DNA of 64,000 nucleotides from an uncultured Bacteroidales bacterium (GTDB lineage: Bacteria; Bacteroidota; Bacteroidia; Bacteroidales; UBA932), in NCBI GenBank assembly GCA_900316795.1, contig ONEF01000003.1, positions 1-64,000 of the forward strand. The letters are read 5' to 3'. Below, in pieces: positions 1-64,000 of this stretch. The first letter of the stretch is position 1, and each line of letters opens with the position of its first letter. The notes below the pieces were generated by a model, which saw only the letters and a program-made list of their open reading frames with translations, was not told the origin of the DNA and did not search any database. Made by a program: the position numbers and the translations under genes.

Positions 1-2
1 GA

Positions 3-35
3 GCCTAACAGCCAAGTGCGCTTGGTGTATTAGGC
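3..35. repeat. Nested hairpin at window edge
   Basis: An outer stem GCCTAA/TTAGGC (3-8 with 30-35) encloses an inner stem CCAAG/CTTGG (12-16 with 21-25). It lies just beyond the 3' end of the minus-strand gene that stops at 79, so it could terminate that transcript, but there is no U-tract. Function unknown. Confidence 0.4.
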
Positions 36-78
36 TACACCAAAGGGTTATAATGTCTGCAAGCAGACTCGTTACGGC

Positions 79-621
79 TTACTTCTCCCAAGGTTCAGCT
101 CCAAGGTATCTGTTCAGATACATCTGGTCAATGGCATTAGGCGTTTGACTGATGTAGGTTTGAACGTAACCGATGGCTTTACGTTTCTTCTCTTCGCTGA
201 AGGATTCCCAAATGGAGAGCGATTCGTTGCGATAGGTACCGAGTTTGGGATATACCGCTTCGATTGCATCAAGTGGGAGCGATTCCTCAACAGCTTCTGA
301 TGCTTCGGTAGCATCGTCTGCGATTTGCTGCGATTCGCTATCAGTTGCAGTTACTTTCTTGACAGCCTTCTTCTTTGTAGCCGACTTCTTGCCCATGGCA
401 TTGGTCGTATTGATTTCGCTGCGTTTTGCAGAAGACTCACGCTGCGTTTCAATGCTGGAGCGAAACAGAGTGAAGATTGCTTTCAGCGCACTATTGCTGA
501 ACGAAGGAGCAATACCTTTGTTGGCATACTGGGCGATGGCTTTTGCCATCTGCCCAGCTTCCTTATCATCAAGTTCAGCCAACATCACAAGATGATCAAT
601 AGGAATAATAAAATTTTTCAT
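79..621 (-). CDS. DUF6291-like phage/mobile-element protein
   Basis: A 180-residue protein. Residues 1-60 (MKNFIIPIDHLVMLAELDD and the following GQMAKAIAQYANKG) resemble the DUF6291 family found in Bacteroidota prophages and integrative elements, where it usually lies next to replication or helix-turn-helix proteins; its function is not known. A Lys/Ala-rich linker (GKKSATKKKAVKK, about residues 77-89) separates this from a C-terminal part ending in a helical segment containing EEKKRKAIGYVQTYI, which looks like a typical phage replication-protein tail. The ATG at 621 is the first in the frame. The genes directly upstream of it on this strand (663-1428) are decayed, so this is probably a survivor of a degraded mobile element. 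Confidence 0.6.
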   Translation of the reverse strand: MKNFIIPIDHLVMLAELDDKEAGQMAKAIAQYANKGIAPSFSNSALKAIFTLFRSSIETQRESSAKRSEINTTNAMGKKSATKKKAVKKVTATDSESQQIADDATEASEAVEESLPLDAIEAVYPKLGTYRNESLSIWESFSEEKKRKAIGYVQTYISQTPNAIDQMYLNRYLGAEPWEK

Positions 622-662
622 ACACTACATTTTTGTGGGCTTTCGCCCGGTTTAGTAATAGT

Positions 663-776
663 TTAAATTTTCACATAGTAGCCTTTGCACGTTCGCTTGA
701 GTCGTCCGTCTTGAATGAACTTGTCAATCCATTTGTAAGCAGTACTGGCGCATAGCGACGGGCATTGACACCTGAT
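663..776 (-). pseudogene. C-terminal remnant of a winged-helix protein
   Basis: On the minus strand the frame ending at TAA 663-665 reads ASTAYKWIDKFIQDGRLKR followed by TCKGYYVKI, the recognition helix and wing of a small winged-helix DNA-binding protein of the type found beside DUF6291 proteins. The frame is closed by a TGA directly upstream (about 777), so the N-terminal part is gone. It is read as a truncated gene rather than a functional ORF. The surrounding 622-966 holds no other gene that I can see. Confidence 0.5.
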
Positions 777-966
777 TCAGGAAGTCTCAAGGAATTCTTT
801 ATTCCAGAAGAAGATAACTTCACATATATGTATGCGGAATGATACAGTAGGGTTTCGCTGATACATAACACAGAGAAGAAATCAGTTTCTGAGCACTCGA
901 GCAGCAGATGCCCATCCGGTGATTTGGTTTCTGGGGGAGCATCATCAAAAGTGCGTATAATAGTAA

Positions 967-1428
967 ATTAAACATGATCCTCTTCTTCCTCCGCCACCTG
1001 TTGATTTTGAAAACAAGGAAAGCGTCAAGGCTTATTGCTTTTATGCAGATGCAAAAAACAAGAACAAATCCGCTTCTGGCATTGTGAGAAAAACTATGGG
1101 AATGAATAACAATGAACTCTCTAACGGAGAGACCGCTTTAAAGTTTTTCGACGACACCATTCAGCCAGACGGGTTGTATCTGCTAGATGAACCCGAGAAT
1201 TCTCTGTCTTCGGAAAACCAGGAACTTGTAGCAAAAATGATTGCAGGAATGGCAAGGTTCTACAACTGCCAGTTCGTAATATCATCACACTCTCCGTTTT
1301 TCCTTTCTATCGGGAATGCCAAGATATATGATCTGGATTCATATCCCGTAAAAGTTACAAGGTGGACCGATATACCTAATATCAGAATCCTCCACGATTT
1401 CTTCAAAGAACAAGAACAAGAGTTTTAG
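967..1428 (+). pseudogene. C-terminal half of an SMC/RecF-like AAA ATPase
   Basis: The open frame contains the ABC signature-like stretch ELSNGETALKFF, a Walker B LYLLDEPENSLS, and the H-loop ISSHSPFFLS, followed by IYDLDSYPVKVTRW. This is the C-terminal lobe of a small AAA_21-type ATPase. The Walker A lobe is missing. In-frame coding potential starts right after a TAA (964-966) with KHDPLLPPPPVDFENKESVK and has no good start codon; the GTG at 1084 and the ATG at 1096 lie inside the conserved region. It is therefore a 5'-truncated gene. The intact family is about 220-240 residues. Confidence 0.6.
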
Positions 1429-1597
1429 TTCTGCCGGATTCAGGCAAGGTGAAATATTTTTCAACATTTTTCGGGAAATCTATGTAACCATCGGCGAAAA
1501 GTCTCGTAATTATTAGTGCCGTAACGATTTTTTTAGGGAAGGATTTGAGCGTTGGAGCGGAGTTTTTAGGTTCATTGACTCATAATCATGTAAAACT

Positions 1598-2422
1598 ATG
1601 AGCAATAACCTGATGTTTCAAACCAACGACACATTCACCGCCAAAAGCGGAGCGGCAGTCCGCTTTGAAGACATCTTTGAGGGTATCAGCAAGGAGATAA
1701 GCAGATACCGGTTCAAGGGCGGGAGACACCTTTCTGACCAGGAGATTGAAGACCTGCGTCAGGAAGCCTTCAAGAAGGCGATAATCTCGGTTGGGTCATA
1801 TGATCCGCAGAGAAGTTTCGGATGTCCCCAGGCGTATGGATACGCTATCGCGCTCAGCTGCGAGAAGAATGTCTTCAGGAAAACTGCCAGACGCAACTCT
1901 GTCCTGTCTTCCCAACCGGCAGAGTGTGAAGGCGGTGAAGAATTCGGTTCCGACCGCGAGTTTGAAAGCAAGGAGGCCTTGTCCTACATCAAGAGCAAGA
2001 TTGCCAAATTGCCGAAGAACCAGCGCAAGGTCCTCGAATTGAGCATTCAAGGAGTTGAGCCTGAGAAGATTTCACAGCTTCTCGACTGTTCCCAGAATGC
2101 AGTCTACTCCAGACTCTGCAGAGCAAGACTTGCAATTGCAGAAGCACTTGGCAAGACGTTCCTGTCCGAGTACGGATTCGGGACAAAAACAAAAACCTGC
2201 AATATCAGCCGCACTGAAAACAGTACGGCTGTTATTTTTTTGAAAGAATTGTCATCGCGATGGGTATATAGAGTAGAAAGGATTTTGAAATTATGGGAAC
2301 AACAAAGATTGGGGGACATTTTTGCAAAGACTGCAAGATTTTCACAGACAAGGTGGAAGACTCGGCCATGGAGCAGATCCGGGAGCTTTTGGACAATCCT
2401 TTGTTCAGGGGTGGCAAGATGA
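1598..2422 (+). CDS. RNA polymerase sigma-70 family factor (3' end suspect)
   Basis: Residues about 20-110 carry sigma region 2 (EISRYRFKGGRHLSDQEIEDL then RQEAFKKAI), and residues about 135-185 carry region 4 (LPKNQRKVLELSIQGVEPEK, then a helix-turn-helix with SQNAVYSRLCRARLAI). It should direct core polymerase to a small set of promoters. The similarity to sigma factors stops near residue 190. Beyond that the frame runs through an intrinsic-terminator hairpin (2207-2241) and 130 nt into rtcB, giving an unlikely Trp/Arg-rich tail. In the other two frames a stop occurs at about 2217 or 2243, next to the hairpin. A frameshift in the A-rich tract near 2181-2197, real or a sequencing error, would explain this. 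Confidence 0.75.
   Translation: MSNNLMFQTNDTFTAKSGAAVRFEDIFEGISKEISRYRFKGGRHLSDQEIEDLRQEAFKKAIISVGSYDPQRSFGCPQAYGYAIALSCEKNVFRKTARRNSVLSSQPAECEGGEEFGSDREFESKEALSYIKSKIAKLPKNQRKVLELSIQGVEPEKISQLLDCSQNAVYSRLCRARLAIAEALGKTFLSEYGFGTKTKTCNISRTENSTAVIFLKELSSRWVYRVERILKLWEQQRLGDIFAKTARFSQTRWKTRPWSRSGSFWTILCSGVAR
2207..2241 (+). terminator. Intrinsic terminator of the sigma gene
   Basis: Stem AGCCGCACT (2207-2215) pairs with AGTACGGCT (2222-2230), 9 bp with one mismatch, followed by GTTATTTTTTT. It sits inside the open frame of the sigma gene, which is the main reason to doubt that the frame is intact. Confidence 0.65.
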
Positions 2423-3471
2423 GGATAATGCCGGATGTGCACGCGGGAAAAGGCATTGTAATAGGCTATACCTGCCGCGTGGAAGATTTTGTGAACCCTG
2501 AGCACGTGGGGCTAGACATAGGTTGCGGAATAGACACAGAAATCTTCGACAGGCCACTGCCCGAGAAAGACTACGCCCTGTTTGAGCATCGCCTGAGGAA
2601 AGAGGTGCCGATGGGGTTTGACATACACAAAGACAGGCAGTTTGAGATGAAGCCGTTTCTGAAGTTCATGCGCCAGGAACTCAACCGCGCTTACCAGTCG
2701 TCAGGAGGAAGAATAGACATCATAGAGTGGAACAGCGAGCAGGAGGCCTTTGACTGGATGAAGACAGTGGGCATTCAGCCGGCGGTTTTCCTCAAGTCTC
2801 TTGGAACCCTGGGCGGCGGAAACCATTTCATGGAGTACGAAGAGGGGGAAGACCGCTGGGCCTTTACCGTGCATACCGGTTCCAGAGGCCTGGGCAGCAA
2901 GGTTTTCGGCAAGTGGAACAGGATAGCCTCAGCCAAGGGCGGATATCTATTGGGAAATGAACTCAGGGCATACCTTACGGATATGGTAATCACCCAGGCC
3001 TACGCAAAGTACAACCGCAAGTTGATACTGGACAAGGCAGCGGAAATAATGCACAAGATCTGCAGAGGCAAGGTGGACGGCATAATCAACACAGTCCACA
3101 ACTACGTGGACTTCAGAGATATGGTTCTTAGGAAAGGAGCTATCCGCTCGTATGAGGGAGAGCTGATGGTAATGCCGTTCAACATGAGAGACGGCATAGC
3201 GATTTGCCAGGGCCTGTCCAACGAAGACTGGAACTGGTCCGCCCCGCACGGATCCGGAAGGCTTATGTCCAGAACCCAGGCCCACAGGCAGCTACAGATG
3301 AAAGGCTACAAAGAGGAAATGCAGGGCGTGTACTCCACAAGCATCTGCCCGGAAACAATAGACGAGTCACCCTCTGCCTACAAGCCTACGGAAGATATTC
3401 TTCAAGCCATCACCCCTACCTGCAAGGTTCTATACCGCCTGCGCTCGAAAATAAACTTGAAGGGAAAATAA
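2293..3471 (+). CDS. rtcB: RNA-splicing ligase RtcB
   Basis: RtcB joins RNA 2',3'-cyclic phosphate (or 3'-phosphate) ends to 5'-OH ends using Mn2+ and GTP. The 392-residue protein has MPDVHAGKGIVIG (46-58), the metal site HVGLDIGCG with D75 and C78, LGTLGGGNHFME, HTGSRGLGSK, HNYVDFRD, and SAPHGSGRLMSR, whose His (about 319) is the residue guanylylated in the family. It is on the short side for RtcB (about 390-480). An AAAGGA box lies about 12 nt before the ATG. No archease or Rtc cyclase gene is nearby. Its neighbours are nucleases, ATPases and a WYL regulator, which fits an RNA/DNA damage response island. Confidence 0.95.
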   Translation: MGTTKIGGHFCKDCKIFTDKVEDSAMEQIRELLDNPLFRGGKMRIMPDVHAGKGIVIGYTCRVEDFVNPEHVGLDIGCGIDTEIFDRPLPEKDYALFEHRLRKEVPMGFDIHKDRQFEMKPFLKFMRQELNRAYQSSGGRIDIIEWNSEQEAFDWMKTVGIQPAVFLKSLGTLGGGNHFMEYEEGEDRWAFTVHTGSRGLGSKVFGKWNRIASAKGGYLLGNELRAYLTDMVITQAYAKYNRKLILDKAAEIMHKICRGKVDGIINTVHNYVDFRDMVLRKGAIRSYEGELMVMPFNMRDGIAICQGLSNEDWNWSAPHGSGRLMSRTQAHRQLQMKGYKEEMQGVYSTSICPETIDESPSAYKPTEDILQAITPTCKVLYRLRSKINLKGK

Positions 3472-3478
3472 ATCATTC

Positions 3479-3514
3479 TTTGCCAGTATTTGGCAAACTG
3501 GGGGTTTACTTTTG
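3479..3514 (+). promoter_or_regulatory. WYL-type operator palindrome and -7 box
   Basis: TTTGCCA (3479-3485) and TGGCAAA (3491-3497) form a perfect 7-bp dyad with a 5-nt centre. The TTTG at 3489-3492 is followed after 14 nt by TACTTTTG (3507-3514), a perfect Bacteroidota -7 box. The normal spacing is 18-19 nt, so the dyad replaces the usual -33 element. The start codon at 3550 is 36 nt downstream. Confidence 0.5.
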
Positions 3515-3549
3515 CCGCAACAAACAAATCAAGTGTATTTGAAACTGAT

Positions 3550-4077
3550 ATGAGAGATTTTGCGGCAATAGACTTTGAAACGGCTAATTTTCAGTTCACT
3601 AGCGTTTGCAGCGTGGGCGTGGTAATAGTCAGGAATGGAGAGATTTCGGATTCGTTTTATTCGCTTATCCAGCCAGAGCCCAACTACTACAACCGTCTAA
3701 ATACCAGCATTCACGGGCTACGGCGCAAAGACACGGAGGAGGCTCCGGTATTCCCCAAGGTCTGGAAAGAAGTGGAGGAGCTACTTTTGCTCAGCGATGA
3801 AGACGCCAAGAGGCTGGGACGCCCCTATTTGCCGCTTGTAGCTCACAACAAGGCGTTTGATGAAACCTGCCTGAGGGCAGTGTTCCAATGCTACCAGATG
3901 GACTATCCTGAGTATGATTTCTACGATACTCTCTGGGCTTCAAGACGAGTGATGCCGGATCTTGAAAACCATCAGCTTCAGACCGTTGCCCGGGCCTGCG
4001 GCTATTGCCTGGAGCATCATCACCACGCTCTGGCAGATGCAGAAGCCTGCGCCGCAATCGCAATTAAAATACTGTAA
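3550..4077 (+). CDS. DEDDh 3'-5' exonuclease (DnaQ-like)
   Basis: A 175-residue stand-alone exonuclease of the PolC/DnaQ fold. The Exo I motif is DFETAN (about residues 7-12), Exo II is around VAHNKAFDETCLRAVF, and Exo III is HHHHALADAEACAAI with the catalytic His and Asp. It should remove nucleotides from 3' ends of DNA or RNA. The frame is open from 3490, but an ATG at 3550 fits better because the TACTTTTG -7 box at 3507-3514 lies inside the longer version. The gene ends at 4077, two nt from the convergent gene at 4079. Its promoter carries the palindrome shared with the WYL regulon proposed here. Confidence 0.85.
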   Translation: MRDFAAIDFETANFQFTSVCSVGVVIVRNGEISDSFYSLIQPEPNYYNRLNTSIHGLRRKDTEEAPVFPKVWKEVEELLLLSDEDAKRLGRPYLPLVAHNKAFDETCLRAVFQCYQMDYPEYDFYDTLWASRRVMPDLENHQLQTVARACGYCLEHHHHALADAEACAAIAIKIL

Positions 4078-4078
4078 T

Positions 4079-4519
4079 CTATCGCTGAAGAATGCTGTCC
4101 AAGACGGGATAGATTTCCTCCTCAGCTTTATATGGATGAATGATGAAGTACTTGTCTCCGGTCAGCATAGCGGAAAGAGTAGTTCTTGCTTTGTTATAAA
4201 AGATGTGCACCAGCTTTCCGAGTTTCTCGGCAAAGGCCAGTTCATACCCTACTCCCAGAGACGGCGTGGTACACTCGGCAATCACCAGATCTGAATCGCT
4301 GAGCCAGCCGGTATCCTGAAGATAAATGGCAACATCCTTTCTTCCCTTTGAAAAACCTTTGGGAGTTGAACCCTCGTGTTCGCTCAAAGACAGATCCCCC
4401 ACATGTTCTGTAAGAACAGTATCCGTCTTCTGAATATACTCTATAATGCGCTTGTAGAGAGCCGCATCCGCCCGTCCTCCACGAATCGAGCCTGCAAAAT
4501 AAACCTTCAGTCCCGCCAT
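4079..4519 (-). CDS. 2'-deoxynucleoside 5'-phosphate N-hydrolase-like (DNPH1/Rcl)
   Basis: A 146-residue member of the nucleoside 2-deoxyribosyltransferase superfamily. It opens with KVYFAGSIRGGR, the phosphate-binding loop typical of Rcl/DNPH1, and has SDLVIAECTTPSLGVGYELA with the catalytic Glu and the aromatic substrate residue. Such enzymes cleave the glycosidic bond of deoxynucleotides such as modified dNMPs and so act in nucleotide-pool cleaning. It converges with the exonuclease gene and is divergent from the RecA-like ATPase. A TATTTTTG box lies upstream on the minus strand near 4526-4533. Confidence 0.8.
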   Translation of the reverse strand: MAGLKVYFAGSIRGGRADAALYKRIIEYIQKTDTVLTEHVGDLSLSEHEGSTPKGFSKGRKDVAIYLQDTGWLSDSDLVIAECTTPSLGVGYELAFAEKLGKLVHIFYNKARTTLSAMLTGDKYFIIHPYKAEEEIYPVLDSILQR

Positions 4520-4660
4520 AAGAAACCTTTTTGCAAAAATACTGAGTTTTGGTGCAATTAAACGAAAGTTTGCAAGTAAAAATTTTTGCCGAACACAACT
4601 ATGCCGTTTTATTGCAAAGAGACTGCATAGGTTTGCTAAAGGAAAGCAAGAAGAAAAAAC

Positions 4661-5518
4661 ATGAACGATATGGAAAATGTAAAGACGGTCAGGATGCGGG
4701 ACGTGAAGTTTGATCCGTCTCTGTTTATCAACTACAAGACAGGAACGGCCATGGACGAAGTGCTATGCAGCTATTCGGGCCTTCCTAAGGGCGTGAACTA
4801 TATGATTATCGGCGATCCGGGAGTGGGCAAGACCACTGTCATCCTGGACATGCTGGCCAATCTGAAAAGAGAGCAGAAAGATATTCGCTGCCTTTTCGTG
4901 AGCGCAGAAATGAACGAGATAGACCTGGCAATCTACGTCCATAGATACCCCAAGTTCCAGGATCTGGACATCCTCTTCGTGGAACCGGACTACCAGAGTG
5001 GCGGCGGAAGCACATTTGAAAACCTGGAAAATATCCTTGCCACAGGCTGGGACGTGGTGGCGATAGACTCCTTCATAGAGCTGCAAGGCATTATCAAAGA
5101 AGAGAAGAACATTACCAACAAAAAGACAGAAAGCCTTCTGATCCAGCTGATAAAGCAGCAGAACAAAGGAGAGAACCGCTCCGGACTCAATACCACGTTC
5201 CTGACTATCCAGCAGGTGACCAAGACCGGAAACTTCATTGGATCCAACAGGCTCAAGCACTCCATTACCGCAATGATGGAACTCCGCCTGGAGAACCCAA
5301 AGAACATCTATTCGGACAGATACGTTGTTTTCTCCAAGCACCGCAGGGGCGATGTGGGAGTAAGGCTATTCTACGATTTGAGCACCACGGGAGACGTCTT
5401 CTTCGACGAGTTCCGGTTCAGCCAGGACAAGCAGATCCGCAAACTCCAGAGCGACGCCTCCAGAAGCATGAGAGAATATGCGGACAAGTTTGACATGCTC
5501 TTCAGCGAAGAAATATAA
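4661..5518 (+). CDS. RecA/RadA-fold P-loop ATPase
   Basis: A 285-residue cytoplasmic ATPase. Walker A is GDPGVGKTT (51-59), Walker B is WDVVAIDSF (about 128-136), and a later stretch (TTFLTIQQVTKTG) matches the L2/glutamine-switch region of RecA, RadA and DnaB-like proteins. It has no zinc finger and no Lon-like domain, so it is not RadA itself. It resembles phage-type RecA/KaiC-like recombination ATPases. The next gene begins 21 nt downstream and encodes a phage-like DUF932-type protein, so the two likely act together. Function is inferred from fold only. Confidence 0.75.
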   Translation: MNDMENVKTVRMRDVKFDPSLFINYKTGTAMDEVLCSYSGLPKGVNYMIIGDPGVGKTTVILDMLANLKREQKDIRCLFVSAEMNEIDLAIYVHRYPKFQDLDILFVEPDYQSGGGSTFENLENILATGWDVVAIDSFIELQGIIKEEKNITNKKTESLLIQLIKQQNKGENRSGLNTTFLTIQQVTKTGNFIGSNRLKHSITAMMELRLENPKNIYSDRYVVFSKHRRGDVGVRLFYDLSTTGDVFFDEFRFSQDKQIRKLQSDASRSMREYADKFDMLFSEEI

Positions 5519-5539
5519 ATCACTCAATACCATAGATAT

Positions 5540-6637
5540 ATGACAACAGAAGAATTCAAGAGACTCAAAGAAGATGAGTGCAAGAGGCAGAACCCGTACA
5601 AGGTTGTGGACCTTTCGCAGATCCGCATGCTTGGAAAGTCATCCGGAGAAACTCAGACATCAGACAACCAGATGTTTTCAGTATGCGGAGTGAAAACTCT
5701 GGCCAGCCAGGAGGCCGGCCAGGTTCTGGACAAGCTGATCGGGCTTGAGAAAAAGCAGAAGAAAAACGTCAGCGAAGCCTACGGAGAAAACAACATGCAC
5801 GGTTTCTGGAACTACCTGGCAACAGCCACGTCTATGACCAGGGAAACCAAAGTGGCGCTGGTGGCAGACACGAGAAAGAAGATCCTTACCGATGCCGTGG
5901 TGCTCAAGGAGAATCCGATCAACACGGAAGATTTCTTTAATGTAGCGGAACTGTTTATGGACAAGAACAATATGCAGCCGCTTTCTGTGGAAAGAGACCA
6001 CTTTGGCCGCAACGGACTGATGCTCAAGATGAGAAGCGATGCTCCCAAAGTTGTCAAACTGGTTAAGGGAGAAGATTTCGCAACTAATGACTACTACCTT
6101 AAATGGAGCCTGGGAACCATAGAACTTGGCCGTTACTACGTAAGGCTGAGATGCGAGAACGGGCAGATAGACACCTCCTCTCATTCCGTCAGCCGCATAC
6201 ACGCAGTAAATGACATCGCCCTCAAGGCACTGACAGCCATACCTCAAGATAACAATCTGCTTGAGCAGGACTTCAGCCAATTCCGCGAGCACGCTCTTCT
6301 GGCCATGAATACCAAGGCTTCCATCGCAGAGCTGCATTATGTAAGCGCCCTGCTTTCAAATGCCGGCCTGAGAGAAAAGCTCATCAGGGAAATTGCTCCT
6401 TACGAAGACGAACTAAAGCTCTATCAGAGCATGGGACACGACCTTACAGACAAGACTCAACACCTTGCAATGGCGAGCATGACAACCTGGGAACTCTATA
6501 ATAACCTCACGCAGTTTGCCACGCATACGGATCTTTGGGAAAAGTCAGACCACAGGCGCTCCGTGCTTCAAATGGCTGCTACCCGCTTCCTATCAAGGAA
6601 AAGAGACATCAAGCACTACGTGAACATCTTTGAGTAA
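5540..6637 (+). CDS. DUF932-like phage-type protein
   Basis: A 365-residue soluble protein with no signal peptide or membrane segment. The middle part (GLMLKMRSDAPKV, DYYLKWSLGTIELGRYYVR, then LRCENGQIDTSS near residues 200-225) resembles the CTNG signature region of the DUF932/DUF945 family found in phages and plasmids. The match is partial, so I treat the family as tentative. It follows the RecA-like ATPase by 21 nt in the same direction and probably forms an operon with it. The role is unknown; in mobile elements this family is often next to recombination or anti-restriction genes. Confidence 0.5.
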   Translation: MTTEEFKRLKEDECKRQNPYKVVDLSQIRMLGKSSGETQTSDNQMFSVCGVKTLASQEAGQVLDKLIGLEKKQKKNVSEAYGENNMHGFWNYLATATSMTRETKVALVADTRKKILTDAVVLKENPINTEDFFNVAELFMDKNNMQPLSVERDHFGRNGLMLKMRSDAPKVVKLVKGEDFATNDYYLKWSLGTIELGRYYVRLRCENGQIDTSSHSVSRIHAVNDIALKALTAIPQDNNLLEQDFSQFREHALLAMNTKASIAELHYVSALLSNAGLREKLIREIAPYEDELKLYQSMGHDLTDKTQHLAMASMTTWELYNNLTQFATHTDLWEKSDHRRSVLQMAATRFLSRKRDIKHYVNIFE

Positions 6638-6647
6638 ACGCTTCTGC

Positions 6648-7148
6648 CTAGACTATAGGGTCTGGGCAGTATTTCTTTCTTCCGCAATGCTTGCACCTGG
6701 AGCCGGCCCAGACGGAATCGAAATGGTTCATGGCAGCTTCCACCAAAACCGGATCGTCTGTCAGGATGCCGGCTTCAAAATTGCGGTTGGCTGTGCTTTT
6801 CATCCCGATACCGGCTCCTGTAAGATTTGCAGATCCAATGTAAGCAACTGCCAAGTCTATGATAATCAGCTTGAAATGCACTCTAGGGCAAAGAGAACGT
6901 TCCATGCCCGTACGGAGAATAGGATAACGGTCAAAATCCTTTCGGAAATTGACGCCGGGCTCCTTTGCGTGCAGCAGGCGTATCTCCTTCCCCCGGGAAA
7001 CAAGTTCAGCCAGAACGCCAAGAAAAGGCTTTTCCTCTACATACAGGTCTTTCAGGTCTGCCGTGCCTATCCACAAAGATTTCTTGACCTTGGTTATTCT
7101 TTCTATAACCTTGCCGAAATGGGCTTCATCAGCGATGTATTCAGTCAT
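6648..7148 (-). CDS. PLD-like nuclease with C-terminal zinc knuckle
   Basis: A 166-residue single-HKD protein. The catalytic motif is H91-F-K93 followed by IGSANLTGAG with S106 and N108. One HKD motif means the active enzyme would be a dimer, as in Nuc-type endonucleases. The last residues hold three cysteines (152, 155, 161) in RCKHCGRKKYCPDP, suggesting a metal-binding knuckle. It lies tail-to-tail with the DUF932-like gene and head-to-head with the AAA+ ATPase, so the dyad at 7247-7263 could serve both directions. Confidence 0.8.
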   Translation of the reverse strand: MTEYIADEAHFGKVIERITKVKKSLWIGTADLKDLYVEEKPFLGVLAELVSRGKEIRLLHAKEPGVNFRKDFDRYPILRTGMERSLCPRVHFKLIIIDLAVAYIGSANLTGAGIGMKSTANRNFEAGILTDDPVLVEAAMNHFDSVWAGSRCKHCGRKKYCPDPIV

Positions 7149-7246
7149 AGCGTACGAATTTAATGATTTTCCATTGCAGCGGCAATTTTACCCCTCACCT
7201 CTGCATTTATCGGGCAGACAAAAGAATTTGCAAGTTTTTTACAGAG

Positions 7247-7281
7247 TTGCCACTATTTGGCAGAGGTGGCGCTTTCCTTTG
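7247..7281 (+). promoter_or_regulatory. WYL-type operator and promoter of the AAA+ gene
   Basis: TGCCA (7248-7252) and TGGCA (7258-7262) form a dyad with a 5-nt centre. TTTG (7256-7259) is followed after exactly 14 nt by TTCCTTTG (7274-7281), a weak -7 box. The layout is the same as at 3479-3514. Confidence 0.45.
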
Positions 7282-7377
7282 TACAGTGAAAGAAATCTTC
7301 ATCGCCGATGAAATAATCTCGAGTGAAGATGGTATATAGATACGGATGGATAAATAAACAAGGGAGATTGCTTATAT

Positions 7378-9057
7378 ATGAGTATGAAGGAAAAAACGAT
7401 TATCGAGTGCATTCGCTCCATTGACAAGGCCTTGAACGGAAATCAATGGCGCAAGAAAGACGAAAGAAAAGACGCAGCAGAAGTTATCGCAGACATAAAG
7501 AAGTCTGCTGGAGAAGAGCTGCTGCATATTTGCAGCCTGATGAATGTTACCGAGATGCAAGCAGTCATTCTTACAGCTCTGGTCAGAGCATCTGGCTCCT
7601 ACAGAATCAGCGACGATGATCTTGCCGGCATCATCGGCATTGATTATCTGGAGTATATCTCTTTTACATCTGACTTTGAAGGGCTGAAGAAAGCCGGATT
7701 CATAAAGTATTCAGACCGCGGCATATCCATTTCACCAGCCGCCATGAATGCAGTCAAGCAAAACAAGCCGCTTGAACCTGAACCGCTTACCGGCCTGGAT
7801 GCACGGGAAGTTCTCTCTCGCATCAAGAACAAACTGAAAGATTTGTCTGATGAGAGGGAGATAAATCAGGACGAGTTTCTTGAGTATATGGACTTTCTGA
7901 TTCACAACAACAAGAACAGCGTGTGCGAATGCTGCGGAAAGTATCTCAAGAATTCAGGCGATTTGGAGATAATCCTTCTTTATGCATTGATTTGCCGTTT
8001 CTGGTTCAACAGTGATGACTGCGTCACCTGGGATGATGTTGAAGATTATTATCAGGACGGAGATTTGTCTATCATACGTAATATGTTCAAAAACGAACAT
8101 TTGACGCTGCAGAAGAACAAGGTAATTGAACCTGTGGCAGACGGGGGAATTTTCAGCAGAGACGCCTTTCACATCAGAGATGAGGTGAAAGAGGAGATTT
8201 ACAAGGACCTGGGATATACAGAAAAGAAAGACGCAAAGAACAAGATTAGTGCATCTGCCATGCTCAAGGCCAGCGACATTGATGCAAAAGAGCTGTTTTT
8301 CAGCAAAGAGCAGCAGAAGCAGATCCAGACTCTGGAAGATTTGTTTGAGGAGACGCGCCTGAACAATGTTATGGAATCGCTGAAGAAAAAGGGGATGAGA
8401 ACCGGTTTCACCTGCATTTTCTACGGCGCTCCAGGAACGGGCAAGACCGAATCCGTTTATCAGATTGCCAGAAAGAGCGGCAGGGACATCTTCCGCATAG
8501 ACGTTTCCAAAATCAAGAGCTGCTGGGTGGGAGAGAGCGAAAAGAACATCCACAGAGTGTTTGAGCAGTACCGCGAATGCGTAAAGTCCGGCGGCAAAAC
8601 CCCTATCCTGCTTTTCAACGAGGCTGACGCCATCTTCGGCATCCGCCAGAGCGGGGCAGAGAGAGCAGTGGACAAAATGGAGAACAGCATCCAGAACATT
8701 ATCCTTCAGGAGATGGAGGAGCTGGAAGGCATACTCATTGCAACCACCAACCTGACCGACAACTTCGACAAGGCTTTCGACAGGCGCTTCCTCTACAAGC
8801 TGCGCTTCACAAAGCCAGATGCCAAGGTGAAGAGCAAGATATGGAAATCCATGATTCCAGAACTCAAGCCTTCCCAGGCAAAGAAACTGGCGGCGGAGTT
8901 TGACTTCTCAGGCGGACAGATTGAGAACATCGCCCGCAAGAAGACCGTTGCGGCGCTGATCAGCGGCAAGGAACCCACATACGCCCAGCTGAGGGAAATG
9001 TGCCTAGCCGAATCAATCAGCGGCAAACCGCAATCCAAGAAAAAAATCGGATACTAG
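7378..9057 (+). CDS. AAA+ ATPase with winged-helix-like N-terminal region
   Basis: A 559-residue protein. Residues 1-330 are helical, with MNVTEMQAVILTALVRASGS near residues 56-75 resembling a winged-helix fold. Residues about 335-540 form a classic AAA+ module: Walker A GAPGTGKT (350-357), Walker B ILLFNEAD (411-418), sensor 1 ATTN (455-458) and arginine-finger region FDRRF (about 466-470). The usual Asp of Walker B is Asn (N414), with Glu kept. A membrane or protease domain is absent. The gene stands between two WYL-type operator sites and ends in a hairpin that is also the promoter of the WYL gene. It may be a remodelling ATPase of the damage response; the client is unknown. Confidence 0.8.
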   Translation: MSMKEKTIIECIRSIDKALNGNQWRKKDERKDAAEVIADIKKSAGEELLHICSLMNVTEMQAVILTALVRASGSYRISDDDLAGIIGIDYLEYISFTSDFEGLKKAGFIKYSDRGISISPAAMNAVKQNKPLEPEPLTGLDAREVLSRIKNKLKDLSDEREINQDEFLEYMDFLIHNNKNSVCECCGKYLKNSGDLEIILLYALICRFWFNSDDCVTWDDVEDYYQDGDLSIIRNMFKNEHLTLQKNKVIEPVADGGIFSRDAFHIRDEVKEEIYKDLGYTEKKDAKNKISASAMLKASDIDAKELFFSKEQQKQIQTLEDLFEETRLNNVMESLKKKGMRTGFTCIFYGAPGTGKTESVYQIARKSGRDIFRIDVSKIKSCWVGESEKNIHRVFEQYRECVKSGGKTPILLFNEADAIFGIRQSGAERAVDKMENSIQNIILQEMEELEGILIATTNLTDNFDKAFDRRFLYKLRFTKPDAKVKSKIWKSMIPELKPSQAKKLAAEFDFSGGQIENIARKKTVAALISGKEPTYAQLREMCLAESISGKPQSKKKIGY

Positions 9058-9058
9058 G

Positions 9059-9101
9059 AAAATACTCTGCCTGATTTTGGCAGAGTATTTTTTTATATTT
9101 G
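9059..9101 (+). promoter_or_regulatory. Dual terminator / WYL operator / promoter
   Basis: AAAATACTCTGCC (9059-9071) pairs perfectly with GGCAGAGTATTTT (9079-9091), 13 bp around a 7-nt loop and followed by more T, so it is a good intrinsic terminator of the AAA+ gene. The same dyad contains CTGCC-N7-GGCAG. TTTG (9077-9080, overlapping the right arm) lies 14 nt before TATATTTG (9094-9101), the promoter of the WYL gene. Confidence 0.6.
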
Positions 9102-9121
9102 CACCGAAAAACAAAAAAGGC

Positions 9122-10018
9122 ATGGCACAGCATTACTTCAACCGGTACATTTGGCTTATAAGCACCATCAAGACAAACAGCCCTATAACGCTCAAAGAGC
9201 TTGACCGAAAGTGGAAGGAAAGCCCTTTGAATGAAACTCGCGACAACCTTTACGAACGCACATTCCACAACCACAGAATGGCCATTGAAGAAACCTTCGG
9301 CATAAAGATAAGCTACACTCGTCCAGATGGTTACTACATAGATACCGACAGCCTGGAAGACGGCAGTTTCAGGGAATGGATGCTGGACTGCCTTCAGGTG
9401 AACAATCTTCTGGAAGAGAGTTCAGGGCTTCATGACAAGATACTTTTGGAAAGCATTCCTTCCGGCGGCAAATGGCTGAACATCATAATTGACGCCATCA
9501 AAGGCAAAAGGGCCATGGAGATGACATATATGAGTTTCTTTAAAGACTCCCCTTCTTCATTTATCGTTCACCCCTGGTGTCTGAAACTCTTCAAGCAACG
9601 GTGGTATATGCTGGCAAAAAGCGAATACTTATCAAACCCGAGAATCTACTCTCTTGACAGAATCCAAGAGCTGAGCTTAAGCAAAACCAAACTCCAGGTT
9701 CCCGAAAGGTTTAAGGCAGAGGAGTATTTCTCCCAATACTTCGGTATCATCGCCGATAAAGACATAAAGCCTTGCTTCATAGAAATATGGGCGGACTCAA
9801 CTCAGGCCAAATATTTCAAGAGTCTGCCACTTCACAACTCGCAAACAATCAAGGAAGAAGATGAGAACGGAACCGTTTTCCAGTACTATCTTGCCCCTAC
9901 CTACGATTTCAAGCAAGAGATTCTACGTTACGGCTCAGGAGTGAAAGTTCTCTCGCCAAAGGAATTCTTGGAAGAAATCAAGACGGAGATAGAAAACATG
10001 GCCCAGCTTTACAAGTAA
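9122..10018 (+). CDS. WYL-domain transcriptional regulator 1
   Basis: A 298-residue protein starting at ATG 9122. The frame is open from a TTG at 9077, but that would include the promoter. Residues 1-75 form a winged-helix domain (RYIWLISTIKTNSPITLKEL and ERTFHNHRMAIEETFGI). Residues about 125-200 form the WYL domain, with EMTYMSFF, HPWCLKLFKQRWYML and RIYSLDRI, followed by a WCX-like C-terminal part. WYL regulators sense ligands, some of them nucleic acids, and act as activators or repressors, several in DNA damage or phage defence. Its own promoter carries the dyad, so autoregulation is likely. It is a paralogue of the gene at 21281-22282. Confidence 0.9.
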   Translation: MAQHYFNRYIWLISTIKTNSPITLKELDRKWKESPLNETRDNLYERTFHNHRMAIEETFGIKISYTRPDGYYIDTDSLEDGSFREWMLDCLQVNNLLEESSGLHDKILLESIPSGGKWLNIIIDAIKGKRAMEMTYMSFFKDSPSSFIVHPWCLKLFKQRWYMLAKSEYLSNPRIYSLDRIQELSLSKTKLQVPERFKAEEYFSQYFGIIADKDIKPCFIEIWADSTQAKYFKSLPLHNSQTIKEEDENGTVFQYYLAPTYDFKQEILRYGSGVKVLSPKEFLEEIKTEIENMAQLYK

Positions 10019-10019
10019 A

Positions 10020-10052
10020 TTGCTGATTTCTCGGCAACTTTTCGTAACTTTG
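10020..10052 (+). promoter_or_regulatory. Imperfect WYL-type operator and ogt promoter
   Basis: TTGCTGATTTCTCGGCAA (10020-10037) is an imperfect dyad, one nt longer than the other sites. TTTC (10027-10030) lies 14 nt before TAACTTTG (10045-10052), a good -7 box. The start codon is at 10072. Confidence 0.4.
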
Positions 10053-10071
10053 GGAAAATGGCAAAAAGGCC

Positions 10072-10848
10072 ATGCCTGAAGTTATGCTTAAAGTCAAGAT
10101 TTTCGAATACGATTCCCCGTGCGGAAAGCTCTACCTGGCCGCCAAGAGAGGAAGCCTTTGCCTGTGCGAATGGGCTGGAAGCAAGAATCTTACTGACACC
10201 CTTTCTAGACTTTCCAAGGCACTTGACATTGAATTCATAATGCCTGAATCTTCCAGCTTAAGCCCAGAAACAGCCATCCCGTCTGGAGAAGCTTCTGAAA
10301 AGGAAGGACTCTCCAAAACAAACTTGCCGGCAAAGAGAAACCGCGTGGAAAAACCTTCAAAGGTTATTGTCTCGGCGATGAAACAGCTCGGCCAATACTT
10401 CAACGGAAGACGCAAACGCTTCGGCATTCCTTATCAGATGGCCGGGACACCATTCCAGAACGCTGTTTGGAAAAGCCTGATGGACATACCTTACGGCAAA
10501 AGCGTTTCCTATGCTGAAATAGCCGCAATGGCAGGATTCCCGAAAGCCGTAAGGGCAGCAGCCAACGCCTGCGGGGACAACGCGCTGTCCGTCATCATAC
10601 CTTGCCATAGAGTCATAGGAAGCAAAACCAACCTCGTGGGCTATGCCGGAGGGCTTGGCGTAAAGAGATACCTGCTCGATATGGAAAGCGAGCAGCAGCG
10701 TCTCCCTTTCAAGACCGCCACAAAGAAAGCCTCCGCAAAGAAGCCATCCACCAAGAAATCTACCACAAAGAAAACCGCCGCCAAGAAAGCTACCACAAAG
10801 AAAACACGGATCGGCGATGGTGCTTTGCAAGACTCTCAATATCAATAA
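10072..10848 (+). CDS. ogt: Methylated-DNA-protein cysteine methyltransferase with H1-like tail
   Basis: A 258-residue suicide repair enzyme that takes alkyl groups from O6-alkylguanine. The active site PCHRVIG has Cys178, preceded by a helix-turn-helix (SVSYAEIAAMAGFPKAVRAA with N-A-C-G after it) and followed by LVGYAGGLGVKRYLL. Residues about 1-125 form the N-terminal domain, which carries a Ser/Pro-rich insertion of about 40 residues. After the catalytic domain there is a tail of about 33 residues in KKxxxKK repeats (residues about 214-243), like histone H1 tails, which should bind DNA non-specifically. The last 13 codons and the stop lie inside a REP-like palindrome (10811-10931), so the tail's end was supplied by that element. 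Confidence 0.9.
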   Translation: MPEVMLKVKIFEYDSPCGKLYLAAKRGSLCLCEWAGSKNLTDTLSRLSKALDIEFIMPESSSLSPETAIPSGEASEKEGLSKTNLPAKRNRVEKPSKVIVSAMKQLGQYFNGRRKRFGIPYQMAGTPFQNAVWKSLMDIPYGKSVSYAEIAAMAGFPKAVRAAANACGDNALSVIIPCHRVIGSKTNLVGYAGGLGVKRYLLDMESEQQRLPFKTATKKASAKKPSTKKSTTKKTAAKKATTKKTRIGDGALQDSQYQ

Positions 10849-10931
10849 GTTTCAAAAAGCACCCCGCCAAAAACACAGGGTGCTTTTGGGGATATGCTGA
10901 ATATCAATAACTTACAAGATACCATCGCCGA
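10811..10931. repeat. REP-like palindromic element, copy 1
   Basis: The ends TCGGCGATGGTGC and ACCATCGCCGA are inverted copies. Inside them TTGCAAG/CTTACAA and TATTGATATTC-like arms also pair. The centre is a 10-bp stem AAAAGCACCC/GGGTGCTTTT (10855-10887). It lies at the 3' end of ogt and the core can act as a bidirectional terminator. Related copies are at 17375-17497 and 18540-18658. Confidence 0.7.
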
Positions 10932-10980
10932 ATAAAAACGCCATCACCGAACAAAAACGCCATCGCCGAATAAAAACTCC
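10924..10980. repeat. 19-bp tandem repeat, three units
   Basis: The unit ATCGCCGAATAAAAACGCC occurs at 10924, 10943 (as ATCACCGAAC...) and 10962, and runs up to the start codon at 10981. It grows out of the right end of REP copy 1 and carries the window-wide octamer ATCGCCGA. Confidence 0.65.
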
Positions 10981-11202
10981 ATGACTTACCAAGAATCCGC
11001 TCTATACTCACTTATGCAAGAACGCCGCTTCTCTTACGGATGTTGCCTCGTTGCACTTAACCTTCTCAAAGGCCATCCGCAAGCAACCAACGAAATGCTG
11101 CTTTTCATAACGGACCACAAACGGCTTTCCGAAAAGCGCCTCACAGAAGAACTTGGCCGCATCTGCAGAGAATACGAAATAGATGTCTCAACAACAACTT
11201 AA
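10981..11202 (+). CDS. Small hypothetical protein (73 aa)
   Basis: A 73-residue soluble protein with no recognised family. It is helical and contains CCLVALNLLKGHPQATNEML and a charged helix ITDHKRLSEKRLTEELGRI. No signal peptide, membrane segment or Cys motif beyond one CC pair. The ATG at 10981 follows the tandem repeat immediately, and no clear ribosome-binding site is visible. Codon use looks like that of its neighbours, so I believe it is real, but cannot say what it does. Confidence 0.55.
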   Translation: MTYQESALYSLMQERRFSYGCCLVALNLLKGHPQATNEMLLFITDHKRLSEKRLTEELGRICREYEIDVSTTT

Positions 11203-11321
11203 ACGCATTCAGCATAACACATGACATAAACATTTTTATTAACTCGCCAAAAAGAGTAGCTTACAAACAAAAATCATTGATAAGAATGTGTCTAAACTAT
11301 ATATCAATTAAACAAGAACTT

Positions 11322-12269
11322 ATGAAAGTCTTACGTTCAGCGTTTTCATCAGCGGGCCGGATGTTGCTGGCCTTTATGGCGGTTTTTGTCTTGTTGACAT
11401 TATCAGCTTCTGGACTTGGAGCCCAAAGCAAAACAGACCAAGAATACGAACAGAAGAAAAAGGCGTTATACCAGCAGTTTTCTGACAACCAGAAGTGGCA
11501 CAACGCTAACATCCCTCCTGTAAGGATAAGGGCTATGAAGCTCAAGAAGCAGATAGACTCCCTCAACCACCTGAGAGATTCTCTCATGTCATACTCAGAT
11601 TCTCTGATTGCTGTTTCACAAAACCGCTCTGGCCAGATAGACAATGACTTAAATCTGTTGAGAGAAGAATATTGCCTGAAATCTGAAGCCGCACTGGGCG
11701 ATGTTTACCGTGTTAAAAGAGGCTACACAGAAGATTCGCTGAAGAAGATTCTGGCAAACATCAGCCCAAAGCTCAGGAAGAGCAAAGCAGCTCAAAGACT
11801 TAAAGAATACCTGACAGTAGAGCCGCTGAAAGCCGGAGACAAGATATGGGAATTCACCTGCTACACCCTTGACGGCAAGAAGTTCAACTGGAAAAGTGTC
11901 CGCGGCAAAAGGTTGTTCATAATACTTGACGGCTACGACTGCATGGGCGGCCACATGAATCCGCTTGCTTTCAAGAACTTTTACAAAAACGAAATCGAAC
12001 AGAAAGTCAAAGGGCTCAGCGATTTTGCCTTCATTCCTTATTTCTCCGAAGACAATTACGAGAAGTTCAAAAAGGCCGCTGACTTCTACGGAATGACCGA
12101 ATACAATCCGGTCTCAGATATGGAAGGCCAGCTTTCCAAGACAGATATAATCTACAATGTTACCGCTACTCCGATGTGCCTGTACGTGAATGCAGACGGC
12201 ACCATCAAAGCCATTACTGAAGGATTTGACCCCAAAGACCTTGAAGAATTTATAAACACAGCACCATAG
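11322..12269 (+). CDS. Periplasmic thioredoxin-fold protein lacking CxxC
   Basis: A 315-residue protein from ATG 11322. It has an N-terminal membrane signal (MLLAFMAVFVLLTLSASGLGA), then a helical, Lys/Ser-rich region of about 130 residues, then an AhpC/TlpA-like domain from about residue 170 (LKAGDKIWEFTCYTLDGKKF, RLFIILDGYDCMGG, ATPMCLYVNADGTIKAI). The redox motif CxxC is replaced by DCMGGHM, with one Cys only, so a normal disulfide reductase activity is not expected. This DUF4369/TlpA-like layout is common in Bacteroidales. It is followed after 4 nt by the nitroreductase gene, so they share an operon. Confidence 0.7.
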   Translation: MKVLRSAFSSAGRMLLAFMAVFVLLTLSASGLGAQSKTDQEYEQKKKALYQQFSDNQKWHNANIPPVRIRAMKLKKQIDSLNHLRDSLMSYSDSLIAVSQNRSGQIDNDLNLLREEYCLKSEAALGDVYRVKRGYTEDSLKKILANISPKLRKSKAAQRLKEYLTVEPLKAGDKIWEFTCYTLDGKKFNWKSVRGKRLFIILDGYDCMGGHMNPLAFKNFYKNEIEQKVKGLSDFAFIPYFSEDNYEKFKKAADFYGMTEYNPVSDMEGQLSKTDIIYNVTATPMCLYVNADGTIKAITEGFDPKDLEEFINTAP

Positions 12270-12273
12270 CACC

Positions 12274-12906
12274 ATGAAAAAACTCGCATTTTTTGCTGCT
12301 TTGTTGTTTTTGTCAACCGCAGCCCTTTACGCTCAAGAAACTGAGAACAAAGACAAGATTATGGATAACGTTGTACTCAAAGCTCTAAAAGAAAGAAGAA
12401 GTGTCCGCAGCTACAAGACGGAACAGATCAAGGATGAGGAACTGAAGGCCGTGCTCGAGGCCGGGACTTTTGCTCCCAACGGAATGGGGAAGCAGGATTC
12501 CTGGATTGTAGCAGTCCAGAACCCGGAGATCCTTACTCAACTCAGAAAGATGAATGCCGAGATAATGGGTTCTACATCAGACCCGTACTATGGAGCTCCC
12601 ACAATCGTTCTGGTGTTTGGTTCAGACCCTGCAAAATGGAGAAACTCCATCCAGGACGGAAGCCTTGTCCTAGGCAACATGATGAATGCCGCTTACGCAA
12701 TCGGGCTGGGAAGCTGTTGGATCAACCGCGAGATGGAGATGTTCGCCACAGAAGAAGGCAAGTCGCTTATGCGTAAGCTGGGTATTCCTGAAGAACTCAT
12801 CAAGGCAGGCCTTACGGGCATCGGAGCCCTGGCGCTCGGATATCCGGAAGGTCAGCCGAGAGCCGCAAAGCCACGCAAAGAAAACTATTACCGCATTGTC
12901 AAATAA
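12274..12906 (+). CDS. Exported nitroreductase family protein
   Basis: A 210-residue FMN-dependent nitroreductase fold. Residues 1-20 (MKKLAFFAALLFLSTAALYA) form a Sec signal peptide. After it come LKERRSVRSYKTEQI, the phosphate-binding motif of the family, and TFAPNGMGKQDSWIVAV, then GSLVLGNMMNAAYAIGLGSC and ALALGYPEGQPRA. Most family members are cytoplasmic and use NAD(P)H; an exported version needs another electron source. Its neighbour is the thioredoxin-fold protein at 11322, and an exported flavodoxin lies at 17533. Confidence 0.85.
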   Translation: MKKLAFFAALLFLSTAALYAQETENKDKIMDNVVLKALKERRSVRSYKTEQIKDEELKAVLEAGTFAPNGMGKQDSWIVAVQNPEILTQLRKMNAEIMGSTSDPYYGAPTIVLVFGSDPAKWRNSIQDGSLVLGNMMNAAYAIGLGSCWINREMEMFATEEGKSLMRKLGIPEELIKAGLTGIGALALGYPEGQPRAAKPRKENYYRIVK

Positions 12907-12976
12907 CGGTGGCATATAAATCGTTGAAAAACAAACCGCTAAATCATTAATATCAAATATTTTAACCGCCACACCT

Positions 12977-14485
12977 ATGAAGAGATTACACCTTATGGAA
13001 GAGGCAGAGAGATGTCTGCTCTGCGAAAACGCACCTTGTTCAAAAGCTTGCAAAACTGCTGATCCTGCAAGGGCATTGAGAGCAATAAGGTTTGACAATG
13101 CCTCCAATTCCTGGAAGTGGCTCAAGGATGCTTCAGAAGAAGAGCTCGCAGCTGCAGAGAATGCCTGCATACATTATGACAGGCCTATCAGGTTAAGGGA
13201 GATATCCAAGATTATCGCTGAGGAGTATTGTAATAAACCAAAGACTGAGAGTGACAAGGAAGGGGGACTTCTGAACTGCGGCAAAGAAACTGGAGGAAAA
13301 CTCCCGTCTCTGGAGATTGAGTTCTGCGGCCTGAGGTGCGAGAACCCGTTCTTCCTGGCTTCTTCCGCCATCTGCACCAACTACGAGATGGTTGCTGCGG
13401 CTTTTGAAGCAGGATGGGCTGGAGTATTTTACAAGACAATCTGCCTGGAGGAAATCAAGGAAGTTTCTCCGCGATTTGATGTGGTGAAAAATCCAGACGG
13501 AAGCTTTGCCGGTTTCCGAAACATGGAGCAGCTGTCTGAAAATCCTCCTGCTGTTGATTTCCAGATTCTCTCCAGCCTGAAGCGAAACTTCCCCGGCAAG
13601 ATTGTGGTGGCTTCCATAATGGGCAACACAGAGGAGCAGTGGATAGATCTTGCCCGCATGGCGGAAGAAGCCGGTGTAGATGCCGTTGAGCTCAACTTCT
13701 CCTGTCCGCAGATGAGGCTCTCCGGAATGGGAAGCGATGTAGGGCAGAACATGGAACTGGTTGCCATCTATACTTCCTATGTGAAGAATGCCGTAAAAAT
13801 TCCCGTTATCCCGAAGATGACTCCTAACGTGGACTCGATGGCTAAGTTTGCCTTGAGCTGCCACTTTGCCGGCGCGGACGGAATCTCCGCTATCAACACT
13901 ATCAAATCCGTTACGATGTCCACAGGTTCTGCCATAGACGGCAAGAGGATTGTTTCAGGCTACTCAGGAAAGGCGGTCAAGCCTATTGCCCTGAGGTTCA
14001 TACTGGAAATGGCACAGAACCATATTATGAAAAACCTCCAGCTGTCCGGAATCGGAGGAATAAACACCTGGAAAGACGCCCTGGAATTCATCCAGCTTGG
14101 ATGCCGCAACACCCAGGTCTGCACGGCTGTCATGGAATATGGCTACAGAATCATCGACGACCTGAAGGAAGGCCTTCAGACTTATATGGCTCAGCGAGGC
14201 ATAGAGCGCCTGGAAGATATTGTGGGAGAGGAGGTGAAGACTTTCGCCACCACAGCGGAAGTTGACCGTGACACAAAAGTCTTTCCGACCATAGACCGCA
14301 GCGTTTGCATAGGATGCGGAAGATGCTACATCTCCTGCCGCGACGGCGGACACCAGGCAATATCATTCGGAGAAGACCGCCAGCCAAAGATCATCGGCCA
14401 GAAATGCGTGGGTTGCCACCTGTGCCGTATGGTCTGCCCTACCGGAGCAATCGGAATGGCAAGGCGAATACCAAAAACCGTCTGA
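12977..14485 (+). CDS. preA: Dihydropyrimidine dehydrogenase PreA-type subunit with extra N-terminal Fe-S region
   Basis: A 502-residue flavoprotein. Residues about 110-410 form a dihydroorotate-dehydrogenase-like FMN barrel (NPFFLASSAICTNYEMVAAA, VELNFSCPQMR, IPVIPKMTPN, GADGISAINTI, LSGIGGINTW). Two 4Fe-4S motifs follow at the C terminus, CIGCGRCYISC and CVGCHLCRMVC. The first 90 residues carry CLLCENAPCSKACKTADPAR, an Fe-S domain normally found at the start of PreT or GltD. No preT gene is nearby. The enzyme should reduce or oxidise pyrimidines such as uracil or thymine; the electron partner is not visible here. Confidence 0.85.
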   Translation: MKRLHLMEEAERCLLCENAPCSKACKTADPARALRAIRFDNASNSWKWLKDASEEELAAAENACIHYDRPIRLREISKIIAEEYCNKPKTESDKEGGLLNCGKETGGKLPSLEIEFCGLRCENPFFLASSAICTNYEMVAAAFEAGWAGVFYKTICLEEIKEVSPRFDVVKNPDGSFAGFRNMEQLSENPPAVDFQILSSLKRNFPGKIVVASIMGNTEEQWIDLARMAEEAGVDAVELNFSCPQMRLSGMGSDVGQNMELVAIYTSYVKNAVKIPVIPKMTPNVDSMAKFALSCHFAGADGISAINTIKSVTMSTGSAIDGKRIVSGYSGKAVKPIALRFILEMAQNHIMKNLQLSGIGGINTWKDALEFIQLGCRNTQVCTAVMEYGYRIIDDLKEGLQTYMAQRGIERLEDIVGEEVKTFATTAEVDRDTKVFPTIDRSVCIGCGRCYISCRDGGHQAISFGEDRQPKIIGQKCVGCHLCRMVCPTGAIGMARRIPKTV

Positions 14486-14487
14486 AA

Positions 14488-15603
14488 TCAGTCGTAGATT
14501 TCAAACAGGCTCTTGAAGGTTTTAAGGTTCTTCCAGTAATTGCGGACTGTGTTGTCAGTGCACATCTGTAGGCTTTTTGCCATAATCATCTGAGGTGCTC
14601 CCATACCGAAACGCTCTCCAAGCTTTTCAAAACCTGGCTTCAGGGCAGTTATAAGAACACTTTCTTTCTTGTTGGCTGTTGTCCAAGCCATGAACTCCTG
14701 CTGACGGCTTGCATACAGACGAAGAATATCCAGAGCAATTCTCGGCTGAAGAGAAGCATTGTTCTTGGCTTTCTTGACGAATGTGTTCCACTTCTTGAAT
14801 ACGTCCTTATCGCTGAGCGGAAGGGTTTCCAGGGCATAAAGCTCCTCGGCAAGCTGGTTGACTTCAGGCTTTCCTTTCTGTATGCGTGAAGCCTCCGAGA
14901 AGATTCCCTTGTCCGAGATACTGAAAACTGTGGTGTCATACCACTTGTCGCTCTTGTCGTCCGGAGTCTTGAAGTAGTAATAATCTGTTTTGGTGAGTGT
15001 TTTGTTGTCTTCTGAGAACTGCATGCTTCCGCCTCCGAAATTTTCCTTTGGCGAGTAGTTTCCGTGTGGCTCTGTCTTGAGTATCTCGTTCATCCACTCG
15101 CTATGTCCGGCATAGAACGCATCTATCAGATTGCCTTTATGGTCAAAAGTAGCATAGTAATGATTTATCTGCTGATAGCCGTCTACTCCCCATCCCCAGA
15201 CACGATATGCTACAATGCAGCCGAAATCTGTCGGAATAACTCCATACTTCAGAATCTGGCCTGCTGTCTGCACTCTAAAGCTGCCATCCTCTATAGTAAA
15301 CTCGCCGGTAATTTTCTGGAAAACAGCTTCTTCTTCTTTGCACAGACTCAGTTTCGGTTCATAGTGCCAGCCACTTCCAAAATTATAGTAACGGCGGTTA
15401 TAAGCCAAGCCGTCGTTCATGCAGATGCCAGCTCCCTGTACCCGGCTCTCGTCCCTCTCGTGGTCTGGACGGGTAAAAACCGGATTTGAGTTCATAGGAT
15501 CTATATTATACCGAGTTAGCCACTTGCGACCACCGTTATCCTGAGCCGTTGCAAATCCAAACAAGGCCATAGACAGTAAAACGCTCATAACAATCTTTTT
15601 CAT
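14488..15603 (-). CDS. Exported protein of unknown function (371 aa)
   Basis: A secreted protein with a clear signal peptide (MKKIVMSVLLSMALFGFATA-QD). The mature part has no family I recognise. Its first half is Tyr/Trp-rich (AYNRRYYNFGSGWHYEPK, AYRVWGWGVDGYQQINHYYA), suggesting beta structure, and its last 130 residues are helical and charged. It ends 3 nt from the convergent preA stop and is transcribed towards it. Upstream lies the divergent AraC regulator, so the two may be linked in regulation. Confidence 0.6.
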   Translation of the reverse strand: MKKIVMSVLLSMALFGFATAQDNGGRKWLTRYNIDPMNSNPVFTRPDHERDESRVQGAGICMNDGLAYNRRYYNFGSGWHYEPKLSLCKEEEAVFQKITGEFTIEDGSFRVQTAGQILKYGVIPTDFGCIVAYRVWGWGVDGYQQINHYYATFDHKGNLIDAFYAGHSEWMNEILKTEPHGNYSPKENFGGGSMQFSEDNKTLTKTDYYYFKTPDDKSDKWYDTTVFSISDKGIFSEASRIQKGKPEVNQLAEELYALETLPLSDKDVFKKWNTFVKKAKNNASLQPRIALDILRLYASRQQEFMAWTTANKKESVLITALKPGFEKLGERFGMGAPQMIMAKSLQMCTDNTVRNYWKNLKTFKSLFEIYD

Positions 15604-15717
15604 ATTTTTTACAGTTAAGAATTCATCATAGCAAGTTTCAGATGGAAAATCCGACTATAAAATTAACAAAAAATCATACCGCGAAAGCAAAATGATGTTT
15701 TTTCTTAAATTTGAAGC

Positions 15718-16524
15718 ATGAAAACGGATGATGTAATTGTAATAGAAAACCTTGACAACATCGGTGACGAGAGCCTTTCTGACTATCTCCTCCATTCTTA
15801 CTGCTACAGCGGAGAATGTACATTCACATTCAACGGCAGAAGCCATACTTTCAAGGCTGGAGACTGCATGATCCTGAACCAGCGCAGCGGTCTGATAAAG
15901 AACATTGTACAAAGCCCAGACTTCCAGTGTACAACCATTTATGTAAGCCAAAGTTTCATAGAAGTCTGCACCCCTGAAAGCAATTATGGGATGAAGGGGC
16001 ATCTGGCCTTGTTCAACAATCCGGTCATCCGTCTCAACCCTGAGCAGCAGTATGTTTGCCGCCTTAACTTTGACTACATCAAAAGCCGTCTGGCAGTGCC
16101 GCACCACCATTTCCACAGACTGGCTATGATCAACGCCATACAGTGCATGATCATAGACTTCTTTGACTTCCACGCAGAAAACTATGGCGGCCAGACCATC
16201 AGCAACCAGTACACCAAACTGATGGACAGCTTTCTCTCACTTCTGGAAAACGGAGACTATTATCATAATCGCGATCTGGGATATTATGCTGACAAACTGT
16301 GCGTTACAACCAAATATCTGTCCGATGTAAGCAAAAAGGTCAGCGGTTTCCCCGCCAACTACTGGATTTCCCGATACACCGCTCTGGCTATCAGACGCCT
16401 GCTCAAAGACAGGAACCTGTCATTTACGGACATTTCTGAGATGTTCAACTTTTCATCCCAGTCCTATTTCACCCGTTACGTCCGCAAATACCTGGGAACC
16501 TCCCCGTCAGACTTCCGCAAGTAG
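15718..16524 (+). CDS. AraC family transcriptional regulator
   Basis: A 268-residue protein with an N-terminal cupin-like sensor (CTFTFNGRSHTFKAGDCMIL, residues about 36-56) and a C-terminal double helix-turn-helix (DKLCVTTKYLSDVSKKVSGF, then IRRLLKDRNLSFTDISEMFN and SSQSYFTRYVRKYLGTSPSDFRK). It should bind DNA as an effector-responsive activator. A TAAATTTG box ends only 4 nt before the ATG, so the mRNA may be nearly leaderless. The likely targets are the divergent exported protein or the flavodoxin genes downstream. Confidence 0.9.
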   Translation: MKTDDVIVIENLDNIGDESLSDYLLHSYCYSGECTFTFNGRSHTFKAGDCMILNQRSGLIKNIVQSPDFQCTTIYVSQSFIEVCTPESNYGMKGHLALFNNPVIRLNPEQQYVCRLNFDYIKSRLAVPHHHFHRLAMINAIQCMIIDFFDFHAENYGGQTISNQYTKLMDSFLSLLENGDYYHNRDLGYYADKLCVTTKYLSDVSKKVSGFPANYWISRYTALAIRRLLKDRNLSFTDISEMFNFSSQSYFTRYVRKYLGTSPSDFRK

Positions 16525-16534
16525 CACCCCTCCG

Positions 16535-16645
16535 GCCTCAAAAGACCATTCCAGCCTCAAGAGACTACCAGCCTCAAGAGACTATTCCAGACTCAAGAGA
16601 CCATTCCAGACTCAAGAGAATCCTTCAAGCCTCAAAGATTCAGCA
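16535..16645. repeat. About 19-bp tandem repeat after the AraC stop
   Basis: Six units start with GCCTCA or GACTCA at 16535, 16554, 16571, 16590, 16609 and 16629, with periods of 17-20 bp (consensus GCCTCAAGAGACTATTCCA). The array starts 11 nt after the stop codon. The rest of 16525-16824 holds a dyad GCGGG/CCCGC (16684-16714), a TACTTTTG box (16722-16729) and an untranslated leader; no gene. Confidence 0.7.
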
Positions 16646-16824
16646 GACTTAAAACAGCTTCTGCTGAAATTATTGAACAATCTGCGGGAAAAAGTGCAAC
16701 TCCTTTTTGCCCGCCATCCCCTACTTTTGCATCTGCGATGAGAACAAGTCTCCGATACGCTTGGCTCATCCATTTGAAATAACACAACGATTTTTGTTAC
16801 ACTTGCATAAAAGGATAAAAGACA

Positions 16825-17346
16825 ATGGGAAAGACACTTATAGCCTATTACTCCCGTCGCGGAGAAAACTATGTAAACGGCAGCATCCGTTCACTTTCAA
16901 AAGGCAACACGGAAGTTGTAGCAGAGAAAATAAAGGCGCTGATTCCTGACGCGGACCTGTTCCAGATAGACACCGTAAAGACTTACAGCCCGTCCTATAT
17001 GACCTGCATTGAAGAAGCAAAGCAGGAACTCAGAGGCAACGCCCGCCCCGAGATGAAGAACAAACTCGCCGGCATAGACGAGTACGACACCATCATCCTG
17101 GGCTACCCTAACTGGTGGGGCACAATGCCAATGGTATGCTACACCTTCCTTGAGAGTTTTGACTTTACAGGCAAGACCATAGTACCTTTCTGCACCAACG
17201 AGGGCAGCGGAATGGGCAGCAGCGAAAGAGCCATCCGCCAGCTCTGCCCTACTGCCGACATAAAGAAAGGAACTTCCATCCACGGAGCAGAAGCCTCCCG
17301 CGCAGACAGGGAAGCCTCAGCCATAGCCTCACTGGCAGCCCGCTAG
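16825..17346 (+). CDS. Flavodoxin
   Basis: A 173-residue cytoplasmic flavodoxin-fold protein. It has the FMN phosphate loop region LIAYYSRRGENYVNGSIRS, longer than the short T/SxTGNT loop and typical of the flavodoxin_4 type in Bacteroidales, then DTIILGYPNWWGTMPMVCYT with the aromatic residues that stack on FMN, and VPFCTNEGSGMGSSERAI. It is a low-potential electron carrier or a quinone-type reductase. A close relative with a signal peptide lies at 17533. A REP-like element separates the two. Confidence 0.85.
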   Translation: MGKTLIAYYSRRGENYVNGSIRSLSKGNTEVVAEKIKALIPDADLFQIDTVKTYSPSYMTCIEEAKQELRGNARPEMKNKLAGIDEYDTIILGYPNWWGTMPMVCYTFLESFDFTGKTIVPFCTNEGSGMGSSERAIRQLCPTADIKKGTSIHGAEASRADREASAIASLAAR

Positions 17347-17374
17347 TGCATTTCTTGCTCGGTGACAGCATCTA

Positions 17375-17497
17375 TTCGGCGATGGTGCCTTGTAAGTGAC
17401 TGAGTGTCAGAACTCCCCTAAAAGCACTACCCGAAAACGAGGGGGTGCTTTTTGGGAAACGCTGTAAATGAGGAAGTTGCAAAGCACCATCGCCGAA
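17375..17497. repeat. REP-like palindromic element, copy 2
   Basis: The perfect 14-bp terminal inverted repeat TTCGGCGATGGTGC/GCACCATCGCCGAA bounds a 123-bp element. In the centre AAAAGCAC (17420-17427) pairs with GTGCTTTT (17445-17452), with CCC/GGG pairs inside and outside it. It lies between two flavodoxin genes and can terminate transcription from either side. Confidence 0.75.
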
Positions 17498-17532
17498 CCT
17501 ATAATACTCAAAAAACAAAAGCATAAAACACA

Positions 17533-18120
17533 ATGAAAGCACTTAAAAGTTTATTGGTCGCAGCATTGGCTCTCCTGATTTCAGGAAGCGCAATGGCACA
17601 GAAGTCCAAGGCCATAGTCATTTTCTTCTCACACGCAGGTGAGAACTACAGCGTCGGAAACATCGAGGTAGGAAACACCAAGATTGTAGCGGACTACATA
17701 TCAGAGATAACCGGAGCGGACCAGTTTGAGGTAGTGGCTGTCAAGAGTTACGATATGCCCTACAACAAACTCATAGATGTTGCCAAGAAAGAACAACAGG
17801 CAGGAGAGAAGCCGGCCTTCAAGGGACAGCTGGAAGGGCTGGACAAGTATGATGTTGTATTTGTAGGAACACCTATATGGTGGGGCACATTCCCACAGGT
17901 AATGTTCACGTTCTTTGACAAATACGACCTCTCCGGCAAGAAAGTCTATCCGTTCTCCACACACGAAGGAAGCGGCTTGGGCAGCATAGTCAGAGACCTC
18001 AAGAAGATCTACCCGAAGGCAGACATCCAGAAAGGCTTCTCCATCTACGGCCACGATGTTAGGACCGGCAAGGACAAGGTAGCCAAGTGGCTGTCCGGCA
18101 TCGGCTTTCCCAGTAAATAG
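17533..18120 (+). CDS. Exported flavodoxin
   Basis: A 195-residue flavodoxin with an N-terminal signal peptide (LLVAALALLISGSAMA-QK). The mature part matches the gene at 16825: VIFFSHAGENYSVGNIEVGN, DVVFVGTPIWWGTFPQVMFT, PFSTHEGSGLGSIVRDL. FMN loading outside the cytoplasm is unusual, though signal-peptide flavodoxins are seen in Bacteroidales. An exported nitroreductase and a thioredoxin-fold protein nearby suggest a periplasmic flavin redox set. The next gene starts 1 nt after the stop. Confidence 0.85.
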   Translation: MKALKSLLVAALALLISGSAMAQKSKAIVIFFSHAGENYSVGNIEVGNTKIVADYISEITGADQFEVVAVKSYDMPYNKLIDVAKKEQQAGEKPAFKGQLEGLDKYDVVFVGTPIWWGTFPQVMFTFFDKYDLSGKKVYPFSTHEGSGLGSIVRDLKKIYPKADIQKGFSIYGHDVRTGKDKVAKWLSGIGFPSK

Positions 18121-18121
18121 C

Positions 18122-18508
18122 ATGCAAGAGCAAGTATTTGAAGCTGACAGAAGGGAGATTGCTGAGCTGTACGAAAAGATGTACAGGGCTATGGTCCGCA
18201 AAGACACCGCCTCGCTCGGCCGCCTGCTCTCCGATGACAGCGTGCTCATCCACATGACCGGGCACCGCCAGCCAAAGAGCGAATACCTTGCAGAGATAGC
18301 CTCCGGAGTCCTCAACTACTACAGCGTGGAAACAGACTCCCTGACCATTACAATAAACGGCGACACGGCGCACATGATCGGCCGAAGCTGGGTAAACGCC
18401 GCAGTCTATGGCGGTGGAAGACATACCTGGCGTCTTCAGATGGACTCCCAGCTTCGCAAGGTCAACGGCGTGTGGAAAATCACCCTCAGCAAAGCCTCAA
18501 CCTATTAA
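18122..18508 (+). CDS. NTF2-like/DUF4440 protein
   Basis: A 128-residue cone-shaped alpha-plus-beta fold of the SnoaL/DUF4440 type. It shows the N-terminal helix IAELYEKMYRAMVRKDTASL, then LLSDDSVLIHMTGHRQPKSE and the paired strands RHTWRLQMDSQLRKVNGVWKITL at the end (spanning residues about 99-121). Such proteins bind small ligands or act as simple lyases/isomerases. The start codon is 1 nt after the exported flavodoxin stop, so translation is probably coupled. There is no signal peptide, unlike its partner. Confidence 0.75.
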   Translation: MQEQVFEADRREIAELYEKMYRAMVRKDTASLGRLLSDDSVLIHMTGHRQPKSEYLAEIASGVLNYYSVETDSLTITINGDTAHMIGRSWVNAAVYGGGRHTWRLQMDSQLRKVNGVWKITLSKASTY

Positions 18509-18539
18509 CCTCGGCGATGAAGGCTCGCGATAGCGACAA

Positions 18540-18658
18540 TTCGGCGATGGTGGCTCGTAAGTAGTTGAATATCAGAAGGCCCCTAAAAGCACTACCCGAA
18601 AACGAGGGGGTGCTTTTGGGGAAACGCTGTAAATGAGGAAGTTGCAAAGCACCATCGC
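18540..18658. repeat. REP-like palindromic element, copy 3 (right end altered)
   Basis: The left end TTCGGCGATGGTG and the core from CCTAAAAGCACTACCC to GCAAAGCACCATCGC are almost identical to copy 2. The right end changes from CGCCGAA to CGCAGGG, which joins directly to the truncated phosphatase segment at 18673. This suggests a rearrangement at the element's end. Confidence 0.7.
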
Positions 18659-18672
18659 AGGGCGGGGACTTC

Positions 18673-19134
18673 TTATATCTGCTTGAGGAGGGCGGTGCAA
18701 CCTTTTATCAGATCTTGGTAGGTCTTTTCAAAGTCTCCCGTGTACCAAGGGTCTGCAACATCCCTGTTTTCTCCGGCAAAAGACATCATCAGACGGATTT
18801 TGCCTTCAGGATCATCGGGGATGATACGCTTTATCAAGCGCAGGTTCCACTCGTCCATACAGACAATCAGGTCAAAACGGGCATAGTCTCTGCGGACAAC
18901 CTGGCGGGCTGTCTTGGAGTTGTCAAACGGAATCCCGTGGGCTGAAAGACACCGTTTTGCGGGTGGATATACCGGGTTCCCGATTTCCTCAGTGGAAACA
19001 GCCGCACTCTCTACATACACATCCGGCACCCTACGGTACGCAGCTGCAAGCTTTACCGTACTGCCTTGCTGCACCGTTTCTTCGGAAACCTCTTCCGCTG
19101 CCTTGCGTACCAGATGTTTCAGGATGAACTCTGC
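18673..19134 (-). pseudogene. Decapitated low-molecular-weight tyrosine phosphatase
   Basis: This copy is about 90% or more identical at DNA level to 20745-21284 but begins at the codon for AEFILKHLVRKAAEE; the first 21 or so residues, with the catalytic loop CHGNICRSP, are missing. It keeps the C-terminal acid DPWYTGDFEKTYQD. The break falls at CTGCC, a short sequence shared by both partners, where the frame runs into the promoter of the peptide cassette. Without the P-loop it cannot be a phosphatase. An internal ATG would give a 133-residue product, which I do not think is functional. Confidence 0.8.
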
Positions 19135-19165
19135 CCGTTTTTGGCAGACACGGCCTTTTTCTTTG
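19130..19165 (+). promoter_or_regulatory. WYL-type operator before cassette 1
   Basis: TCTGCC (19130-19135) and GGCAGA (19143-19148) form a 6-bp dyad with a 7-nt centre, the same geometry as at 9059. TTTG (19140-19143) is followed after 14 nt by TTTCTTTG (19158-19165). The left arm is also the last coding sequence of the truncated phosphatase. Confidence 0.5.
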
Positions 19166-19194
19166 CATCATGAAACAACCAACGATTACAAAAT

Positions 19195-19347
19195 ATGAAC
19201 GCACTTGACAAAATCACAAACGGACTACCTGCCCCTGTTGGCCAGATTGTAAACATGGCTGCCAACGTCGGAATGAAGGCCGGAACAGCAATCGGCCAAG
19301 AAATATCTAATTGGATAGATGAACTCTTCGGCGATGATAAAAACTGA
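19195..19347 (+). CDS. Cassette 1, gene A: 50-aa amphipathic peptide
   Basis: The peptide begins MNALDKITNGLPAPVGQIVN and has a Gly/Ala-rich helix (NMAANVGMKAGTAIGQEI) and an acidic end (WIDELFGDDKN). It aligns along its length with the 52-residue product at 22437 (shared spacing of KIT, G/AMKAG, IGQ/LGQ, LFG). No known family. The conserved layout of two divergent copies is the evidence that such a short frame is a gene. It could be a membrane-active or structural helix. Confidence 0.65.
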   Translation: MNALDKITNGLPAPVGQIVNMAANVGMKAGTAIGQEISNWIDELFGDDKN

Positions 19348-19415
19348 AAGACTTGATCAAGAAAGTCTCAACAAACACATCAAATTCTTATGCGAAAACA
19401 TGAAAATAAATTATC

Positions 19416-19538
19416 ATGAAAGACATCCTTAAAATTTCAGTAAAGGTTTTTCTTGGCATAGCTGCTCTTGCTGCAGGAGGAACACTCATCAAGAATGCCG
19501 CTAAAGATGCCAACCGTCTTAAGGGGAAAGCCAGCTAA
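19416..19538 (+). CDS. Cassette 1, gene B: 40-aa single-TM peptide
   Basis: The peptide starts MKDILKISVKVFLGIAALAA and has one hydrophobic helix (VFLGIAALAAGGTLI) followed by NAAKDANRLKGKAS. It corresponds to the 39-residue product at 22694 (MKDIAKITLKVFIGIVAIAT, then NNAAKDAATLKEKN). Short size, one TM helix and a basic tail recall phage holins or type I toxins, but I do not recognise a family. Confidence 0.65.
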   Translation: MKDILKISVKVFLGIAALAAGGTLIKNAAKDANRLKGKAS

Positions 19539-19586
19539 ATAACATCGTTATGAATCTTACAACAAACAACTTAAAACATTTCTAAC

Positions 19587-19781
19587 ATGTTTAGAGGATT
19601 CGTAAATGCTACCTGTCAGAACTGCGGTCACAAGTTCACTGCGCCTGACATAGAGAAGAACGCCACAGTCTTCTCGGAACCCGTCAGATGCCCACGTTGC
19701 GGCAAAATGGTACAGGTCGGAGTAGGCTCTGGCAAAAGTTTCTTCGACTACATGCTCGGAAAGCTATTCAAATCTTTATAG
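19587..19781 (+). CDS. Cassette 1, gene C: zinc-ribbon protein
   Basis: A 64-residue protein with two CxxC pairs, CQNCGHKF and CPRCGKMV, about 28 residues apart, forming a likely zinc ribbon. The start MFRGFVNATC matches MLRGFVNAKC of the second copy at 22844. The C-terminal 20 residues (SGKSFFDYMLGKLFKSL) form an amphipathic helix. It follows gene B by 48 nt and ends 4 nt before the next gene. Confidence 0.8.
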   Translation: MFRGFVNATCQNCGHKFTAPDIEKNATVFSEPVRCPRCGKMVQVGVGSGKSFFDYMLGKLFKSL

Positions 19782-19785
19782 CCCT

Positions 19786-20133
19786 ATGAAAACAAAACAG
19801 AATTCCATTTCTACGGTCATCTGGATCCTAGGGATATCCATCGCGATATCTATTGTCTTCCTGATTATAGCAAAAGTCTTTGCAGATAATTGGGACGCAG
19901 CCATAACAGTCCAGAATTCAGCCGTTTACAGTTATGCTTACTCCAGGACTCTCTATCCGTTTCTGACCTGGAGCATTGCCGGAGCGCTGATGCTTGCCTC
20001 AGCCATTGCCGTCATCTACAGCCACCGCAAGGCTTCCCGCACGGCAATCATTGCTGTCTTGTACCTGGCATCAGCTATCCTGGTTACTAAATCCGCCGCT
20101 CTTTGCTACTGCGCAACACAACTGAACCTGTAG
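19786..20133 (+). CDS. Small membrane protein (115 aa, three TM)
   Basis: Three hydrophobic segments are visible: VIWILGISIAISIVFLII (about 11-28), FLTWSIAGALMLASAIAVI (about 58-77) and TAIIAVLYLASAILVTKSAA (about 86-105). The loop between the first and second carries NWDAAITVQNSAVYSYAYSR. No family recognised. It begins 4 nt after the zinc-ribbon gene and is the last gene before a strong terminator, so it belongs to cassette 1. In cassette 2 the DUF445 gene holds the same position, but the two are unrelated. Confidence 0.65.
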   Translation: MKTKQNSISTVIWILGISIAISIVFLIIAKVFADNWDAAITVQNSAVYSYAYSRTLYPFLTWSIAGALMLASAIAVIYSHRKASRTAIIAVLYLASAILVTKSAALCYCATQLNL

Positions 20134-20164
20134 CATCAACGCCCCAATCCTCAACAAATGCCTC

Positions 20165-20208
20165 AAAGGTCCGCAGCATATGCAAAACCTGCGGGCCTTT
20201 TCTTTTTC
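20165..20208 (+). terminator. Intrinsic terminator of cassette 1
   Basis: AAAGGTCCGCAG (20165-20176) pairs with CTGCGGGCCTTT (20189-20200), 12 bp with one G-T pair, followed by TCTTTTTC. Confidence 0.85.
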
Positions 20209-20281
20209 TGAAAACAACAATAAAATTCAGTACGATTTTTGCGGGGGAAACACAGAAAGCAAACCCTTCAACTCAGTTATT

Positions 20282-20704
20282 ATGAAAGCACTTCAACTTC
20301 TGACAATAGTCATCGCGATAATGAGTTACACTTACTCGTTCAACTCATCATATACATCAACATCAAAACCTAACTTACCTCAAAAAGAAATGAAAATCAT
20401 CTCCAATGTAGAAACCAACGGCAGCTGGGTATATCTCTACGACGAGCAAGGCCACCGCTACAAAACCCTATCCGCTTCCAATGTAGGAGAAGTCAAAGGC
20501 TTCAGCTCCACCTTCTTTGTTTCCGAGCACGGCAGCTGGGTATATCTCTGGAACTCCAAGGGCGACAGGTACAAGTTCCTGCCCAAGAGCAACGTAGGAG
20601 ACGTAATTGGCGTAGCCGGCAACACCTTCACTTCCAGAAACGGCCATTGGATTTATACCTGGAGCAGCGACGGCAACCGCATCAACTACCGCCCCGCCCG
20701 CTAA
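20282..20704 (+). CDS. Exported repeat protein of GSWVYL type, copy 1
   Basis: A 140-residue protein. After a signal-like N terminus (MKALQLLTIVIAIMSYTYS) it has three repeats of about 37 residues: NGSWVYLYDEQGHRYKTLSA, then HGSWVYLWNSKGDRYKFLPK, then NGHWIYTWSSDGNRINYRPA, with VGEVKG and VGDVIGV between them. The repeats suggest a small beta-propeller-like or beta-solenoid fold. A close paralogue lies at 31823. I do not recognise the family. The frame is open further upstream but the ATG at 20282 gives the signal peptide. Confidence 0.7.
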   Translation: MKALQLLTIVIAIMSYTYSFNSSYTSTSKPNLPQKEMKIISNVETNGSWVYLYDEQGHRYKTLSASNVGEVKGFSSTFFVSEHGSWVYLWNSKGDRYKFLPKSNVGDVIGVAGNTFTSRNGHWIYTWSSDGNRINYRPAR

Positions 20705-20744
20705 TCATTTTGCTTCATTACGAGGTTTCGTTACGAACTTTACG

Positions 20745-21284
20745 TTACGTAATTTTCGTAATGAGCTTCTCCAGCAACGCCCTGCACCCAACCATCAGAT
20801 CCTGGTAGGTCTTTTCAAAGTCTCCCGTGTACCAGGGGTCCGCGACATCCCTGTTTTCTCCGGTGAAAGACATCATAAGGCGGATCTTGCCTTCTGGATC
20901 ATCGGGGATGATACGCTTTATCAGGCGCAGGTTCCATTCGTCCATACAGACAATCAGGTCAAAACGGTCATAGTCTCTGCGGACAACCTGGCGGGCTGTC
21001 TTGAAGTTGTCAAACGGAACCCCGTGGGCTGAAAGACACCGTTTTGCGGGTGGATATACCGGGTTCCCGATTTCTTCAGTGGAAACCGCGGCACTCTCTA
21101 CATACACATCCGGCACCCTACGGTACGCAGCTGCAAGCTTTACCGTACTGCCTTGCGGCACCGCTTCTTCGGTAACCCCTTCCGCGGCCTTGCGTACCAG
21201 ATGTTTAAGGATGAACTCTGCCATCGGGCTTCTGCAGATGTTCCCGTGACATACAAAAAGCACGTTAAATGTTTTGTTTCTCAT
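20745..21284 (-). CDS. Low-molecular-weight protein-tyrosine phosphatase
   Basis: A 179-residue phosphatase with the P-loop VLFVCHGNICRSPMAEF (Cys about 12, Arg about 18) and the general-acid segment DVADPWYTGDFEKTYQD. It is a soluble enzyme that removes phosphate from Tyr residues, often of exopolysaccharide kinases or arginine-phosphorylated proteins. The start codon overlaps the stop of the upstream WYL gene (ATGA), so the two are translationally coupled. A near-identical, headless copy lies at 18673-19134. Confidence 0.9.
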   Translation of the reverse strand: MRNKTFNVLFVCHGNICRSPMAEFILKHLVRKAAEGVTEEAVPQGSTVKLAAAYRRVPDVYVESAAVSTEEIGNPVYPPAKRCLSAHGVPFDNFKTARQVVRRDYDRFDLIVCMDEWNLRLIKRIIPDDPEGKIRLMMSFTGENRDVADPWYTGDFEKTYQDLMVGCRALLEKLITKIT

Positions 21285-22282
21285 ATCTCTTTATAAGCTT
21301 CCAGGATGCTGTAGGCGCGGTCTATGATCTCGTTCTTCAGAGACTCCGGAGAGAGCACCTCAACCATATCGCCATACTGCATCAGTTCCATTGCCAGATC
21401 CCAGGTTGGAGCCATATAATACGTGAACACAGACCATTCCGGGGCTGTCTCAACTTCTTTCTGCGATGGATGCAGCGGAAGTGAACGGAAATAGCTGCAC
21501 TGCCTCCCCCAGACCTTCAGCTTTATGATCTCAGGCTTCTGCCCTCCTTCCATCACAACTCCAAAATAGCCGTAGAAGAATTCTTCCGCGTCAAAACCTT
21601 CCGGAAGCCGGAACTTCCCGTGGCCTGGTTTTAGGTCTTCTATCCTGTCTAGCGCAAAGACTTTCAGGTTGTTACCCTTACGGCTGCCGTTCCGCCGCCC
21701 AAGAACTTTCCCCAGCAGATACCATCGCTGATGAAAAAGCTTAAGGCAGTACGGCGCCACTTCAGACATATCTCCTGCATTTGAAGCTACTCTGTATTCA
21801 GTTTTCCTACCAGAGTCCTGTTCCGTCCCATCGACAGGATTATCATTTCTGTAACCTGTGGCGTAGGGCCTGTAGTCCAGTATTACGCTCCTCCCTTCCT
21901 TCATGGCGTCTATCAGTGGAGAAAGATACTTGATGCCGCTCGGAATCTCCTCGCACAAAATCCGTGAACGCATGCTCACAGACTCCCGAAGGGTGGAGTT
22001 TACGGAAATGGACGTGAGCATCCAGTTCCTAAGCCCCTGGCTTCCCACCTCATCGTGGTTTGTAATGCAGTAACCAAATGGTTTCTCGTACTTTATCTCC
22101 ACTCCAAGCTGCTCCAGGATTGCCTGCCGATGGTTGAAGAACGTGCGTTCTGCCAGCGGTCCTCCGGATGTGTTCAGAGAGCTGTTCTCCCACTTCCTGC
22201 TCAAATCCTCGTAGGTTATGTGGCCTGCTTTCTTGATGGTATCTATAAGCCACATGTATCGGTCAAAAAAGTTTGCTGCCAT
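21281..22282 (-). CDS. WYL-domain transcriptional regulator 2
   Basis: A 333-residue regulator with a winged-helix N terminus (RYMWLIDTIKKAGHITYEDL, then ERTFFNHRQAILEQLGVEIK) and a WYL domain (VILDYRPY, APYCLKLFHQRWYLLGKVLG, KVFALDRIEDL). Compared with WYL1 at 9122 it has an insertion of about 35 residues after the first strand. It is divergent from cassette 2 and the shared 154-nt gap holds the operator-like sequence. On the minus strand a TAGTTTTG box (plus 22287-22294) ends 4 nt before the ATG, so the mRNA may be leaderless. Confidence 0.9.
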   Translation of the reverse strand: MAANFFDRYMWLIDTIKKAGHITYEDLSRKWENSSLNTSGGPLAERTFFNHRQAILEQLGVEIKYEKPFGYCITNHDEVGSQGLRNWMLTSISVNSTLRESVSMRSRILCEEIPSGIKYLSPLIDAMKEGRSVILDYRPYATGYRNDNPVDGTEQDSGRKTEYRVASNAGDMSEVAPYCLKLFHQRWYLLGKVLGRRNGSRKGNNLKVFALDRIEDLKPGHGKFRLPEGFDAEEFFYGYFGVVMEGGQKPEIIKLKVWGRQCSYFRSLPLHPSQKEVETAPEWSVFTYYMAPTWDLAMELMQYGDMVEVLSPESLKNEIIDRAYSILEAYKEI

Positions 22283-22286
22283 GCTG

Positions 22287-22345
22287 CAAAACTAGCAAAA
22301 AACATTTTTACTGCCAAGTTTCTGCCGACATACCCTGTTCCTTTG
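22287..22345. promoter_or_regulatory. Divergent promoters and operator between WYL2 and cassette 2
   Basis: Minus strand: TAGTTTTG (22287-22294) with CTTGGCAG about 19-20 nt before it. Plus strand: TTCCTTTG (22338-22345). Between them CTGCCAAGTTTCTGCCG (22311-22327) aligns with the operator of cassette 1, with the left arm kept and the right arm changed. WYL2 could control both directions. Confidence 0.45.
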
Positions 22346-22436
22346 CATCCGGAAACAAAACGCAACAGCAAACAAACAACCTGCAAACAAGCATCAAGCT
22401 CAACCAACCGATAACATAACATCAAACAAAAGCATC

Positions 22437-22595
22437 ATGAAAGAACTTGAAAAAATCACCAGCACCCTGCCTGAGAACACAGTAGCCGTCGTCAACGCAG
22501 CGGCCAAGGCAGGCATGAAGGCCGGAAGCTTTCTCGGCCAAACCATTTCCGACCTGATAGACAGGCTGTTCGGTTCCCAGAAACCAACAAAGTAA
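22437..22595 (+). CDS. Cassette 2, gene A: 52-aa amphipathic peptide
   Basis: The peptide starts MKELEKITSTLPENTVAVVN and continues with AAAKAGMKAGSFLGQ and an end DLIDRLFGSQKPTK. It aligns with gene A of cassette 1 without gaps in the middle, at roughly half identical residues. No known family. It is the first gene after the WYL2 divergent promoter. Confidence 0.65.
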   Translation: MKELEKITSTLPENTVAVVNAAAKAGMKAGSFLGQTISDLIDRLFGSQKPTK

Positions 22596-22693
22596 CTTAA
22601 GAAACTTGCCCAAAAGCACAGACTCACAGCCGGACTGCAACCAAAACTTACAACTGGCTCACAACCATCAACCAAACAAAACCAACAACCATC

Positions 22694-22813
22694 ATGAAAG
22701 ACATTGCAAAAATCACCTTGAAGGTATTCATCGGCATAGTTGCCATCGCCACCGGAGGCGTGCTCCTGAACAACGCGGCCAAAGACGCCGCCACACTCAA
22801 AGAGAAGAACTGA
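22694..22813 (+). CDS. Cassette 2, gene B: 39-aa single-TM peptide
   Basis: One hydrophobic helix (VFIGIVAIATGGVLL) is followed by NNAAKDAATLKEKN. It is the partner of the 40-residue peptide at 19416, with the same start (MKDI.KI) and the same NAAKDA motif. The function is not known. Confidence 0.65.
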   Translation: MKDIAKITLKVFIGIVAIATGGVLLNNAAKDAATLKEKN

Positions 22814-22843
22814 GTTTATTCATCGCGATAAAAAACAGACACC

Positions 22844-23065
22844 ATGCTTAGAGGATTCGTAAACGCAAAGTGCCCCCACTGCGGGCACAGGTTCAAGGCT
22901 CCTGACATTGAAAAGGATGCTTCCATTTATTCAGAACCGGTCAACTGCCCCAACTGCGGCAAGAAAGTGGAGATAGGATTAGGTTCCGGCCAGGACGGCG
23001 ACCTGTTCTCAGGTATTTGGAAAATACTGAAGGACTTGGTCTTCGGCAAGCCTCCTGTCATTTGA
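22844..23065 (+). CDS. Cassette 2, gene C: zinc-ribbon protein
   Basis: A 73-residue protein with CPHCGHRF and CPNCGKKV, the same CxxC-CxxC spacing as at 19587, and a longer C-terminal helix (SGIWKILKDLVFGK). The start MLRGFVNAKC is shared. It precedes the DUF445 gene by 39 nt. Confidence 0.8.
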   Translation: MLRGFVNAKCPHCGHRFKAPDIEKDASIYSEPVNCPNCGKKVEIGLGSGQDGDLFSGIWKILKDLVFGKPPVI

Positions 23066-23104
23066 GGCCTGGCGGATATTGTCTTGACGCAATACAACTG
23101 ACTT

Positions 23105-24007
23105 ATGGACTGGTCTCAAATCATTTTCAACACCGTGCTCTGCGGCCTCGTAGGCTGGGGCACCAACAAGATAGCCATACACTGGCTGTTCCACCCCTTG
23201 TACCCCAAGCACATCCTGGGCCTCAGAGCACTACCTCCCGTACAGGGAGTCATCCCGAAGAACAAGGAAAAACTTGCTGATGCCATAGCCAAGGCTGTAA
23301 GCCGCAACCTCCTCAACCAGGACGTTCTCAGAAAGGAGCTCCTGTCCAAGGAGATGACGGAAAAAGTCAGCCTTGGCGTCAGCCGTTTCCTGGAAAGGCA
23401 GAGGACCAGCTCCCAGCCTCTGGGGAAAGTCCTGGAAGATGTCCTCCGGAAAGACAACATGGACAGCCTGATGGCCCAGATTCCGGCCTTGTCTGAAAAC
23501 ATCCTCGAGAGCATCAGGGAATCCGACATAGCCAGCATTATCGCTGACAAGGCTACCGACCACCTTACCAGAAACAGATGGCTGCTTTCAATCTTCAGCG
23601 ATTCTATCAGGGCTTACCTTACTGCCACCGTCACAGACCTGATCCAAGATCTGGAGGCAGCCCCTATCTCCGCCTTCATCAGCAAGAAAGCCGAAAAGCT
23701 TCTCAATACCCCTCTCAACTCCCTCCTCCAGAACAAGGAAGACTTCCTGCTCAGGCTCCAGGACACTGCTGTCAACGCCTACACCAGTTTCATTGAGAAC
23801 CGCGCTCCTGATATCCTGAACACCATAGACATCTACGGCATTGTCAAAAAGCGCATTGACGAAATGGACCTCGAGGAAGTGGAGAAGATGACCAAGGACG
23901 TCATAAACAACCAGCTCCAATGGCTCATCTGGGCCGGCCTTTTCCTCGGTCTGGGCACCGGATTCCTGGTAAGCCTGGTGGATCAGCTGTACCGTGTTCT
24001 GGACTAA
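23105..24007 (+). CDS. DUF445 family membrane protein
   Basis: A 300-residue protein of the DUF445 (YheB-like) family. The N-terminal TM segment is IIFNTVLCGLVGWGTNKIAI, followed by the family hallmark HWLFHPLYPKHILGLRALPP and GVIPKNKEKLADAIAKAVS. A long coiled helical domain follows (residues about 50-265). A second TM segment (LQWLIWAGLFLGLGTGFLVS) closes the protein. In other bacteria the family is linked to envelope and spore-coat matters, but the role is unclear. It is the terminal gene of cassette 2. Confidence 0.85.
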   Translation: MDWSQIIFNTVLCGLVGWGTNKIAIHWLFHPLYPKHILGLRALPPVQGVIPKNKEKLADAIAKAVSRNLLNQDVLRKELLSKEMTEKVSLGVSRFLERQRTSSQPLGKVLEDVLRKDNMDSLMAQIPALSENILESIRESDIASIIADKATDHLTRNRWLLSIFSDSIRAYLTATVTDLIQDLEAAPISAFISKKAEKLLNTPLNSLLQNKEDFLLRLQDTAVNAYTSFIENRAPDILNTIDIYGIVKKRIDEMDLEEVEKMTKDVINNQLQWLIWAGLFLGLGTGFLVSLVDQLYRVLD

Positions 24008-24258
24008 ACGAACCCTCATACTCCAACAAACTCTCCCTTCCGACACCAAAACAATAAACCTAACATCTCGAATAACTAAAAAGCCACAAAATGTTGGGTT
24101 TGAACTTTTTTGAACCTGCAAAATCCGATAGAATTTCCAAACTTTGTATGCAGAAGCAACATTTACCTAAGTCTGCTTCAAAACAAAAAGATTTATGGCA
24201 TTGTTTATCGTAACAACAAAGCGCAAGAAAAACCGATTAGAAACTTAATACATTAACT

Positions 24259-24414
24259 ATGGCAAGGGATGAGAGAACAGTATTTGACCTCGATGAAGAC
24301 GAATACAACGACTATGAAGAACACCCAGAAAACTGGGAAGATGTAACAGAAAACTCATACGAAGATGGATATGATTTAATGTATCCAGACGAAGATTCCA
24401 GACCCGATGATTAA
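24259..24414 (+). CDS. Very acidic 51-aa protein
   Basis: A short frame with about 22 Asp/Glu residues and only two Arg and no Lys (start MARDERTVFDLDEDEYNDYE, end YPDEDSRPDD). No family recognised. It opens the AT-rich insert, and its context before a membrane protein and a radical SAM locus suggests a transferred unit. DNA-mimic or immunity-like roles are possible but speculative. The 250 nt before it contain no other gene I can support. Confidence 0.5.
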   Translation: MARDERTVFDLDEDEYNDYEEHPENWEDVTENSYEDGYDLMYPDEDSRPDD

Positions 24415-24479
24415 AGAATCTACTTTATAAGCTAAACTCTACTCCAATTACCGACATAACATAACTTAAAACTTCAGAT

Positions 24480-24863
24480 ATGGAGAGAACAGTAAAAACA
24501 AAAGAAGAGTTCCAAAAAGCTATTAATGAAAGAGTTGATAGAATTATTATCATAGGCCCGTATGCAGAAGAGCTTATCAGAAAAAAAAGAAAAAAGAAAA
24601 AAAGGTTATTGTGGGGAGGAGCGATACTAACTGCACTTTCTGCTGCAGCAATTCCATTCACATTTGGTGCATCGGCTACTGGAATTGTCGCTGGAATGGG
24701 ACTTACAGCAACAGCAGCAGCAACGCTTACTGTTTCAGCAGCTGAACTAGCTATTTTTTTTGCTGGAGTTATTGGCATAGTTGGTGTTGTTAAGGGCGCT
24801 AAAATAACATGGGATTACAATGATGGTAAATTAGTGGTAGAACCTAAATACAAAGATTCATAA
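24480..24863 (+). CDS. Two-TM protein with Lys-rich segment (127 aa)
   Basis: The N-terminal 40 residues are soluble and end in a basic run (RKKRKKKKR). Two hydrophobic helices follow, LLWGGAILTALSAAAIPF (about 43-60) and LAIFFAGVIGIVGVVKGA (about 91-108), with a Gly/Ala/Thr-rich stretch (ASATGIVAGMGLTATAAATL) between them. No family recognised. AT-rich codon use sets it apart from genes before 24 kb. In a RiPP locus it could be an immunity or export helper, but there is no direct evidence. Confidence 0.6.
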   Translation: MERTVKTKEEFQKAINERVDRIIIIGPYAEELIRKKRKKKKRLLWGGAILTALSAAAIPFTFGASATGIVAGMGLTATAAATLTVSAAELAIFFAGVIGIVGVVKGAKITWDYNDGKLVVEPKYKDS

Positions 24864-24928
24864 AGCAATATAATAAAGTATTATACTTAATCGAAAAACA
24901 TTTTATTAACCATATTAACCTTTCAATT

Positions 24929-25039
24929 ATGAATATTGAGTACACAGTTAAAACTTATGATCCCAAAGAGAAACTCACTCTTGTATGGGGATGTTTCTTT
25001 AGTTGTTGCACACATGTTAACAGAGGAACTGATTATTAA
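24929..25039 (+). CDS. Candidate RiPP precursor peptide (36 aa)
   Basis: A 36-residue frame with an acidic/polar leader (MNIEYTVKTYDPKEKLTL, residues 1-18) and a core containing W20, C22, C26 and C27 (VWGCFFSCCTHVNRGTDY, residues 19-36). It ends 9 nt before the radical SAM start codon, the classic place for a precursor. No GG-type leader cleavage site is present, so it is not a bacteriocin of the GG class. It is not a known precursor family to me. Likely modifications are thioether or cyclophane crosslinks at Cys, Trp or Phe. Confidence 0.6.
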   Translation: MNIEYTVKTYDPKEKLTLVWGCFFSCCTHVNRGTDY

Positions 25040-25048
25040 TTTGTGAAC

Positions 25049-26383
25049 ATGAAAAAGAGCATATCTGTTCCACTTGGAAAACTCTACCAGTTTCCTCAAT
25101 GGAAACTGGTAGAGTTTTCTAAAAAGTATCTCATCATCTTTCCAGAAACTGCAAAGTGGATAGTTTTGGATAACAAAGCCCAGGTTAATTTCTTTATTAA
25201 TCTTAATAACCAATCTTTAAAAAAAGCATTAGCAATTTCCACAAATGTACCTAAAGAAGATTATGAAAATGTAATTACACAGATTGAAGCTAGAAATGTA
25301 TTAGACACAGAGGTTGTCAGTTCTAACAAAGGTGAAAAATCCATGCATTTTTATTTGACCAATGCATGCAATTTGCGTTGCCCGCACTGCTACATGTTTG
25401 CTGGTATTAAGCACCATGACGAACTTACGTATAAATCAATTATTACTATTCTGAAGGCATTCAAACAAAACAAGGGAAAACGCGTTAATTTTTCGGGGGG
25501 AGAAATAGGACTAAGATCTGATCTTGTTGATATTGTCAGATATTCTAAACATTTAGGTCTAAATAATAACCTGCTAACAAATGGTACTCTATGGACAAAG
25601 GAACTTATTTCTGAAATTTCTCCTTTCGTTGATTCCGTACAAATTAGTATAGACGGTTATTCAGAAACCACAAATGCTTTGATTAGAGGAAAGGGGAACT
25701 TTATGAGAGCCTTAGAATGTGCTGAAACTTTCATCAGATTCAAAGTCGACACAACAATTGCAGTTACTCCATTGTGGAACAAAAATCTGAAGACCGAAAT
25801 AAAGCATTACTTAGACTTTGCAAAAGAGTTATCTGCTAAATATTCTGATTGTGATTTATTTCATATCAGATTCTCAGCTGAAATGTTAGACGGAAGAAAA
25901 GTAAAATTAACGGATAAAGAAAGAAAAGAGTACAATGAAACAATGCTTAGTTTGTTTTCAAGCTATCATGAAACAGACATGTCTTTGTATCCCTTTGTAA
26001 TGCAAAGAAGAAGCAATATTATACTAGACAATTGTCTATATGGAGAATTGGCTGTTTCTTCCAATGGTGATGCATACTGTTGTTCAAGAATCGGCGATGT
26101 TTCAAAAATTGGTAATTTTAAAACGGACAACATAGAGATAATATTTAAAGCTCTTGAAAAAGCTTCATTCCTTTCAAATATTAATAATCTCAAACCATGT
26201 TGTTCTTGTGAGCTTAAATATATATGTGGAGGAGGCTGTAGAATTGATTACTTCAAGACACTTATTAAAAACAACCCTCTTTCTTTGGAATCATATGATA
26301 TACCACCACGTAAATGCGGGAAGGAAAACAAAAGGATTCTTTACGACTTAATGCTCAAAACCAATAGATTAATATTCCAATGA
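25049..26383 (+). CDS. Radical SAM/SPASM peptide maturase
   Basis: A 444-residue enzyme starting at ATG 25049. Residues 1-90 (LYQFPQWKLVEFS, ITQIEARNVLD) look like a PqqD-type peptide-recognition region. The radical SAM cluster is C107-x3-C111-x2-C114 (CNLRCPHC), followed by NFSGGEIGLR and LLTNGTLW. The C-terminal SPASM domain has CLYGELAVSSNGDAYCC, then KPCCSCELKYICGGGCR, which bind auxiliary Fe-S clusters. It should modify the peptide encoded at 24929. The gene is visibly AT-rich compared with its surroundings, pointing to transfer. No transporter or protease is found next to it. Confidence 0.9.
   Translation: MKKSISVPLGKLYQFPQWKLVEFSKKYLIIFPETAKWIVLDNKAQVNFFINLNNQSLKKALAISTNVPKEDYENVITQIEARNVLDTEVVSSNKGEKSMHFYLTNACNLRCPHCYMFAGIKHHDELTYKSIITILKAFKQNKGKRVNFSGGEIGLRSDLVDIVRYSKHLGLNNNLLTNGTLWTKELISEISPFVDSVQISIDGYSETTNALIRGKGNFMRALECAETFIRFKVDTTIAVTPLWNKNLKTEIKHYLDFAKELSAKYSDCDLFHIRFSAEMLDGRKVKLTDKERKEYNETMLSLFSSYHETDMSLYPFVMQRRSNIILDNCLYGELAVSSNGDAYCCSRIGDVSKIGNFKTDNIEIIFKALEKASFLSNINNLKPCCSCELKYICGGGCRIDYFKTLIKNNPLSLESYDIPPRKCGKENKRILYDLMLKTNRLIFQ
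25077..25119 (+). repeat. Perfect 19-bp hairpin inside the radical SAM start
   Basis: GAAAACTCTACCAGTTTCC (25077-25095) pairs perfectly with GGAAACTGGTAGAGTTTTC (25101-25119) around TCAAT. It falls in codons 10-24 of the enzyme gene, 38 nt after the precursor stop. In mRNA it would be a very stable stem and could limit translation or stabilise the upstream precursor message. Confidence 0.85.
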
Positions 26384-26710
26384 TTCATACATTTTTTTTG
26401 AGATACCGTCGTGGAAACGAAATTTAAGACACCTGGTAATACACTATCCAACAATAATCTCCTATGAAAAGAACATTGCTGTCCGGATCAATTAATCATG
26501 ATATAAGCGTCCAGACATATACCTTCTTCAGGAGCAACTATATGATGGTATTCAATACAATACTGCAAAACAATGAGTTCTAATCAAAAAAATACCTAAA
26601 CCATATAAGTCATTTAAATTAAATTATTTACAAACAGCTGAAGAACTTTTCTCCGGACTGAAGTATATTCCCTTATATATTCTTCGACTCGTGATTTATG
26701 TATAGTGATC
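26384..26710 (+). other. Gene-poor 327-nt stretch with short broken frames
   Basis: An ATG overlaps the radical SAM stop (ATGA) and reads MIHTFFLRYRRGNEI before a TAA, as if a coupled third gene were cut short. Further on, ATG 26464 opens a 39-residue frame (MKRTLLSGSINHD...) to 26583. Other frames hold short runs only. This may be the decayed end of the RiPP locus; I cannot support a gene here. Confidence 0.4.
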
Positions 26711-27238
26711 ATGTCACAGATAAATAGTTTTGCAAAAGCCATCCAGGCCAGGACCGGATGGTCGGACGCCATCATAAACTCGCTGAGTTCAGTTGAGGAG
26801 GCGGAAATCTATATCAAGGCAGGGCTGAAGGAAGCCGTGATTGGCGGAAGGCCGGCTCTGGTAAGAACAGATATAGACTGGGCAGATTACAGCATAAGGC
26901 GCAACACTTGGCTAAGGGATTCTCCTCAGCAGGGGCTGAAGGACTATGACAAGTGGGCCGAATACAACAATGCAGATCTCATCGGTGAAGGATACCCTCC
27001 AAGAGACAAGAATGGAGACCCTTACGAACTTCACCACATAGGGCAGAAGCAGGACTCCCCTCTTGCCGAGCTTACCTGGGCCGAGCACATGGGAAACGGC
27101 AACAACAAGATTCTGCACCAGGCAGGCAAGGAGTCTGAAATCTACCGCGATGTTTTTGACAAAGAGAAGTCATACTACTGGCAGGCAAGGTTCAGGGCTT
27201 TCAGCAAGGCTGAGCTGGAGAGGATATATCATCGCTGA
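26711..27238 (+). CDS. LHH-type HNH/EndoVII nuclease, stand-alone
   Basis: A 175-residue protein (ATG 26711; a GTG at 26705 is also in frame). The C-terminal half has DPYELHHIGQKQDSPLAEL with His108-His109, the signature of the LHH family of HNH/ENDO VII nucleases, and TWAEHMGNGNNKILHQ. This domain is usually the toxic tip of polymorphic toxins or a contact-dependent toxin. Here it has only a short N-terminal part (AKAIQARTGWSDAIINSL) and no export domain. No immunity gene is recognisable beside it. It may be an orphan toxin cartridge or a domestic nuclease. Confidence 0.75.
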   Translation: MSQINSFAKAIQARTGWSDAIINSLSSVEEAEIYIKAGLKEAVIGGRPALVRTDIDWADYSIRRNTWLRDSPQQGLKDYDKWAEYNNADLIGEGYPPRDKNGDPYELHHIGQKQDSPLAELTWAEHMGNGNNKILHQAGKESEIYRDVFDKEKSYYWQARFRAFSKAELERIYHR

Positions 27239-27256
27239 GGAAGATTATTCACAAAA

Positions 27257-28651
27257 TCAGAAGCTGAATCCGGCTCCGAGGGTGAGGCCTATGGTCTTGA
27301 AACTTATGGTGTGGACTCCGGCACTCAGGCAGAGGCTGTTGTGGAGCCCGAACGGAGAGTAGAGCAAACCAGCTTCAAGAGCCAGTCCGGTGGAGGTGCG
27401 GTCCGTTACCTTTGCCCAGTGGCCGGAAGTGGTTTGCCAGCAGACGTTTCTGCTGCCGTAACCGGCACCGGCGAAGATATTTAATTGAGGTGTTTCTCTC
27501 AGCTGGAACAGCAAGCCGGCAGTGGCGGACTGCAGAGAAACCTTGTGGCTTCCGGTAAGATGTGAAGGGTCTTCAGAAGAATCAATGGACAGGTCAGAAG
27601 AAACCGACGTGAAATTGCTCCTGTAAGAAGCGTATATGCCAAAAGCGCTGCTGCGGAACTTTACGCCAAGCATTGCCCCGGCATTCCATTCTGGCGAGAA
27701 TCCTATCTGGGCAACGGCAAAAACCGAAGGAGCCTCAGGCCGGGCGGCTGGAACAGGCTGCTCTTGAGAGGCTTTGGAGGTTAAGGTATCTGTTTCTGCA
27801 TCAGCAACCGTGGCTGGTTCAGTTATTGCAGCCGTGGCAGGCTCTCTGGTTGCAGTAGCCGTAGAATCAGGCAATGAACTTTGAGGCAAAATTGCAACAG
27901 AGGTATCCCGGCTAGCAAGAACGGCTTCTGTTGCCGGCTGGGAAACAGGTTCTTTTTTCTCTGCCTTTTGGGGCGGTGGAGAAACGGCGGCGGGATTTGT
28001 GGTGCGGATTCCGAGAATGGTTTCTATCTGACCGGCTTCCCGGTCAATGTGCGCCATCTGGGCTTTGATTCCTTTGCCTGAAGGAGTGTAGGATCTGGAA
28101 GAGAGAGCTTTACGTAGGGAGTTGGCCTGCTGCTGCAAAGATTTCAGCTCACTGGCGTTGTTGCCAGGAAGGCTGCTCAGGTATGCTATGGCCCATCTGC
28201 AGAGAGTAAGGGCATCTTCTGCATCCTGCATCTGGCCGGAGGACGAGAAACGCAGCCTGGCCGCCTGGGCAGAAGCTTTCAGCTCGTTTACCTTCTGGCG
28301 CCTTGGCTGGAAGAGCCGCTGGATTTCATTGCCGGAGAGATAACGCAGATATTTGCCGTTGTATGTAATCTGGTGGGTTGCCTTGCGGATGTCCTGGGAA
28401 TAGGTCTTCATAAGTGGCAGGAACTTTGCTCTCGGACAGGTGAAGCCGGCCGCATAGGCAAGTTTGGAAGTTATGCCGTCAAGTGCCTTCTTCTGGGTGG
28501 AGCCTTCCGCCCAGATCATCTTAGGGTCACTTTTTATCTGCTGCGGGTTCTGGGCATGAAGGGCAGAAGAAGCCGCCAAGCCCAGCAGCAAGACTATCAT
28601 CAAGTATATGGCTCTTGTCCTGTCCATTTCAAGATTCATTCTGCTTGTCAT
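27257..28651 (-). CDS. Outer-membrane barrel protein with long linker (464 aa)
   Basis: The N terminus has a signal segment (IYLMIVLLLGLAASSALHA-QN). Residues about 40-215 form a helical domain beginning SDPKMIWAEGSTQKKALDGI, of the LPP20/flagellar-assembly-like type. A Pro/Ala/Thr/Glu-rich linker spans about 220-310. The last 150 residues are strands with alternating pattern, ending GLTLGAGFSF, a typical barrel with C-terminal Phe. Its start overlaps the end of the gene at 28629, so the two are co-transcribed; initiation could be at either of the first Met codons. Confidence 0.7.
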   Translation of the reverse strand: MTSRMNLEMDRTRAIYLMIVLLLGLAASSALHAQNPQQIKSDPKMIWAEGSTQKKALDGITSKLAYAAGFTCPRAKFLPLMKTYSQDIRKATHQITYNGKYLRYLSGNEIQRLFQPRRQKVNELKASAQAARLRFSSSGQMQDAEDALTLCRWAIAYLSSLPGNNASELKSLQQQANSLRKALSSRSYTPSGKGIKAQMAHIDREAGQIETILGIRTTNPAAVSPPPQKAEKKEPVSQPATEAVLASRDTSVAILPQSSLPDSTATATREPATAAITEPATVADAETDTLTSKASQEQPVPAARPEAPSVFAVAQIGFSPEWNAGAMLGVKFRSSAFGIYASYRSNFTSVSSDLSIDSSEDPSHLTGSHKVSLQSATAGLLFQLRETPQLNIFAGAGYGSRNVCWQTTSGHWAKVTDRTSTGLALEAGLLYSPFGLHNSLCLSAGVHTISFKTIGLTLGAGFSF

Positions 28652-29195
28652 CCCCGATCTCCTTGTTCCCTGACATTCCGTAAGTGGAGGTTATCTGACG
28701 GAACCTTGCCACCTGGTCTTCATCCATGAAGCCGCGCTTCATCTTCAGCAGGTTCTCTATCTTCCTCCTGAGCGGGAGCAGTTTTTCTTCTGCTCCGCGA
28801 TGGCCTCTGACCTGGCTGCACATCGCTGAGAAATCAGAATATGCGGCCAGCACCGTTTCCCAGTACTGGCGGTCGTCTTCAAGGACTTTGTCGTAAAGAT
28901 CCTGGCAGCTTTCCTCCAGTTCCTGACGGGAAGAGCCCTCGGCAAAGATGCGGCCCCACTTGTCGCTGAGCATATAGCTGCCGTAACGGTAAAGGAGGGC
29001 GATGTCGTCTGTTATAAAGGTGATGCCGTCATACACCAGCGGCAGGATCTCTTTCTTCCGGTTGTCCAGCATACCGTATTTCCCGCCTTCGGATGCTATG
29101 TACCGCTGGTTGAAGCAATACACTTCCTGCCGGCCCTGCGCCCCGAGACGCAAGCTGGAAACAACTATCAGAATTATGGAGAAAAAAAATCTCAA
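28629..29195 (-). CDS. Exported WG-repeat-like protein
   Basis: A 188-residue protein with a signal peptide (MRFFFSIILIVVSSLRLGAQ). A single WG-like repeat (KYGMLDNRKKEILPLVYDGI) follows, then YGSYMLSDKWGRIFAEG, and a helical C-terminal half with charged residues. It is upstream of the barrel protein gene and overlaps it by 23 nt. It is divergent from the Ser/Thr kinase gene. Confidence 0.65.
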   Translation of the reverse strand: MRFFFSIILIVVSSLRLGAQGRQEVYCFNQRYIASEGGKYGMLDNRKKEILPLVYDGITFITDDIALLYRYGSYMLSDKWGRIFAEGSSRQELEESCQDLYDKVLEDDRQYWETVLAAYSDFSAMCSQVRGHRGAEEKLLPLRRKIENLLKMKRGFMDEDQVARFRQITSTYGMSGNKEIGDDKQNES

Positions 29196-29240
29196 GCCCC
29201 TGGTTTTTTACAAAGTGTAAATTTACGAATAATATACTAT

Positions 29241-29271
29241 TTTGAAAACTACGCATCATGGAGTATCTTTG
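29241..29271 (+). promoter_or_regulatory. Canonical promoter of the kinase gene
   Basis: TTTG (29241-29244) and TATCTTTG (29264-29271) are separated by 19 nt, matching the Bacteroidota -33/-7 consensus. The ATG at 29297 follows 25 nt later. Confidence 0.7.
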
Positions 29272-29296
29272 CAAAAGCAAAACCTAACCGTCAGCA

Positions 29297-30196
29297 ATGG
29301 AGTCTCAATCAGGATTTTTCAGAAGCCCTACAGAAGTTTTTTCCAGACTGTATTCTTCTCTGGAACCCGTCAACGCCGCGGGGGCCGGCTTCACTGTCCT
29401 GTACAGGAGCCGCAGCGGAGGAAGAAACAGGCTGTACAAATGCCTCAAGGAGCCTCTCAGGGAAGACTCTCTGTACCAGAACCTGCTGCGCAAGGAGTTT
29501 GAGATAGGATATATGCTCTCACACCCAGGCATCTGCGAGTATTACGCCTTTGTGGAAATCCCCTCTCTGGGACGCTGCATTGAGATGGAGTGGATAGACG
29601 GCAAAACCCTCCAGGAAAGAATCGAGGAAGGCAGCCTCACGGAAAAGACTGCCCGCAAGATACTGGTGGAACTCTGCGATGCCCTGGACTACATGCACCA
29701 CAAGCAGATTGTGCACCGGGACCTCAAACCGGAAAACATAATGGTCACATCCAACGGAGAAAACGCGAAGATCATAGACTTCGGGTTCTCGGACTCAGAC
29801 TCCCATCTGCTGGGAAAGACTCCTGCAGGAACGCAGATGTTTGCATCTCCGGAACTGACGGCCGGCGAGGAGACGGACTGCAGGGCTGACATCTATTCTC
29901 TGGGCAAGATAATGGCATTGATGCCAGGCAGATATAAATCCATCGCCGAGAAATGCACAATGCCAGCCAAGGAAGACAGATATGCCTCCGCCTCAGAAGT
30001 CAAGGCGGCACTTGAGGCATCGAGGAAAAGAATATGGCCTTTCGCCGCCGCCATAGTCATCCTGGCAGCAGCCATAGTTTACGGTGTCATGGCTTTTTAC
30101 GCTAAAAAATCCGAGAAGACCGTGGATGAAATGTTCAGCCAGACCACAGACATGATCATAGAGGCCGGCTACCCGAAATCCTCCGGACAAGAGTAA
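29297..30196 (+). CDS. Membrane-anchored Hanks-type Ser/Thr kinase
   Basis: A 299-residue kinase. The nucleotide lysine is in NRLYKCLKEP (about residue 48). The catalytic loop is H140-R-D-L-K-P-E-N, and the Mg loop is D161-F-G. The activation segment ends in GTQMFASPEL, and the F-helix has DCRADIYSLGKIM. One TM segment (PFAAAIVILAAAIVYGVMAF, about 248-267) places the kinase domain in the cytoplasm with about 32 residues outside. Its 3' end overlaps the convergent gene at 30156 by 41 nt. No phosphatase partner is adjacent. Confidence 0.9.
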   Translation: MESQSGFFRSPTEVFSRLYSSLEPVNAAGAGFTVLYRSRSGGRNRLYKCLKEPLREDSLYQNLLRKEFEIGYMLSHPGICEYYAFVEIPSLGRCIEMEWIDGKTLQERIEEGSLTEKTARKILVELCDALDYMHHKQIVHRDLKPENIMVTSNGENAKIIDFGFSDSDSHLLGKTPAGTQMFASPELTAGEETDCRADIYSLGKIMALMPGRYKSIAEKCTMPAKEDRYASASEVKAALEASRKRIWPFAAAIVILAAAIVYGVMAFYAKKSEKTVDEMFSQTTDMIIEAGYPKSSGQE

Positions 30197-30746
30197 GCCC
30201 GTCCTTTACGCCTGCTGCATACATGCTGGTCTTGGCACCCTCCCTCTCAATGTGGGAAATGTAAAGCGGATATCCCTTTATGAAAGACACTGACTGGAAC
30301 TCGTCCCCTTCTTGAAGTTTGGAGTTCCGGTTGCTGAGGACGCGGTAACGGTTGCTCCCCAGATATTCAAGTTCCACCACACGGTTAGGATTCCAGCCCA
30401 GAAGCACGTGGTCTCCACTTTCAAGTTCCCCTGACTCTACAAAATCCGTTGAAAGGAAGCCGGATGTAAAAGTCTTGTCAGTCTTGAGATATTCTGCGAA
30501 ACTGCGGAAATTATCGAACCCGACATACCTGGCCAGTATATCGCGCTTGCCTTCAGTAGGGTCAGACTTGTAGTTGTCGTACCCCCAGATTCTCCTGAGC
30601 GTACTTGGAGAAATTTTGGCCTTCACGGCAGCTTCTATGGACTCGGACAAAAGCTCAAAATCCTTTGGAGTGGCTAACCGCTGTTTCCACTTTGCCTCAA
30701 CTTTGGCTTTAAGGAATTCTATCTCAGGAAACTTTATGTTGTTCAT
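30156..30746 (-). CDS. HTH protein with C-terminal beta domain
   Basis: A 196-residue protein. Residues about 20-90 contain PKDFELLSESIEAAVKAKIS followed by PSTLRRIWGYDNY, a phage-repressor-like helix-turn-helix common in Bacteroidales. Residues about 105-196 form a strand-rich module (SGDHVLLGWNPNRVVELEYL, GSNRYRVLSN, KLQEGDEF). The family is conserved but not characterised to my knowledge. It overlaps the kinase 3' end and precedes the LRR lipoprotein gene in reverse order. Confidence 0.65.
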   Translation of the reverse strand: MNNIKFPEIEFLKAKVEAKWKQRLATPKDFELLSESIEAAVKAKISPSTLRRIWGYDNYKSDPTEGKRDILARYVGFDNFRSFAEYLKTDKTFTSGFLSTDFVESGELESGDHVLLGWNPNRVVELEYLGSNRYRVLSNRNSKLQEGDEFQSVSFIKGYPLYISHIEREGAKTSMYAAGVKDGLTLVRRISGSRPL

Positions 30747-30751
30747 TATAT

Positions 30752-31732
30752 TTATTTGTAACGGATTTCTGTCCAGGGGTCTTTGCTGAAAGATGCTATC
30801 TCCTGGCCTGTTTTAAGGTAAACCACCTTCAGATTGGGGTTCTGGTGGGTGTGCACCTCTTTGAGATCAAGGTTGTTGGAAAGGTCCAGCTCGGTAAGGT
30901 CATTTGCCGATACATACAGGAGCTGAAGATGCGTGAGCTTTGAAACATCAATGGACTTGAGACTGTTCACCTGCAACGCCAGATGCCTAAGGGCCGTGTT
31001 CTTGGAAACGTCTATCTTGTCCAGTCCGCATCCTCCGGCCGAAACGTAAGTCAGCGCCGGATTCTTGGAGATGTCCAGCCCCTTCAGAGGGTTCTCGTTC
31101 ACTTCTAAACGCATAAGCCTCTGATTCTTTGATATGTCAATCTCCGTAATGGAGTTTACTCCGCAGTTCAAATCAGTCAGGTTCTGAAAAAACTCCAGGC
31201 CATATACGGACACAAGGCCAAGGTCAATCAGGTATGCACTTGAAACCGATGCAGCTTCCTTGCGGCTTATTTTACCGTCCTTGTCCGAATCGCACAGTTC
31301 CAGCATACAGGACCAGAAACCCTCGTTGAAAGTATGCTTGCCGGTCTTGAAGGCGGCAGAAGAAGACAACTGCCTTCCAGATGCCTTTGCGGAAGCCTTT
31401 ACCGTATATTGCGTCTCATAATCAAGGCCTTCCAAAATCGCTGAAAAAGAGGCTCCGGATTTCTCCGCCGCAAACTCCCCTACTCCGTCGATGACAAATT
31501 TACAGTCTGCAAGTATGGTGTCTTTGCTAAGCTTCGCCACCACGGCAGCTGAAAGGCTCTGGGCATCCACAGAAACCTCAGCGATTGAAACAGGAGCCTT
31601 GTCCTTCCCGGAACCGTGCCCTTCCGGATCCAGATCCGGCTTGGCATCAGGCCCGCAGGCACATAAAGCCACCGCAACAGCAAAGGCCGCCACAATCCTT
31701 CTCGGCGATATGACAAAAGATGAAATCCTCAT
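30752..31732 (-). CDS. Leucine-rich-repeat lipoprotein with Ca-binding-like loop
   Basis: A 326-residue lipoprotein with lipobox ALCACG near residue 25. Residues about 45-130 form an Ig-like beta domain. Residues about 145-160 hold CDSDKDGKISRKEA, a good EF-hand/dockerin-like calcium loop. From about 170 on there are seven LRR units of 21-22 residues with the core LxxLDISKNxxL. The pattern matches Bacteroidales surface LRR lipoproteins. It is transcribed upstream of the HTH gene, with 5 nt between them. Confidence 0.8.
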   Translation of the reverse strand: MRISSFVISPRRIVAAFAVAVALCACGPDAKPDLDPEGHGSGKDKAPVSIAEVSVDAQSLSAAVVAKLSKDTILADCKFVIDGVGEFAAEKSGASFSAILEGLDYETQYTVKASAKASGRQLSSSAAFKTGKHTFNEGFWSCMLELCDSDKDGKISRKEAASVSSAYLIDLGLVSVYGLEFFQNLTDLNCGVNSITEIDISKNQRLMRLEVNENPLKGLDISKNPALTYVSAGGCGLDKIDVSKNTALRHLALQVNSLKSIDVSKLTHLQLLYVSANDLTELDLSNNLDLKEVHTHQNPNLKVVYLKTGQEIASFSKDPWTEIRYK

Positions 31733-31822
31733 AAAAGCTTTTCGGCTGTATTACATAAAACAAATTTACGAAAATTATCCCACCGTTATTTGCTTAAAAG
31801 CTTTCATTATATTTGTATTGTT

Positions 31823-32236
31823 ATGGGAAAGATATTTACTATTCAAATAGCGCTGGTTTGTTTTCTGGCAGGTTTTATTTCTGCCGGTAATAATTTAGGT
31901 ATGCCATCAGAACAAAAACAAGAACATATGATTTCAAGTGTGGAGACTAACGGAAGCTGGGTGCATTTGTATGATGAAAAGGGAAACAAGTACAGGACAC
32001 TGACTGCTAGTTACGTAGGAGAGGTAAAGGGCTGGAGCTCAACATTCTTCGTTTCCAGAAACGGCAGTTGGGTTTACCTTTGGGACAGCAAGGGAGAGAA
32101 ATACAAAACCCTGAGTTACTCATACGTGGGAGATGTAATTGGAGTTGCAGGAGACACTTTTACCTCCCGCAACGGCAGCTGGATTTACACCTGGAACAGA
32201 AAAGGAGAAAAAATCAACACCCGAACGGCCCGTTAA
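31823..32236 (+). CDS. Exported repeat protein of GSWVYL type, copy 2
   Basis: A 137-residue paralogue of 20282-20704. The signal peptide is IFTIQIALVCFLAGFISAG. Three repeats follow: NGSWVHLYDEKGNKYRTLTA, NGSWVYLWDSKGEKYKTLSY and NGSWIYTWNRKGEKINTRTA, with VGEVKGW and VGDVIGV between. A TATATTTG box (31808-31815) ends 7 nt before the ATG. The ybaK gene starts 1 nt after the stop. Confidence 0.7.
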   Translation: MGKIFTIQIALVCFLAGFISAGNNLGMPSEQKQEHMISSVETNGSWVHLYDEKGNKYRTLTASYVGEVKGWSSTFFVSRNGSWVYLWDSKGEKYKTLSYSYVGDVIGVAGDTFTSRNGSWIYTWNRKGEKINTRTAR

Positions 32237-32237
32237 G

Positions 32238-32720
32238 ATGAAGGTTCAGAAAACAAATGCGGCAAGGCTGCTGGACAAGGAGAAGATAGAATACACGCTG
32301 GTTCCATACCAGGTGGATGAAGAGCATCTGGATGCCATACATGTTGCCCGGCAACTTGGAGAAGACATATCAATGGTTTTCAAGACGCTGGTACTCAAAG
32401 GAGACAGGACAGGGCATTTCGTGTGCGTGATTCCAGGAGACAAGGAAGTGGATCTGAAGATGGCTTCAAAGGCATCGGGGAACAAAAGCTGCAACCTCAT
32501 CCACATGAAAGAGCTGCTTCCAACAACAGGCTACATCAGAGGCGGATGCTCGCCCATCGGGATGAAAAAACAGTTTCCTACATATATACACGAGTCTTGC
32601 CTTTCGTTGGAAAAGATGTATGTCAGTGCAGGGCTTAGGGGGCTTCAGATCTGCATAGCTCCAGCTGACCTCATCCGTGTGGTAAAGGCCACAACCTGCC
32701 CGCTTTTTCTGAACCCGTGA
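32238..32720 (+). CDS. ybaK: Cys-tRNA(Pro)/Cys-tRNA(Cys) deacylase YbaK/EbsC
   Basis: A 160-residue editing enzyme that removes Cys from mischarged tRNA(Pro). It shows KTNAARLLDKEKIEYTLVPY, FKTLVLKGDR with the conserved Lys, CVIPGDKEVDLK, GGCSPIGMKK, and FPTYIHESC. The start ATG at 32238 is the first Met after the previous stop; the longer frame is out of register with the conserved N terminus. Confidence 0.9.
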   Translation: MKVQKTNAARLLDKEKIEYTLVPYQVDEEHLDAIHVARQLGEDISMVFKTLVLKGDRTGHFVCVIPGDKEVDLKMASKASGNKSCNLIHMKELLPTTGYIRGGCSPIGMKKQFPTYIHESCLSLEKMYVSAGLRGLQICIAPADLIRVVKATTCPLFLNP

Positions 32721-32809
32721 GATGTGTTACTTATCTCCGGCCAGTCGCCCAAGATTCATAGACCTTTGTTCCGGAACCTCTGAAATCTGTTCCAGAACCA
32801 TCTTGACAT

Positions 32810-32843
32810 TTTGTTTGTCGTTGAGCATATTTTACTATATTTG
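32810..32843 (+). promoter_or_regulatory. Promoter of the YeiH-type gene
   Basis: TTTG occurs at 32810-32813 and 32814-32817, and TATATTTG at 32836-32843, giving an 18-nt spacer for the second. The ATG is at 32880. Confidence 0.65.
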
Positions 32844-32879
32844 CACCCGTGTTTATAGTAAAACCTTTTACTTTTTAAT

Positions 32880-34403
32880 ATGGAACCTAAAAACAAACCT
32901 GAGGTTATCCGAAACAGGACAACCATTTCCGACCTGTGGAAAAAAGAAGATTGGCTGGCGGTATGGATTGGCGTAGTGCTGATTGTAGTTGCCGCAATAG
33001 CCGTTATTTCAAAAGCTTTTGACTTTACAGCCCTGAATTTCTCCAAATGGCATCTCTGGGAAGATGTGCCTGAGAAGGCCTCTCTGGCCGCCCAGATGAG
33101 CGGAGTTTTCTGGACAAAACTCGCCCGCACGTTCCTCATTCTGGCATTTCTGTTTGGAGTGGGAATAAAGCTTCAGGGAGAAAGAGTTACCAAGTTTCTT
33201 CCAGCGTTCCTCGGGCTTTTCGTCCTGGCTATAATCGTCAGGATAGTAAGCGCTGAGTTCACCTTCAACCGCTACCTGGAATGGGCTTTCTGGGCTCTGA
33301 TCATAGGACTTCTGATTTCCAACACGGTTGGCGTTCCCAAATGGCTTAAACCTGCCATCAGGACCGAGTTCTACATCAAGACCGGCCTGGTTGTGATGGG
33401 ATTCTCCGTCCTGTTCTCCAACATAGCCAAGTTCGGCCTCTACGGACTGGGAATAGCCTGGATAGTAACCCCTATCGTGATAATCTTCATGTGGTGGCTC
33501 GGAACCAGGATCTTAAAGATGGACAACAAGCCTCTTGTAATCACTCTTGCCTCAGCGACAAGTGTCTGCGGAACTTCCGCTGCCATCGCCACCGGCGCAG
33601 CTGCCAAGGCCAAGAAAGAAGACCTCTCACTGGCAATCTCAATTTCCATCATATTCACGATACTTATGATGGTGTTTGAGCCGATGATTATCCGCTGGGT
33701 TGGCATGAGCCAGATCATGGGAGGAAGCCTCATCGGCGGTACCGTTGACTCTACCGGTGCAGTAGTTTTGGCAGGAAGCGCCCTGGGAGAAGAAGCCGAG
33801 CAGGCAGCCGTCCTGGTCAAGAGCATCCAGAACATACTGATTGGCTTCATAGCATTCTTCGTGGCTCTGTTCTTTGCCACCAAAGTTGACAGGCAGAACG
33901 GACAAAGAGTAGGCGCCAACGAAATCTGGTACCGCTTCCCTAAGTTCATCATCGGTTTCTTCGCAGCCTCACTGGTTGCTTCCTTCATTATCCTCCCGGT
34001 TTACGGAAGCGAGAACGTAGGAGCAATCAACAAGGTGCTTGACCAGTACAAAAACTGGGCTTTCGTCCTGGCTTTCACAAGTATCGGACTTGACACCAAC
34101 TTCAGGGAAATCATCCGGAAGATGCAGGGCGGAAAGGTACTGTGGCTGTATGTCATCGGACAGCTCTTCAACATAGCCCTCACGTTCTTTGCCGTATGGT
34201 TCCTGCTCAGCGGAAGGTTCTTCCCTATCCCTCAGCTGGACAACTACAGCGGCAAGAAAGCCGAGCCTAAGGTTGTAGAAGCACCGGCACCGGCCAAAAC
34301 CGCAGCTGCCAACACCGTAGCTGCCGGAAACGCTGCCGCAGCAAACGCCACAGCCCTTCCAGCAAACACCATCTCCCTGGAACAGGCTATGAAGGCTGAC
34401 TAG
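32880..34403 (+). CDS. YeiH family putative sulfate exporter
   Basis: A 507-residue inner-membrane protein of the UPF0324/YeiH type with about 11 hydrophobic helices. Family signatures seen are GLVVMGFSVLFSNIAKFGLY, ITLASATSVCGTSAAIATGA, GGSLIGGTVDSTGAVVLAGS and FVLAFTSIGLDTNFREI. The family is usually 330-430 residues; here there is an N-terminal extension of about 25 and an Ala/Pro-rich C-terminal tail (about 70 residues) after the last helix. It likely exports sulfate or a related anion; the substrate is not proven. A tandem repeat begins at its stop codon. Confidence 0.85.
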   Translation: MEPKNKPEVIRNRTTISDLWKKEDWLAVWIGVVLIVVAAIAVISKAFDFTALNFSKWHLWEDVPEKASLAAQMSGVFWTKLARTFLILAFLFGVGIKLQGERVTKFLPAFLGLFVLAIIVRIVSAEFTFNRYLEWAFWALIIGLLISNTVGVPKWLKPAIRTEFYIKTGLVVMGFSVLFSNIAKFGLYGLGIAWIVTPIVIIFMWWLGTRILKMDNKPLVITLASATSVCGTSAAIATGAAAKAKKEDLSLAISISIIFTILMMVFEPMIIRWVGMSQIMGGSLIGGTVDSTGAVVLAGSALGEEAEQAAVLVKSIQNILIGFIAFFVALFFATKVDRQNGQRVGANEIWYRFPKFIIGFFAASLVASFIILPVYGSENVGAINKVLDQYKNWAFVLAFTSIGLDTNFREIIRKMQGGKVLWLYVIGQLFNIALTFFAVWFLLSGRFFPIPQLDNYSGKKAEPKVVEAPAPAKTAAANTVAAGNAAAANATALPANTISLEQAMKAD

Positions 34404-34625
34404 CAACTTGCATAGCCCAAGCAACGGCTTGAGCTCAATGCTTGCAACTTGCATAGCCCAAACAACGGCTTGAGCCCAATGCTTGCAACTTGCATAGCCC
34501 AAACAACGGCTTGAGCCCAATGCTTGCAACTTGCATAGCCCAAACAACGGCTTGAGCCCAAAAGCTAGCAACTTGCATAGTCCAAACAACGGACTGAGTC
34601 CAAAAGCTAGCAACGCCCATACAAA
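34403..34625. repeat. 41/42-bp tandem repeat, five units, starting at a stop codon
   Basis: Units begin with GCAACTTGCATAG at 34403, 34444, 34485, 34526 and 34568, and a partial sixth starts at 34610. Each unit has a run AGCCC...GGCTTGAGCCC; in unit five all three parts are changed together to AGTCC...GGACTGAGTCC. There are no unique spacers, so it is not CRISPR. The first unit shares the last G of the TAG stop. Confidence 0.85.
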
Positions 34626-34745
34626 CCGTAAGTAGCAACTTATTGATACACAACAAATTAGTAAATTCTATGTACGCCTTTATGCACACCCCTCGATTTA
34701 CTATATCGTTGAAATACAAGCATTTACTGATTACGCATAAAATCA

Positions 34746-34870
34746 CCAGGCCGTGCGGTCAGGCATAAGACCGCCAAGCCATAAGGCTCGAAACCGTCAA
34801 GCCGCGAGGCATGCAAAAAACACTGACATCACGAGGCTCTCAAGAAAAAACGTCAAGCTATGAGGCACGC
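34746..34870. repeat. Degenerate repeats with small dyads
   Basis: Segments of the form GTCAAGCC-N4-GGC occur around 34776, 34797 and 34850, separated by A-rich runs (GCAAAAAACAC). They run into the first codons of the next gene. The remaining part of 34626-34745 shows no gene. Confidence 0.5.
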
Positions 34871-35162
34871 AAATAAAACATTATACAAAGCAATAACCTT
34901 CATAATGGTTGCAGCTGTATTGGTTTGTGCCTGTTGGATAATGAGGAACAGACTTGGGCTCAGCGACAAACACGACTTCGGTGCTGGGGCTTACTACTAT
35001 GCAGACATTCCGGACTTTGACAAGGTGATAAAGGATGATGCTTATCATAGCAACATCCCTAAGTGGATATACTTCGTACTGTTCTTTGCCTGGGGATGGC
35101 TGATGTGGAGGCTATGGTGCTGGATAGACGGACGAAAACGCAAGGACAGCGGGCAGGAGTGA
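34860..35162 (+). CDS. Small two-TM protein (100 aa)
   Basis: A 100-residue protein with TM segments AITFIMVAAVLVCACWIM (about 11-28) and WIYFVLFFAWGWLMWRLWCW (about 69-88). The loop holds FGAGAYYYADIPDFDKVIKD. No family recognised. The first six codons come from the repeat region, so the real start might be later. A terminator follows. Confidence 0.6.
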   Translation: MRHANKTLYKAITFIMVAAVLVCACWIMRNRLGLSDKHDFGAGAYYYADIPDFDKVIKDDAYHSNIPKWIYFVLFFAWGWLMWRLWCWIDGRKRKDSGQE

Positions 35163-35224
35163 AGCTGGGCACTATTTGAAGCTGGAATTCGGAAAAGGCG
35201 AGTGGCGGTTATTTCTGGCGTAAG

Positions 35225-35276
35225 AAGAAAAGGAGACGGGCTTTCATGTTTTTGCTCGTCTCCTTTCTTATTTTTT
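35225..35276 (+). terminator. Intrinsic terminator after the two-TM gene
   Basis: AAGAAAAGGAGACG (35225-35238) pairs with CGTCTCCTTTCTT (35257-35269), one bulged A, followed by ATTTTTT. The rest of 35163-35403 has no gene. Confidence 0.85.
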
Positions 35277-35403
35277 CCTATATTTGGGAGTTATATACAT
35301 TCGTACAGCATGCTGTCTGTGCCGCAGTGTTGCGGGAATACTCAGGTAACAGTGCTGTATAAATGAACTTGACAATGTTTGTAATTAATAATTGATTCTG
35401 ATA

Positions 35404-36633
35404 ATGAGCAGCAAGGTTATACTTACCGGTGACCGCCCTACGGGAAGGCTCCACATTGGACATTACGTTGGTTCCTTAAGAGGAAGAGTTGAGATTCAGA
35501 ATGCAATGGACTATAAAGATATGTTTGTGTTCATTGCGGACGCTCAGGCGCTTACAGACAACTTTGACAATCCTGAAAAAGTGCGTCAGAATATAATAGA
35601 AGTAGCATTGGACTATCTCAGTGTAGGTCTTGATCCAAATAAGATTACCATTTTTGTCCAGAGCATGATTCCCGAACTTACGGAGCTGGCTTTCTACTAC
35701 ATGAATCTCGTTACAGTGGCAAGACTTCAAAGAAACCCTACCGTAAAGTCAGAGATCCAGATGAGAGGCTTCAGCAAGGCCGACCGTGCAGAGGGAAAGG
35801 AGCAGGGTACCGGCAGCATGAAGCAGGGGGTTGTCAATCCTGTCCAGAAGCAGGACGCTTCTGAAGGCAGTTCAGGACACGGAGAAGACAACCAGCCGGT
35901 GTTTGGAAGCGGGCTTCCTGTGGGTTTCTTCACCTACCCTATTTCCCAGGCTGCTGACATAACAGCTTTCAAGGCCACGACCGTACCCGCCGGCGAGGAC
36001 CAGAAACCTATGATAGAACAGACCGTGGAAATTGTCCGCAAGTTCAACAGCATCTATGGCCAGACTCTGGTAGAGCCGGATATCCTCCTTCCGTCCAACA
36101 GCGCCTGCCTCAGGCTTCCAGGTACTGACGGCAAGGCTAAGATGAGCAAGAGTCTGGGCAACTGCATCTATCTGAGCGAAAGCGCTGAAGAAGTGAACAA
36201 GAAAGTCATGGGAATGTACACGGATCCTCTCCACATCAGCATCAACGATCCTGGACACATTGAGGGCAACACCGTGTTCACTTACCTTGACGCCTTCTGC
36301 CGCCAGGAACACTTCGGGCTATATCTTCCTGAGTATGCAAGCCTTGATGAACTCAAGGCACATTATCAGAGAGGTGGGCTCGGCGATGTCAAGATCAAGA
36401 AGTTCTTGGGCAAGATACTCAACCAGGAACTCGAGCCTATCAGGGAGCGCCGCAAGGAGTTTGAGAAAGACATCCCGGAGGTTTACAACATGCTCCAGAA
36501 GGGTAGCCGCAAGGCACGCGAGGTTGCAGCATCTACTATGGATGATGTACGAAGAGCCATGAAGATCAACTACTTTGAAGACAAGCAGCTTATAGCGGAA
36601 CAAGCTGAACGCTTTAAGCAACAAAAGCATTGA
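35404..36633 (+). CDS. trpS: Tryptophanyl-tRNA synthetase with internal insertion
   Basis: A 409-residue class I synthetase charging tRNA(Trp). HIGH-type motif [11 protein letters not shown] is at residues about 14-24 and KMSKS in [12 protein letters not shown]. Start ATG 35404 fits the conserved N terminus; a Met at 35392 would add four residues. Between EIQMRGF (to 123) and [13 protein letters not shown] (from 173) there is a Gly/Ser/Glu/Gln-rich insertion of about 49 residues, where other TrpRS have only a few. The enzyme core looks intact, so the insertion is probably a surface loop. Confidence 0.95.
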
Positions 36634-36637
36634 CGCA

Positions 36638-36712
36638 TTTGGAACAAAGCTCTAGCGCTTTTGAAACAAAGACCTAACTGTTTGGAACAAAGCCCTAACA
36701 CTTTTGAACACC
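36638..36712. repeat. About 21-bp tandem repeat after trpS
   Basis: TTTGGAACAAAGC-like units recur at about 36638, 36660, 36681 and 36702, with a period of 21-22 bp. They start 5 nt after the stop codon. The rest of 36713-36836 is leader of the next gene and holds no ORF. Confidence 0.65.
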
Positions 36713-36836
36713 ATCGGTGACGTTTTTAGCAATTAGTTCATTTTCAAGAGTATAAACAAATGAGGGGTAGCAAGAACAGGCACCCCTCAAGTAAGCAAAA
36801 CATTGAATATTAACATATTATAAAAAACGCAGAAAT

Positions 36837-37349
36837 ATGAAAAAGATTATCGTTGCAGCTGTGGTTTGCTTGTCTTTGATTACTGCCGCTTCTTCTTATG
36901 CCCAGAACGGCAAAGTCAAACAAGGTGACATGTTCATAGACTTCACCGTCCAGCAGGATCCTTCAAATCCTTCCAGCAAAGTATCTCTGAGCAACTATGT
37001 AGGAAGAGGGAAATGGGTTGTCGCAGATTTCTGGGCCAGCTGGTGCGGATGGTGCATCAAGGAGATTCCTACCCTTAAGAAGATATTCAACGAGCTGCCT
37101 AAGGAAAAGGTAACCGTGCTGAGCATTGCGGTTTGGGATAAACTCGCTGACACAAAGGCTTCTGCCCGTGAAAATGGAATCGTCTGGTCCCAGATTGTAA
37201 ACGCCCAGGACATTCCATCAGACGCTTATGGTTTTGGCGGCATCCCTTATATCGTTGTATTTGACCCTCAGGGCAAGATTGCAGCCATCGGACTAAGAGG
37301 TGACAAGCTCTACCAGTTTGTAAAAGCTTCAGTTGAGCGGTCCAAATAA
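36837..37349 (+). CDS. Exported thioredoxin-like protein (TlpA/ResA type)
   Basis: A 170-residue periplasmic thiol-disulfide protein. The signal peptide is KKIIVAAVVCLSLITAASSYA. The active site is WASWCGWCIKEIP, and the cis-proline loop is GGIPYIVVFDPQGKI. It probably reduces disulfides in envelope proteins or cytochrome maturation. Confidence 0.9.
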   Translation: MKKIIVAAVVCLSLITAASSYAQNGKVKQGDMFIDFTVQQDPSNPSSKVSLSNYVGRGKWVVADFWASWCGWCIKEIPTLKKIFNELPKEKVTVLSIAVWDKLADTKASARENGIVWSQIVNAQDIPSDAYGFGGIPYIVVFDPQGKIAAIGLRGDKLYQFVKASVERSK

Positions 37350-37421
37350 AAAGCCTCTGTTGACTTTCGATATTGGAGGCGTTAGGTCCGATAGACGAAG
37401 ATTCTATTTAATATTTTATAA

Positions 37422-37865
37422 ATGAGCATAATACGCATAACACGCGAGTTCAGCTTCGAGGGCGCTCACGCCCTTGGCGGCTATGACGGCAAATGCTGCC
37501 ACATACACGGACATTCATACCGTATGGCCGTAACGGTTTCAGGCAATCCCATAGAGGACGACAACTCTCCCAAAAAGGGAATGGTGCTCGACTTTACAGA
37601 CTTGAAGAAGATTGTAAACGAAAACATCATAGACAAATTTGACCATGCGCTTGTAATGAAGGAAGGAGCATTGCTGGCAGAAGATATAGGAAGAGTTTAC
37701 GGAAATGTTGTCACAGTTGATTTCCAGCCTACAAGCGAGATGCTTGTGATTCATTTCGCGGACATTGTCAAAAGCCTCCTTCCCGAAGGCATCCAGCTGC
37801 ATAGCATAAAGCTGTGGGAAACTGAAAAGAGCTGCGCCGAGTGGTACGCTGAAGATAACCGCTAA
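37422..37865 (+). CDS. queD: 6-carboxytetrahydropterin synthase QueD
   Basis: A 147-residue enzyme that turns dihydroneopterin triphosphate into 6-carboxytetrahydropterin, an early step in queuosine synthesis. Zinc ligands are the His in FEGAHAL and the two in CCHIHGHSYR. The catalytic triad region includes VLDFTDLKKIV and FDHALVMKEG, and the C-terminal Glu is in SIKLWETEKS. No other que gene is adjacent. Confidence 0.9.
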   Translation: MSIIRITREFSFEGAHALGGYDGKCCHIHGHSYRMAVTVSGNPIEDDNSPKKGMVLDFTDLKKIVNENIIDKFDHALVMKEGALLAEDIGRVYGNVVTVDFQPTSEMLVIHFADIVKSLLPEGIQLHSIKLWETEKSCAEWYAEDNR

Positions 37866-37892
37866 CCCTAAAGCAGTGGGGTTCTGAGGGTT

Positions 37893-38010
37893 GAAGGAGT
37901 TCAAGAAGGACTGAAGGAATTCCAGAAGAACAGAAGGAGTCCCAGAAGAATAGACGGAGTTCAAGAAGAACTGAAGGAGTTCAAGAAGAACTGAAGGAGT
38001 TTTGAAGAAC
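37893..38010. repeat. 20-bp tandem repeat between queD and polA
   Basis: GGAGTTCAAGAAGAACTGAA units start at 37896, 37916, 37936, 37956, 37976 and 37996, an exact 20-bp period with a few substitutions. The array starts about 30 nt after the queD stop. Confidence 0.85.
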
Positions 38011-38026
38011 AGGCACATAGATATTC

Positions 38027-40963
38027 ATGAACAAGATATTTCTCATAGACGGTCACGCACAGATATTCAGGATGTACTATGCCTTCATGCGGCATCCTCT
38101 TGTCAATTCCAAAGGGATAGATACATCTATCCTTTACGGCTTCACCAAAATGGTGCTGGAACTTATCGGCAAAGAGCATCCTACCCACTTGGCTGTAGCT
38201 TTTGACCTCCATGCAGAAACATTCCGGCATAAAGTTTACAAAGACTACAAGGCCAACCGTCCAGCGGCTCCGGAGCTTGTAGTGGATGCGCTTGAGCCGT
38301 TGAAAGAGATACTCAAAGCTCTCAACATCCCGGCTTTGGGCATGGAAGGATTCGAGGCGGATGATGTCATCGGCTCCATGGCACGGCAGTGGGCATCTGA
38401 TTCTTCGCAGGTCTATATGGTTACTCCTGACAAGGACTACGGCCAGCTTATAGACGACAACATATTCCAGTACAAGTTTCCGAAAGGCTCTGCTACTGAA
38501 GTAGATATAGTGAACAAAGATAAAATCTGCGCATACTATGGAATCAAAGACCCGAAGTCTGTCATAGACATACTCACCATCTGGGGAGACGCTTCGGACA
38601 ATGTGCCCGGGGTCAAGGGGATCGGAGAGGTTGGCGCCAAGAAGCTGATCGGAACCTACGGAAGCATAGACAACCTGCTCAAGCATCTGGATGAACTCCC
38701 GGCCAAGCAGCAGGAGAAGATAAAGGATGCCCGGGATCATCTCGATATGAGCCGTTTCCTTGTAACCATCAAGACTGATATAGAACTCCCTGTAACTCTT
38801 GATAGCATAAAGGTTACCGGGGCAAACCGGACTGAAGTTGACAGCGTTTTCTCCAAGTACGAGTTCACATCGCTGAAGAAAATGATCACTCGGTATTCAG
38901 AGGGGTCTTCAGCGACATCCGGCGCCGGAGGAATAAACCAGGACCCCGCTTCAGTTGACAGGGACTTCCCGGCTGACGATTTTCCGGCTGACGACACTCA
39001 GGCAAGCGATACTCCGGCAAGCGACTTTCCTGCTGAGGAAAGCGGCAATTATTTCAACAGCTATATTCCTGAAAACACAGCTGTTGCAGAGAGGATTGAA
39101 ATACCTTTCGTAAGGATTGTGGACATTGCTGGCCTCAAGACAGAAGCGCTCAGGACCAAAGAAATTGCCATCATGCTACTCAGCGATGGGAAAAAGATCC
39201 TGCTCTCTGCAACGGACAAGGATTCTTCCAGGAAGAAACCGTCCGGTGTGGCATATTGTGGATCTGTAACCCAGGATATCATTGATATTCTGGCAAATAC
39301 ATCTATTGCCAAAACTGGTTTCGCCTTGAAGGAGACAATCAGGGCCATTGCCTCTGAAATGGAACGTATTGAGATTCCGGACGGGTCCGTCAATTCCGGC
39401 GTCTCCCGCGCTGAAGAGTTTGTAGATTCACTCTCAAAGTCTGAGCTGTTTGACGTTGAACTTCTTCACTACCTTCTCAATCCTGAAGTGAGCCATTCGG
39501 CTTCATTTGTCATAAAACAGCAGTTCGGAATTGATGTCTCCCTCTTCAGTTCTCCAAAGGAAGATGAGCCTGCACAGATGGACCTTTTCTCTGAACCTCA
39601 GGAAGAAGACCCGGCAGCCATTGAGGCCTACGCAAAGGAAAGCTTACTATACATATACCTGAAGGATAAGCTTTCAGAAGAACTTTCAAAGATACGGGTC
39701 AACGATAATGTCTCCTCTGAGTTGGGGAAGGCTACAGACCTGTACCGGGGGATTGAGATGCCTCTCATAGGCACTCTTGCCAAAATGGAGCTTTCCGGAG
39801 TGAAGATTGACACCGGCCAGCTCCGGGAATACAGCAAGACTCTCACATTGCAGATGAACGAAATCGAGTCCAAAGCCAAAAGTCTGGCCGGAGACTCCCA
39901 GATCAACCTCTCGTCTCCAAAGCAGGTGGGAACGCTCTTGTTCGAAAAGCTCAAGCTCGGTCCGGACATAAAGAAAAACATAAGGGGCAGTTATCCGACC
40001 GACGAGCAGACGCTCAGGTCAATTTCCGCTTCCCATCCGATAGTTGAAGACATCCTTGAATACAGAAACCTGAAAAAGCTTCTTTCTACATACATAGACG
40101 CCCTGCCTCAACTTATCAGCCGTACTGACGGAAAGATACACACCACTTTCAACCAGGCGCTTACGGCAACAGGAAGGCTTTCTTCCTACAATCCGAACCT
40201 CCAGAACATCCCTATCCGCACAGAACGTGGCAGGGAGATACGGAAAGCCTTTGTCCCATCTTCTGAAGACGGGTTCATTGTAAGCGCTGACTATTCCCAG
40301 ATTGAGCTGAGACTCATGGCACACCTCAGCGGCGACGAGCATCTGATAAATGCTTTCAACAGCGGGCAAGATGTCCATAAGGCTACAGCTGCGAGACTTT
40401 TTGGAGTGGAGCTTGACAGTGTCACCGACGAACAGAGACGCAAGGCAAAGACAGTTAACTTCGGGATAATCTACGGCATTTCCTCCTTTGGTCTGGCCGA
40501 GAGGATGGAAATTGGAGTTCGGGAAGCCAAAGAATTCATAGACAATTATTTCAGAATGTATCCCGGAGTCAATGCCTACATACAAGACACCATTGAACAG
40601 GCCCATAGGAAAGGATTCGTGGAGACTCTTTACGGAAGGAGGCGGTACCTGAAAGACATCAATTCCCGCAACGCCAATGTCCGCAAGTTCAACGAGAGAA
40701 ACGCCGTCAACGCTCCTTTGCAGGGCAGTGCCGCAGACATCATAAAAATCGCGATGATAAACGTGGCCGGAAGGATGGAAAAGGAAAGGCTCGCCAGCAA
40801 GATGATCCTCCAGGTACATGACGAACTGGTGTTCGATGCCGCCCCGGATGAAAAAGACATAGTGATGCAGATTGCCAAGGAAGAGATGGAATCTGTCATA
40901 AATCTCAGGATAAACCTCATAGCAGAATGTGGATATGGCAAAAACTGGCTTGAAGCACATTAA
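38027..40963 (+). CDS. polA: DNA polymerase I, proofreading site degenerate
   Basis: A 978-residue family A polymerase. Residues about 1-290 form the 5'-3' nuclease (LIDGHAQIFRMYYA, GFEADDVIGS, TPDKDYGQLI, DNVPGVKGIGEVGAKKLI). A low-complexity insertion near 306-332 (repeats of FPADD/ASDTPAS) precedes a 3'-5' exonuclease-like domain without the DxE motif (IVDIAGLKTEAL where DTET is expected), so proofreading is probably lost. The polymerase domain has DYSQIELRLMAHLSG (motif A), RRKAKTVNFGIIYGISSFGL (motif B) and QVHDELVF (motif C). Confidence 0.95.
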   Translation: MNKIFLIDGHAQIFRMYYAFMRHPLVNSKGIDTSILYGFTKMVLELIGKEHPTHLAVAFDLHAETFRHKVYKDYKANRPAAPELVVDALEPLKEILKALNIPALGMEGFEADDVIGSMARQWASDSSQVYMVTPDKDYGQLIDDNIFQYKFPKGSATEVDIVNKDKICAYYGIKDPKSVIDILTIWGDASDNVPGVKGIGEVGAKKLIGTYGSIDNLLKHLDELPAKQQEKIKDARDHLDMSRFLVTIKTDIELPVTLDSIKVTGANRTEVDSVFSKYEFTSLKKMITRYSEGSSATSGAGGINQDPASVDRDFPADDFPADDTQASDTPASDFPAEESGNYFNSYIPENTAVAERIEIPFVRIVDIAGLKTEALRTKEIAIMLLSDGKKILLSATDKDSSRKKPSGVAYCGSVTQDIIDILANTSIAKTGFALKETIRAIASEMERIEIPDGSVNSGVSRAEEFVDSLSKSELFDVELLHYLLNPEVSHSASFVIKQQFGIDVSLFSSPKEDEPAQMDLFSEPQEEDPAAIEAYAKESLLYIYLKDKLSEELSKIRVNDNVSSELGKATDLYRGIEMPLIGTLAKMELSGVKIDTGQLREYSKTLTLQMNEIESKAKSLAGDSQINLSSPKQVGTLLFEKLKLGPDIKKNIRGSYPTDEQTLRSISASHPIVEDILEYRNLKKLLSTYIDALPQLISRTDGKIHTTFNQALTATGRLSSYNPNLQNIPIRTERGREIRKAFVPSSEDGFIVSADYSQIELRLMAHLSGDEHLINAFNSGQDVHKATAARLFGVELDSVTDEQRRKAKTVNFGIIYGISSFGLAERMEIGVREAKEFIDNYFRMYPGVNAYIQDTIEQAHRKGFVETLYGRRRYLKDINSRNANVRKFNERNAVNAPLQGSAADIIKIAMINVAGRMEKERLASKMILQVHDELVFDAAPDEKDIVMQIAKEEMESVINLRINLIAECGYGKNWLEAH

Positions 40964-40979
40964 GAACAAGGAGTATGTG

Positions 40980-41648
40980 ATGATGGACGTGGGGCAGATC
41001 ATCACTTACGCCAAGCAGGGAGAAGAGTTGGCTTTCACCATACTCTTCGACAAATACTATATTCCGCTCAAGAACTTCATCAGCCAGAGTTTCAAGACTA
41101 TGAAAAGGGAAATGAGTGAGGAAGTGGATGATATCTGCATGGATACTTTCAACAAAGCGTTCCAGAGAATAGATTCCTATGACTCAAAGTACAAGTTCTC
41201 TACCTGGCTGTACAGGATAGGCCTCAATTCCCTGACAGACTTTCTGAGAAGAAGCCGGAACACCATCGGAGAAACAAGCACCTCCCAGGACACAGGAGAA
41301 ATCCGTAACGTCCAGTCATCAGACACTCCTGAAGACAACCTCATTGAAAGCCAGCAGATAGAATCTATCATGGAATCAATAGACACCCTGCCTGACATCT
41401 ACAAAGACGTGATGCTGCTCTATATAGAAGGCTACGCCTTGGATGACATCGCAGATGAACTTGAGATTTCCCTCTCCAATGCCAAGGTAAGGGTAAAAAG
41501 AGGCAAGGACCTTCTGGCGGAGATGTTGATAGACAGTCCATTGGCACAAAAACGAGCCAAACGCAGCAAAAAAGACGCTCCAGGGAAGACGGCAGCTACA
41601 AAGAAGAATACCGGAAACAAGAAGCCAAAGAAGGGGCAGGACAAATAA
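40980..41648 (+). CDS. ECF-type sigma factor with Lys-rich tail
   Basis: A 222-residue sigma-70 protein. Region 2 is AFTILFDKYYIPLKNFI to YKFSTWLYRIGLNSLTDFLR. Region 4 is DTLPDIYKDVMLLYIEGYAL followed by ADELEISLSNAKVRVKRGK. The last 30 residues are Lys-rich. A Met at 40929 is in frame but lies inside polA, so ATG 40980, 17 nt after the polA stop, is preferred. No anti-sigma gene is adjacent; the polA-sigma-rsmG order reflects a housekeeping location. Confidence 0.9.
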   Translation: MMDVGQIITYAKQGEELAFTILFDKYYIPLKNFISQSFKTMKREMSEEVDDICMDTFNKAFQRIDSYDSKYKFSTWLYRIGLNSLTDFLRRSRNTIGETSTSQDTGEIRNVQSSDTPEDNLIESQQIESIMESIDTLPDIYKDVMLLYIEGYALDDIADELEISLSNAKVRVKRGKDLLAEMLIDSPLAQKRAKRSKKDAPGKTAATKKNTGNKKPKKGQDK

Positions 41649-41671
41649 AACCACCGTACAAGAACACTATT

Positions 41672-42421
41672 ATGCCGCAGACAGATTCTAAGATAATTCT
41701 CAAATACTTTCCTGACCTGGATTCTGAACAGATAGAGCAGATACAAAGGCTCTACCCTCTGTACGCGGACTGGAACAGCAAGATAAATGTCATCAGCCGC
41801 AAGGATATGGACAGTTTCTACCTTCACCACGTACTCCACAGCCTTGCCGTTGCCAAGTTCATCAAGGGTTTTCTTCCGGAACTTGACGCAAAGATGAGAC
41901 GCAATGATTCCGCTCCGGCAGAAACTGCTGAAAAACAAGCCTCGCCCAACTCAAAACAGATGTTCTGCAGCAACCAGATATGCGTGATGGATGTCGGATG
42001 CGGTGGAGGCTTTCCGGGCATTCCTCTTGCAATCTTCTACCCTTCAGCAAGTTTCCTGCTCGTGGATTCCATAGGGAAGAAAGTCAGGGTAGCTCAGGCC
42101 ATCGCTGATGAAATCGGCCTCGGGAATGTAAAAACACTCCACGGCAGAGCTGAAGAAGTGGACCTGAAAGAGCATTTCCAAAAAGACAAGGCGGACCTGA
42201 TTGTATCAAGAGCCGTCACTTCCCTCGGCAACTTTATCCCTTGGGTAAAGGACAGATATACAGAAGGAATCCTCTACCTAAAAGGCGGGAGTCTGGAAGA
42301 AGAAATCGCCGAGGCGCAGAAAAAATGCAGAATAAGACCTTCCCGGATATTCCAGAAAGACATTTCAGAATGGTTCACCGATGAGTATTTCCAGGAAAAG
42401 AAAGTCCTTTTCATAAAATAG
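41672..42421 (+). CDS. rsmG: 16S rRNA m7G527 methyltransferase
   Basis: A 249-residue SAM-dependent methyltransferase. The start region has IQRLYPLYADWNSKINVISR, the SAM motif is VMDVGCGGGFPGIPLAIF, and later come VSRAVTSLGNFIPWVK and YLKGGSLEEEI. A polar insertion of about 25 residues (about 75-100, ending KQMFCSNQI) precedes the SAM motif. It lies 24 nt after the sigma gene. Confidence 0.95.
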   Translation: MPQTDSKIILKYFPDLDSEQIEQIQRLYPLYADWNSKINVISRKDMDSFYLHHVLHSLAVAKFIKGFLPELDAKMRRNDSAPAETAEKQASPNSKQMFCSNQICVMDVGCGGGFPGIPLAIFYPSASFLLVDSIGKKVRVAQAIADEIGLGNVKTLHGRAEEVDLKEHFQKDKADLIVSRAVTSLGNFIPWVKDRYTEGILYLKGGSLEEEIAEAQKKCRIRPSRIFQKDISEWFTDEYFQEKKVLFIK

Positions 42422-42436
42422 CCCGCGTCTATTTTG

Positions 42437-43282
42437 CTAACCGTAGGTTTCTATCAGATACTTCACGAACTGAGGGTCCTGGAAGTTTATGGTTCCGGTA
42501 TCGTGCTGGTTCAAAGAAGCTATCTGCCGCATCTCTTCTTCTGAGAGGGTAAAGTCGAATATATTGAAGTTCTGGGCCATGCGCTCTTTGTGGCTGGATT
42601 TTGGAATTGCCACTATCCCTCTCTGGGTAAGCCATCTGAGAGCAACCTGGGCAGCGCTTTTTCCGTACCTTGCGCCTATCGCTGAGAGAGATTCATTCTT
42701 CACGATGCCGTCCACGCCCTGCCCTCCGAGAGGGCCCCATGCCATCATCTTTGTTCCTGTTTCTGACAGGTGTGGCTGAATGCCGGTCTGCTGTATGAGG
42801 ACATTGCACTGAAGCTGGTTTACCATAGGCTTTATATCCACATAGTGCGCAAAGTCAAAGAAGCGTGCAGCCTGGAAGTTGGAAACTCCTATAGCCCTTA
42901 CCTTGCCGGCCTTGTAAGCCTGCTCCATAGCCCTCCAGGAACCAAACACATCTCCGTATGCCTGGTGGATAAGAAGAAGGTCTATGTAGTCTGTCTTGAG
43001 ACTGCGGAGACTGTCATCTATGCTTCTGGCGGCTTTTTCTTCTCCGGCATTTGCTATCCATACTTTGGTAACCAGGAAGATGTCTTCACGCTTTATGCCG
43101 CTATTGGCTATTGCAGTACCTACTCCTTCCTCGTTCTGGTATGCCTGCGCAGTATCTATGAGTCTATAGCCAACAGAAAGGGCATCACCAACGCAGCGTT
43201 CAGCCTCCTGAGGAGGAACAAGGAATACACCATATCCCAAAAGAGGCATCTCTACACCATTTGACAGTTTAACAGTTTCCAT
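42437..43282 (-). CDS. Aldo/keto reductase
   Basis: A 281-residue NADPH-dependent (beta/alpha)8 enzyme. Catalytic residues are in LIDTAQAYQNEEGVG (Asp, Tyr), LVTKVW (Lys) and LLLIHQAYGD (His). IGVSNFQAARF and the cofactor segment IPKSSHKERMAQN are as in 2,5-diketogluconate reductase-type enzymes. It is convergent with rsmG (15-nt gap). The substrate is not known. Confidence 0.9.
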   Translation of the reverse strand: METVKLSNGVEMPLLGYGVFLVPPQEAERCVGDALSVGYRLIDTAQAYQNEEGVGTAIANSGIKREDIFLVTKVWIANAGEEKAARSIDDSLRSLKTDYIDLLLIHQAYGDVFGSWRAMEQAYKAGKVRAIGVSNFQAARFFDFAHYVDIKPMVNQLQCNVLIQQTGIQPHLSETGTKMMAWGPLGGQGVDGIVKNESLSAIGARYGKSAAQVALRWLTQRGIVAIPKSSHKERMAQNFNIFDFTLSEEEMRQIASLNQHDTGTINFQDPQFVKYLIETYG

Positions 43283-43407
43283 AATTCAAAAGTTGTTGTT
43301 TTAGTTGTTAAATCCGGTAATCTTTTATGCAAATGTCATAAAATCCGGGGATAACTGCTTTTCAAATTCTGCTGAGTTTTTTTCAAAAATGGTTTCAATC
43401 AGTTTTT

Positions 43408-43438
43408 TTTGGTCTTTGGAAAATAAATCTTATATTTG
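43408..43438 (+). promoter_or_regulatory. Promoter of rpmH
   Basis: TTTG (43408-43411) and TATATTTG (43431-43438) with a 19-nt spacer, a full match to the Bacteroidota consensus. Confidence 0.75.
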
Positions 43439-43474
43439 CAGCCCAATTGACGGAAATAATAAAGATTTAAAGAT

Positions 43475-43627
43475 ATGAAACGTACATTCCAGCCTTCCAT
43501 CCGCAAAAGACGCAACAAGCACGGATTCAGAGAGAGAATGAGCACTCCTAACGGAAGAAGAGTTCTCGCTGCACGCCGTCGCAGAGGAAGAAAAAAACTG
43601 ACAGTTTCATCTGAGGACAGATTCTAG
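43475..43627 (+). CDS. rpmH: 50S ribosomal protein L34
   Basis: A 50-residue basic protein, [20 protein letters not shown], continuing with [20 protein letters not shown] and [10 protein letters not shown]. This is the complete L34 signature. Stop TAG at 43625-43627. No rnpA or dnaA gene is next to it, unlike the classic oriC arrangement. Confidence 0.97.
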
Positions 43628-43750
43628 TCTGGGTTTCAGAGATGAGATTTGTGCGGCTGGCCTTTTGGTCAGCCGAATTTGTTTTATGGGAGTCCTGTTC
43701 CTGTTCCGGTTTTTTGTATATTTGTAGGCAATCATATTCAGACTGGTATT

Positions 43751-44719
43751 ATGGCTACTCAAGGGTCCAAGAAGACAAAAGACAATAATAACCAAAAGGA
43801 AAAATGGTACAAAAGCTGGTGGCTGAAAAACCTGCTGCTTGCTGTTGCTGCAGCTTTTGTCACCGTGTTGCTTCTGTTCTGGATGCTCAAAGGCATAACC
43901 AGACACGGAAAGTCACTGGAAGTCCCTGATTTCTCCAACATGACAGTGGAGCAGGCCAGGAAGATAGCAAGGGACAACCACATAAGAATAAAAATCACTG
44001 ACTCAGTCTATATACCGCAACTGCATGCCGGGCAGGTAATAAAGCAGACTCCTGCCGCCGGATCCAAAGTGAAGAAAAACCGCAATATCCTCGTTACCAT
44101 CAACTCCATTCTCCCTATGATGGTCAATGCTCCTGATGTAGTGGGATATTCTCTGAGGCAGGCAGAAAGTAATCTCACGGCTGCCAACCTAAGGGTCGGC
44201 AGGCTCAACTATGTTCCTGATATCGCCACCAACAGCGTTATGGGGCAAAGCTATAAAGGAAGGCCTCTGACCCCTGGAACCAAGATACCTGCACAAAGTG
44301 AAATTGACCTCTCCCTTGGTTTGAGTGCAGACAACTGCTGGACCAGAATTCCTAACCTGATTGCTCTGCCGTACCATAGGGTAAAGAGCGAACTTACATA
44401 CAACTCCCTGAACCTCAACAAGATTCTTTTTGACGCTACTGTCAAGACCTACGCAGATACCATAAACTCTGTAGTTTACCGCCAGGATCCGGAACCTACT
44501 GTAGGGAAGTCTGCCAGGATGGGAAGCGGAGTAACTCTATACCTGACTCTGAACAAGGAACTTGCAGAACTGAACAGGAAAAACGTGAAGGCCAAGGACC
44601 AGTTGAGAGACACTCTTAAAATGGTTCTTCCAAAAGACACCCAGGAAGAGGAACTTCCGGACACTCCGGCAGAGCCTGTTGCAGAGGAAACGGCATCAGA
44701 CGACGAACCTGTCCTCTAA
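43751..44719 (+). CDS. PASTA-domain membrane protein
   Basis: A 322-residue protein. A TM helix (LLLAVAAAFVTVLLLFWML, about 26-44) is followed by three PASTA modules: VPDFSNMTVEQARKIARDNH, APDVVGYSLRQAESNLTAAN and IPNLIALPYHRVKSELTYNS. The C-terminal 45 residues are acidic. PASTA modules bind peptidoglycan fragments; in Bacteroidota such proteins lack the kinase domain. Start ATG 43751 is preferred to an upstream in-frame codon at 43649. The rluD-type gene starts 11 nt after the stop, an order conserved in Bacteroidales. Confidence 0.9.
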   Translation: MATQGSKKTKDNNNQKEKWYKSWWLKNLLLAVAAAFVTVLLLFWMLKGITRHGKSLEVPDFSNMTVEQARKIARDNHIRIKITDSVYIPQLHAGQVIKQTPAAGSKVKKNRNILVTINSILPMMVNAPDVVGYSLRQAESNLTAANLRVGRLNYVPDIATNSVMGQSYKGRPLTPGTKIPAQSEIDLSLGLSADNCWTRIPNLIALPYHRVKSELTYNSLNLNKILFDATVKTYADTINSVVYRQDPEPTVGKSARMGSGVTLYLTLNKELAELNRKNVKAKDQLRDTLKMVLPKDTQEEELPDTPAEPVAEETASDDEPVL

Positions 44720-44730
44720 TCTATATCCGG

Positions 44731-45876
44731 ATGGGATCTTCCAAAAAGAAAAACACCGTAAAGAAGCTGGCAGACAAGCTGAGTGCCCTTTCTTCAGAGA
44801 AGGAAGGAGTAGAATCTTTATCCCTCAGCGATGAATATCCCGAGAGCGACGATGGTGGCGAGGAAGATTTCCAGGACGATGAGAATGTAGAGGAACTCTT
44901 TGAACACTACCATTTTACTGTAGATAAGGGCCAGTCCATGATGAGACTGGACAAGTACATCACATCAAGGATGTTTGAGACATCCCGCAGCCGGGTCCAG
45001 ATGGCTATTGAGGCAGGTTACGTTAGGGTTGGCGGAAAAGTTGCCAAGTCAAACTACAAGATCAAGCCGCTGGACGAGATTTCTCTGGTGTTCCCTTACG
45101 AGAAGAGAGCCAGGGACATAGGCCCGGAAAACATTCCGCTGGATATAGTATATGAAGATGATGACGTGCTGGTAATCAACAAGAAGGCCGGTATGGTGGT
45201 TCATCCGGGGCACGGACATTTCTCCGGCACCCTGGTAAACGCTGTGGCCTATCATCTGGGCGGCAAGAACGGAATCCTTGTCCACAGGATAGACAAGGAC
45301 ACATCCGGCATCCTGGTGATTGCCAAGAACGAGGAAGCTCAGATGAAACTCGCCAAGCAGTTTTTTGACCATACTACCAAGAGAAAATATGTGGCCATAG
45401 TGTGGGGCAACGTGGAGCAGGATGAAGGCACGATAGACGGCAACATAACCCGCGACGAGAGTGACCGCATGCGGTTTACAGTAAGCAAGGACCCTAACAA
45501 GGGAAAACACGCGGTAACCCATTTCAGGGTACTGGAAAGGTTCGGTTATGTAACTGTGGTTGAGTGCATTCTTGAGACAGGAAGAACTCACCAGATAAGG
45601 GTCCACATGAAGCACATAGGGCATACTCTTTTCAACGATGAAAGATATGGCGGAAACAAGATTCTCCAGGGAACCATCTATTCCAAGTACAAGCAGTTCA
45701 TAGAGAACTGTTTCAAGATTCTGCCAAGGCAGGGACTCCACGCCAAGACCCTTGGTTTTGTCCACCCTTCCACAGGAAAGCAGATGGACTTTGATTCCCC
45801 TCTTCCGGAGGACATGAAAGCTCTGATTGAAAAGATGAGGGCCTATATCAAATCCCGAAACGATATAGAAGCGTGA
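44731..45876 (+). CDS. rluD: RluD-type ribosomal large-subunit pseudouridine synthase
   Basis: A 381-residue RNA modification enzyme. An acidic N-terminal extension of about 60 residues comes first (SDEYPESDDGGEEDFQDDEN). Then an S4 domain (MRLDKYITSRMFETSRSRVQ), and the catalytic motif HRIDKDTSGILVIAKN with the active-site Asp, followed by ETGRTHQIRVHMKHIGHTLF. It probably modifies 23S rRNA, though RluA-family members share these motifs. Its 3' end overlaps the convergent barrel gene by 29 nt. Confidence 0.9.
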   Translation: MGSSKKKNTVKKLADKLSALSSEKEGVESLSLSDEYPESDDGGEEDFQDDENVEELFEHYHFTVDKGQSMMRLDKYITSRMFETSRSRVQMAIEAGYVRVGGKVAKSNYKIKPLDEISLVFPYEKRARDIGPENIPLDIVYEDDDVLVINKKAGMVVHPGHGHFSGTLVNAVAYHLGGKNGILVHRIDKDTSGILVIAKNEEAQMKLAKQFFDHTTKRKYVAIVWGNVEQDEGTIDGNITRDESDRMRFTVSKDPNKGKHAVTHFRVLERFGYVTVVECILETGRTHQIRVHMKHIGHTLFNDERYGGNKILQGTIYSKYKQFIENCFKILPRQGLHAKTLGFVHPSTGKQMDFDSPLPEDMKALIEKMRAYIKSRNDIEA

Positions 45877-48553
45877 ACATGGCGTAGCGGCCAAGGTTGT
45901 TGTTCCTTACATCCTGATAATAGTTTTCCGCGTTGGTGCGGGAAACTGAACGGCTGGATTTGAGAATATCGTAAACCTTGATCCTTGCCGTCATTTTTTT
46001 CTTGAAGAAGGTCCGTGAAAAAGAAGCGTTCCAGACCGCCTGGCTCCTGCCGTAGCCTTCAGCATATCCGATGAAGAAGCGGTAGCTGAAATCAGATGAT
46101 ATATTCCAGTTGCGGGCAAAAGTCCAGTTCAGGGTGGAAGTAATGCGGTTGGTCCACAAAGACAGGTTTTCAACTGATTCTGAGCTGTACCAGGTCCGCC
46201 TGAAAGAGAATGCGGCGTTTACCGTAGCCTCGAAATCATCTATACGGTAGCTCATCTTCTGGTTCAGGCTCAGGTTCAGGTTGGTTGTCTGGTTCTCCTC
46301 AAAAGCGGAATTCACGTTGAGGTAACTGATGCCGTTTCCCAAGGCTGCCCTGGTCCAGAGGTTATAGTAGAAATCTGTCCGTGGAATCCTGTAGTTGTAC
46401 ATCACCCTGAAATCCAGGTTGTAGATGCCCTTGTCAGAATTTATATACTGGCGATGCTGCACTCCGTCAGATGTATAGCTCTTGCGGTTGATGATGCTTT
46501 TGGAGGTGTATTTTCCTCGGAAAGTGACGCTGAACCAGCGGTAGCGGTTCCTCTTTCCGGTACGGTATTCTACATTCATGTTGTGGGTGAAGGAAGGGTT
46601 AAGCCGGGAGTTGCCCTCCTGTACAACCAGAGGATTGGTGTTGTCTGTAACAGGAAGCAGCTGGTTGAGCGACGGCTGCGATGTTGTTCCACGATACGTT
46701 ACCCTGAGATACTTGGAACCGTCGAACTTGTGGATGAATCTGGCGGTAGGCGCAATGTTCCAGACAGTGTAGGATGTGTCTCGGCCACGCCCGGAGCTGC
46801 TTGTGGTGGATGGCTGAAGAGAGGCCCCGAGCATGAAGTTGTAGTTCTTCTCCTGCTTGCGGAAAGACAGCTCATAGCGGCGGGTTGTGAAGTTACCCTT
46901 GTAATCTCTCGTAAGGTCTTCATCAGGCACATCGTATTTTTGTGTCTCAGGATTGAAATCAAATGTATTACGGAGAGTGGAGGAATGGCTCCTTGCATAT
47001 CTTTGGGCGTACTGCAGAAAGTAGTTTTTGCCAAGTGGCTCTGTATATGTAAGATATACAGCATAGCCGGAACTTTTGTTGTCTCTGCGGTAAGATTGGT
47101 CTATTACCCTCGTACGGCTGATTTCATTGTCTTTGAAATAATCAGTAGATGAGCGGTTGAACCCGTCAACGGTATTGTTTGAGAAATTGCCGTTAAGTAC
47201 AAGAGCCATCGTCCTTCCCGGTTTTCCGAGTCTCTGGCGCCAGATGAAAGTCACAGCGCCCTTGCTTGAAGAATTATCTCCGAAAGATGAACTCCGGCCC
47301 CTGTTGGTTGAATCTGAATTACGTAGGGTGACGAAGTCACGGTCTCTGGAAAACTCTCCCCTGCCTGTCTGGAGAGAAGGACGCAGCGTGAAGGAAGTGT
47401 TGTCTGACGGGGAATATACTGTCTCACTGTTGAAGCGGTGCCCTTTGGTCTTGTTACGGTTGAGATTGTATGAACCGGAATACTGGGTTATGTCATCGCT
47501 GAGATAAGAGACACGGTCAACGGTTTGCTCAAGGTGCTGGTCTGATGTCGAATAGAGATAACTGTTCTCTGTCTTGAGCTTCTTGTTACGGCTTTCATAG
47601 TTGTAGTTAGCCCCTGCCATGCGGCTGGTGGTGACTCCATTTCCGGTTGCAGTGTTGCCCACCATGGAGGTCAGCATGTCCATTGCCATATCCTTGAAGC
47701 CGGAGTTGTTTGTGTTGTTGGCATTTCCAACAAGGCTGAACTGGCTTGTAGAATTGAACTTCCCCGCAAGGATTGCAGCCTCGTAACGGTCAGAAGTACC
47801 ATAACCTGCGCCAGCATTGCCTATCCAGCCGTCAAACACGCCGCTTTTAAGGCTGAGGTCCAGTACGGTTTCCTCTTCGCCGTCGTCTATTCCGGTAAAA
47901 CGGGCCTGGTCGCTCTGGCGGTCCAGAAGGCGTATCTTATCCACAATCTTGGCAGGGATGTTCTTTGTGGCAAGCTGCGGGTCATCGCTGAAGAAAGTCT
48001 TGCCGTCAATCATTATCTTCTTCACCTCCTTCCCGTCAACCGTTATCTTACCGTCCTCAATCTCCACCCCTGGCAGCTTTTTGATGAGTTCTTCAAGCAT
48101 ATCGCTCTCCTCCACCTTGAAAGAAGAGGCGTTGTACTCAACCGTATCCTGTTTGACAAGAATCTGGTTCCCGGTTGCAGAAACCGTAATGGATGACAGG
48201 GTGTTGGAAGTTCCAAGATAAACTATGCCAAGGTCATTAGCCCCTCTTTTCACATCTACCGTTGCGGTATATGGCCTGAACCCCACAAGATCTATCCTGG
48301 CCTCCGCCCTGCCGACGGGAGGGTTGATTATCACAGCCACGCCGGAAGTGTCTGTTGTGGCGTAATGCTTCGGATTCTGCTCACCGATATATTTGAGGCT
48401 GAATGTGGCAGATTCCACCGGGGTATGGGAAACACTGTCCATGACCATAACTTTCAGAGAGTTCTGGCCCATAAGGAAATTCCCCCTACCACACACAAGA
48501 AGTATGATAAGGGGAATTATCCTGATTATCCCGATGGAACTTTTCTTGTCCAA
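45848..48553 (-). CDS. Outer-membrane beta-barrel protein, TonB-receptor-like (copy 1)
   Basis: About 901 residues if it starts at TTG 48553, immediately after the previous stop; an ATG start farther upstream would overlap that gene. The signal segment is SIGIIRIIPLIILLVCGRGN. Then a carboxypeptidase-regulatory-like domain (KVMVMDSVSHTPVESATFSL), a plug (LEELIKKLPGVEIEDGKITV) and a large barrel (OMP_b-brl family). It lacks a clear TonB box. It is about half identical in layout to the gene upstream, so the two arose by tandem duplication. The substrate is unknown. Confidence 0.85.
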   Translation of the reverse strand: MDKKSSIGIIRIIPLIILLVCGRGNFLMGQNSLKVMVMDSVSHTPVESATFSLKYIGEQNPKHYATTDTSGVAVIINPPVGRAEARIDLVGFRPYTATVDVKRGANDLGIVYLGTSNTLSSITVSATGNQILVKQDTVEYNASSFKVEESDMLEELIKKLPGVEIEDGKITVDGKEVKKIMIDGKTFFSDDPQLATKNIPAKIVDKIRLLDRQSDQARFTGIDDGEEETVLDLSLKSGVFDGWIGNAGAGYGTSDRYEAAILAGKFNSTSQFSLVGNANNTNNSGFKDMAMDMLTSMVGNTATGNGVTTSRMAGANYNYESRNKKLKTENSYLYSTSDQHLEQTVDRVSYLSDDITQYSGSYNLNRNKTKGHRFNSETVYSPSDNTSFTLRPSLQTGRGEFSRDRDFVTLRNSDSTNRGRSSSFGDNSSSKGAVTFIWRQRLGKPGRTMALVLNGNFSNNTVDGFNRSSTDYFKDNEISRTRVIDQSYRRDNKSSGYAVYLTYTEPLGKNYFLQYAQRYARSHSSTLRNTFDFNPETQKYDVPDEDLTRDYKGNFTTRRYELSFRKQEKNYNFMLGASLQPSTTSSSGRGRDTSYTVWNIAPTARFIHKFDGSKYLRVTYRGTTSQPSLNQLLPVTDNTNPLVVQEGNSRLNPSFTHNMNVEYRTGKRNRYRWFSVTFRGKYTSKSIINRKSYTSDGVQHRQYINSDKGIYNLDFRVMYNYRIPRTDFYYNLWTRAALGNGISYLNVNSAFEENQTTNLNLSLNQKMSYRIDDFEATVNAAFSFRRTWYSSESVENLSLWTNRITSTLNWTFARNWNISSDFSYRFFIGYAEGYGRSQAVWNASFSRTFFKKKMTARIKVYDILKSSRSVSRTNAENYYQDVRNNNLGRYAMFTLLYRFGI

Positions 48554-48554
48554 A

Positions 48555-51377
48555 TTATCTTCTTCTTCCACCACCTGGAGGAGGACCGCCCCATCCGCCA
48601 CGGCGTACATCACGCATGTTGACACCGCCGAATGAGCCGAAGCGGTAAGTCAGGGTGAACATTACATAGCGTCCGAGTGTATTGTTGGTAACATCCTCAA
48701 AGTAGTTTTCTGATGTAGTGCGGTAAGTGTTTCTGGACTTGTCAAGTATATCGTACACCCTTACCTTCAAAGTGAAAGCGTTGTGGTAGAAAGACTTGGA
48801 AACCTCACCGTTCCAGATGGTCTGGTTCTGCCCGAAACCTGCAGAATAGCCGTTGTAGAATCTGTAGGTGACATCCGTCGTGATGTTGAAGGTCTTGAGG
48901 AAAGTCCAGTTAACGCTGGCGGAGAGCCTGTTGTTCCAAGTCTGGACATCGTCCATGCTCTTGACGCTGTACCAGGCGTTGCGGAAATTTGTTCCGCCTC
49001 CTACCCTTGCCTCAAAGTTGTCTATCCTGTATGTGAGGCCGAGATTGATGTTCATGTTCAGGTTCTTGGTCTCATTCTCCACAAAGTCTCCGCCTGAGGC
49101 TACATAGCTGATTCCGTTGCCAAAACTCATGCGGGAGAACACGTTGACGGTGAAGTTGCTCTTGGCTATCTTGGAGTTGTAGAATATGCCGGTGGAAATG
49201 TTGTAGATACCCTTGTCCGCATTGATGAAGCGGCTGTGCTGGACACCGTCAGAAGTATAGTTCTTCTGGTTGATGATGCTCTTTGTGGTCAGCGATGTCT
49301 CGAAGTTGATTCCGAAAAAGCTGAAATTCTTGCGGTTGTTGGTTCTGTACTCACCGCCTACCCTGTGGGAGAATGAAGGGTTCAGCTTGTCGTTTCCTTC
49401 CTGAACATACAGAGGGTTGGACCTGTCCGGAATAGGAAGCATCTGGTTCAGGGACGGCTGGCTGGTTCTTCCCCAGTAATAGACTCTGAGGAACTTGTCC
49501 TGCGATATCCTGTAGTCAAGTCTTGCGGACGGGGCAAAGTTGGTGACGCTGTAGGAAGTGTCCCTTCCCCTTCCGATGCTGGTTGTCTTTGCCGGGGTGG
49601 CGCTCACTCCGAACATGAAATTGTACTTTTCCTCCTGCTTCCTCAAGGCAAGTTCTATTCTCTGGGTCTGGAAGTTGCCCATATAGCTGCTGGAATACTC
49701 ATCGTTGCGTATAGAGTAAGTGTCAGTTACAGGATCGTAATCCTTTGTCTCCTTGACGGTGTTGGAGTGGTTGCGGCTGTAACGGTACGAACCCTGTATG
49801 AAGTAGTTCTTGCCCAGAGGCTCCGTATAGGACGCGTTGATTCCGAACTGGTTAGACCTCTGGTTCTGGTGGTACTTCTGGTTTATGCCCTCCACTGAAG
49901 ACCACACGCCGCCGGTAAAGTAGTTTGTCTCAGAGATGTTGAACGCATCTGAGGAGTTGTTGGAGAAATTATAGTTCAAGCCCAAGGTAAAGGTCCTTCC
50001 CGGCTTCCACAGCCTCTGCCTCCACATCAACCTTCCGCCTGCCTGGAGAGAATTGTTGTCTCCGTAATTGGAAGAATAACCGCGGTTTGTGGAGTCGCTT
50101 CCCCTGAGAGTGTAGAAACTGTTCCTCTGGTCAAAATCTCCGTTGCCGACCCTGAGATAAGGACGGAAGATGAATGAAGTCCCGTCTGCAGGGTTGTATT
50201 CTATCTCGCTGTCGAACCTGTGGCCGTGAGAAACGGTGTTCTGCTTTCCGTCTGACCAGTTGTTCTGGTTGAGAGTCTCGGAAAGGATGGTTGTACGGTC
50301 CTTTGTCTCAAGCACATCTTTGTCTGATGTGGAATACAGGTAACTGGAGTTGATCTTGATCTTCTTGTCCTTTGACTGGTAGTTGAAGTTGGTTCCGCCC
50401 ATCTTGGATGCGGTGACTCCGTTGCCGGTCCAGGAAAATCCTCCTCCTCCGCCGCGGCCGCCGCCCATACTCATTCCTCCCATTCCGCCACCGGCCATCA
50501 TGGCGCTCATCATTGTTCCGGCCATATCGTTGAAACCACGATTGTTGGTATTGTTGGCGTTACCTAAGAAACTGAGCTGCATAGTTGGAGTGAACCTGCC
50601 CACCATGAACTGGCCTTCATATCTTTTCTCGGTTCCGTAACCGCCACCAACGTGTCCAATCCATCCGTCAGCCATTCCTCTCTTGAGGCTGAGGTCCAGC
50701 ACTGTCTCTTCTTCTCCGTCGTCGATTCCTGTAAAACGAGCCTCATCAGACTTTCTCTCAACGACTCTCACCTTGTCAATGATCTTGGCAGGAAGGTTCT
50801 TGGAAGCAAGCTGAGGGTCATCCATGAAGAAAACCTTGCCGTCTATCATTATCTTGTTGATGGTCTTGCCGTTCTGGGTAATGTTACCGTCTGAGTCTAT
50901 CTCTACGCCGGGGAGCTTTTTCAGAAGCTCTTCCAGCATATCTGTATCGTTTGTCTTGAAAGACGATGCATTATACTCTATAGTGTCCTTCTTGACTACA
51001 ATCTGGTTTCCTGCGGCAGACACCACGATGCTGCTGAGAGCGTTCTGCCCGTTGAGATAAACGACTCCTATGTCATTTGCCCCTCTGTGGACATCAAAGG
51101 TAAAGGTCTTCTGGGCATATCCCACACACTCTACAAGAACGGTGGCTCGTCCTACAGGAGCACTTGGTATAATACCTACGCCTGTTGAGTCTGTCAAAGT
51201 ATAACGCTTTGCCTGAGCCTCACCTATATACTTGATGGACATTGTGGCAAATTCGACCGGTGCCTTTGAGGCACTGTCCAGAACCATAACTTTCAGTGAG
51301 TTCTGGGAATAACCTTTGGTAAAGCTTAGAACCAGAGCTAAAACCAAAATGGACAGTATAGAATATATCTTTCTCAT
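48555..51377 (-). CDS. Outer-membrane beta-barrel protein, TonB-receptor-like (copy 2)
   Basis: A 940-residue protein with signal peptide YSILSILVLALVLSFTKGYS-Q, the same carboxypeptidase-regulatory-like and plug domains (MLEELLKKLPGVEIDSDGNI), and a C-terminal barrel. A Gly/Met-rich loop near 290-312 (MMAGGGMGGMSMGGGRGGGG) and a Gly/Pro/Arg-rich end after the last strand (GWGGPPPGGGRRR) are unusual: most barrels end with an aromatic residue, and here RFGSFGG precedes the tail. Confidence 0.85.
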   Translation of the reverse strand: MRKIYSILSILVLALVLSFTKGYSQNSLKVMVLDSASKAPVEFATMSIKYIGEAQAKRYTLTDSTGVGIIPSAPVGRATVLVECVGYAQKTFTFDVHRGANDIGVVYLNGQNALSSIVVSAAGNQIVVKKDTIEYNASSFKTNDTDMLEELLKKLPGVEIDSDGNITQNGKTINKIMIDGKVFFMDDPQLASKNLPAKIIDKVRVVERKSDEARFTGIDDGEEETVLDLSLKRGMADGWIGHVGGGYGTEKRYEGQFMVGRFTPTMQLSFLGNANNTNNRGFNDMAGTMMSAMMAGGGMGGMSMGGGRGGGGGFSWTGNGVTASKMGGTNFNYQSKDKKIKINSSYLYSTSDKDVLETKDRTTILSETLNQNNWSDGKQNTVSHGHRFDSEIEYNPADGTSFIFRPYLRVGNGDFDQRNSFYTLRGSDSTNRGYSSNYGDNNSLQAGGRLMWRQRLWKPGRTFTLGLNYNFSNNSSDAFNISETNYFTGGVWSSVEGINQKYHQNQRSNQFGINASYTEPLGKNYFIQGSYRYSRNHSNTVKETKDYDPVTDTYSIRNDEYSSSYMGNFQTQRIELALRKQEEKYNFMFGVSATPAKTTSIGRGRDTSYSVTNFAPSARLDYRISQDKFLRVYYWGRTSQPSLNQMLPIPDRSNPLYVQEGNDKLNPSFSHRVGGEYRTNNRKNFSFFGINFETSLTTKSIINQKNYTSDGVQHSRFINADKGIYNISTGIFYNSKIAKSNFTVNVFSRMSFGNGISYVASGGDFVENETKNLNMNINLGLTYRIDNFEARVGGGTNFRNAWYSVKSMDDVQTWNNRLSASVNWTFLKTFNITTDVTYRFYNGYSAGFGQNQTIWNGEVSKSFYHNAFTLKVRVYDILDKSRNTYRTTSENYFEDVTNNTLGRYVMFTLTYRFGSFGGVNMRDVRRGGWGGPPPGGGRRR

Positions 51378-51424
51378 AAAATCAAATTACAATGTTTAGA
51401 CGAGGAGCCATCCTAAAAGTAAAA

Positions 51425-52120
51425 TCATTTTTGTTGGTTTTCTTTCCCACTCTTGACACTACGAATAGTTCTTGATGGATTGGATTTTACGAAATCGCTC
51501 CAGCTTGATTTGTGGGAAGAACTTTTTATGTTTTCCAACCCTGCTTTTCCTACTCTCCTGCTCAGTGCCGAACCCTTAAGGGAGGAAGAGGAAGATAGCT
51601 TGAGACGAATATCTTCTTCTTCAGCTGCGCTTGTCAAAGTTCCCTTCGTGTAGAAATGGCAGAGAGCGATTGCCACTGCATCTGTAGCATCCAGATATTT
51701 CACATCGCACTTGAAGGAAAGTATGCTCTGCACCATCGCTGAAACCTGCTCTTTGGAGGCTGAACCTTTGCCGGTCACGGCAAGTTTCACACTTCGCGGA
51801 GCATATTCATAGATAGGTATATCTTTCAGGAGCGCTGCGGCTATGGCTGCCCCCTGAGCCCTTCCAAGCTTCAGCATTGTCTGCGGATTCTTCCCGAAGA
51901 ATGGGGCTTCAATTGCCATCTCGTCAGGCTTGTACTTCCTTACCAGACGAGAAACTTCCAGCAAAATCCTCTGAAGCACAAGAAAATGTGTCTCCTCTTT
52001 CTTGAGGTTGATGACTCCAAGTTCCTTAAGCTTCGGCTTTCTGCCCGTAACAGAAACAACCCCAAAACCAAGAATCCTGGTTCCGGGGTCTATTCCTAGT
52101 ATCGTCTTCTGTTCCGTCAT
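51425..52120 (-). CDS. ruvC: Crossover junction endodeoxyribonuclease RuvC, with C-terminal tail
   Basis: A 231-residue protein from ATG 52120. The RNase H-like core has ILGIDPGTRILGFGVV (first Asp), MAIEAPFFGKNPQTMLKLGR (Glu) and YLDATDAVAIALCHF (two Asp). It resolves Holliday junctions with RuvAB. The core ends near residue 155; about 65 Ser/Lys-rich residues follow (LSSSSSLKGSALSRR), beyond the usual 160-190. Start could be at an in-frame Met 21 nt upstream. Confidence 0.95.
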   Translation of the reverse strand: MTEQKTILGIDPGTRILGFGVVSVTGRKPKLKELGVINLKKEETHFLVLQRILLEVSRLVRKYKPDEMAIEAPFFGKNPQTMLKLGRAQGAAIAAALLKDIPIYEYAPRSVKLAVTGKGSASKEQVSAMVQSILSFKCDVKYLDATDAVAIALCHFYTKGTLTSAAEEEDIRLKLSSSSSLKGSALSRRVGKAGLENIKSSSHKSSWSDFVKSNPSRTIRSVKSGKENQQK

Positions 52121-52151
52121 CCTTCTGTTGTCCTCGGGCAAAAATAGCGGA

Positions 52152-53426
52152 TCAGTCTATGTAATCAAAACCTGTGAACTCCCTCAGACATTCAGGCACC
52201 CTGATACGTCCGTCTTCCATCTGGTTGTCTTCCAGTATAGATGCCAGGATTCTCGGAAGAGCGAGTGAGCTTCCGTTCAAAGTATGAGCGAGCTTCATCT
52301 TTCCGTCATCATCCTTATATCTGAGCTTGAGACGATTGGCCTGGTAAGTCTCAAAGTTGGACACTGAACTTACTTCCAGCCATCTGCCCTGAGCCTGGCT
52401 GTAAACTTCAAAATCGTAGGTAATGGCAGATGTAAAACTCATGTCCCCGCCACACAGACGGAGAATCCTGTACGGAAGACCGAGCTCCTGGACCAGGCTC
52501 TCCACATGGGCGATCATACCGTCAAGGGCCTTGTAAGACTCTTCCGGCAGGGCCAGCTGCACGATTTCCACCTTGTCGAACTGGTGCAGACGGTTCAAGC
52601 CCCTCACATCCTTGCCGTAGGATCCGGCCTCGCGGCGGAAGCACTGGGTATAAGCCGTCATCTTTATAGGGAAGTTCTTCTTCGGAACTATGCAATCGCG
52701 ATAAATATTGGTAACAGGAACCTCGGCGGTAGGTATCATATAGAACTTGTCAAGACCTACATAATACATCTGCTCGCCCTTGTCCGGAAGCTGTCCGGTT
52801 GCAAAAGCGGAGTCTTCATTGACCACCAGCGGCGGCTGGACTTCAAGGTATCCGGCCTTTGTGTTGCGGTCCAGGAAATATGATATGAGAGCCCTCTGGA
52901 TTTTCGCACCTTTACCTATATATACAGGGAATCCGGCACCTGTCAGCTTTACGCCAAGGTCAAAGTCTATGATACCCAAATCCTTTGCCAGTTCCCAGTG
53001 AGGCTTTGCATTTGGAGGAAGGACAGCTTTGTGCCCGCCTTCCTTCACAACAACGTTGTCTTCCGCACTCTTTCCCTGAGGAACTATATCGCAAGGCAGG
53101 TTTGGAAGCAGAACCAGTTTATCCAACTGTTCTTTCTGGACAGTATCCAGTTTCTGCTGCAGTTCTGCTGAGATATTCTTCAGCGATGCAACTTCCTTCT
53201 TGGCAGCCTCAGCTTCCTCTCTCTTCCCTTCCTTCATGAGAGCGCCAATGCTCTTGGCCGCCTTGTTCTGCTGTGCAAGGTTGGCATCCAGCTGTGTCTG
53301 GATACTGCGTCTCTGGGTATCGCAGTCCAGAATCTGGGAAACTATCTCCTTGGCGTCAAAGTTCTTTACTGCAAGCCGTTCTATAACGAATTCAGGCTTC
53401 TCGCGTAACAATTTAAGTTCAAGCAT
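52152..53426 (-). CDS. serS: Seryl-tRNA synthetase
   Basis: A 424-residue class II synthetase charging tRNA(Ser). The N-terminal coiled coil spans about 30-110. Motif 2 is YTQCFRREAGSYGKDVRGLN and motif 3 is LNGSSLALPRILASILEDNQ. It ends 31 nt before the ruvC start region; the order serS-ruvC is on the same strand. Confidence 0.97.
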   Translation of the reverse strand: MLELKLLREKPEFVIERLAVKNFDAKEIVSQILDCDTQRRSIQTQLDANLAQQNKAAKSIGALMKEGKREEAEAAKKEVASLKNISAELQQKLDTVQKEQLDKLVLLPNLPCDIVPQGKSAEDNVVVKEGGHKAVLPPNAKPHWELAKDLGIIDFDLGVKLTGAGFPVYIGKGAKIQRALISYFLDRNTKAGYLEVQPPLVVNEDSAFATGQLPDKGEQMYYVGLDKFYMIPTAEVPVTNIYRDCIVPKKNFPIKMTAYTQCFRREAGSYGKDVRGLNRLHQFDKVEIVQLALPEESYKALDGMIAHVESLVQELGLPYRILRLCGGDMSFTSAITYDFEVYSQAQGRWLEVSSVSNFETYQANRLKLRYKDDDGKMKLAHTLNGSSLALPRILASILEDNQMEDGRIRVPECLREFTGFDYID

Positions 53427-53471
53427 AATTCTTATTTCTTGTTTTCCGGCATTCCGGAGCGGTTGATTTCA

Positions 53472-53506
53472 AACAAAAAAGTGCCCCATGCAAGCAAAGG
53501 GCACTT
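53472..53506 (-). terminator. Intrinsic terminator of the rplU-rpmA operon
   Basis: On the minus strand AAGTGCCC (53506-53499) pairs with GGGCACTT (53486-53479), followed by TTTTG, 8-bp stem and 12-nt loop. Confidence 0.8.
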
Positions 53507-53537
53507 CTCAGATTCAAACTATACGGTAAATCCTGGA

Positions 53538-53807
53538 TTAGCTCTTTGCCTCTTCCTTAGGAAGTACCGATACATAGGACTTGCCTTCTGCTTTCACCTT
53601 GAAAGCTACAATTCCGTCTGTCAAAGCAAAAAGAGTATGGTCTTTGCCCATTCCCACATTGCTGCCCGGATAGTGAACTGTACCCCTCTGGCGAACCAGA
53701 ATGTTGCCGGCCTTGCACTCCTGGCCTCCGAAAATCTTCACGCCAAGTCTTTTGCTCTGTGATTCACGGCCGTTCTTGGAACTACCTACACCTTTCTTGT
53801 GTGCCAT
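53538..53807 (-). CDS. rpmA: 50S ribosomal protein L27
   Basis: An 89-residue protein, [20 protein letters not shown] then [20 protein letters not shown] and [20 protein letters not shown]. This is the complete L27 pattern, with the N-terminal tail that reaches the peptidyl-transferase centre. It follows rplU by 11 nt. Confidence 0.97.
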
Positions 53808-53818
53808 AATCTTTTACT

Positions 53819-54127
53819 TTAAGCTATTGATTCTATTTCCAGTCTGGTAAGGTACTGACGGTGACCGTTCTTCTTGTCGAAGCCTTTGTGGGCGATCTTC
53901 TTGAAAACGATAACCTTGTTACCCTTGAGGTGCTCAAGCACTTTTGCCTTTACGGCAGCACCCTCAACATACGGAGTTCCGACTGTTACTGCTCCGTCGT
54001 TGTCAGTCAGCAGGACTTTGTCAAAGGTTACGGTAGAACCTACCTCGTCTGCAAGACGATGAACGTAGATCTTTTTACCTGCCTCTACCTTAAACTGCTG
54101 ACCTGCAATGTCTACAATTGCGTACAT
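53819..54127 (-). CDS. rplU: 50S ribosomal protein L21
   Basis: A 102-residue protein starting [20 protein letters not shown]. The frame is open 90 nt further upstream, but the conserved start is the Met at 54127. The [18 protein letters not shown] end is typical. It forms the operon rplU-rpmA with the terminator at 53472-53506. Confidence 0.97.
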
Positions 54128-54285
54128 AATAAAACACATTTTGGTTTTGACAGCAAGCGGCCTGGTTTGCAGGCTCTTATAACGAGCTCCACTGCCTTCT
54201 TTAATTTGGGAGGGCAAAAGTAGTGTTTTTGAAAGGAAAAAACAAAATTTTTCATTAAATTTGTGCGCTTATGCATTGATGTGAT

Positions 54286-55392
54286 ATGAACTACCTGTCA
54301 CCGTTCGAATACAACGGAATTGTAACCGGAATGAGGTTCGTGGGCCGGGAGAATGAAGTCTCCAGGGTCCAGAAGCTTATTTCGGCCCACAAGAACGTCC
54401 TTCTGTATGGACCTCCGAAAATAGGCAAGAGGTCTATCGTGCATAATGCCCTCAAGGGGATGGACCTTGAGGGAGAAGGCATTGTCGTATGCAAGCTGGA
54501 CCTGTTTAACATACGTCATGTTGACAAACTGATGTTCAGACTGGCCAAAGGGGTTTCAGCCGCGCTGCTGGAGCCGCAGGAACAGCAGAAAGCTTATTCA
54601 ACTTTCCTGAAGAACATTCCTATGGAAACTTCTCCAAAGCAGTCCCTGACGGACAAGCAGATCAAGCTTTTTCTGAAGTTTCCCCAGTCCCTGGCCCATT
54701 CAAGGAAAAAGCATCTGGTCCTCTACTTCCAGCAGTTTCAGGACATTCTGCTGTTTGACAAGCCGATAAAGATCCTCGGGATGCTTGAATCAGCTTTTGC
54801 AGACGCCAAGGATGTATCGCTGATTATAATAGGAGACAAGAGGAATGCCATGTACTCCATATTCGAGGAAATGCATTTCTTCAGGAATGTGGTAACGGAG
54901 GTTCCCATCAAATTCATCAACCGTAAAGTCTTTGCAGAGTTCATAGTCAAGTGTTTTGCCCAAGGCGGCAAAGAAGCCTCCCTAAAGGATGCCTTGACCA
55001 TTTACGATATTCTGGAAGGAGACCCGTGGTACGCGCAGCATCTGGCGGAAATCTGTTATCTGCTCACAGACAAAGTCCTGGACCAGGAGATCATACAAAG
55101 AGGCGTCAAGCACCTTCTCAGCATGTACGACTATGAACTCCACAACACGATTTACGGCCTGAGCAACCATCAGCTGCAGCTCTTGAGAGCTATCCTGGAT
55201 GGCGAAAGACGCTTCAGCAAGACAGAAGTACTTGAAAAATACGGACTTAATTCCTCAGCCAATGTCAACAGGCTAAAGGAAGCCTTGACCAAGAAGGAAA
55301 TCGTGACCTTCGTTTCCAAGAACACCATAGACTTCAACGATTCCCTTCTCAAGCTTTGGTTCAGGAACTATTTCTTCAACGACCAATATTAA
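54286..55392 (+). CDS. STAND-type P-loop ATPase with altered Walker B
   Basis: A 368-residue AAA/STAND (archaeal-ATPase-like, MNS clade) protein. Opening FVGRENEVSRVQKLI is the family's helix before Walker A, which reads YGPPKIGKRS (about 42-51). The Walker B position has HLVLYFQQFQDILLF, where the Asp-Glu pair is Gln-Gln. Residues about 290-368 form a winged helix (FSKTEVLEKYGLNSSANVNR) and end in LWFRNYFFNDQ. It may bind nucleotide without fast hydrolysis. The Sir2 gene starts 4 nt after its stop. Confidence 0.8.
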   Translation: MNYLSPFEYNGIVTGMRFVGRENEVSRVQKLISAHKNVLLYGPPKIGKRSIVHNALKGMDLEGEGIVVCKLDLFNIRHVDKLMFRLAKGVSAALLEPQEQQKAYSTFLKNIPMETSPKQSLTDKQIKLFLKFPQSLAHSRKKHLVLYFQQFQDILLFDKPIKILGMLESAFADAKDVSLIIIGDKRNAMYSIFEEMHFFRNVVTEVPIKFINRKVFAEFIVKCFAQGGKEASLKDALTIYDILEGDPWYAQHLAEICYLLTDKVLDQEIIQRGVKHLLSMYDYELHNTIYGLSNHQLQLLRAILDGERRFSKTEVLEKYGLNSSANVNRLKEALTKKEIVTFVSKNTIDFNDSLLKLWFRNYFFNDQY

Positions 55393-55396
55393 AAAC

Positions 55397-56083
55397 ATGA
55401 AAAAGATAGTTGTTTTGAGCGGAGCGGGCATCAGCGCTGAAAGCGGAATCAAGACATTCCGGGACAGCGACGGACTTTGGGAGAACTACCCTGTAGAAGA
55501 AGTGGCCACCGCTGACAGCTGGTACACCTACGGACGGAAAGCTCTGATGCTGGAATTCTACAACCAGAGAAGAAGAGACCTCAAGACAAGAGAACCCAAC
55601 CTTGCCCACAAGATAGTCGCTGAGCTGGAGAAAAACTTCCAAGTAACTGTTGCAACCCAGAACATTGACAATCTCCACGAAAGGGCCGGAAGCACCAGCA
55701 TCATACACCTCCACGGAGAACTTACCAAGGCAAGAGGAGAGTATTCAGATTATTACAGCGCTACAGACATAGGCTATGACGATATTGTCCTCGGAGACAA
55801 GAATTCCAAGGGAGAGCAGCTCAGGCCGCACATAGTGTGGTTCGGGGAGGCTGTCCCTGAACTTGACAAAGCAGCACGTGCCGTCCAGCAGGCTGACATC
55901 CTGATTGTAATCGGGACAAGCCTGGCTGTATATCCGGCTGCCGGGTTGATACACTACACATCTCCCGGATGCGAGGTTTACCTTGTGGATCCGAAGGATG
56001 TGGCATCCAGCGCAAAATTCACGCACATCAAGGAAAAAGCCACGGTGGGAATGCAAAAGCTGAAGGAGATGCTTGTCGGATGA
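55397..56083 (+). CDS. cobB: Sir2-family NAD-dependent deacylase
   Basis: A 228-residue sirtuin that removes acyl groups from lysine using NAD. NAD site GAGISAESGIKTFRDSDG is at residues about 9-26; TQNIDNLHERAGS and HLHGEL with the catalytic His follow. The usual four zinc cysteines are absent, as in other Bacteroidota sirtuins. FGEAVPELDKA and IGTSLAVYPAAGL complete the fold. It is 4 nt after the ATPase gene, an operon-like spacing. Confidence 0.9.
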   Translation: MKKIVVLSGAGISAESGIKTFRDSDGLWENYPVEEVATADSWYTYGRKALMLEFYNQRRRDLKTREPNLAHKIVAELEKNFQVTVATQNIDNLHERAGSTSIIHLHGELTKARGEYSDYYSATDIGYDDIVLGDKNSKGEQLRPHIVWFGEAVPELDKAARAVQQADILIVIGTSLAVYPAAGLIHYTSPGCEVYLVDPKDVASSAKFTHIKEKATVGMQKLKEMLVG

Positions 56084-56150
56084 CAAATCGCCGAGCAGCA
56101 AAGAGAAAACACACAAGAATAAGATATAACAAAATACAACACACACATTT

Positions 56151-59100
56151 ATGAGATTAAAAGCATTACTTCTGACAGCCATAGCCGGCATTATCATGTT
56201 TGCCGGCTGTGCGCAGGAAGATCATCAGGACATTCCTTATCTCGATCTGAGCGGCCTACCTTCAGACGCAGTTCTGAATTTCAGCGCCGATGCGTCTTCC
56301 CAGACTTTCACAATTGTCACCAACAGGCCTTGGCATGTTGACATTGACGATATATGGATCAATGTTGAGCCGGCCAGCGGACCTGCTTCCACCCAGCCTC
56401 AGGAAATCAGGGTCACTGTCCTCAGCAATGAGTATTTCAACAGGACGGCCAGCGTAAAAGTTTCCCTGGACTATGACTACAGAACCATTACCGTCAACCA
56501 GGTAGGCGGATGGGGAGACCCTGAGGACATGGTCATATACAAGAACAACTTTGACAAGGAAGCCGCCACACAGTCCTACGGAACTTCCGGAACCAGCTGG
56601 CCTTACACGGACCAGAGCGACTGCTGGAAGAACGAGGAAGGAACCGGAATAGAAAACATCGCATACACAGTCAGCGGCATCTCCGTCCGTAACAACAGCA
56701 ACTCCAACGGCAACTATTCTGACTACGAGGGCAGCGGTACCAATAACCTGTTCTTCGGAACCAGAGGAGGTTTCAAGGTAGCTAACTTGAACGTAGAAGG
56801 CAAGGGCCAGGACTTTCAGCTTACGTTCGGAAGCGAGAAATACCAGGCAAACGGTTCTTCCGTATTCGATCCTTCAGAATTCCATGTATGGGTAGGAAAT
56901 GACGAGGATCACATGGTTGAGGTGGAATACAGTTTCCCTTCATCTTTCAAGGACGGAAGATGGGATCTGGCAACTTCAGTGTTCACCATTCCTGAAGGCA
57001 CAACCACCCTCTGCATCTACTTCAAGGCAGACATCGCCAGCGCCTACAGATTGGATGATGTCAACCTCAGCGTTTCTACCAGTGCAGGAACTCCACTCAA
57101 CTTTGACGAAGGCACAAATCCTGACGGAGGCGGTGGAGGACAAAGCGGAACCATCCTCTACTACAACAACTTTGACAAAGCCCAGGCTACCCAGACATAC
57201 GGAACCGGCACAAGCTGGCCTTACACAGACCAGAGCGACTGCTGGAAGAACCAGACAGGAGAAGGTGCCGCCAATGTAGAGTACTATGCTACAGGCGTTA
57301 CCGTTAGAGCAAACAGCGCATCTGACGGCTCCTACTCAGACTACGCAGGTTCCGGAATGAACAACCTGTTCTTCGGAAGGGACGGCATGTTCAAGATCAA
57401 GGGCATAACCACACTTCCAGACAAACTGAACTACAAGATAACCTTCGGTTCAGAGAAGTACCTGAACCAGGGAGACAGCAACTTCAACCCTCAGGAATTC
57501 CATGTATATGTAGGCAAGGACACTCTCAAGTGGGTGGAAATCAGCTACCAGTTTGCCAATGGCCTGAAGAGCGGAAGATGGGATCTGGCAGATGCCACCA
57601 TTACCATCCCTGCACAGACTGGAGAACTCTACTTCAGAATCCAGGCAGATGTGGCAAGCGCCTACAGGCTGGATGACTTCAAGGTAGAAGTTTCCGAGGA
57701 AAGCGGCCAGGCCATAGACTTTGAGCAGGGAATCGACCTCGACGGTGGAGGAGACCAGCCTGGAGATGAAACCGTTGTATATTTCAACGATTTTGACAAG
57801 ACCAAGGCGACCCAGACATACGGAACCGGCAACAGCTGGCCGTTTACAGACCAGAGCGACTGCTGGAAGAACCATACGGGAGAAGGCACAGTCAATGTAG
57901 GATACTATGCTACAGGCATAACGGTAAGAGCCAACAGCGCTTCTGACGGATCCTACTCAGACTACTCAGGATCAGGAGTCAACAACCTGTTCTTCGGAAC
58001 AAACGGCATGTTCAAGATCAAGAACATCACTCCTGCATCCGGAAAACTGAACTACAAGATAACCTTCGGTTCCGAGAAATATCTCAACCAGGGAGACAGC
58101 AACTTCAACCCTCAGGAATTCCATGTCTATGTAGGACAGGACACTGTAAGGTGGGTTGAAATCTCCTACCGCTTCCCTAACGGCCTTAAGAGCGGAAGAT
58201 GGGATCTGGCAGAAGCCACAATCACCATACCTGCCGGAACCAACGGGCTCTATTTCAGAATCCAGGCCGATGTGGCAAGCGCCTACAGACTGGACGATTT
58301 CAAAGTGGTGGTTTCAGAGGAACAGGGAACTGTCATAGACTTCTCCCAGGGAGTCATACTCGACGATGACAGCGGAGATGACCAGCCTGATGATCCTGGT
58401 ACCACCTATACTTACCGTAAGGTAAGCCGCGTGACAAGCGGAAAGGCATATCTGATAGTCACTACAGACGGCAAGGTTGCCGCAGGGCCGGTTCCAGCCA
58501 ACAAGAATTTCGGCTATCTGCCTAAGGTTGATGTATCTGCATCCAACGATGTGATTACAACCACTACAGACGCCAACGAATTTGTTTTTGAAGAAATTCA
58601 GATCCCTGGCTCAGTCAGCAACGAAATTTTCTACACTATCAGGCAGAAAGACGGAAGATACCTGTATATGTCCGGAACCTACACCAGTGCCAACGTAAGC
58701 GCCACCCCGACTGAGGGTCAGGAATGGACTGTAACTTCCGGACAGACGGAAAGTGACGGCCTGTATATTAGAAATGCAAGCAAGGGCAAGTGGATGCAGT
58801 ATAGTACAACCCATTCATCCTGGGGAGTATATGATTCACCTCAGGACGGAGCTTTGATGCCTCATCTTTACGAGAGGGTTGACGATGGTGGAGAAACTCC
58901 AGGCGGAGACGATGTAACCCCAGGTGGAGATGACACCGGAAGCGAAATAAGCTGGACTGTCGGTTCTGACTACCAGACCTGGACGGCAGAGACGGACCAG
59001 ACCTACGGTGCCGGATTCTATGCCCAGGACAACTCCATTAAAGTTGCTTACTACAAGAATACCAGCAGCTCAAATCCTGTAACTGCAAACAACGACCACA

Positions 59101-59363
59101 TACGAATCTACAAGTATTCCGTACTGGTGATTACCCCTACCGGCGGCAAGAAGGTCAAGAAAGTTGTCCTTGAAACTACCGGAGCCAGCAACACATCAGA
59201 AATGGCAATCATTTCACCTGCTCCGGGACCGGACGGAAGCGGTGCAACCGCAACTGCCTCCGGCACAACGATCACCTGGACAGGAACAGCCGGAACTCCT
59301 TGGATTGCCAAGGCTGACAACGGACAGGTAAGGGTAAAGAAACTTACTGTAACTCTTGAATAG
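56151..59363 (+). CDS. BACON-domain lipoprotein with three repeated modules
   Basis: A 1070-residue surface lipoprotein with lipobox MFAGCAQ near residue 20. A BACON-like domain spans about 35-122 (TNRPWHVDIDDIWINVEPAS). Three copies of a 205-residue module begin near 127, 334 and 541, each with FDK..ATQ.YGT..SWPYTDQSDCWKN, then FGSEKY and FHVYVG, and end in SAYRLDD; copies two and three are strongly alike at DNA level (57152-57740 and 57773-58356). Two further beta modules fill about 752-910 and 934-1070. The modules look like jelly-roll binding domains. The GTG-started nuclease gene begins 3 nt after the stop, so it heads an operon. Confidence 0.8.
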   Translation: MRLKALLLTAIAGIIMFAGCAQEDHQDIPYLDLSGLPSDAVLNFSADASSQTFTIVTNRPWHVDIDDIWINVEPASGPASTQPQEIRVTVLSNEYFNRTASVKVSLDYDYRTITVNQVGGWGDPEDMVIYKNNFDKEAATQSYGTSGTSWPYTDQSDCWKNEEGTGIENIAYTVSGISVRNNSNSNGNYSDYEGSGTNNLFFGTRGGFKVANLNVEGKGQDFQLTFGSEKYQANGSSVFDPSEFHVWVGNDEDHMVEVEYSFPSSFKDGRWDLATSVFTIPEGTTTLCIYFKADIASAYRLDDVNLSVSTSAGTPLNFDEGTNPDGGGGGQSGTILYYNNFDKAQATQTYGTGTSWPYTDQSDCWKNQTGEGAANVEYYATGVTVRANSASDGSYSDYAGSGMNNLFFGRDGMFKIKGITTLPDKLNYKITFGSEKYLNQGDSNFNPQEFHVYVGKDTLKWVEISYQFANGLKSGRWDLADATITIPAQTGELYFRIQADVASAYRLDDFKVEVSEESGQAIDFEQGIDLDGGGDQPGDETVVYFNDFDKTKATQTYGTGNSWPFTDQSDCWKNHTGEGTVNVGYYATGITVRANSASDGSYSDYSGSGVNNLFFGTNGMFKIKNITPASGKLNYKITFGSEKYLNQGDSNFNPQEFHVYVGQDTVRWVEISYRFPNGLKSGRWDLAEATITIPAGTNGLYFRIQADVASAYRLDDFKVVVSEEQGTVIDFSQGVILDDDSGDDQPDDPGTTYTYRKVSRVTSGKAYLIVTTDGKVAAGPVPANKNFGYLPKVDVSASNDVITTTTDANEFVFEEIQIPGSVSNEIFYTIRQKDGRYLYMSGTYTSANVSATPTEGQEWTVTSGQTESDGLYIRNASKGKWMQYSTTHSSWGVYDSPQDGALMPHLYERVDDGGETPGGDDVTPGGDDTGSEISWTVGSDYQTWTAETDQTYGAGFYAQDNSIKVAYYKNTSSSNPVTANNDHIRIYKYSVLVITPTGGKKVKKVVLETTGASNTSEMAIISPAPGPDGSGATATASGTTITWTGTAGTPWIAKADNGQVRVKKLTVTLE

Positions 59364-59365
59364 CC

Positions 59366-60583
59366 GTGAAACCAGCAAGAAACATACTGCTTGCGGCGCT
59401 GCTGGCAACAACCATGTTGCTGGCAGCAGCATGCGGCGGCGGTAGCAGCAGTGGCAGCGGTGACGGTGGAAAAGAAACTCCGGTTACTCCCGATGCCGTT
59501 GTGTCTGTTGCTTTCAGGTCTGTTGAGGTTGAGTATAACAAGGGCAGCCAGTTCATCAACATATCTGCCAGCGGTTCCTGGAAACTGACTTCTTCCGCCG
59601 ACTGGCTGACAATCAGCCCGTCAAAGGACAACGGAAAAACGGCTGAAGGCAGCGGGAATACCACAAGCGTTTCTGTATCCTACACTGAAAACACTTCCTC
59701 CTCAGACAGGACTGCAACCTTGAAGTTGACTTCTTCAGGCAAAACTGCAACTGCAACCTTGACACAGAAAGGCAAAGAGGCTACTCCGGATACGCCTTCC
59801 ACTCCCGGAACATCTCCGGGATGGCTGGAGCTTCCTGAGGTGCTGAGCGGCACAAACCACAAGTTCGTGTCACACAAATTCGCTTCAGCCGGAAGGACCA
59901 TAAGAAGCTTCTCATACGACTGGAGCACTCCGGACCTTGTAGCCCATTGGGTAGCATACCCTCTTAACAAGGCTCTGATAGGTACAGGAAACAGGACAGA
60001 CCTCTGGGCTTACGATCCACAGCTTACTACCGCAGAACAGCCGACACTGTTCAGCGCCTATAAAGGCGGATATGACAGAGGCCACCAGATTCCTTCCGCT
60101 GACAGACTTACCTACGCGGACAATGTCAAGACGTTTTACTTTACAAACATGACACCTCAGCTCAACAGCCTCAACGGACAGATCTGGGCAACTGCCGAGA
60201 GCAAAGTCAGAGGCTGGGCTTCCAGCTGCGACACGCTTTACGTTGTAACAGGCTGTGTAGTAAAAGGAAGCACCAAGAAGGCCTATGACAACAACGGAAA
60301 GGCCGTAACGGTCCCCGTCGGTTACTACAAAGCTGTTCTGAGATATGTCAAAAACGGAACTCTGGGTTACAGCGGTTATATGGGACTGGCTATGTACTTT
60401 GAACACAAGGCTTATTCCCAGTCCAACATAACCAAATCCATGACTGACATCGTGATGAGCATAGACGCCCTGGAAGCCAAGATCGGAGTGGACTTGTTCC
60501 CGAACCTGGCTACGGTTGCCGGAAAGACAGTTTCTGACAATGTTGAGAAAGAAGACCCTACAAAAGTTTCTTACTGGTGGTAA
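59366..60583 (+). CDS. Lipoprotein DNA/RNA non-specific endonuclease (NucA/EndA family)
   Basis: A 405-residue lipoprotein starting at GTG 59366, with lipobox LLAAACGGG. Residues about 48-130 are a BACON domain (SASGSWKLTSSADWLTISPS). The nuclease domain (about 155-390) has D237-R-G-H240 in YDRGHQIPSADR, followed by TNMTPQLNSLNGQIWATAES, the metal-binding Asn region. It should cut DNA and RNA at the cell surface. Spacing of 2 nt from the BACON lipoprotein and 10 nt to the next gene shows co-transcription. Confidence 0.92.
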   Translation: MKPARNILLAALLATTMLLAAACGGGSSSGSGDGGKETPVTPDAVVSVAFRSVEVEYNKGSQFINISASGSWKLTSSADWLTISPSKDNGKTAEGSGNTTSVSVSYTENTSSSDRTATLKLTSSGKTATATLTQKGKEATPDTPSTPGTSPGWLELPEVLSGTNHKFVSHKFASAGRTIRSFSYDWSTPDLVAHWVAYPLNKALIGTGNRTDLWAYDPQLTTAEQPTLFSAYKGGYDRGHQIPSADRLTYADNVKTFYFTNMTPQLNSLNGQIWATAESKVRGWASSCDTLYVVTGCVVKGSTKKAYDNNGKAVTVPVGYYKAVLRYVKNGTLGYSGYMGLAMYFEHKAYSQSNITKSMTDIVMSIDALEAKIGVDLFPNLATVAGKTVSDNVEKEDPTKVSYWW

Positions 60584-60593
60584 TTAGACAATT

Positions 60594-61691
60594 ATGAAAA
60601 GACTACTGGCATACAACATAGCATTGCTTCTTGTTTCCGTGCTGTTTATTGCAAACAGCCCGGACTGCTCTGCACAGCAGAAACTCAGAAGCTATGTGAT
60701 AGGATTCTACAATCTGGAGAATCTGTTTGACACTTATCACGATGACGGCAAGAACGACTTCGAGTATCTTCCGGACGGAGCCAACCAATGGACCGAGGTC
60801 AAGTACAAGAAGAAATTGGAGAATATGGCCAAGGTGATAAGAGCCATGAAGGAAGACAACAAAGTCTATCACGCCGTGCTCGGAGTGAGCGAGATTGAGA
60901 ACCGCCACGTTCTGGAAGACCTTGTAAACGACCCTCAGATAGAGGATGCCGGATTCCAGATCGTTCATTTTGACGGACCCGATTTCAGAGGAGTGGATGT
61001 GGCTCTGCTTTATCGGCCGAACGCCTTTGAGCTTCTGGATGAGGAAAGCATTCCTTTCGACTTCAACTCCGACAAGATAGAATTCTCTCTTGATTCAGCC
61101 GGCAAGGCTGCTTTCCGCACAAGAGACATTCTGATGGCAAGAGGACTTCTGGGAGGAGAGATGTTCGCGTTCTTCGTGGCCCACCTTCCGTCAAGGATTG
61201 GAGGAAAAGGCGGAGACCTCAGAAGCCGCGGAGCTGAAATCATCTACAAGCGTTCAGCTGAGTTGATGGAAGAGTTCCCCGGAATCAAGATAGTGGTCAT
61301 GGGTGACATGAACGACAACCCAACTGACGAGAGCATGACGGTCTATCTGAAAGGAAAGGAAGATATTGAAGACGTGAAGGAGGACGAGTTCTTTTCTCCT
61401 TTCATCTCGATGCTCAAGGCCGGGTATGGTTCACTGGCCTATCAGGGTGCCTGGAACATCTACGACCTCATCCTGGTAAACTACAATCTTGCAAAAGCCA
61501 AAAAAGGCACTTTGAAGATTGTACCGATAGTAAAGAAAAGATTCTACGGCAGGATTTTCCACAAGCCGTTTATGGCCACCGAGGAAGGGCAGTACAAAGA
61601 TGTGCCTTTGAGGACTTTCTCCAACGGAGCGTTCATAGGCGGATTCAGCGACCATTATCCTACTTATATAGTTGTAACAAATAAATATTGA
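60594..61691 (+). CDS. Exported endonuclease/exonuclease/phosphatase-fold protein
   Basis: A 365-residue protein with a signal peptide (NIALLLVSVLFIANSPDCSA-QQ). The EEP/DNase I-like fold has VIGFYNLENLFDTYHDD, GVSEIENRHVL (Glu of the metal site), VVMGDMNDNPTDE (Asp and Asn) and FIGGFSDHYPTYIV (final Asp-His). It follows the nuclease gene by 10 nt and precedes a TonB receptor by 7 nt. It may trim oligonucleotides made by the surface nuclease or release phosphate from them. Confidence 0.9.
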   Translation: MKRLLAYNIALLLVSVLFIANSPDCSAQQKLRSYVIGFYNLENLFDTYHDDGKNDFEYLPDGANQWTEVKYKKKLENMAKVIRAMKEDNKVYHAVLGVSEIENRHVLEDLVNDPQIEDAGFQIVHFDGPDFRGVDVALLYRPNAFELLDEESIPFDFNSDKIEFSLDSAGKAAFRTRDILMARGLLGGEMFAFFVAHLPSRIGGKGGDLRSRGAEIIYKRSAELMEEFPGIKIVVMGDMNDNPTDESMTVYLKGKEDIEDVKEDEFFSPFISMLKAGYGSLAYQGAWNIYDLILVNYNLAKAKKGTLKIVPIVKKRFYGRIFHKPFMATEEGQYKDVPLRTFSNGAFIGGFSDHYPTYIVVTNKY

Positions 61692-61698
61692 CAATAAT

Positions 61699-64000
61699 AT
61701 GCTAAAGAAAATTTCCTTGTTTCTAACCGCTCTGTTGTTTGCGGCATCCCTGCTTGCACAGGCTCCGACAGGCGGTGTGAAAGGAACTGTAATCAACCGC
61801 ACAGACCGTTCTGCGGTGTTCAACGCCCGCATTGCAATTCTGCAGGACAGGACTCGTGTGGCATCTGCGACCACTGACTCAGACGGAGCGTTTTCTGTTA
61901 CCGGTCTCAAGGACGGTGTATATACCCTTGTGATTGCCGCAGACAATTATGTGACTACCAGGGTGAATGTAACCGTCAACAACGGATATGTGAAAGACAT
62001 GTTCACCATATCCGTCTATCCGGTCATCAGAAGGGCGGAAACTGAAGTCGATGAGGAAATGGCGGACTTTGACCTGGATGACTCAGGTTATCACGATGAC
62101 CCTACAATCCTCTACGGACAGAACGACGTGTTCAACAACCAGGCCGGATACAACTTCTCGTCAGTAAGATTCAAGCCAAGAGGCTTCAACAGCGAGGCCC
62201 AGGACGTCCATCTGGCAGGAATAAAGATGAACGACGCCATAACAGGCTATTCACCGTTCTCCCTGTGGAGCGGATTGAATGAAGCCACCAGAACCAAATA
62301 TTCTGTCAATGGAGCCGATGTTTCCGACTATGGCTTCGGAGGTTACAACGGTCTTACCAACATCCCCGCAAACGCTTCCAATGTACGCAAGGGATGGAGG
62401 GGAAGCGTAATGACCAACAGCAGCCTCTACAGGATGAGACTGATGCTCACATACGCTTCCGGAGTTCTGGACAACGGCTGGGCATACGCGTTCAGCGTTT
62501 CTGCAAGACTTGGAGGAAACGACTGGATCAACGGGGTTTATTACCGCTCATTCGGCTACTATGGCAGTGTTGAAAAAAGTTTTGGCAAATCTCACAAACT
62601 TGGTTTCACGTTCCTTGGCACTCCGGGAAGGAGAGGTGCCCAGAACGCTTCTACCCAGGAAGTGTATGACCTGATGGGAGACAACCTCTACAACTCCAAC
62701 TGGGGCTACCAGAACGGCAAGAGAAGAAATGCAAGAGAAAGAAGGACCCATGAGCCTATCGCCATACTGAAGTACGACTATACTCCAAATGACAACTTCA
62801 AGGCTTCCCTGACAACTCTCTACAGGTTCGGAAAGAACGGATATACCGCTATGGATTGGTACGATGCCGCCGACCCGAGACCTGACTACTACCGTAACCT
62901 GCCTTCTTATTTCTGGATGGAGAACACAGACTACAACCGTCTGAACTATCAGAAATACCTCTGGGCAAAAGACTCCTGGGAACAGAATGTGAAGAACATC
63001 GCCCACATAGACTGGGACAGGCTGATAAATGTCAACAAGACAAGTGTTACCGCCAGTGGACTGAGATCGAAATATGTCCTTGAAGAGAGGAGAGTTGACC
63101 AGAAAGACCTCAACTTCGGAGGCAACATGAGGTGGAGAGCCTTCAGATGGTGGACAATTACCGCCGGAGCCAGCTACAAATGGAACAAGACCGAAAACTA
63201 CAAGAGGCTGGCTGACCTTCTTGGAGGAGAGTACTTTGTGAACATAGACAACTTTGCGGAAAGAGACTATGCCGCCAACGAGGCCCTTATCCAGAACGAT
63301 TTGAACTACTTCTTCAAGCACGGACAAGCCCAGGTGCTCCATCGCGGAGACAAATATGGTTACGATTACAACGCCAACGTCCGCAACGCAACAGGCTGGA
63401 TGACATGGTCTTTCCGCTACCGCGGATTCAGGGCAGACCTGGCAGGAGAGGTGGAAAACACCAGATTCTGGAGAACCGGAAAATACCGCAAAGGACTCTT
63501 CGCCGGATTGAATGAAGACGGTTCGGAGATCATCTACAAAGGAGAGCTTATCACAAGGTACGGGCCGGACAAGAAGCCTATAACTTCATACGGCAACAGC
63601 GAAAAACTGGACTTCACCACTTACTCCGCAAAAGCTATCCTGAGCTACAGCCTTCTCGGCGGACACCGGTTCTCTGTCAGCGGAGGCTATTTCACTGAAG
63701 CTCCTCTGTTCAACAAGGCTTTCATATCGCCGAGAACAAGGAATACGGTCATACCTCATCTGGACAAGACAAAGATCACCTCGGCGGATGTGACATACTC
63801 CCTGAACAACAACCACGTGAATTTCAGACTCACAGGATTTTATGCCACACTCAAGGACCAGTCGGACCTGATGAGCCTCTATGACGACAGCCAGAATTCC
63901 TTCACCAACTTTGCAATGAGCGGCATTGACGAAAGGCATATCGGAGTGGAAATGGGATTCAAGGCCCCTATCCTTATCAGAGGGTTGTTCCTTGTAGGAG
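61699..64000 (+). CDS. TonB-dependent receptor, partial at window end
   Basis: The gene starts at ATG 61699 with signal peptide LFLTALLFAASLLA-Q and is open to the last base, over 760 codons. A carboxypeptidase-regulatory-like domain (GVKGTVINRTDRSAVFNARI, residues about 23-100) precedes a plug (NFSSVRFKPRGFNSEAQDVH) and barrel strands. It should import the products of the upstream nuclease genes. No SusD gene is seen before the window ends. Confidence 0.8.
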   Translation, partial: MLKKISLFLTALLFAASLLAQAPTGGVKGTVINRTDRSAVFNARIAILQDRTRVASATTDSDGAFSVTGLKDGVYTLVIAADNYVTTRVNVTVNNGYVKDMFTISVYPVIRRAETEVDEEMADFDLDDSGYHDDPTILYGQNDVFNNQAGYNFSSVRFKPRGFNSEAQDVHLAGIKMNDAITGYSPFSLWSGLNEATRTKYSVNGADVSDYGFGGYNGLTNIPANASNVRKGWRGSVMTNSSLYRMRLMLTYASGVLDNGWAYAFSVSARLGGNDWINGVYYRSFGYYGSVEKSFGKSHKLGFTFLGTPGRRGAQNASTQEVYDLMGDNLYNSNWGYQNGKRRNARERRTHEPIAILKYDYTPNDNFKASLTTLYRFGKNGYTAMDWYDAADPRPDYYRNLPSYFWMENTDYNRLNYQKYLWAKDSWEQNVKNIAHIDWDRLINVNKTSVTASGLRSKYVLEERRVDQKDLNFGGNMRWRAFRWWTITAGASYKWNKTENYKRLADLLGGEYFVNIDNFAERDYAANEALIQNDLNYFFKHGQAQVLHRGDKYGYDYNANVRNATGWMTWSFRYRGFRADLAGEVENTRFWRTGKYRKGLFAGLNEDGSEIIYKGELITRYGPDKKPITSYGNSEKLDFTTYSAKAILSYSLLGGHRFSVSGGYFTEAPLFNKAFISPRTRNTVIPHLDKTKITSADVTYSLNNNHVNFRLTGFYATLKDQSDLMSLYDDSQNSFTNFAMSGIDERHIGVEMGFKAPILIRGLFLVG

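What the first reader, a model, noticed from the sequence alone, without database searches (positions are those of the whole stretch)
24929..26383. Candidate new RiPP locus: Cys-containing 36-mer followed by a radical SAM/SPASM enzyme
Seen: a 36-codon frame with W20, C22, C26 and C27 ends 9 nt before a complete radical SAM/SPASM gene (CNLRCPHC plus Cys-rich C terminus) that also has a PqqD-like N-terminal region. Known: such enzymes modify ribosomal peptides encoded next to them. The peptide has no GG leader and does not match a precursor family I know. The AT-rich composition against its neighbours suggests transfer.
Basis: partly seen in the sequence, partly recalled or inferred. Interest (0 to 1): 0.85.

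Follow-up and report, generated by a model that had tools for sequence, protein, structure and literature searches.

The report
Peptide–radical SAM maturase pair
A gut-type bacterium carries a tiny gene for a cysteine-containing peptide just before a gene for a radical-chemistry enzyme, and the same pairing recurs in distant bacteria, so it looks like an undescribed family of enzyme-modified peptides whose product is unknown.

Summary
In detail: a 36-codon ORF (24929-25039) ends 9 nt before a radical SAM/SPASM gene (ATG 25049-26383). All 16 homologous loci kept (15 if two near-copies count once; Bacteroidota, Bacillota, Treponema) have a 30-44-aa peptide on the enzyme's strand, with leader M-x-[I/L]-x-[Y/F/W]-x-[V/I/L/P] and a Cys-aromatic core (pattern fitted afterwards). 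A stricter pattern hits 11 of 16 loci and nothing in 283 kb of control DNA. Thirteen of 18 peptides have C[F/Y/W]xxC cores; four have C[S/G]CW. Three loci add an SNF2 helicase. The enzyme model has an RRE-like N-terminus. A hairpin follows many precursors; the window's is the longest short-loop stem in 64 kb. One sister genome has different AT-rich cargo at the same site. Peptides that were scanned match no fitting Pfam or NCBIfam model. Best reading: an undescribed radical SAM RiPP family, probably making Cys cross-links. Chemistry, export and function are untested; no exporter or leader protease appears among 16 neighbouring proteins scanned.

The parts
24929..25039 (+). Precursor peptide ORF, 36 aa: leader about residues 1-19 (strand motif I3-x-Y5-x-V7), core about 20-36 (WGCFFSCCTHVNRGTDY)
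   Evidence: counterparts beside 16 of 16 homologous enzymes; alignment A3; the leader/core division is inferred
25049..26383 (+). Radical SAM/SPASM maturase, 444 aa (GTG at 25043 possible as alternative start)
   Evidence: Pfam Radical_SAM 77.5 bits; CX3CX2C C107/C111/C114 and SPASM C329, C345, C384, C387, C393, C397, C423 conserved in 9 of 9 full-length rows; AlphaFold2 model and Foldseek
25103..25291 (+). RRE-like (PqqD-like) domain, residues 19-81: strands 19-23, 26-31, 36-40 and helices 43-54, 57-63, 69-81; presumed leader-binding site
   Evidence: Model, local pLDDT mostly 88-96; leader binding is inferred
25074..25122 (+). 22-bp hairpin with 5-nt loop, inside codons 9-25 of the maturase gene, 35 nt after the precursor stop codon
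   Evidence: longest stem with a 3-10 nt loop in the 64 kb; next 17; z -4.59, 0 of 200 shuffles as stable. Role as an expression or mRNA-stability element is inferred
24480..24863 (+). 127-aa protein with a hydrophobic middle and Lys/Arg-rich patch; passenger or accessory, membership not shown
   Evidence: Homologue in L037 (37% over 94 aa), but another homologue lies on a contig without the enzyme in the 8.5 kb read (L090)
24259..24414 (+). 51-aa acidic protein, upstream cargo; membership not shown
   Evidence: No NCBIfam match, no Pfam match above cut-off; similarity to acidic ORFs in L047, L060 and L041 is weak
24148..26750 (.). AT-rich cargo (GC 0.336) between a DUF445 gene and an LHH-domain gene; replaced by other genes in sister genome G264

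Best explanation
The 36-aa ORF is a RiPP precursor and the adjacent gene is its radical SAM/SPASM maturase. Proposed working: (1) the peptide's N-terminal strand (I-x-Y-x-V) docks on the enzyme's N-terminal RRE-like domain; (2) the radical SAM cluster makes a 5'-deoxyadenosyl radical that abstracts a hydrogen from a core residue; (3) one or both SPASM auxiliary clusters bind a core Cys and a thioether forms, in a tight ring within W-G-C-F-x-x-C-C; (4) a host protease, encoded elsewhere, removes the leader. A hairpin after the precursor keeps peptide output above enzyme output. Shown by sequence: the pairing, the shared leader, the Cys-aromatic core, the domain composition and cluster ligands, the hairpin, and the variable site. 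Inferred: binding, bond type, leader removal, hairpin role and product function. Odds: precursor-maturase pair about 0.93; Cys thioether cross-link, given a pair, about 0.6.
For: Peptide of the same kind beside 16 of 16 homologous enzymes on the same strand (relaxed pattern fitted afterwards; 4 matches in 283,395 control bases). Strict pattern: 11 of 16 loci, 0 in 283,395 control bases and 2 in 711,066 bases of Markov sequence. Three loci were found after the strict pattern was fixed: 1 of 3 fits it (L060), L061 and L091 fit only the wider form. In a search of 13 genomes or records with the peptide profile, 10 have a hit at E 7.6e-10 or better, all at the locus beside the enzyme, and the next hit anywhere is 0.019; one of those 10 (G1428) did not feed the profile. 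Core type follows the enzyme tree: 3 changes against a shuffled mean of 6.4, 0 of 200 as low. RRE-like fold; closest solved proteins by sequence profile SkfB 2.9e-33, CteB 6.2e-21, PqqE 1.8e-18, and by fold SkfB, SuiB, CteB. Hairpin: 12 of 18 sites fold at z -2 or lower, with two compensated stem pairs between L039 and L040.
Against: No experiment. The relaxed pattern was fitted to these loci; five further matches in them look like chance. Against the window peptide, the C[S/G]CW peptides, L053's second peptide and L091's peptide are no more similar than shuffles to modest (z 0.8-2.4). Codon changes show little constraint: 9 synonymous and 8 non-synonymous of 36 codons between L047 and L060, 9 and 11 of 37 between the two L041 copies. 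No exporter, leader protease or immunity gene among 16 window proteins scanned between 17.5 and 34.4 kb. The hairpin is absent or ordinary at both L041 sites, at L053's first peptide and in L044. The core types are not clean clades: L041 sits with L061, and 4 of 14 inner branches are well supported.
Confidence: 0.85

Rival explanations
1. Same precursor-maturase pair, but the enzyme makes a carbon-carbon or aromatic cross-link (cyclophane- or streptide-like), or another change at the conserved aromatic residue, leaving Cys free or in disulfides.
For: An aromatic residue directly follows a Cys in all 18 peptides. Foldseek ranks SuiB second.
Against: Cys is more constant than any one aromatic identity. 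The sequence profile puts SkfB and CteB, both thioether-forming, first. Having Cys in all substrates suits thioether chemistry better.
Confidence: 0.27
2. The short ORF is not a substrate but a translated regulatory leader (attenuator) for the enzyme gene.
For: It lies directly upstream in 9 of 16 loci and is followed by a hairpin in many.
Against: In 7 of 16 loci the peptide is downstream of the enzyme. The leader pattern is conserved at protein level, including M-x-[I/L]-x-aromatic. L041 and L053 hold two peptide copies each. The enzyme carries an RRE-like domain.
Confidence: 0.04
3. The radical SAM protein acts on a small molecule or another protein, and the peptide is unrelated cargo.
For: SPASM enzymes also serve other substrates, such as anSME (recalled; anSME structures are in the Foldseek list). 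The locus sits in variable cargo.
Against: Peptide and enzyme stay together across three phyla in 16 of 16 loci, and core type follows the enzyme tree.
Confidence: 0.05

Closest known systems
SkfB/SkfA (sporulation killing factor sactipeptide, Bacillus)
   Same: RRE plus radical SAM plus C-terminal Fe-S domain; best solved match by sequence profile (E 2.9e-33) and by fold; Cys-containing substrate next to the enzyme
   Different: SkfB has a twitch domain with a [2Fe-2S] cluster (PMC8172795, passages); this enzyme has the seven-Cys SPASM pattern. NCBIfam SkfB model 68.3 bits against cut-off 300. No skf-like protease or exporter found among 16 neighbours scanned
StsB/GggB (streptosactin maturase, Streptococcus; that StsB and GggB are the same enzyme is recalled)
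   Same: Best NCBIfam model: 109.3 bits for the window enzyme, 146.7 for the Treponema one; small cluster of precursor and radical SAM enzyme
   Different: Far below the model's cut-off of 625. Streptosactin joins Cys15-Ser28 and Cys31-Gly34 and its cluster has a protease (PMC8172795, passages); the present peptides have a compact Cys-aromatic core
CteB/CteA and other ranthipeptides (SCIFF)
   Same: RRE + radical SAM + two-cluster SPASM; CteB is second by profile (6.2e-21); Cys-rich substrate
   Different: No match of the window peptide to any NCBIfam model, SCIFF TIGR03973 included; different leader and far fewer Cys
Bacteroidales RiPP clusters mined in PMC10352776
   Same: Same order; radical SAM enzymes with RRE-like N-termini next to short peptides
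   Different: Most of those precursors carry GG-type leader residues, and 7 of their 9 clusters hold a PCAT exporter (section 13 read); neither is seen here
FxSxx peptide/radical SAM-SPASM modules in conflict systems (PMC7159879, passages)
   Same: Peptide plus SPASM radical SAM enzyme in a conflict-type setting
   Different: Different peptide motif and partners; here an SNF2 helicase in 3 of 16 loci, nothing of the VMAP ternary type seen

Membership tests
RiPP with radical SAM maturase (general) | Short ribosomal peptide encoded beside a peptide-modifying enzyme, conserved as a pair | tested here: met
   16 of 16 loci; profile hit only beside the enzyme in 10 of 13 genomes or records
RiPP with radical SAM maturase (general) | Leader-binding RRE domain | tested here: inconclusive
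   Fold of the type predicted; binding not testable
RiPP with radical SAM maturase (general) | Peptide is modified by the enzyme | not testable with these tools
   Needs co-expression and mass spectrometry
SPASM radical SAM enzymes | CX3CX2C plus C-x9-15-G-x4-C ... C-x2-C-x5-C-x3-C ... C | tested here: met
   Spacing read from the alignment; all ten Cys in 9 of 9 full-length rows
Sactipeptides | Cys S to alpha-carbon thioether | not testable with these tools
   Substrate has Cys; bond unknown
Sactipeptides (StsB, SkfB enzyme families) | Enzyme passes the curated family score | tested here: not met
   StsB 109.3 of 625 bits, SkfB 68.3 of 300 bits
Ranthipeptides (SCIFF type) | Precursor matches TIGR03973, the rule named in PMC13289728 | tested here: not met
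   Window peptide: 0 NCBIfam families at E up to 1; HMMER filters may hide very weak matches
Ranthipeptides (PapB enzyme family) | Enzyme passes the curated family score | tested here: not met
   57.1 of 340 bits
GG-leader Bacteroidales precursors exported by PCAT | Gly-Gly leader end and C39 transporter nearby | tested here: not met
   No GG in the window peptide; no transporter or peptidase domain among 16 window proteins scanned; rest of the genome not searched
Prokaryotic viperins | Match over the whole viperin model at curated score | tested here: not met
   77.7 of 180 bits, residues 97-212 only; PADLOC pVip residues 100-225 only

The most novel reading that the evidence does not exclude
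The modified peptide works inside the cell as part of a mobile conflict or defence module rather than as a secreted bacteriocin. In this reading one leader-recognising enzyme lineage is shuffled among islands with different effectors: an SNF2 helicase of the ZorD/DpdE-like kind, with a methyltransferase in two of the three such loci; an unannotated 296-aa protein; or none in the window. The cross-linked Cys-aromatic peptide would be the sensor, toxin or cofactor. Support: SNF2 gene directly after the enzyme in L038, L044 and L053; precursor directly after the methyltransferase in L044 and L053; an FRG-domain gene with candidate-defence matches upstream in Treponema; no exporter seen near the window gene; cargo swapping at one site.
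Probability: 0.18. Interest if true: 0.8.

Novelty: new variant of a known kind. Interest (0 to 1): 0.55.

Why it matters
It adds what appears to be an undescribed precursor/maturase family to radical SAM RiPPs, with a leader signature that can be searched for. One leader and enzyme lineage serves at least two core types (CxxxC(C) and CxCW), a natural setting for asking how leader recognition and core chemistry evolve apart. The SNF2 helicase link in Bacillota and Treponema makes a role other than antibiosis directly testable.

Tried and rejected
W20 as part of the motif: rejected, it varies among homologues. The 86-aa ORF with CYDCC in L039/L040 and a 19-aa GTG ORF there: considered as precursors, dropped when the downstream CSCW peptides were found. 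The 127-aa protein as a fixed partner: dropped, since homologues are rare (own genome only of 119; own and G845 of 149) and G845's contig shows no such enzyme in the 8,521 bases read. The 51-aa acidic ORF as a shared component: similarity weak, p 0.0175-0.14 against shuffles. Viperin or known defence system: only core-domain similarity. Phage or viral origin: no match in phages; viral contigs gave 3 loci at 23% identity, dropped. The 296-aa protein: no Pfam match at E up to 10, no NCBIfam match at E up to 0.01, no meaningful PDB match, single-sequence fold too poor to use (pLDDT 38.5); a U32-peptidase-like look is memory only. Bacteroidota-type promoter boxes: none found by pattern; the sigma-70 scan was below shuffle level.

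Rows dropped before counting: L048 and L049 (23-24% identity); L050-L052; L054 Moraxella plasmid and three other plasmid hits (23-28%); L033-L036 and L005-L032 (distant radical SAM); L089/L092 (partial match, other neighbourhood by eye). L004/L062 duplicate L045, and L058/L059 duplicate L047. L060 and L061 are the cores of L063 and L064. L045 and L046 enzymes are cut by contig ends; L043's enzyme is frameshifted and only its second piece was aligned. L053, L060, L061 and L091 were not in the Cys count. L091 was not in the tree, and L060's site stood for L063.

Family scans did not cover all 18 peptides: NCBIfam 12 distinct sequences, Pfam 8; L045's peptide gave three irrelevant weak NCBIfam matches (E 0.022-0.03). 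For the window enzyme, the best 25 of 67 NCBIfam matches were shown, all under their cut-offs.

Full report
What is there. The ORF at 24929-25039 encodes MNIEYTVKTYDPKEKLTLVWGCFFSCCTHVNRGTDY and stops 9 nt before ATG 25049 of a 444-aa radical SAM protein ending at 26383. The enzyme matches Pfam Radical_SAM (77.5 bits). The best NCBIfam model is StsB at 109.3 bits against a cut-off of 625, and the 25 best of 67 matches shown are all below their cut-offs. The peptide has no match in NCBIfam or Pfam at E up to 1. The own genome (2.32 Mb, 27 contigs) has one copy; two other matches are generic radical SAM enzymes at 25-27% identity.

How rare the enzyme is. In 398 genomes of the family one homologue stands out (G087, 42%); the other matches are weaker radical SAM proteins. 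Of 395 genomes of the phylum, 5 pass 1e-15, the own one included, and the other four are at 25-33% identity. With the alignment profile: 2 of 393 in the order (own and G1058, the genome of L047), 1 of 295 in the class (own), 3 of 31 in G1058's family, 1 of 19 in G087's genus, 3 of 125 in the genus of L044's genome. The one scan of GTDB contigs used two short patterns and returned 13 loci; 11 are at 36% identity or more and were kept. A Treponema saccharophilum plasmid gave another at 35.7% over the whole length; phage records gave none.

Sixteen loci were kept: window, L037-L047, L053, L063 (holds L060), L064 (holds L061) and L091; L039 and L040 are near-copies. A first look for C-x2/3-CC in short frames found adjacent peptides in 5 of 11 loci (L041, L043, L045, L046, L047). 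L037's peptide was missed by the length filter and read by hand at the end of a longer frame. L038's, L044's and L053's were found next. A strict pattern was then fixed: 10 of 13 loci, 0 in 273,299 control bases, 2 in 711,066 bases of Markov sequence. Three loci came later: L060 fits the strict pattern, L061 and L091 do not. L061 led to a second core type, which was then also found downstream of the enzyme in L039, L040 and L042. A relaxed pattern, written after all this, matches a same-strand peptide in 16 of 16 loci; the strict one in 11 of 16. In 283,395 control bases the relaxed pattern has 4 matches and the strict one 0; five more relaxed matches inside the family loci look like chance.

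The peptides. Eighteen peptides result, L041 and L053 having two each. The leader is M-x-[I/L]-x-[Y/F/W]-x-[V/I/L/P], with a longer start in L038. Thirteen have C[F/Y/W]xxC cores; four have C[S/G]CW (L039, L040, L042, L064); L053's second has GGCYYTFKNC. A Cys followed by an aromatic is in all 18, partly by construction of the pattern. Against the window peptide, L047, L060, L043 and L046 score z 9.0-15.5; seven others 4.2-6.4; L053's second, L040, L042, L064 and L091 only 0.8-2.4. So kinship of the second core type rests on leader form and position, not on overall similarity. With a profile of 11 peptides, 10 of 13 genomes or records have a hit at 7.6e-10 or better, each beside the enzyme; the next hit in any is 0.019, and the three with CxCW cores have none. 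Nine of those ten fed the profile; G1428 did not. Codon changes between close pairs do not show strong constraint.

The enzyme. The AlphaFold2 model (12-row alignment, mean pLDDT 86.3) starts with three strands and three helices, the RRE/PqqD arrangement. Radical SAM and seven SPASM cysteines are kept in 9 of 9 full-length rows. The profile's closest solved sequences are SkfB, CteB and PqqE; Foldseek ranks SkfB, SuiB and CteB first, at TM-scores near 0.5 and 17-19% identity. These relatives use an RRE to hold the leader and, in SkfB and CteB, form Cys thioethers (PMC8172795, passages seen).

Neighbours. In L038, L044 and L053 the next gene is an SNF2 helicase. In L044 and L053 a methyltransferase follows and the precursor comes right after it; L038's contig ends soon after the helicase. 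The Treponema helicase has strong PADLOC matches to DpdE and ZorD models over its helicase part, and an upstream FRG-domain gene matches a candidate defence family. Beside the CxCW peptides lies a 296-aa protein without known relatives, complete in L040 and L064 and only begun at the contig end in L042. The window has none of these; among 16 window proteins scanned between 17.5 and 34.4 kb no transporter or peptidase domain was found.

Tree. The enzyme tree (15 family rows, 2 outgroups) needs 3 changes for the three labels (CxxxCC, CxCW, SNF2-linked), against a shuffled mean of 6.4; none of 200 shuffles is as low. Only 4 of 14 inner branches are well supported and L041 groups with L061, so the labels are clustered but not clean clades.

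Hairpin. In the window a 22-bp stem with a 5-nt loop lies at 25074-25122, in codons 9-25 of the enzyme gene; it is the longest stem with a 3-10 nt loop in the 64 kb, the next being 17, and the region folds at z -4.59, 0 of 200 shuffles as stable. Over 18 precursor stop codons, 12 following stretches have z of -2 or lower and 10 have a stem reached by at most 4 of 60 shuffles; both L041 sites, L053's first and L044 show nothing. Between L039 and L040 four differences in the stem make two compensated pairs. A hairpin behind a gene is common, so this alone is weak; its place inside the enzyme gene in the window is less usual. Inferred role: more precursor than enzyme.

Transfer. One of 39 genus genomes other than the own has the DUF445 neighbour at 1e-60 or better (G264, 98%). 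There the stretch between that gene and the LHH-domain gene holds a GTPase-like gene and others instead, also at GC 0.336. Eleven of 12 other family loci likewise have an enzyme gene poorer in GC than its surroundings (L044 is the exception).

Literature. Searches of the open PMC library showed no paper describing this peptide family or an SNF2-linked SPASM RiPP enzyme; listings were seen, passages of PMC12710340, PMC13289728, PMC8172795, PMC7159879 and PMC10352776, and one section of the last. Most subscription journals are not in that library, and peptide motifs cannot be searched as words, so prior description is not excluded.

Verdict. Observation confirmed, interpretation supported in its main claim. 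It is a new precursor/maturase family within a known kind; cross-link chemistry and biological role are open.

Noticed in passing
L037 4947-5885: A 312-aa membrane-protein ORF runs in frame, without a stop, into the precursor (internal ATG 5775); a 40-nt stretch there is 87.5% identical to the DNA before the L045 precursor. Fusion or cassette junction.
   Followed up: partly
L041 7291-8382: A frame that looks by eye like an IS630-type transposase sits between the enzyme and its two precursors.
   Followed up: no
L053 11465-11749: Treponema plasmid pTS1 has two precursors with near-identical leaders (MVLTWNV, MTLTWNV) but different cores, none of them among the listed genes of the record.
   Followed up: partly
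window 19195-19781 and 22437-23065: A set of three small genes (about 50 aa, about 40 aa hydrophobic, zinc-ribbon-like) occurs twice; a similar zinc-ribbon-like ORF is in L037 at 3274.
   Followed up: no
window 18673-19074 (-) and 20745-21284 (-): Duplicated low-molecular-weight phosphatase gene, one copy shorter.
   Followed up: no
window 20180-20704 and 31790-32236: Two paralogous proteins with repeated NGSWVYLY/W-type units.
   Followed up: no
window 26705-27238: LHH-domain nuclease gene (PF14411, 69.2 bits) right after the cargo, kept in sister genome G264; possible toxin-type gene.
   Followed up: no
L091 (G1490:C165): Contig carries a small ORF like one in Bacteroidales locus L042 although its genome lies in the genus of L044's Ruminococcus genome; possible misbinning.
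   Followed up: no
L043 near 6312: The enzyme gene is split by a frameshift in this assembly.
   Followed up: no
L092 (G1575:C8): A different radical SAM cluster with a 96-aa PqqD-like ORF, a second radical SAM-like ORF and ABC transporter-like genes (by eye).
   Followed up: no
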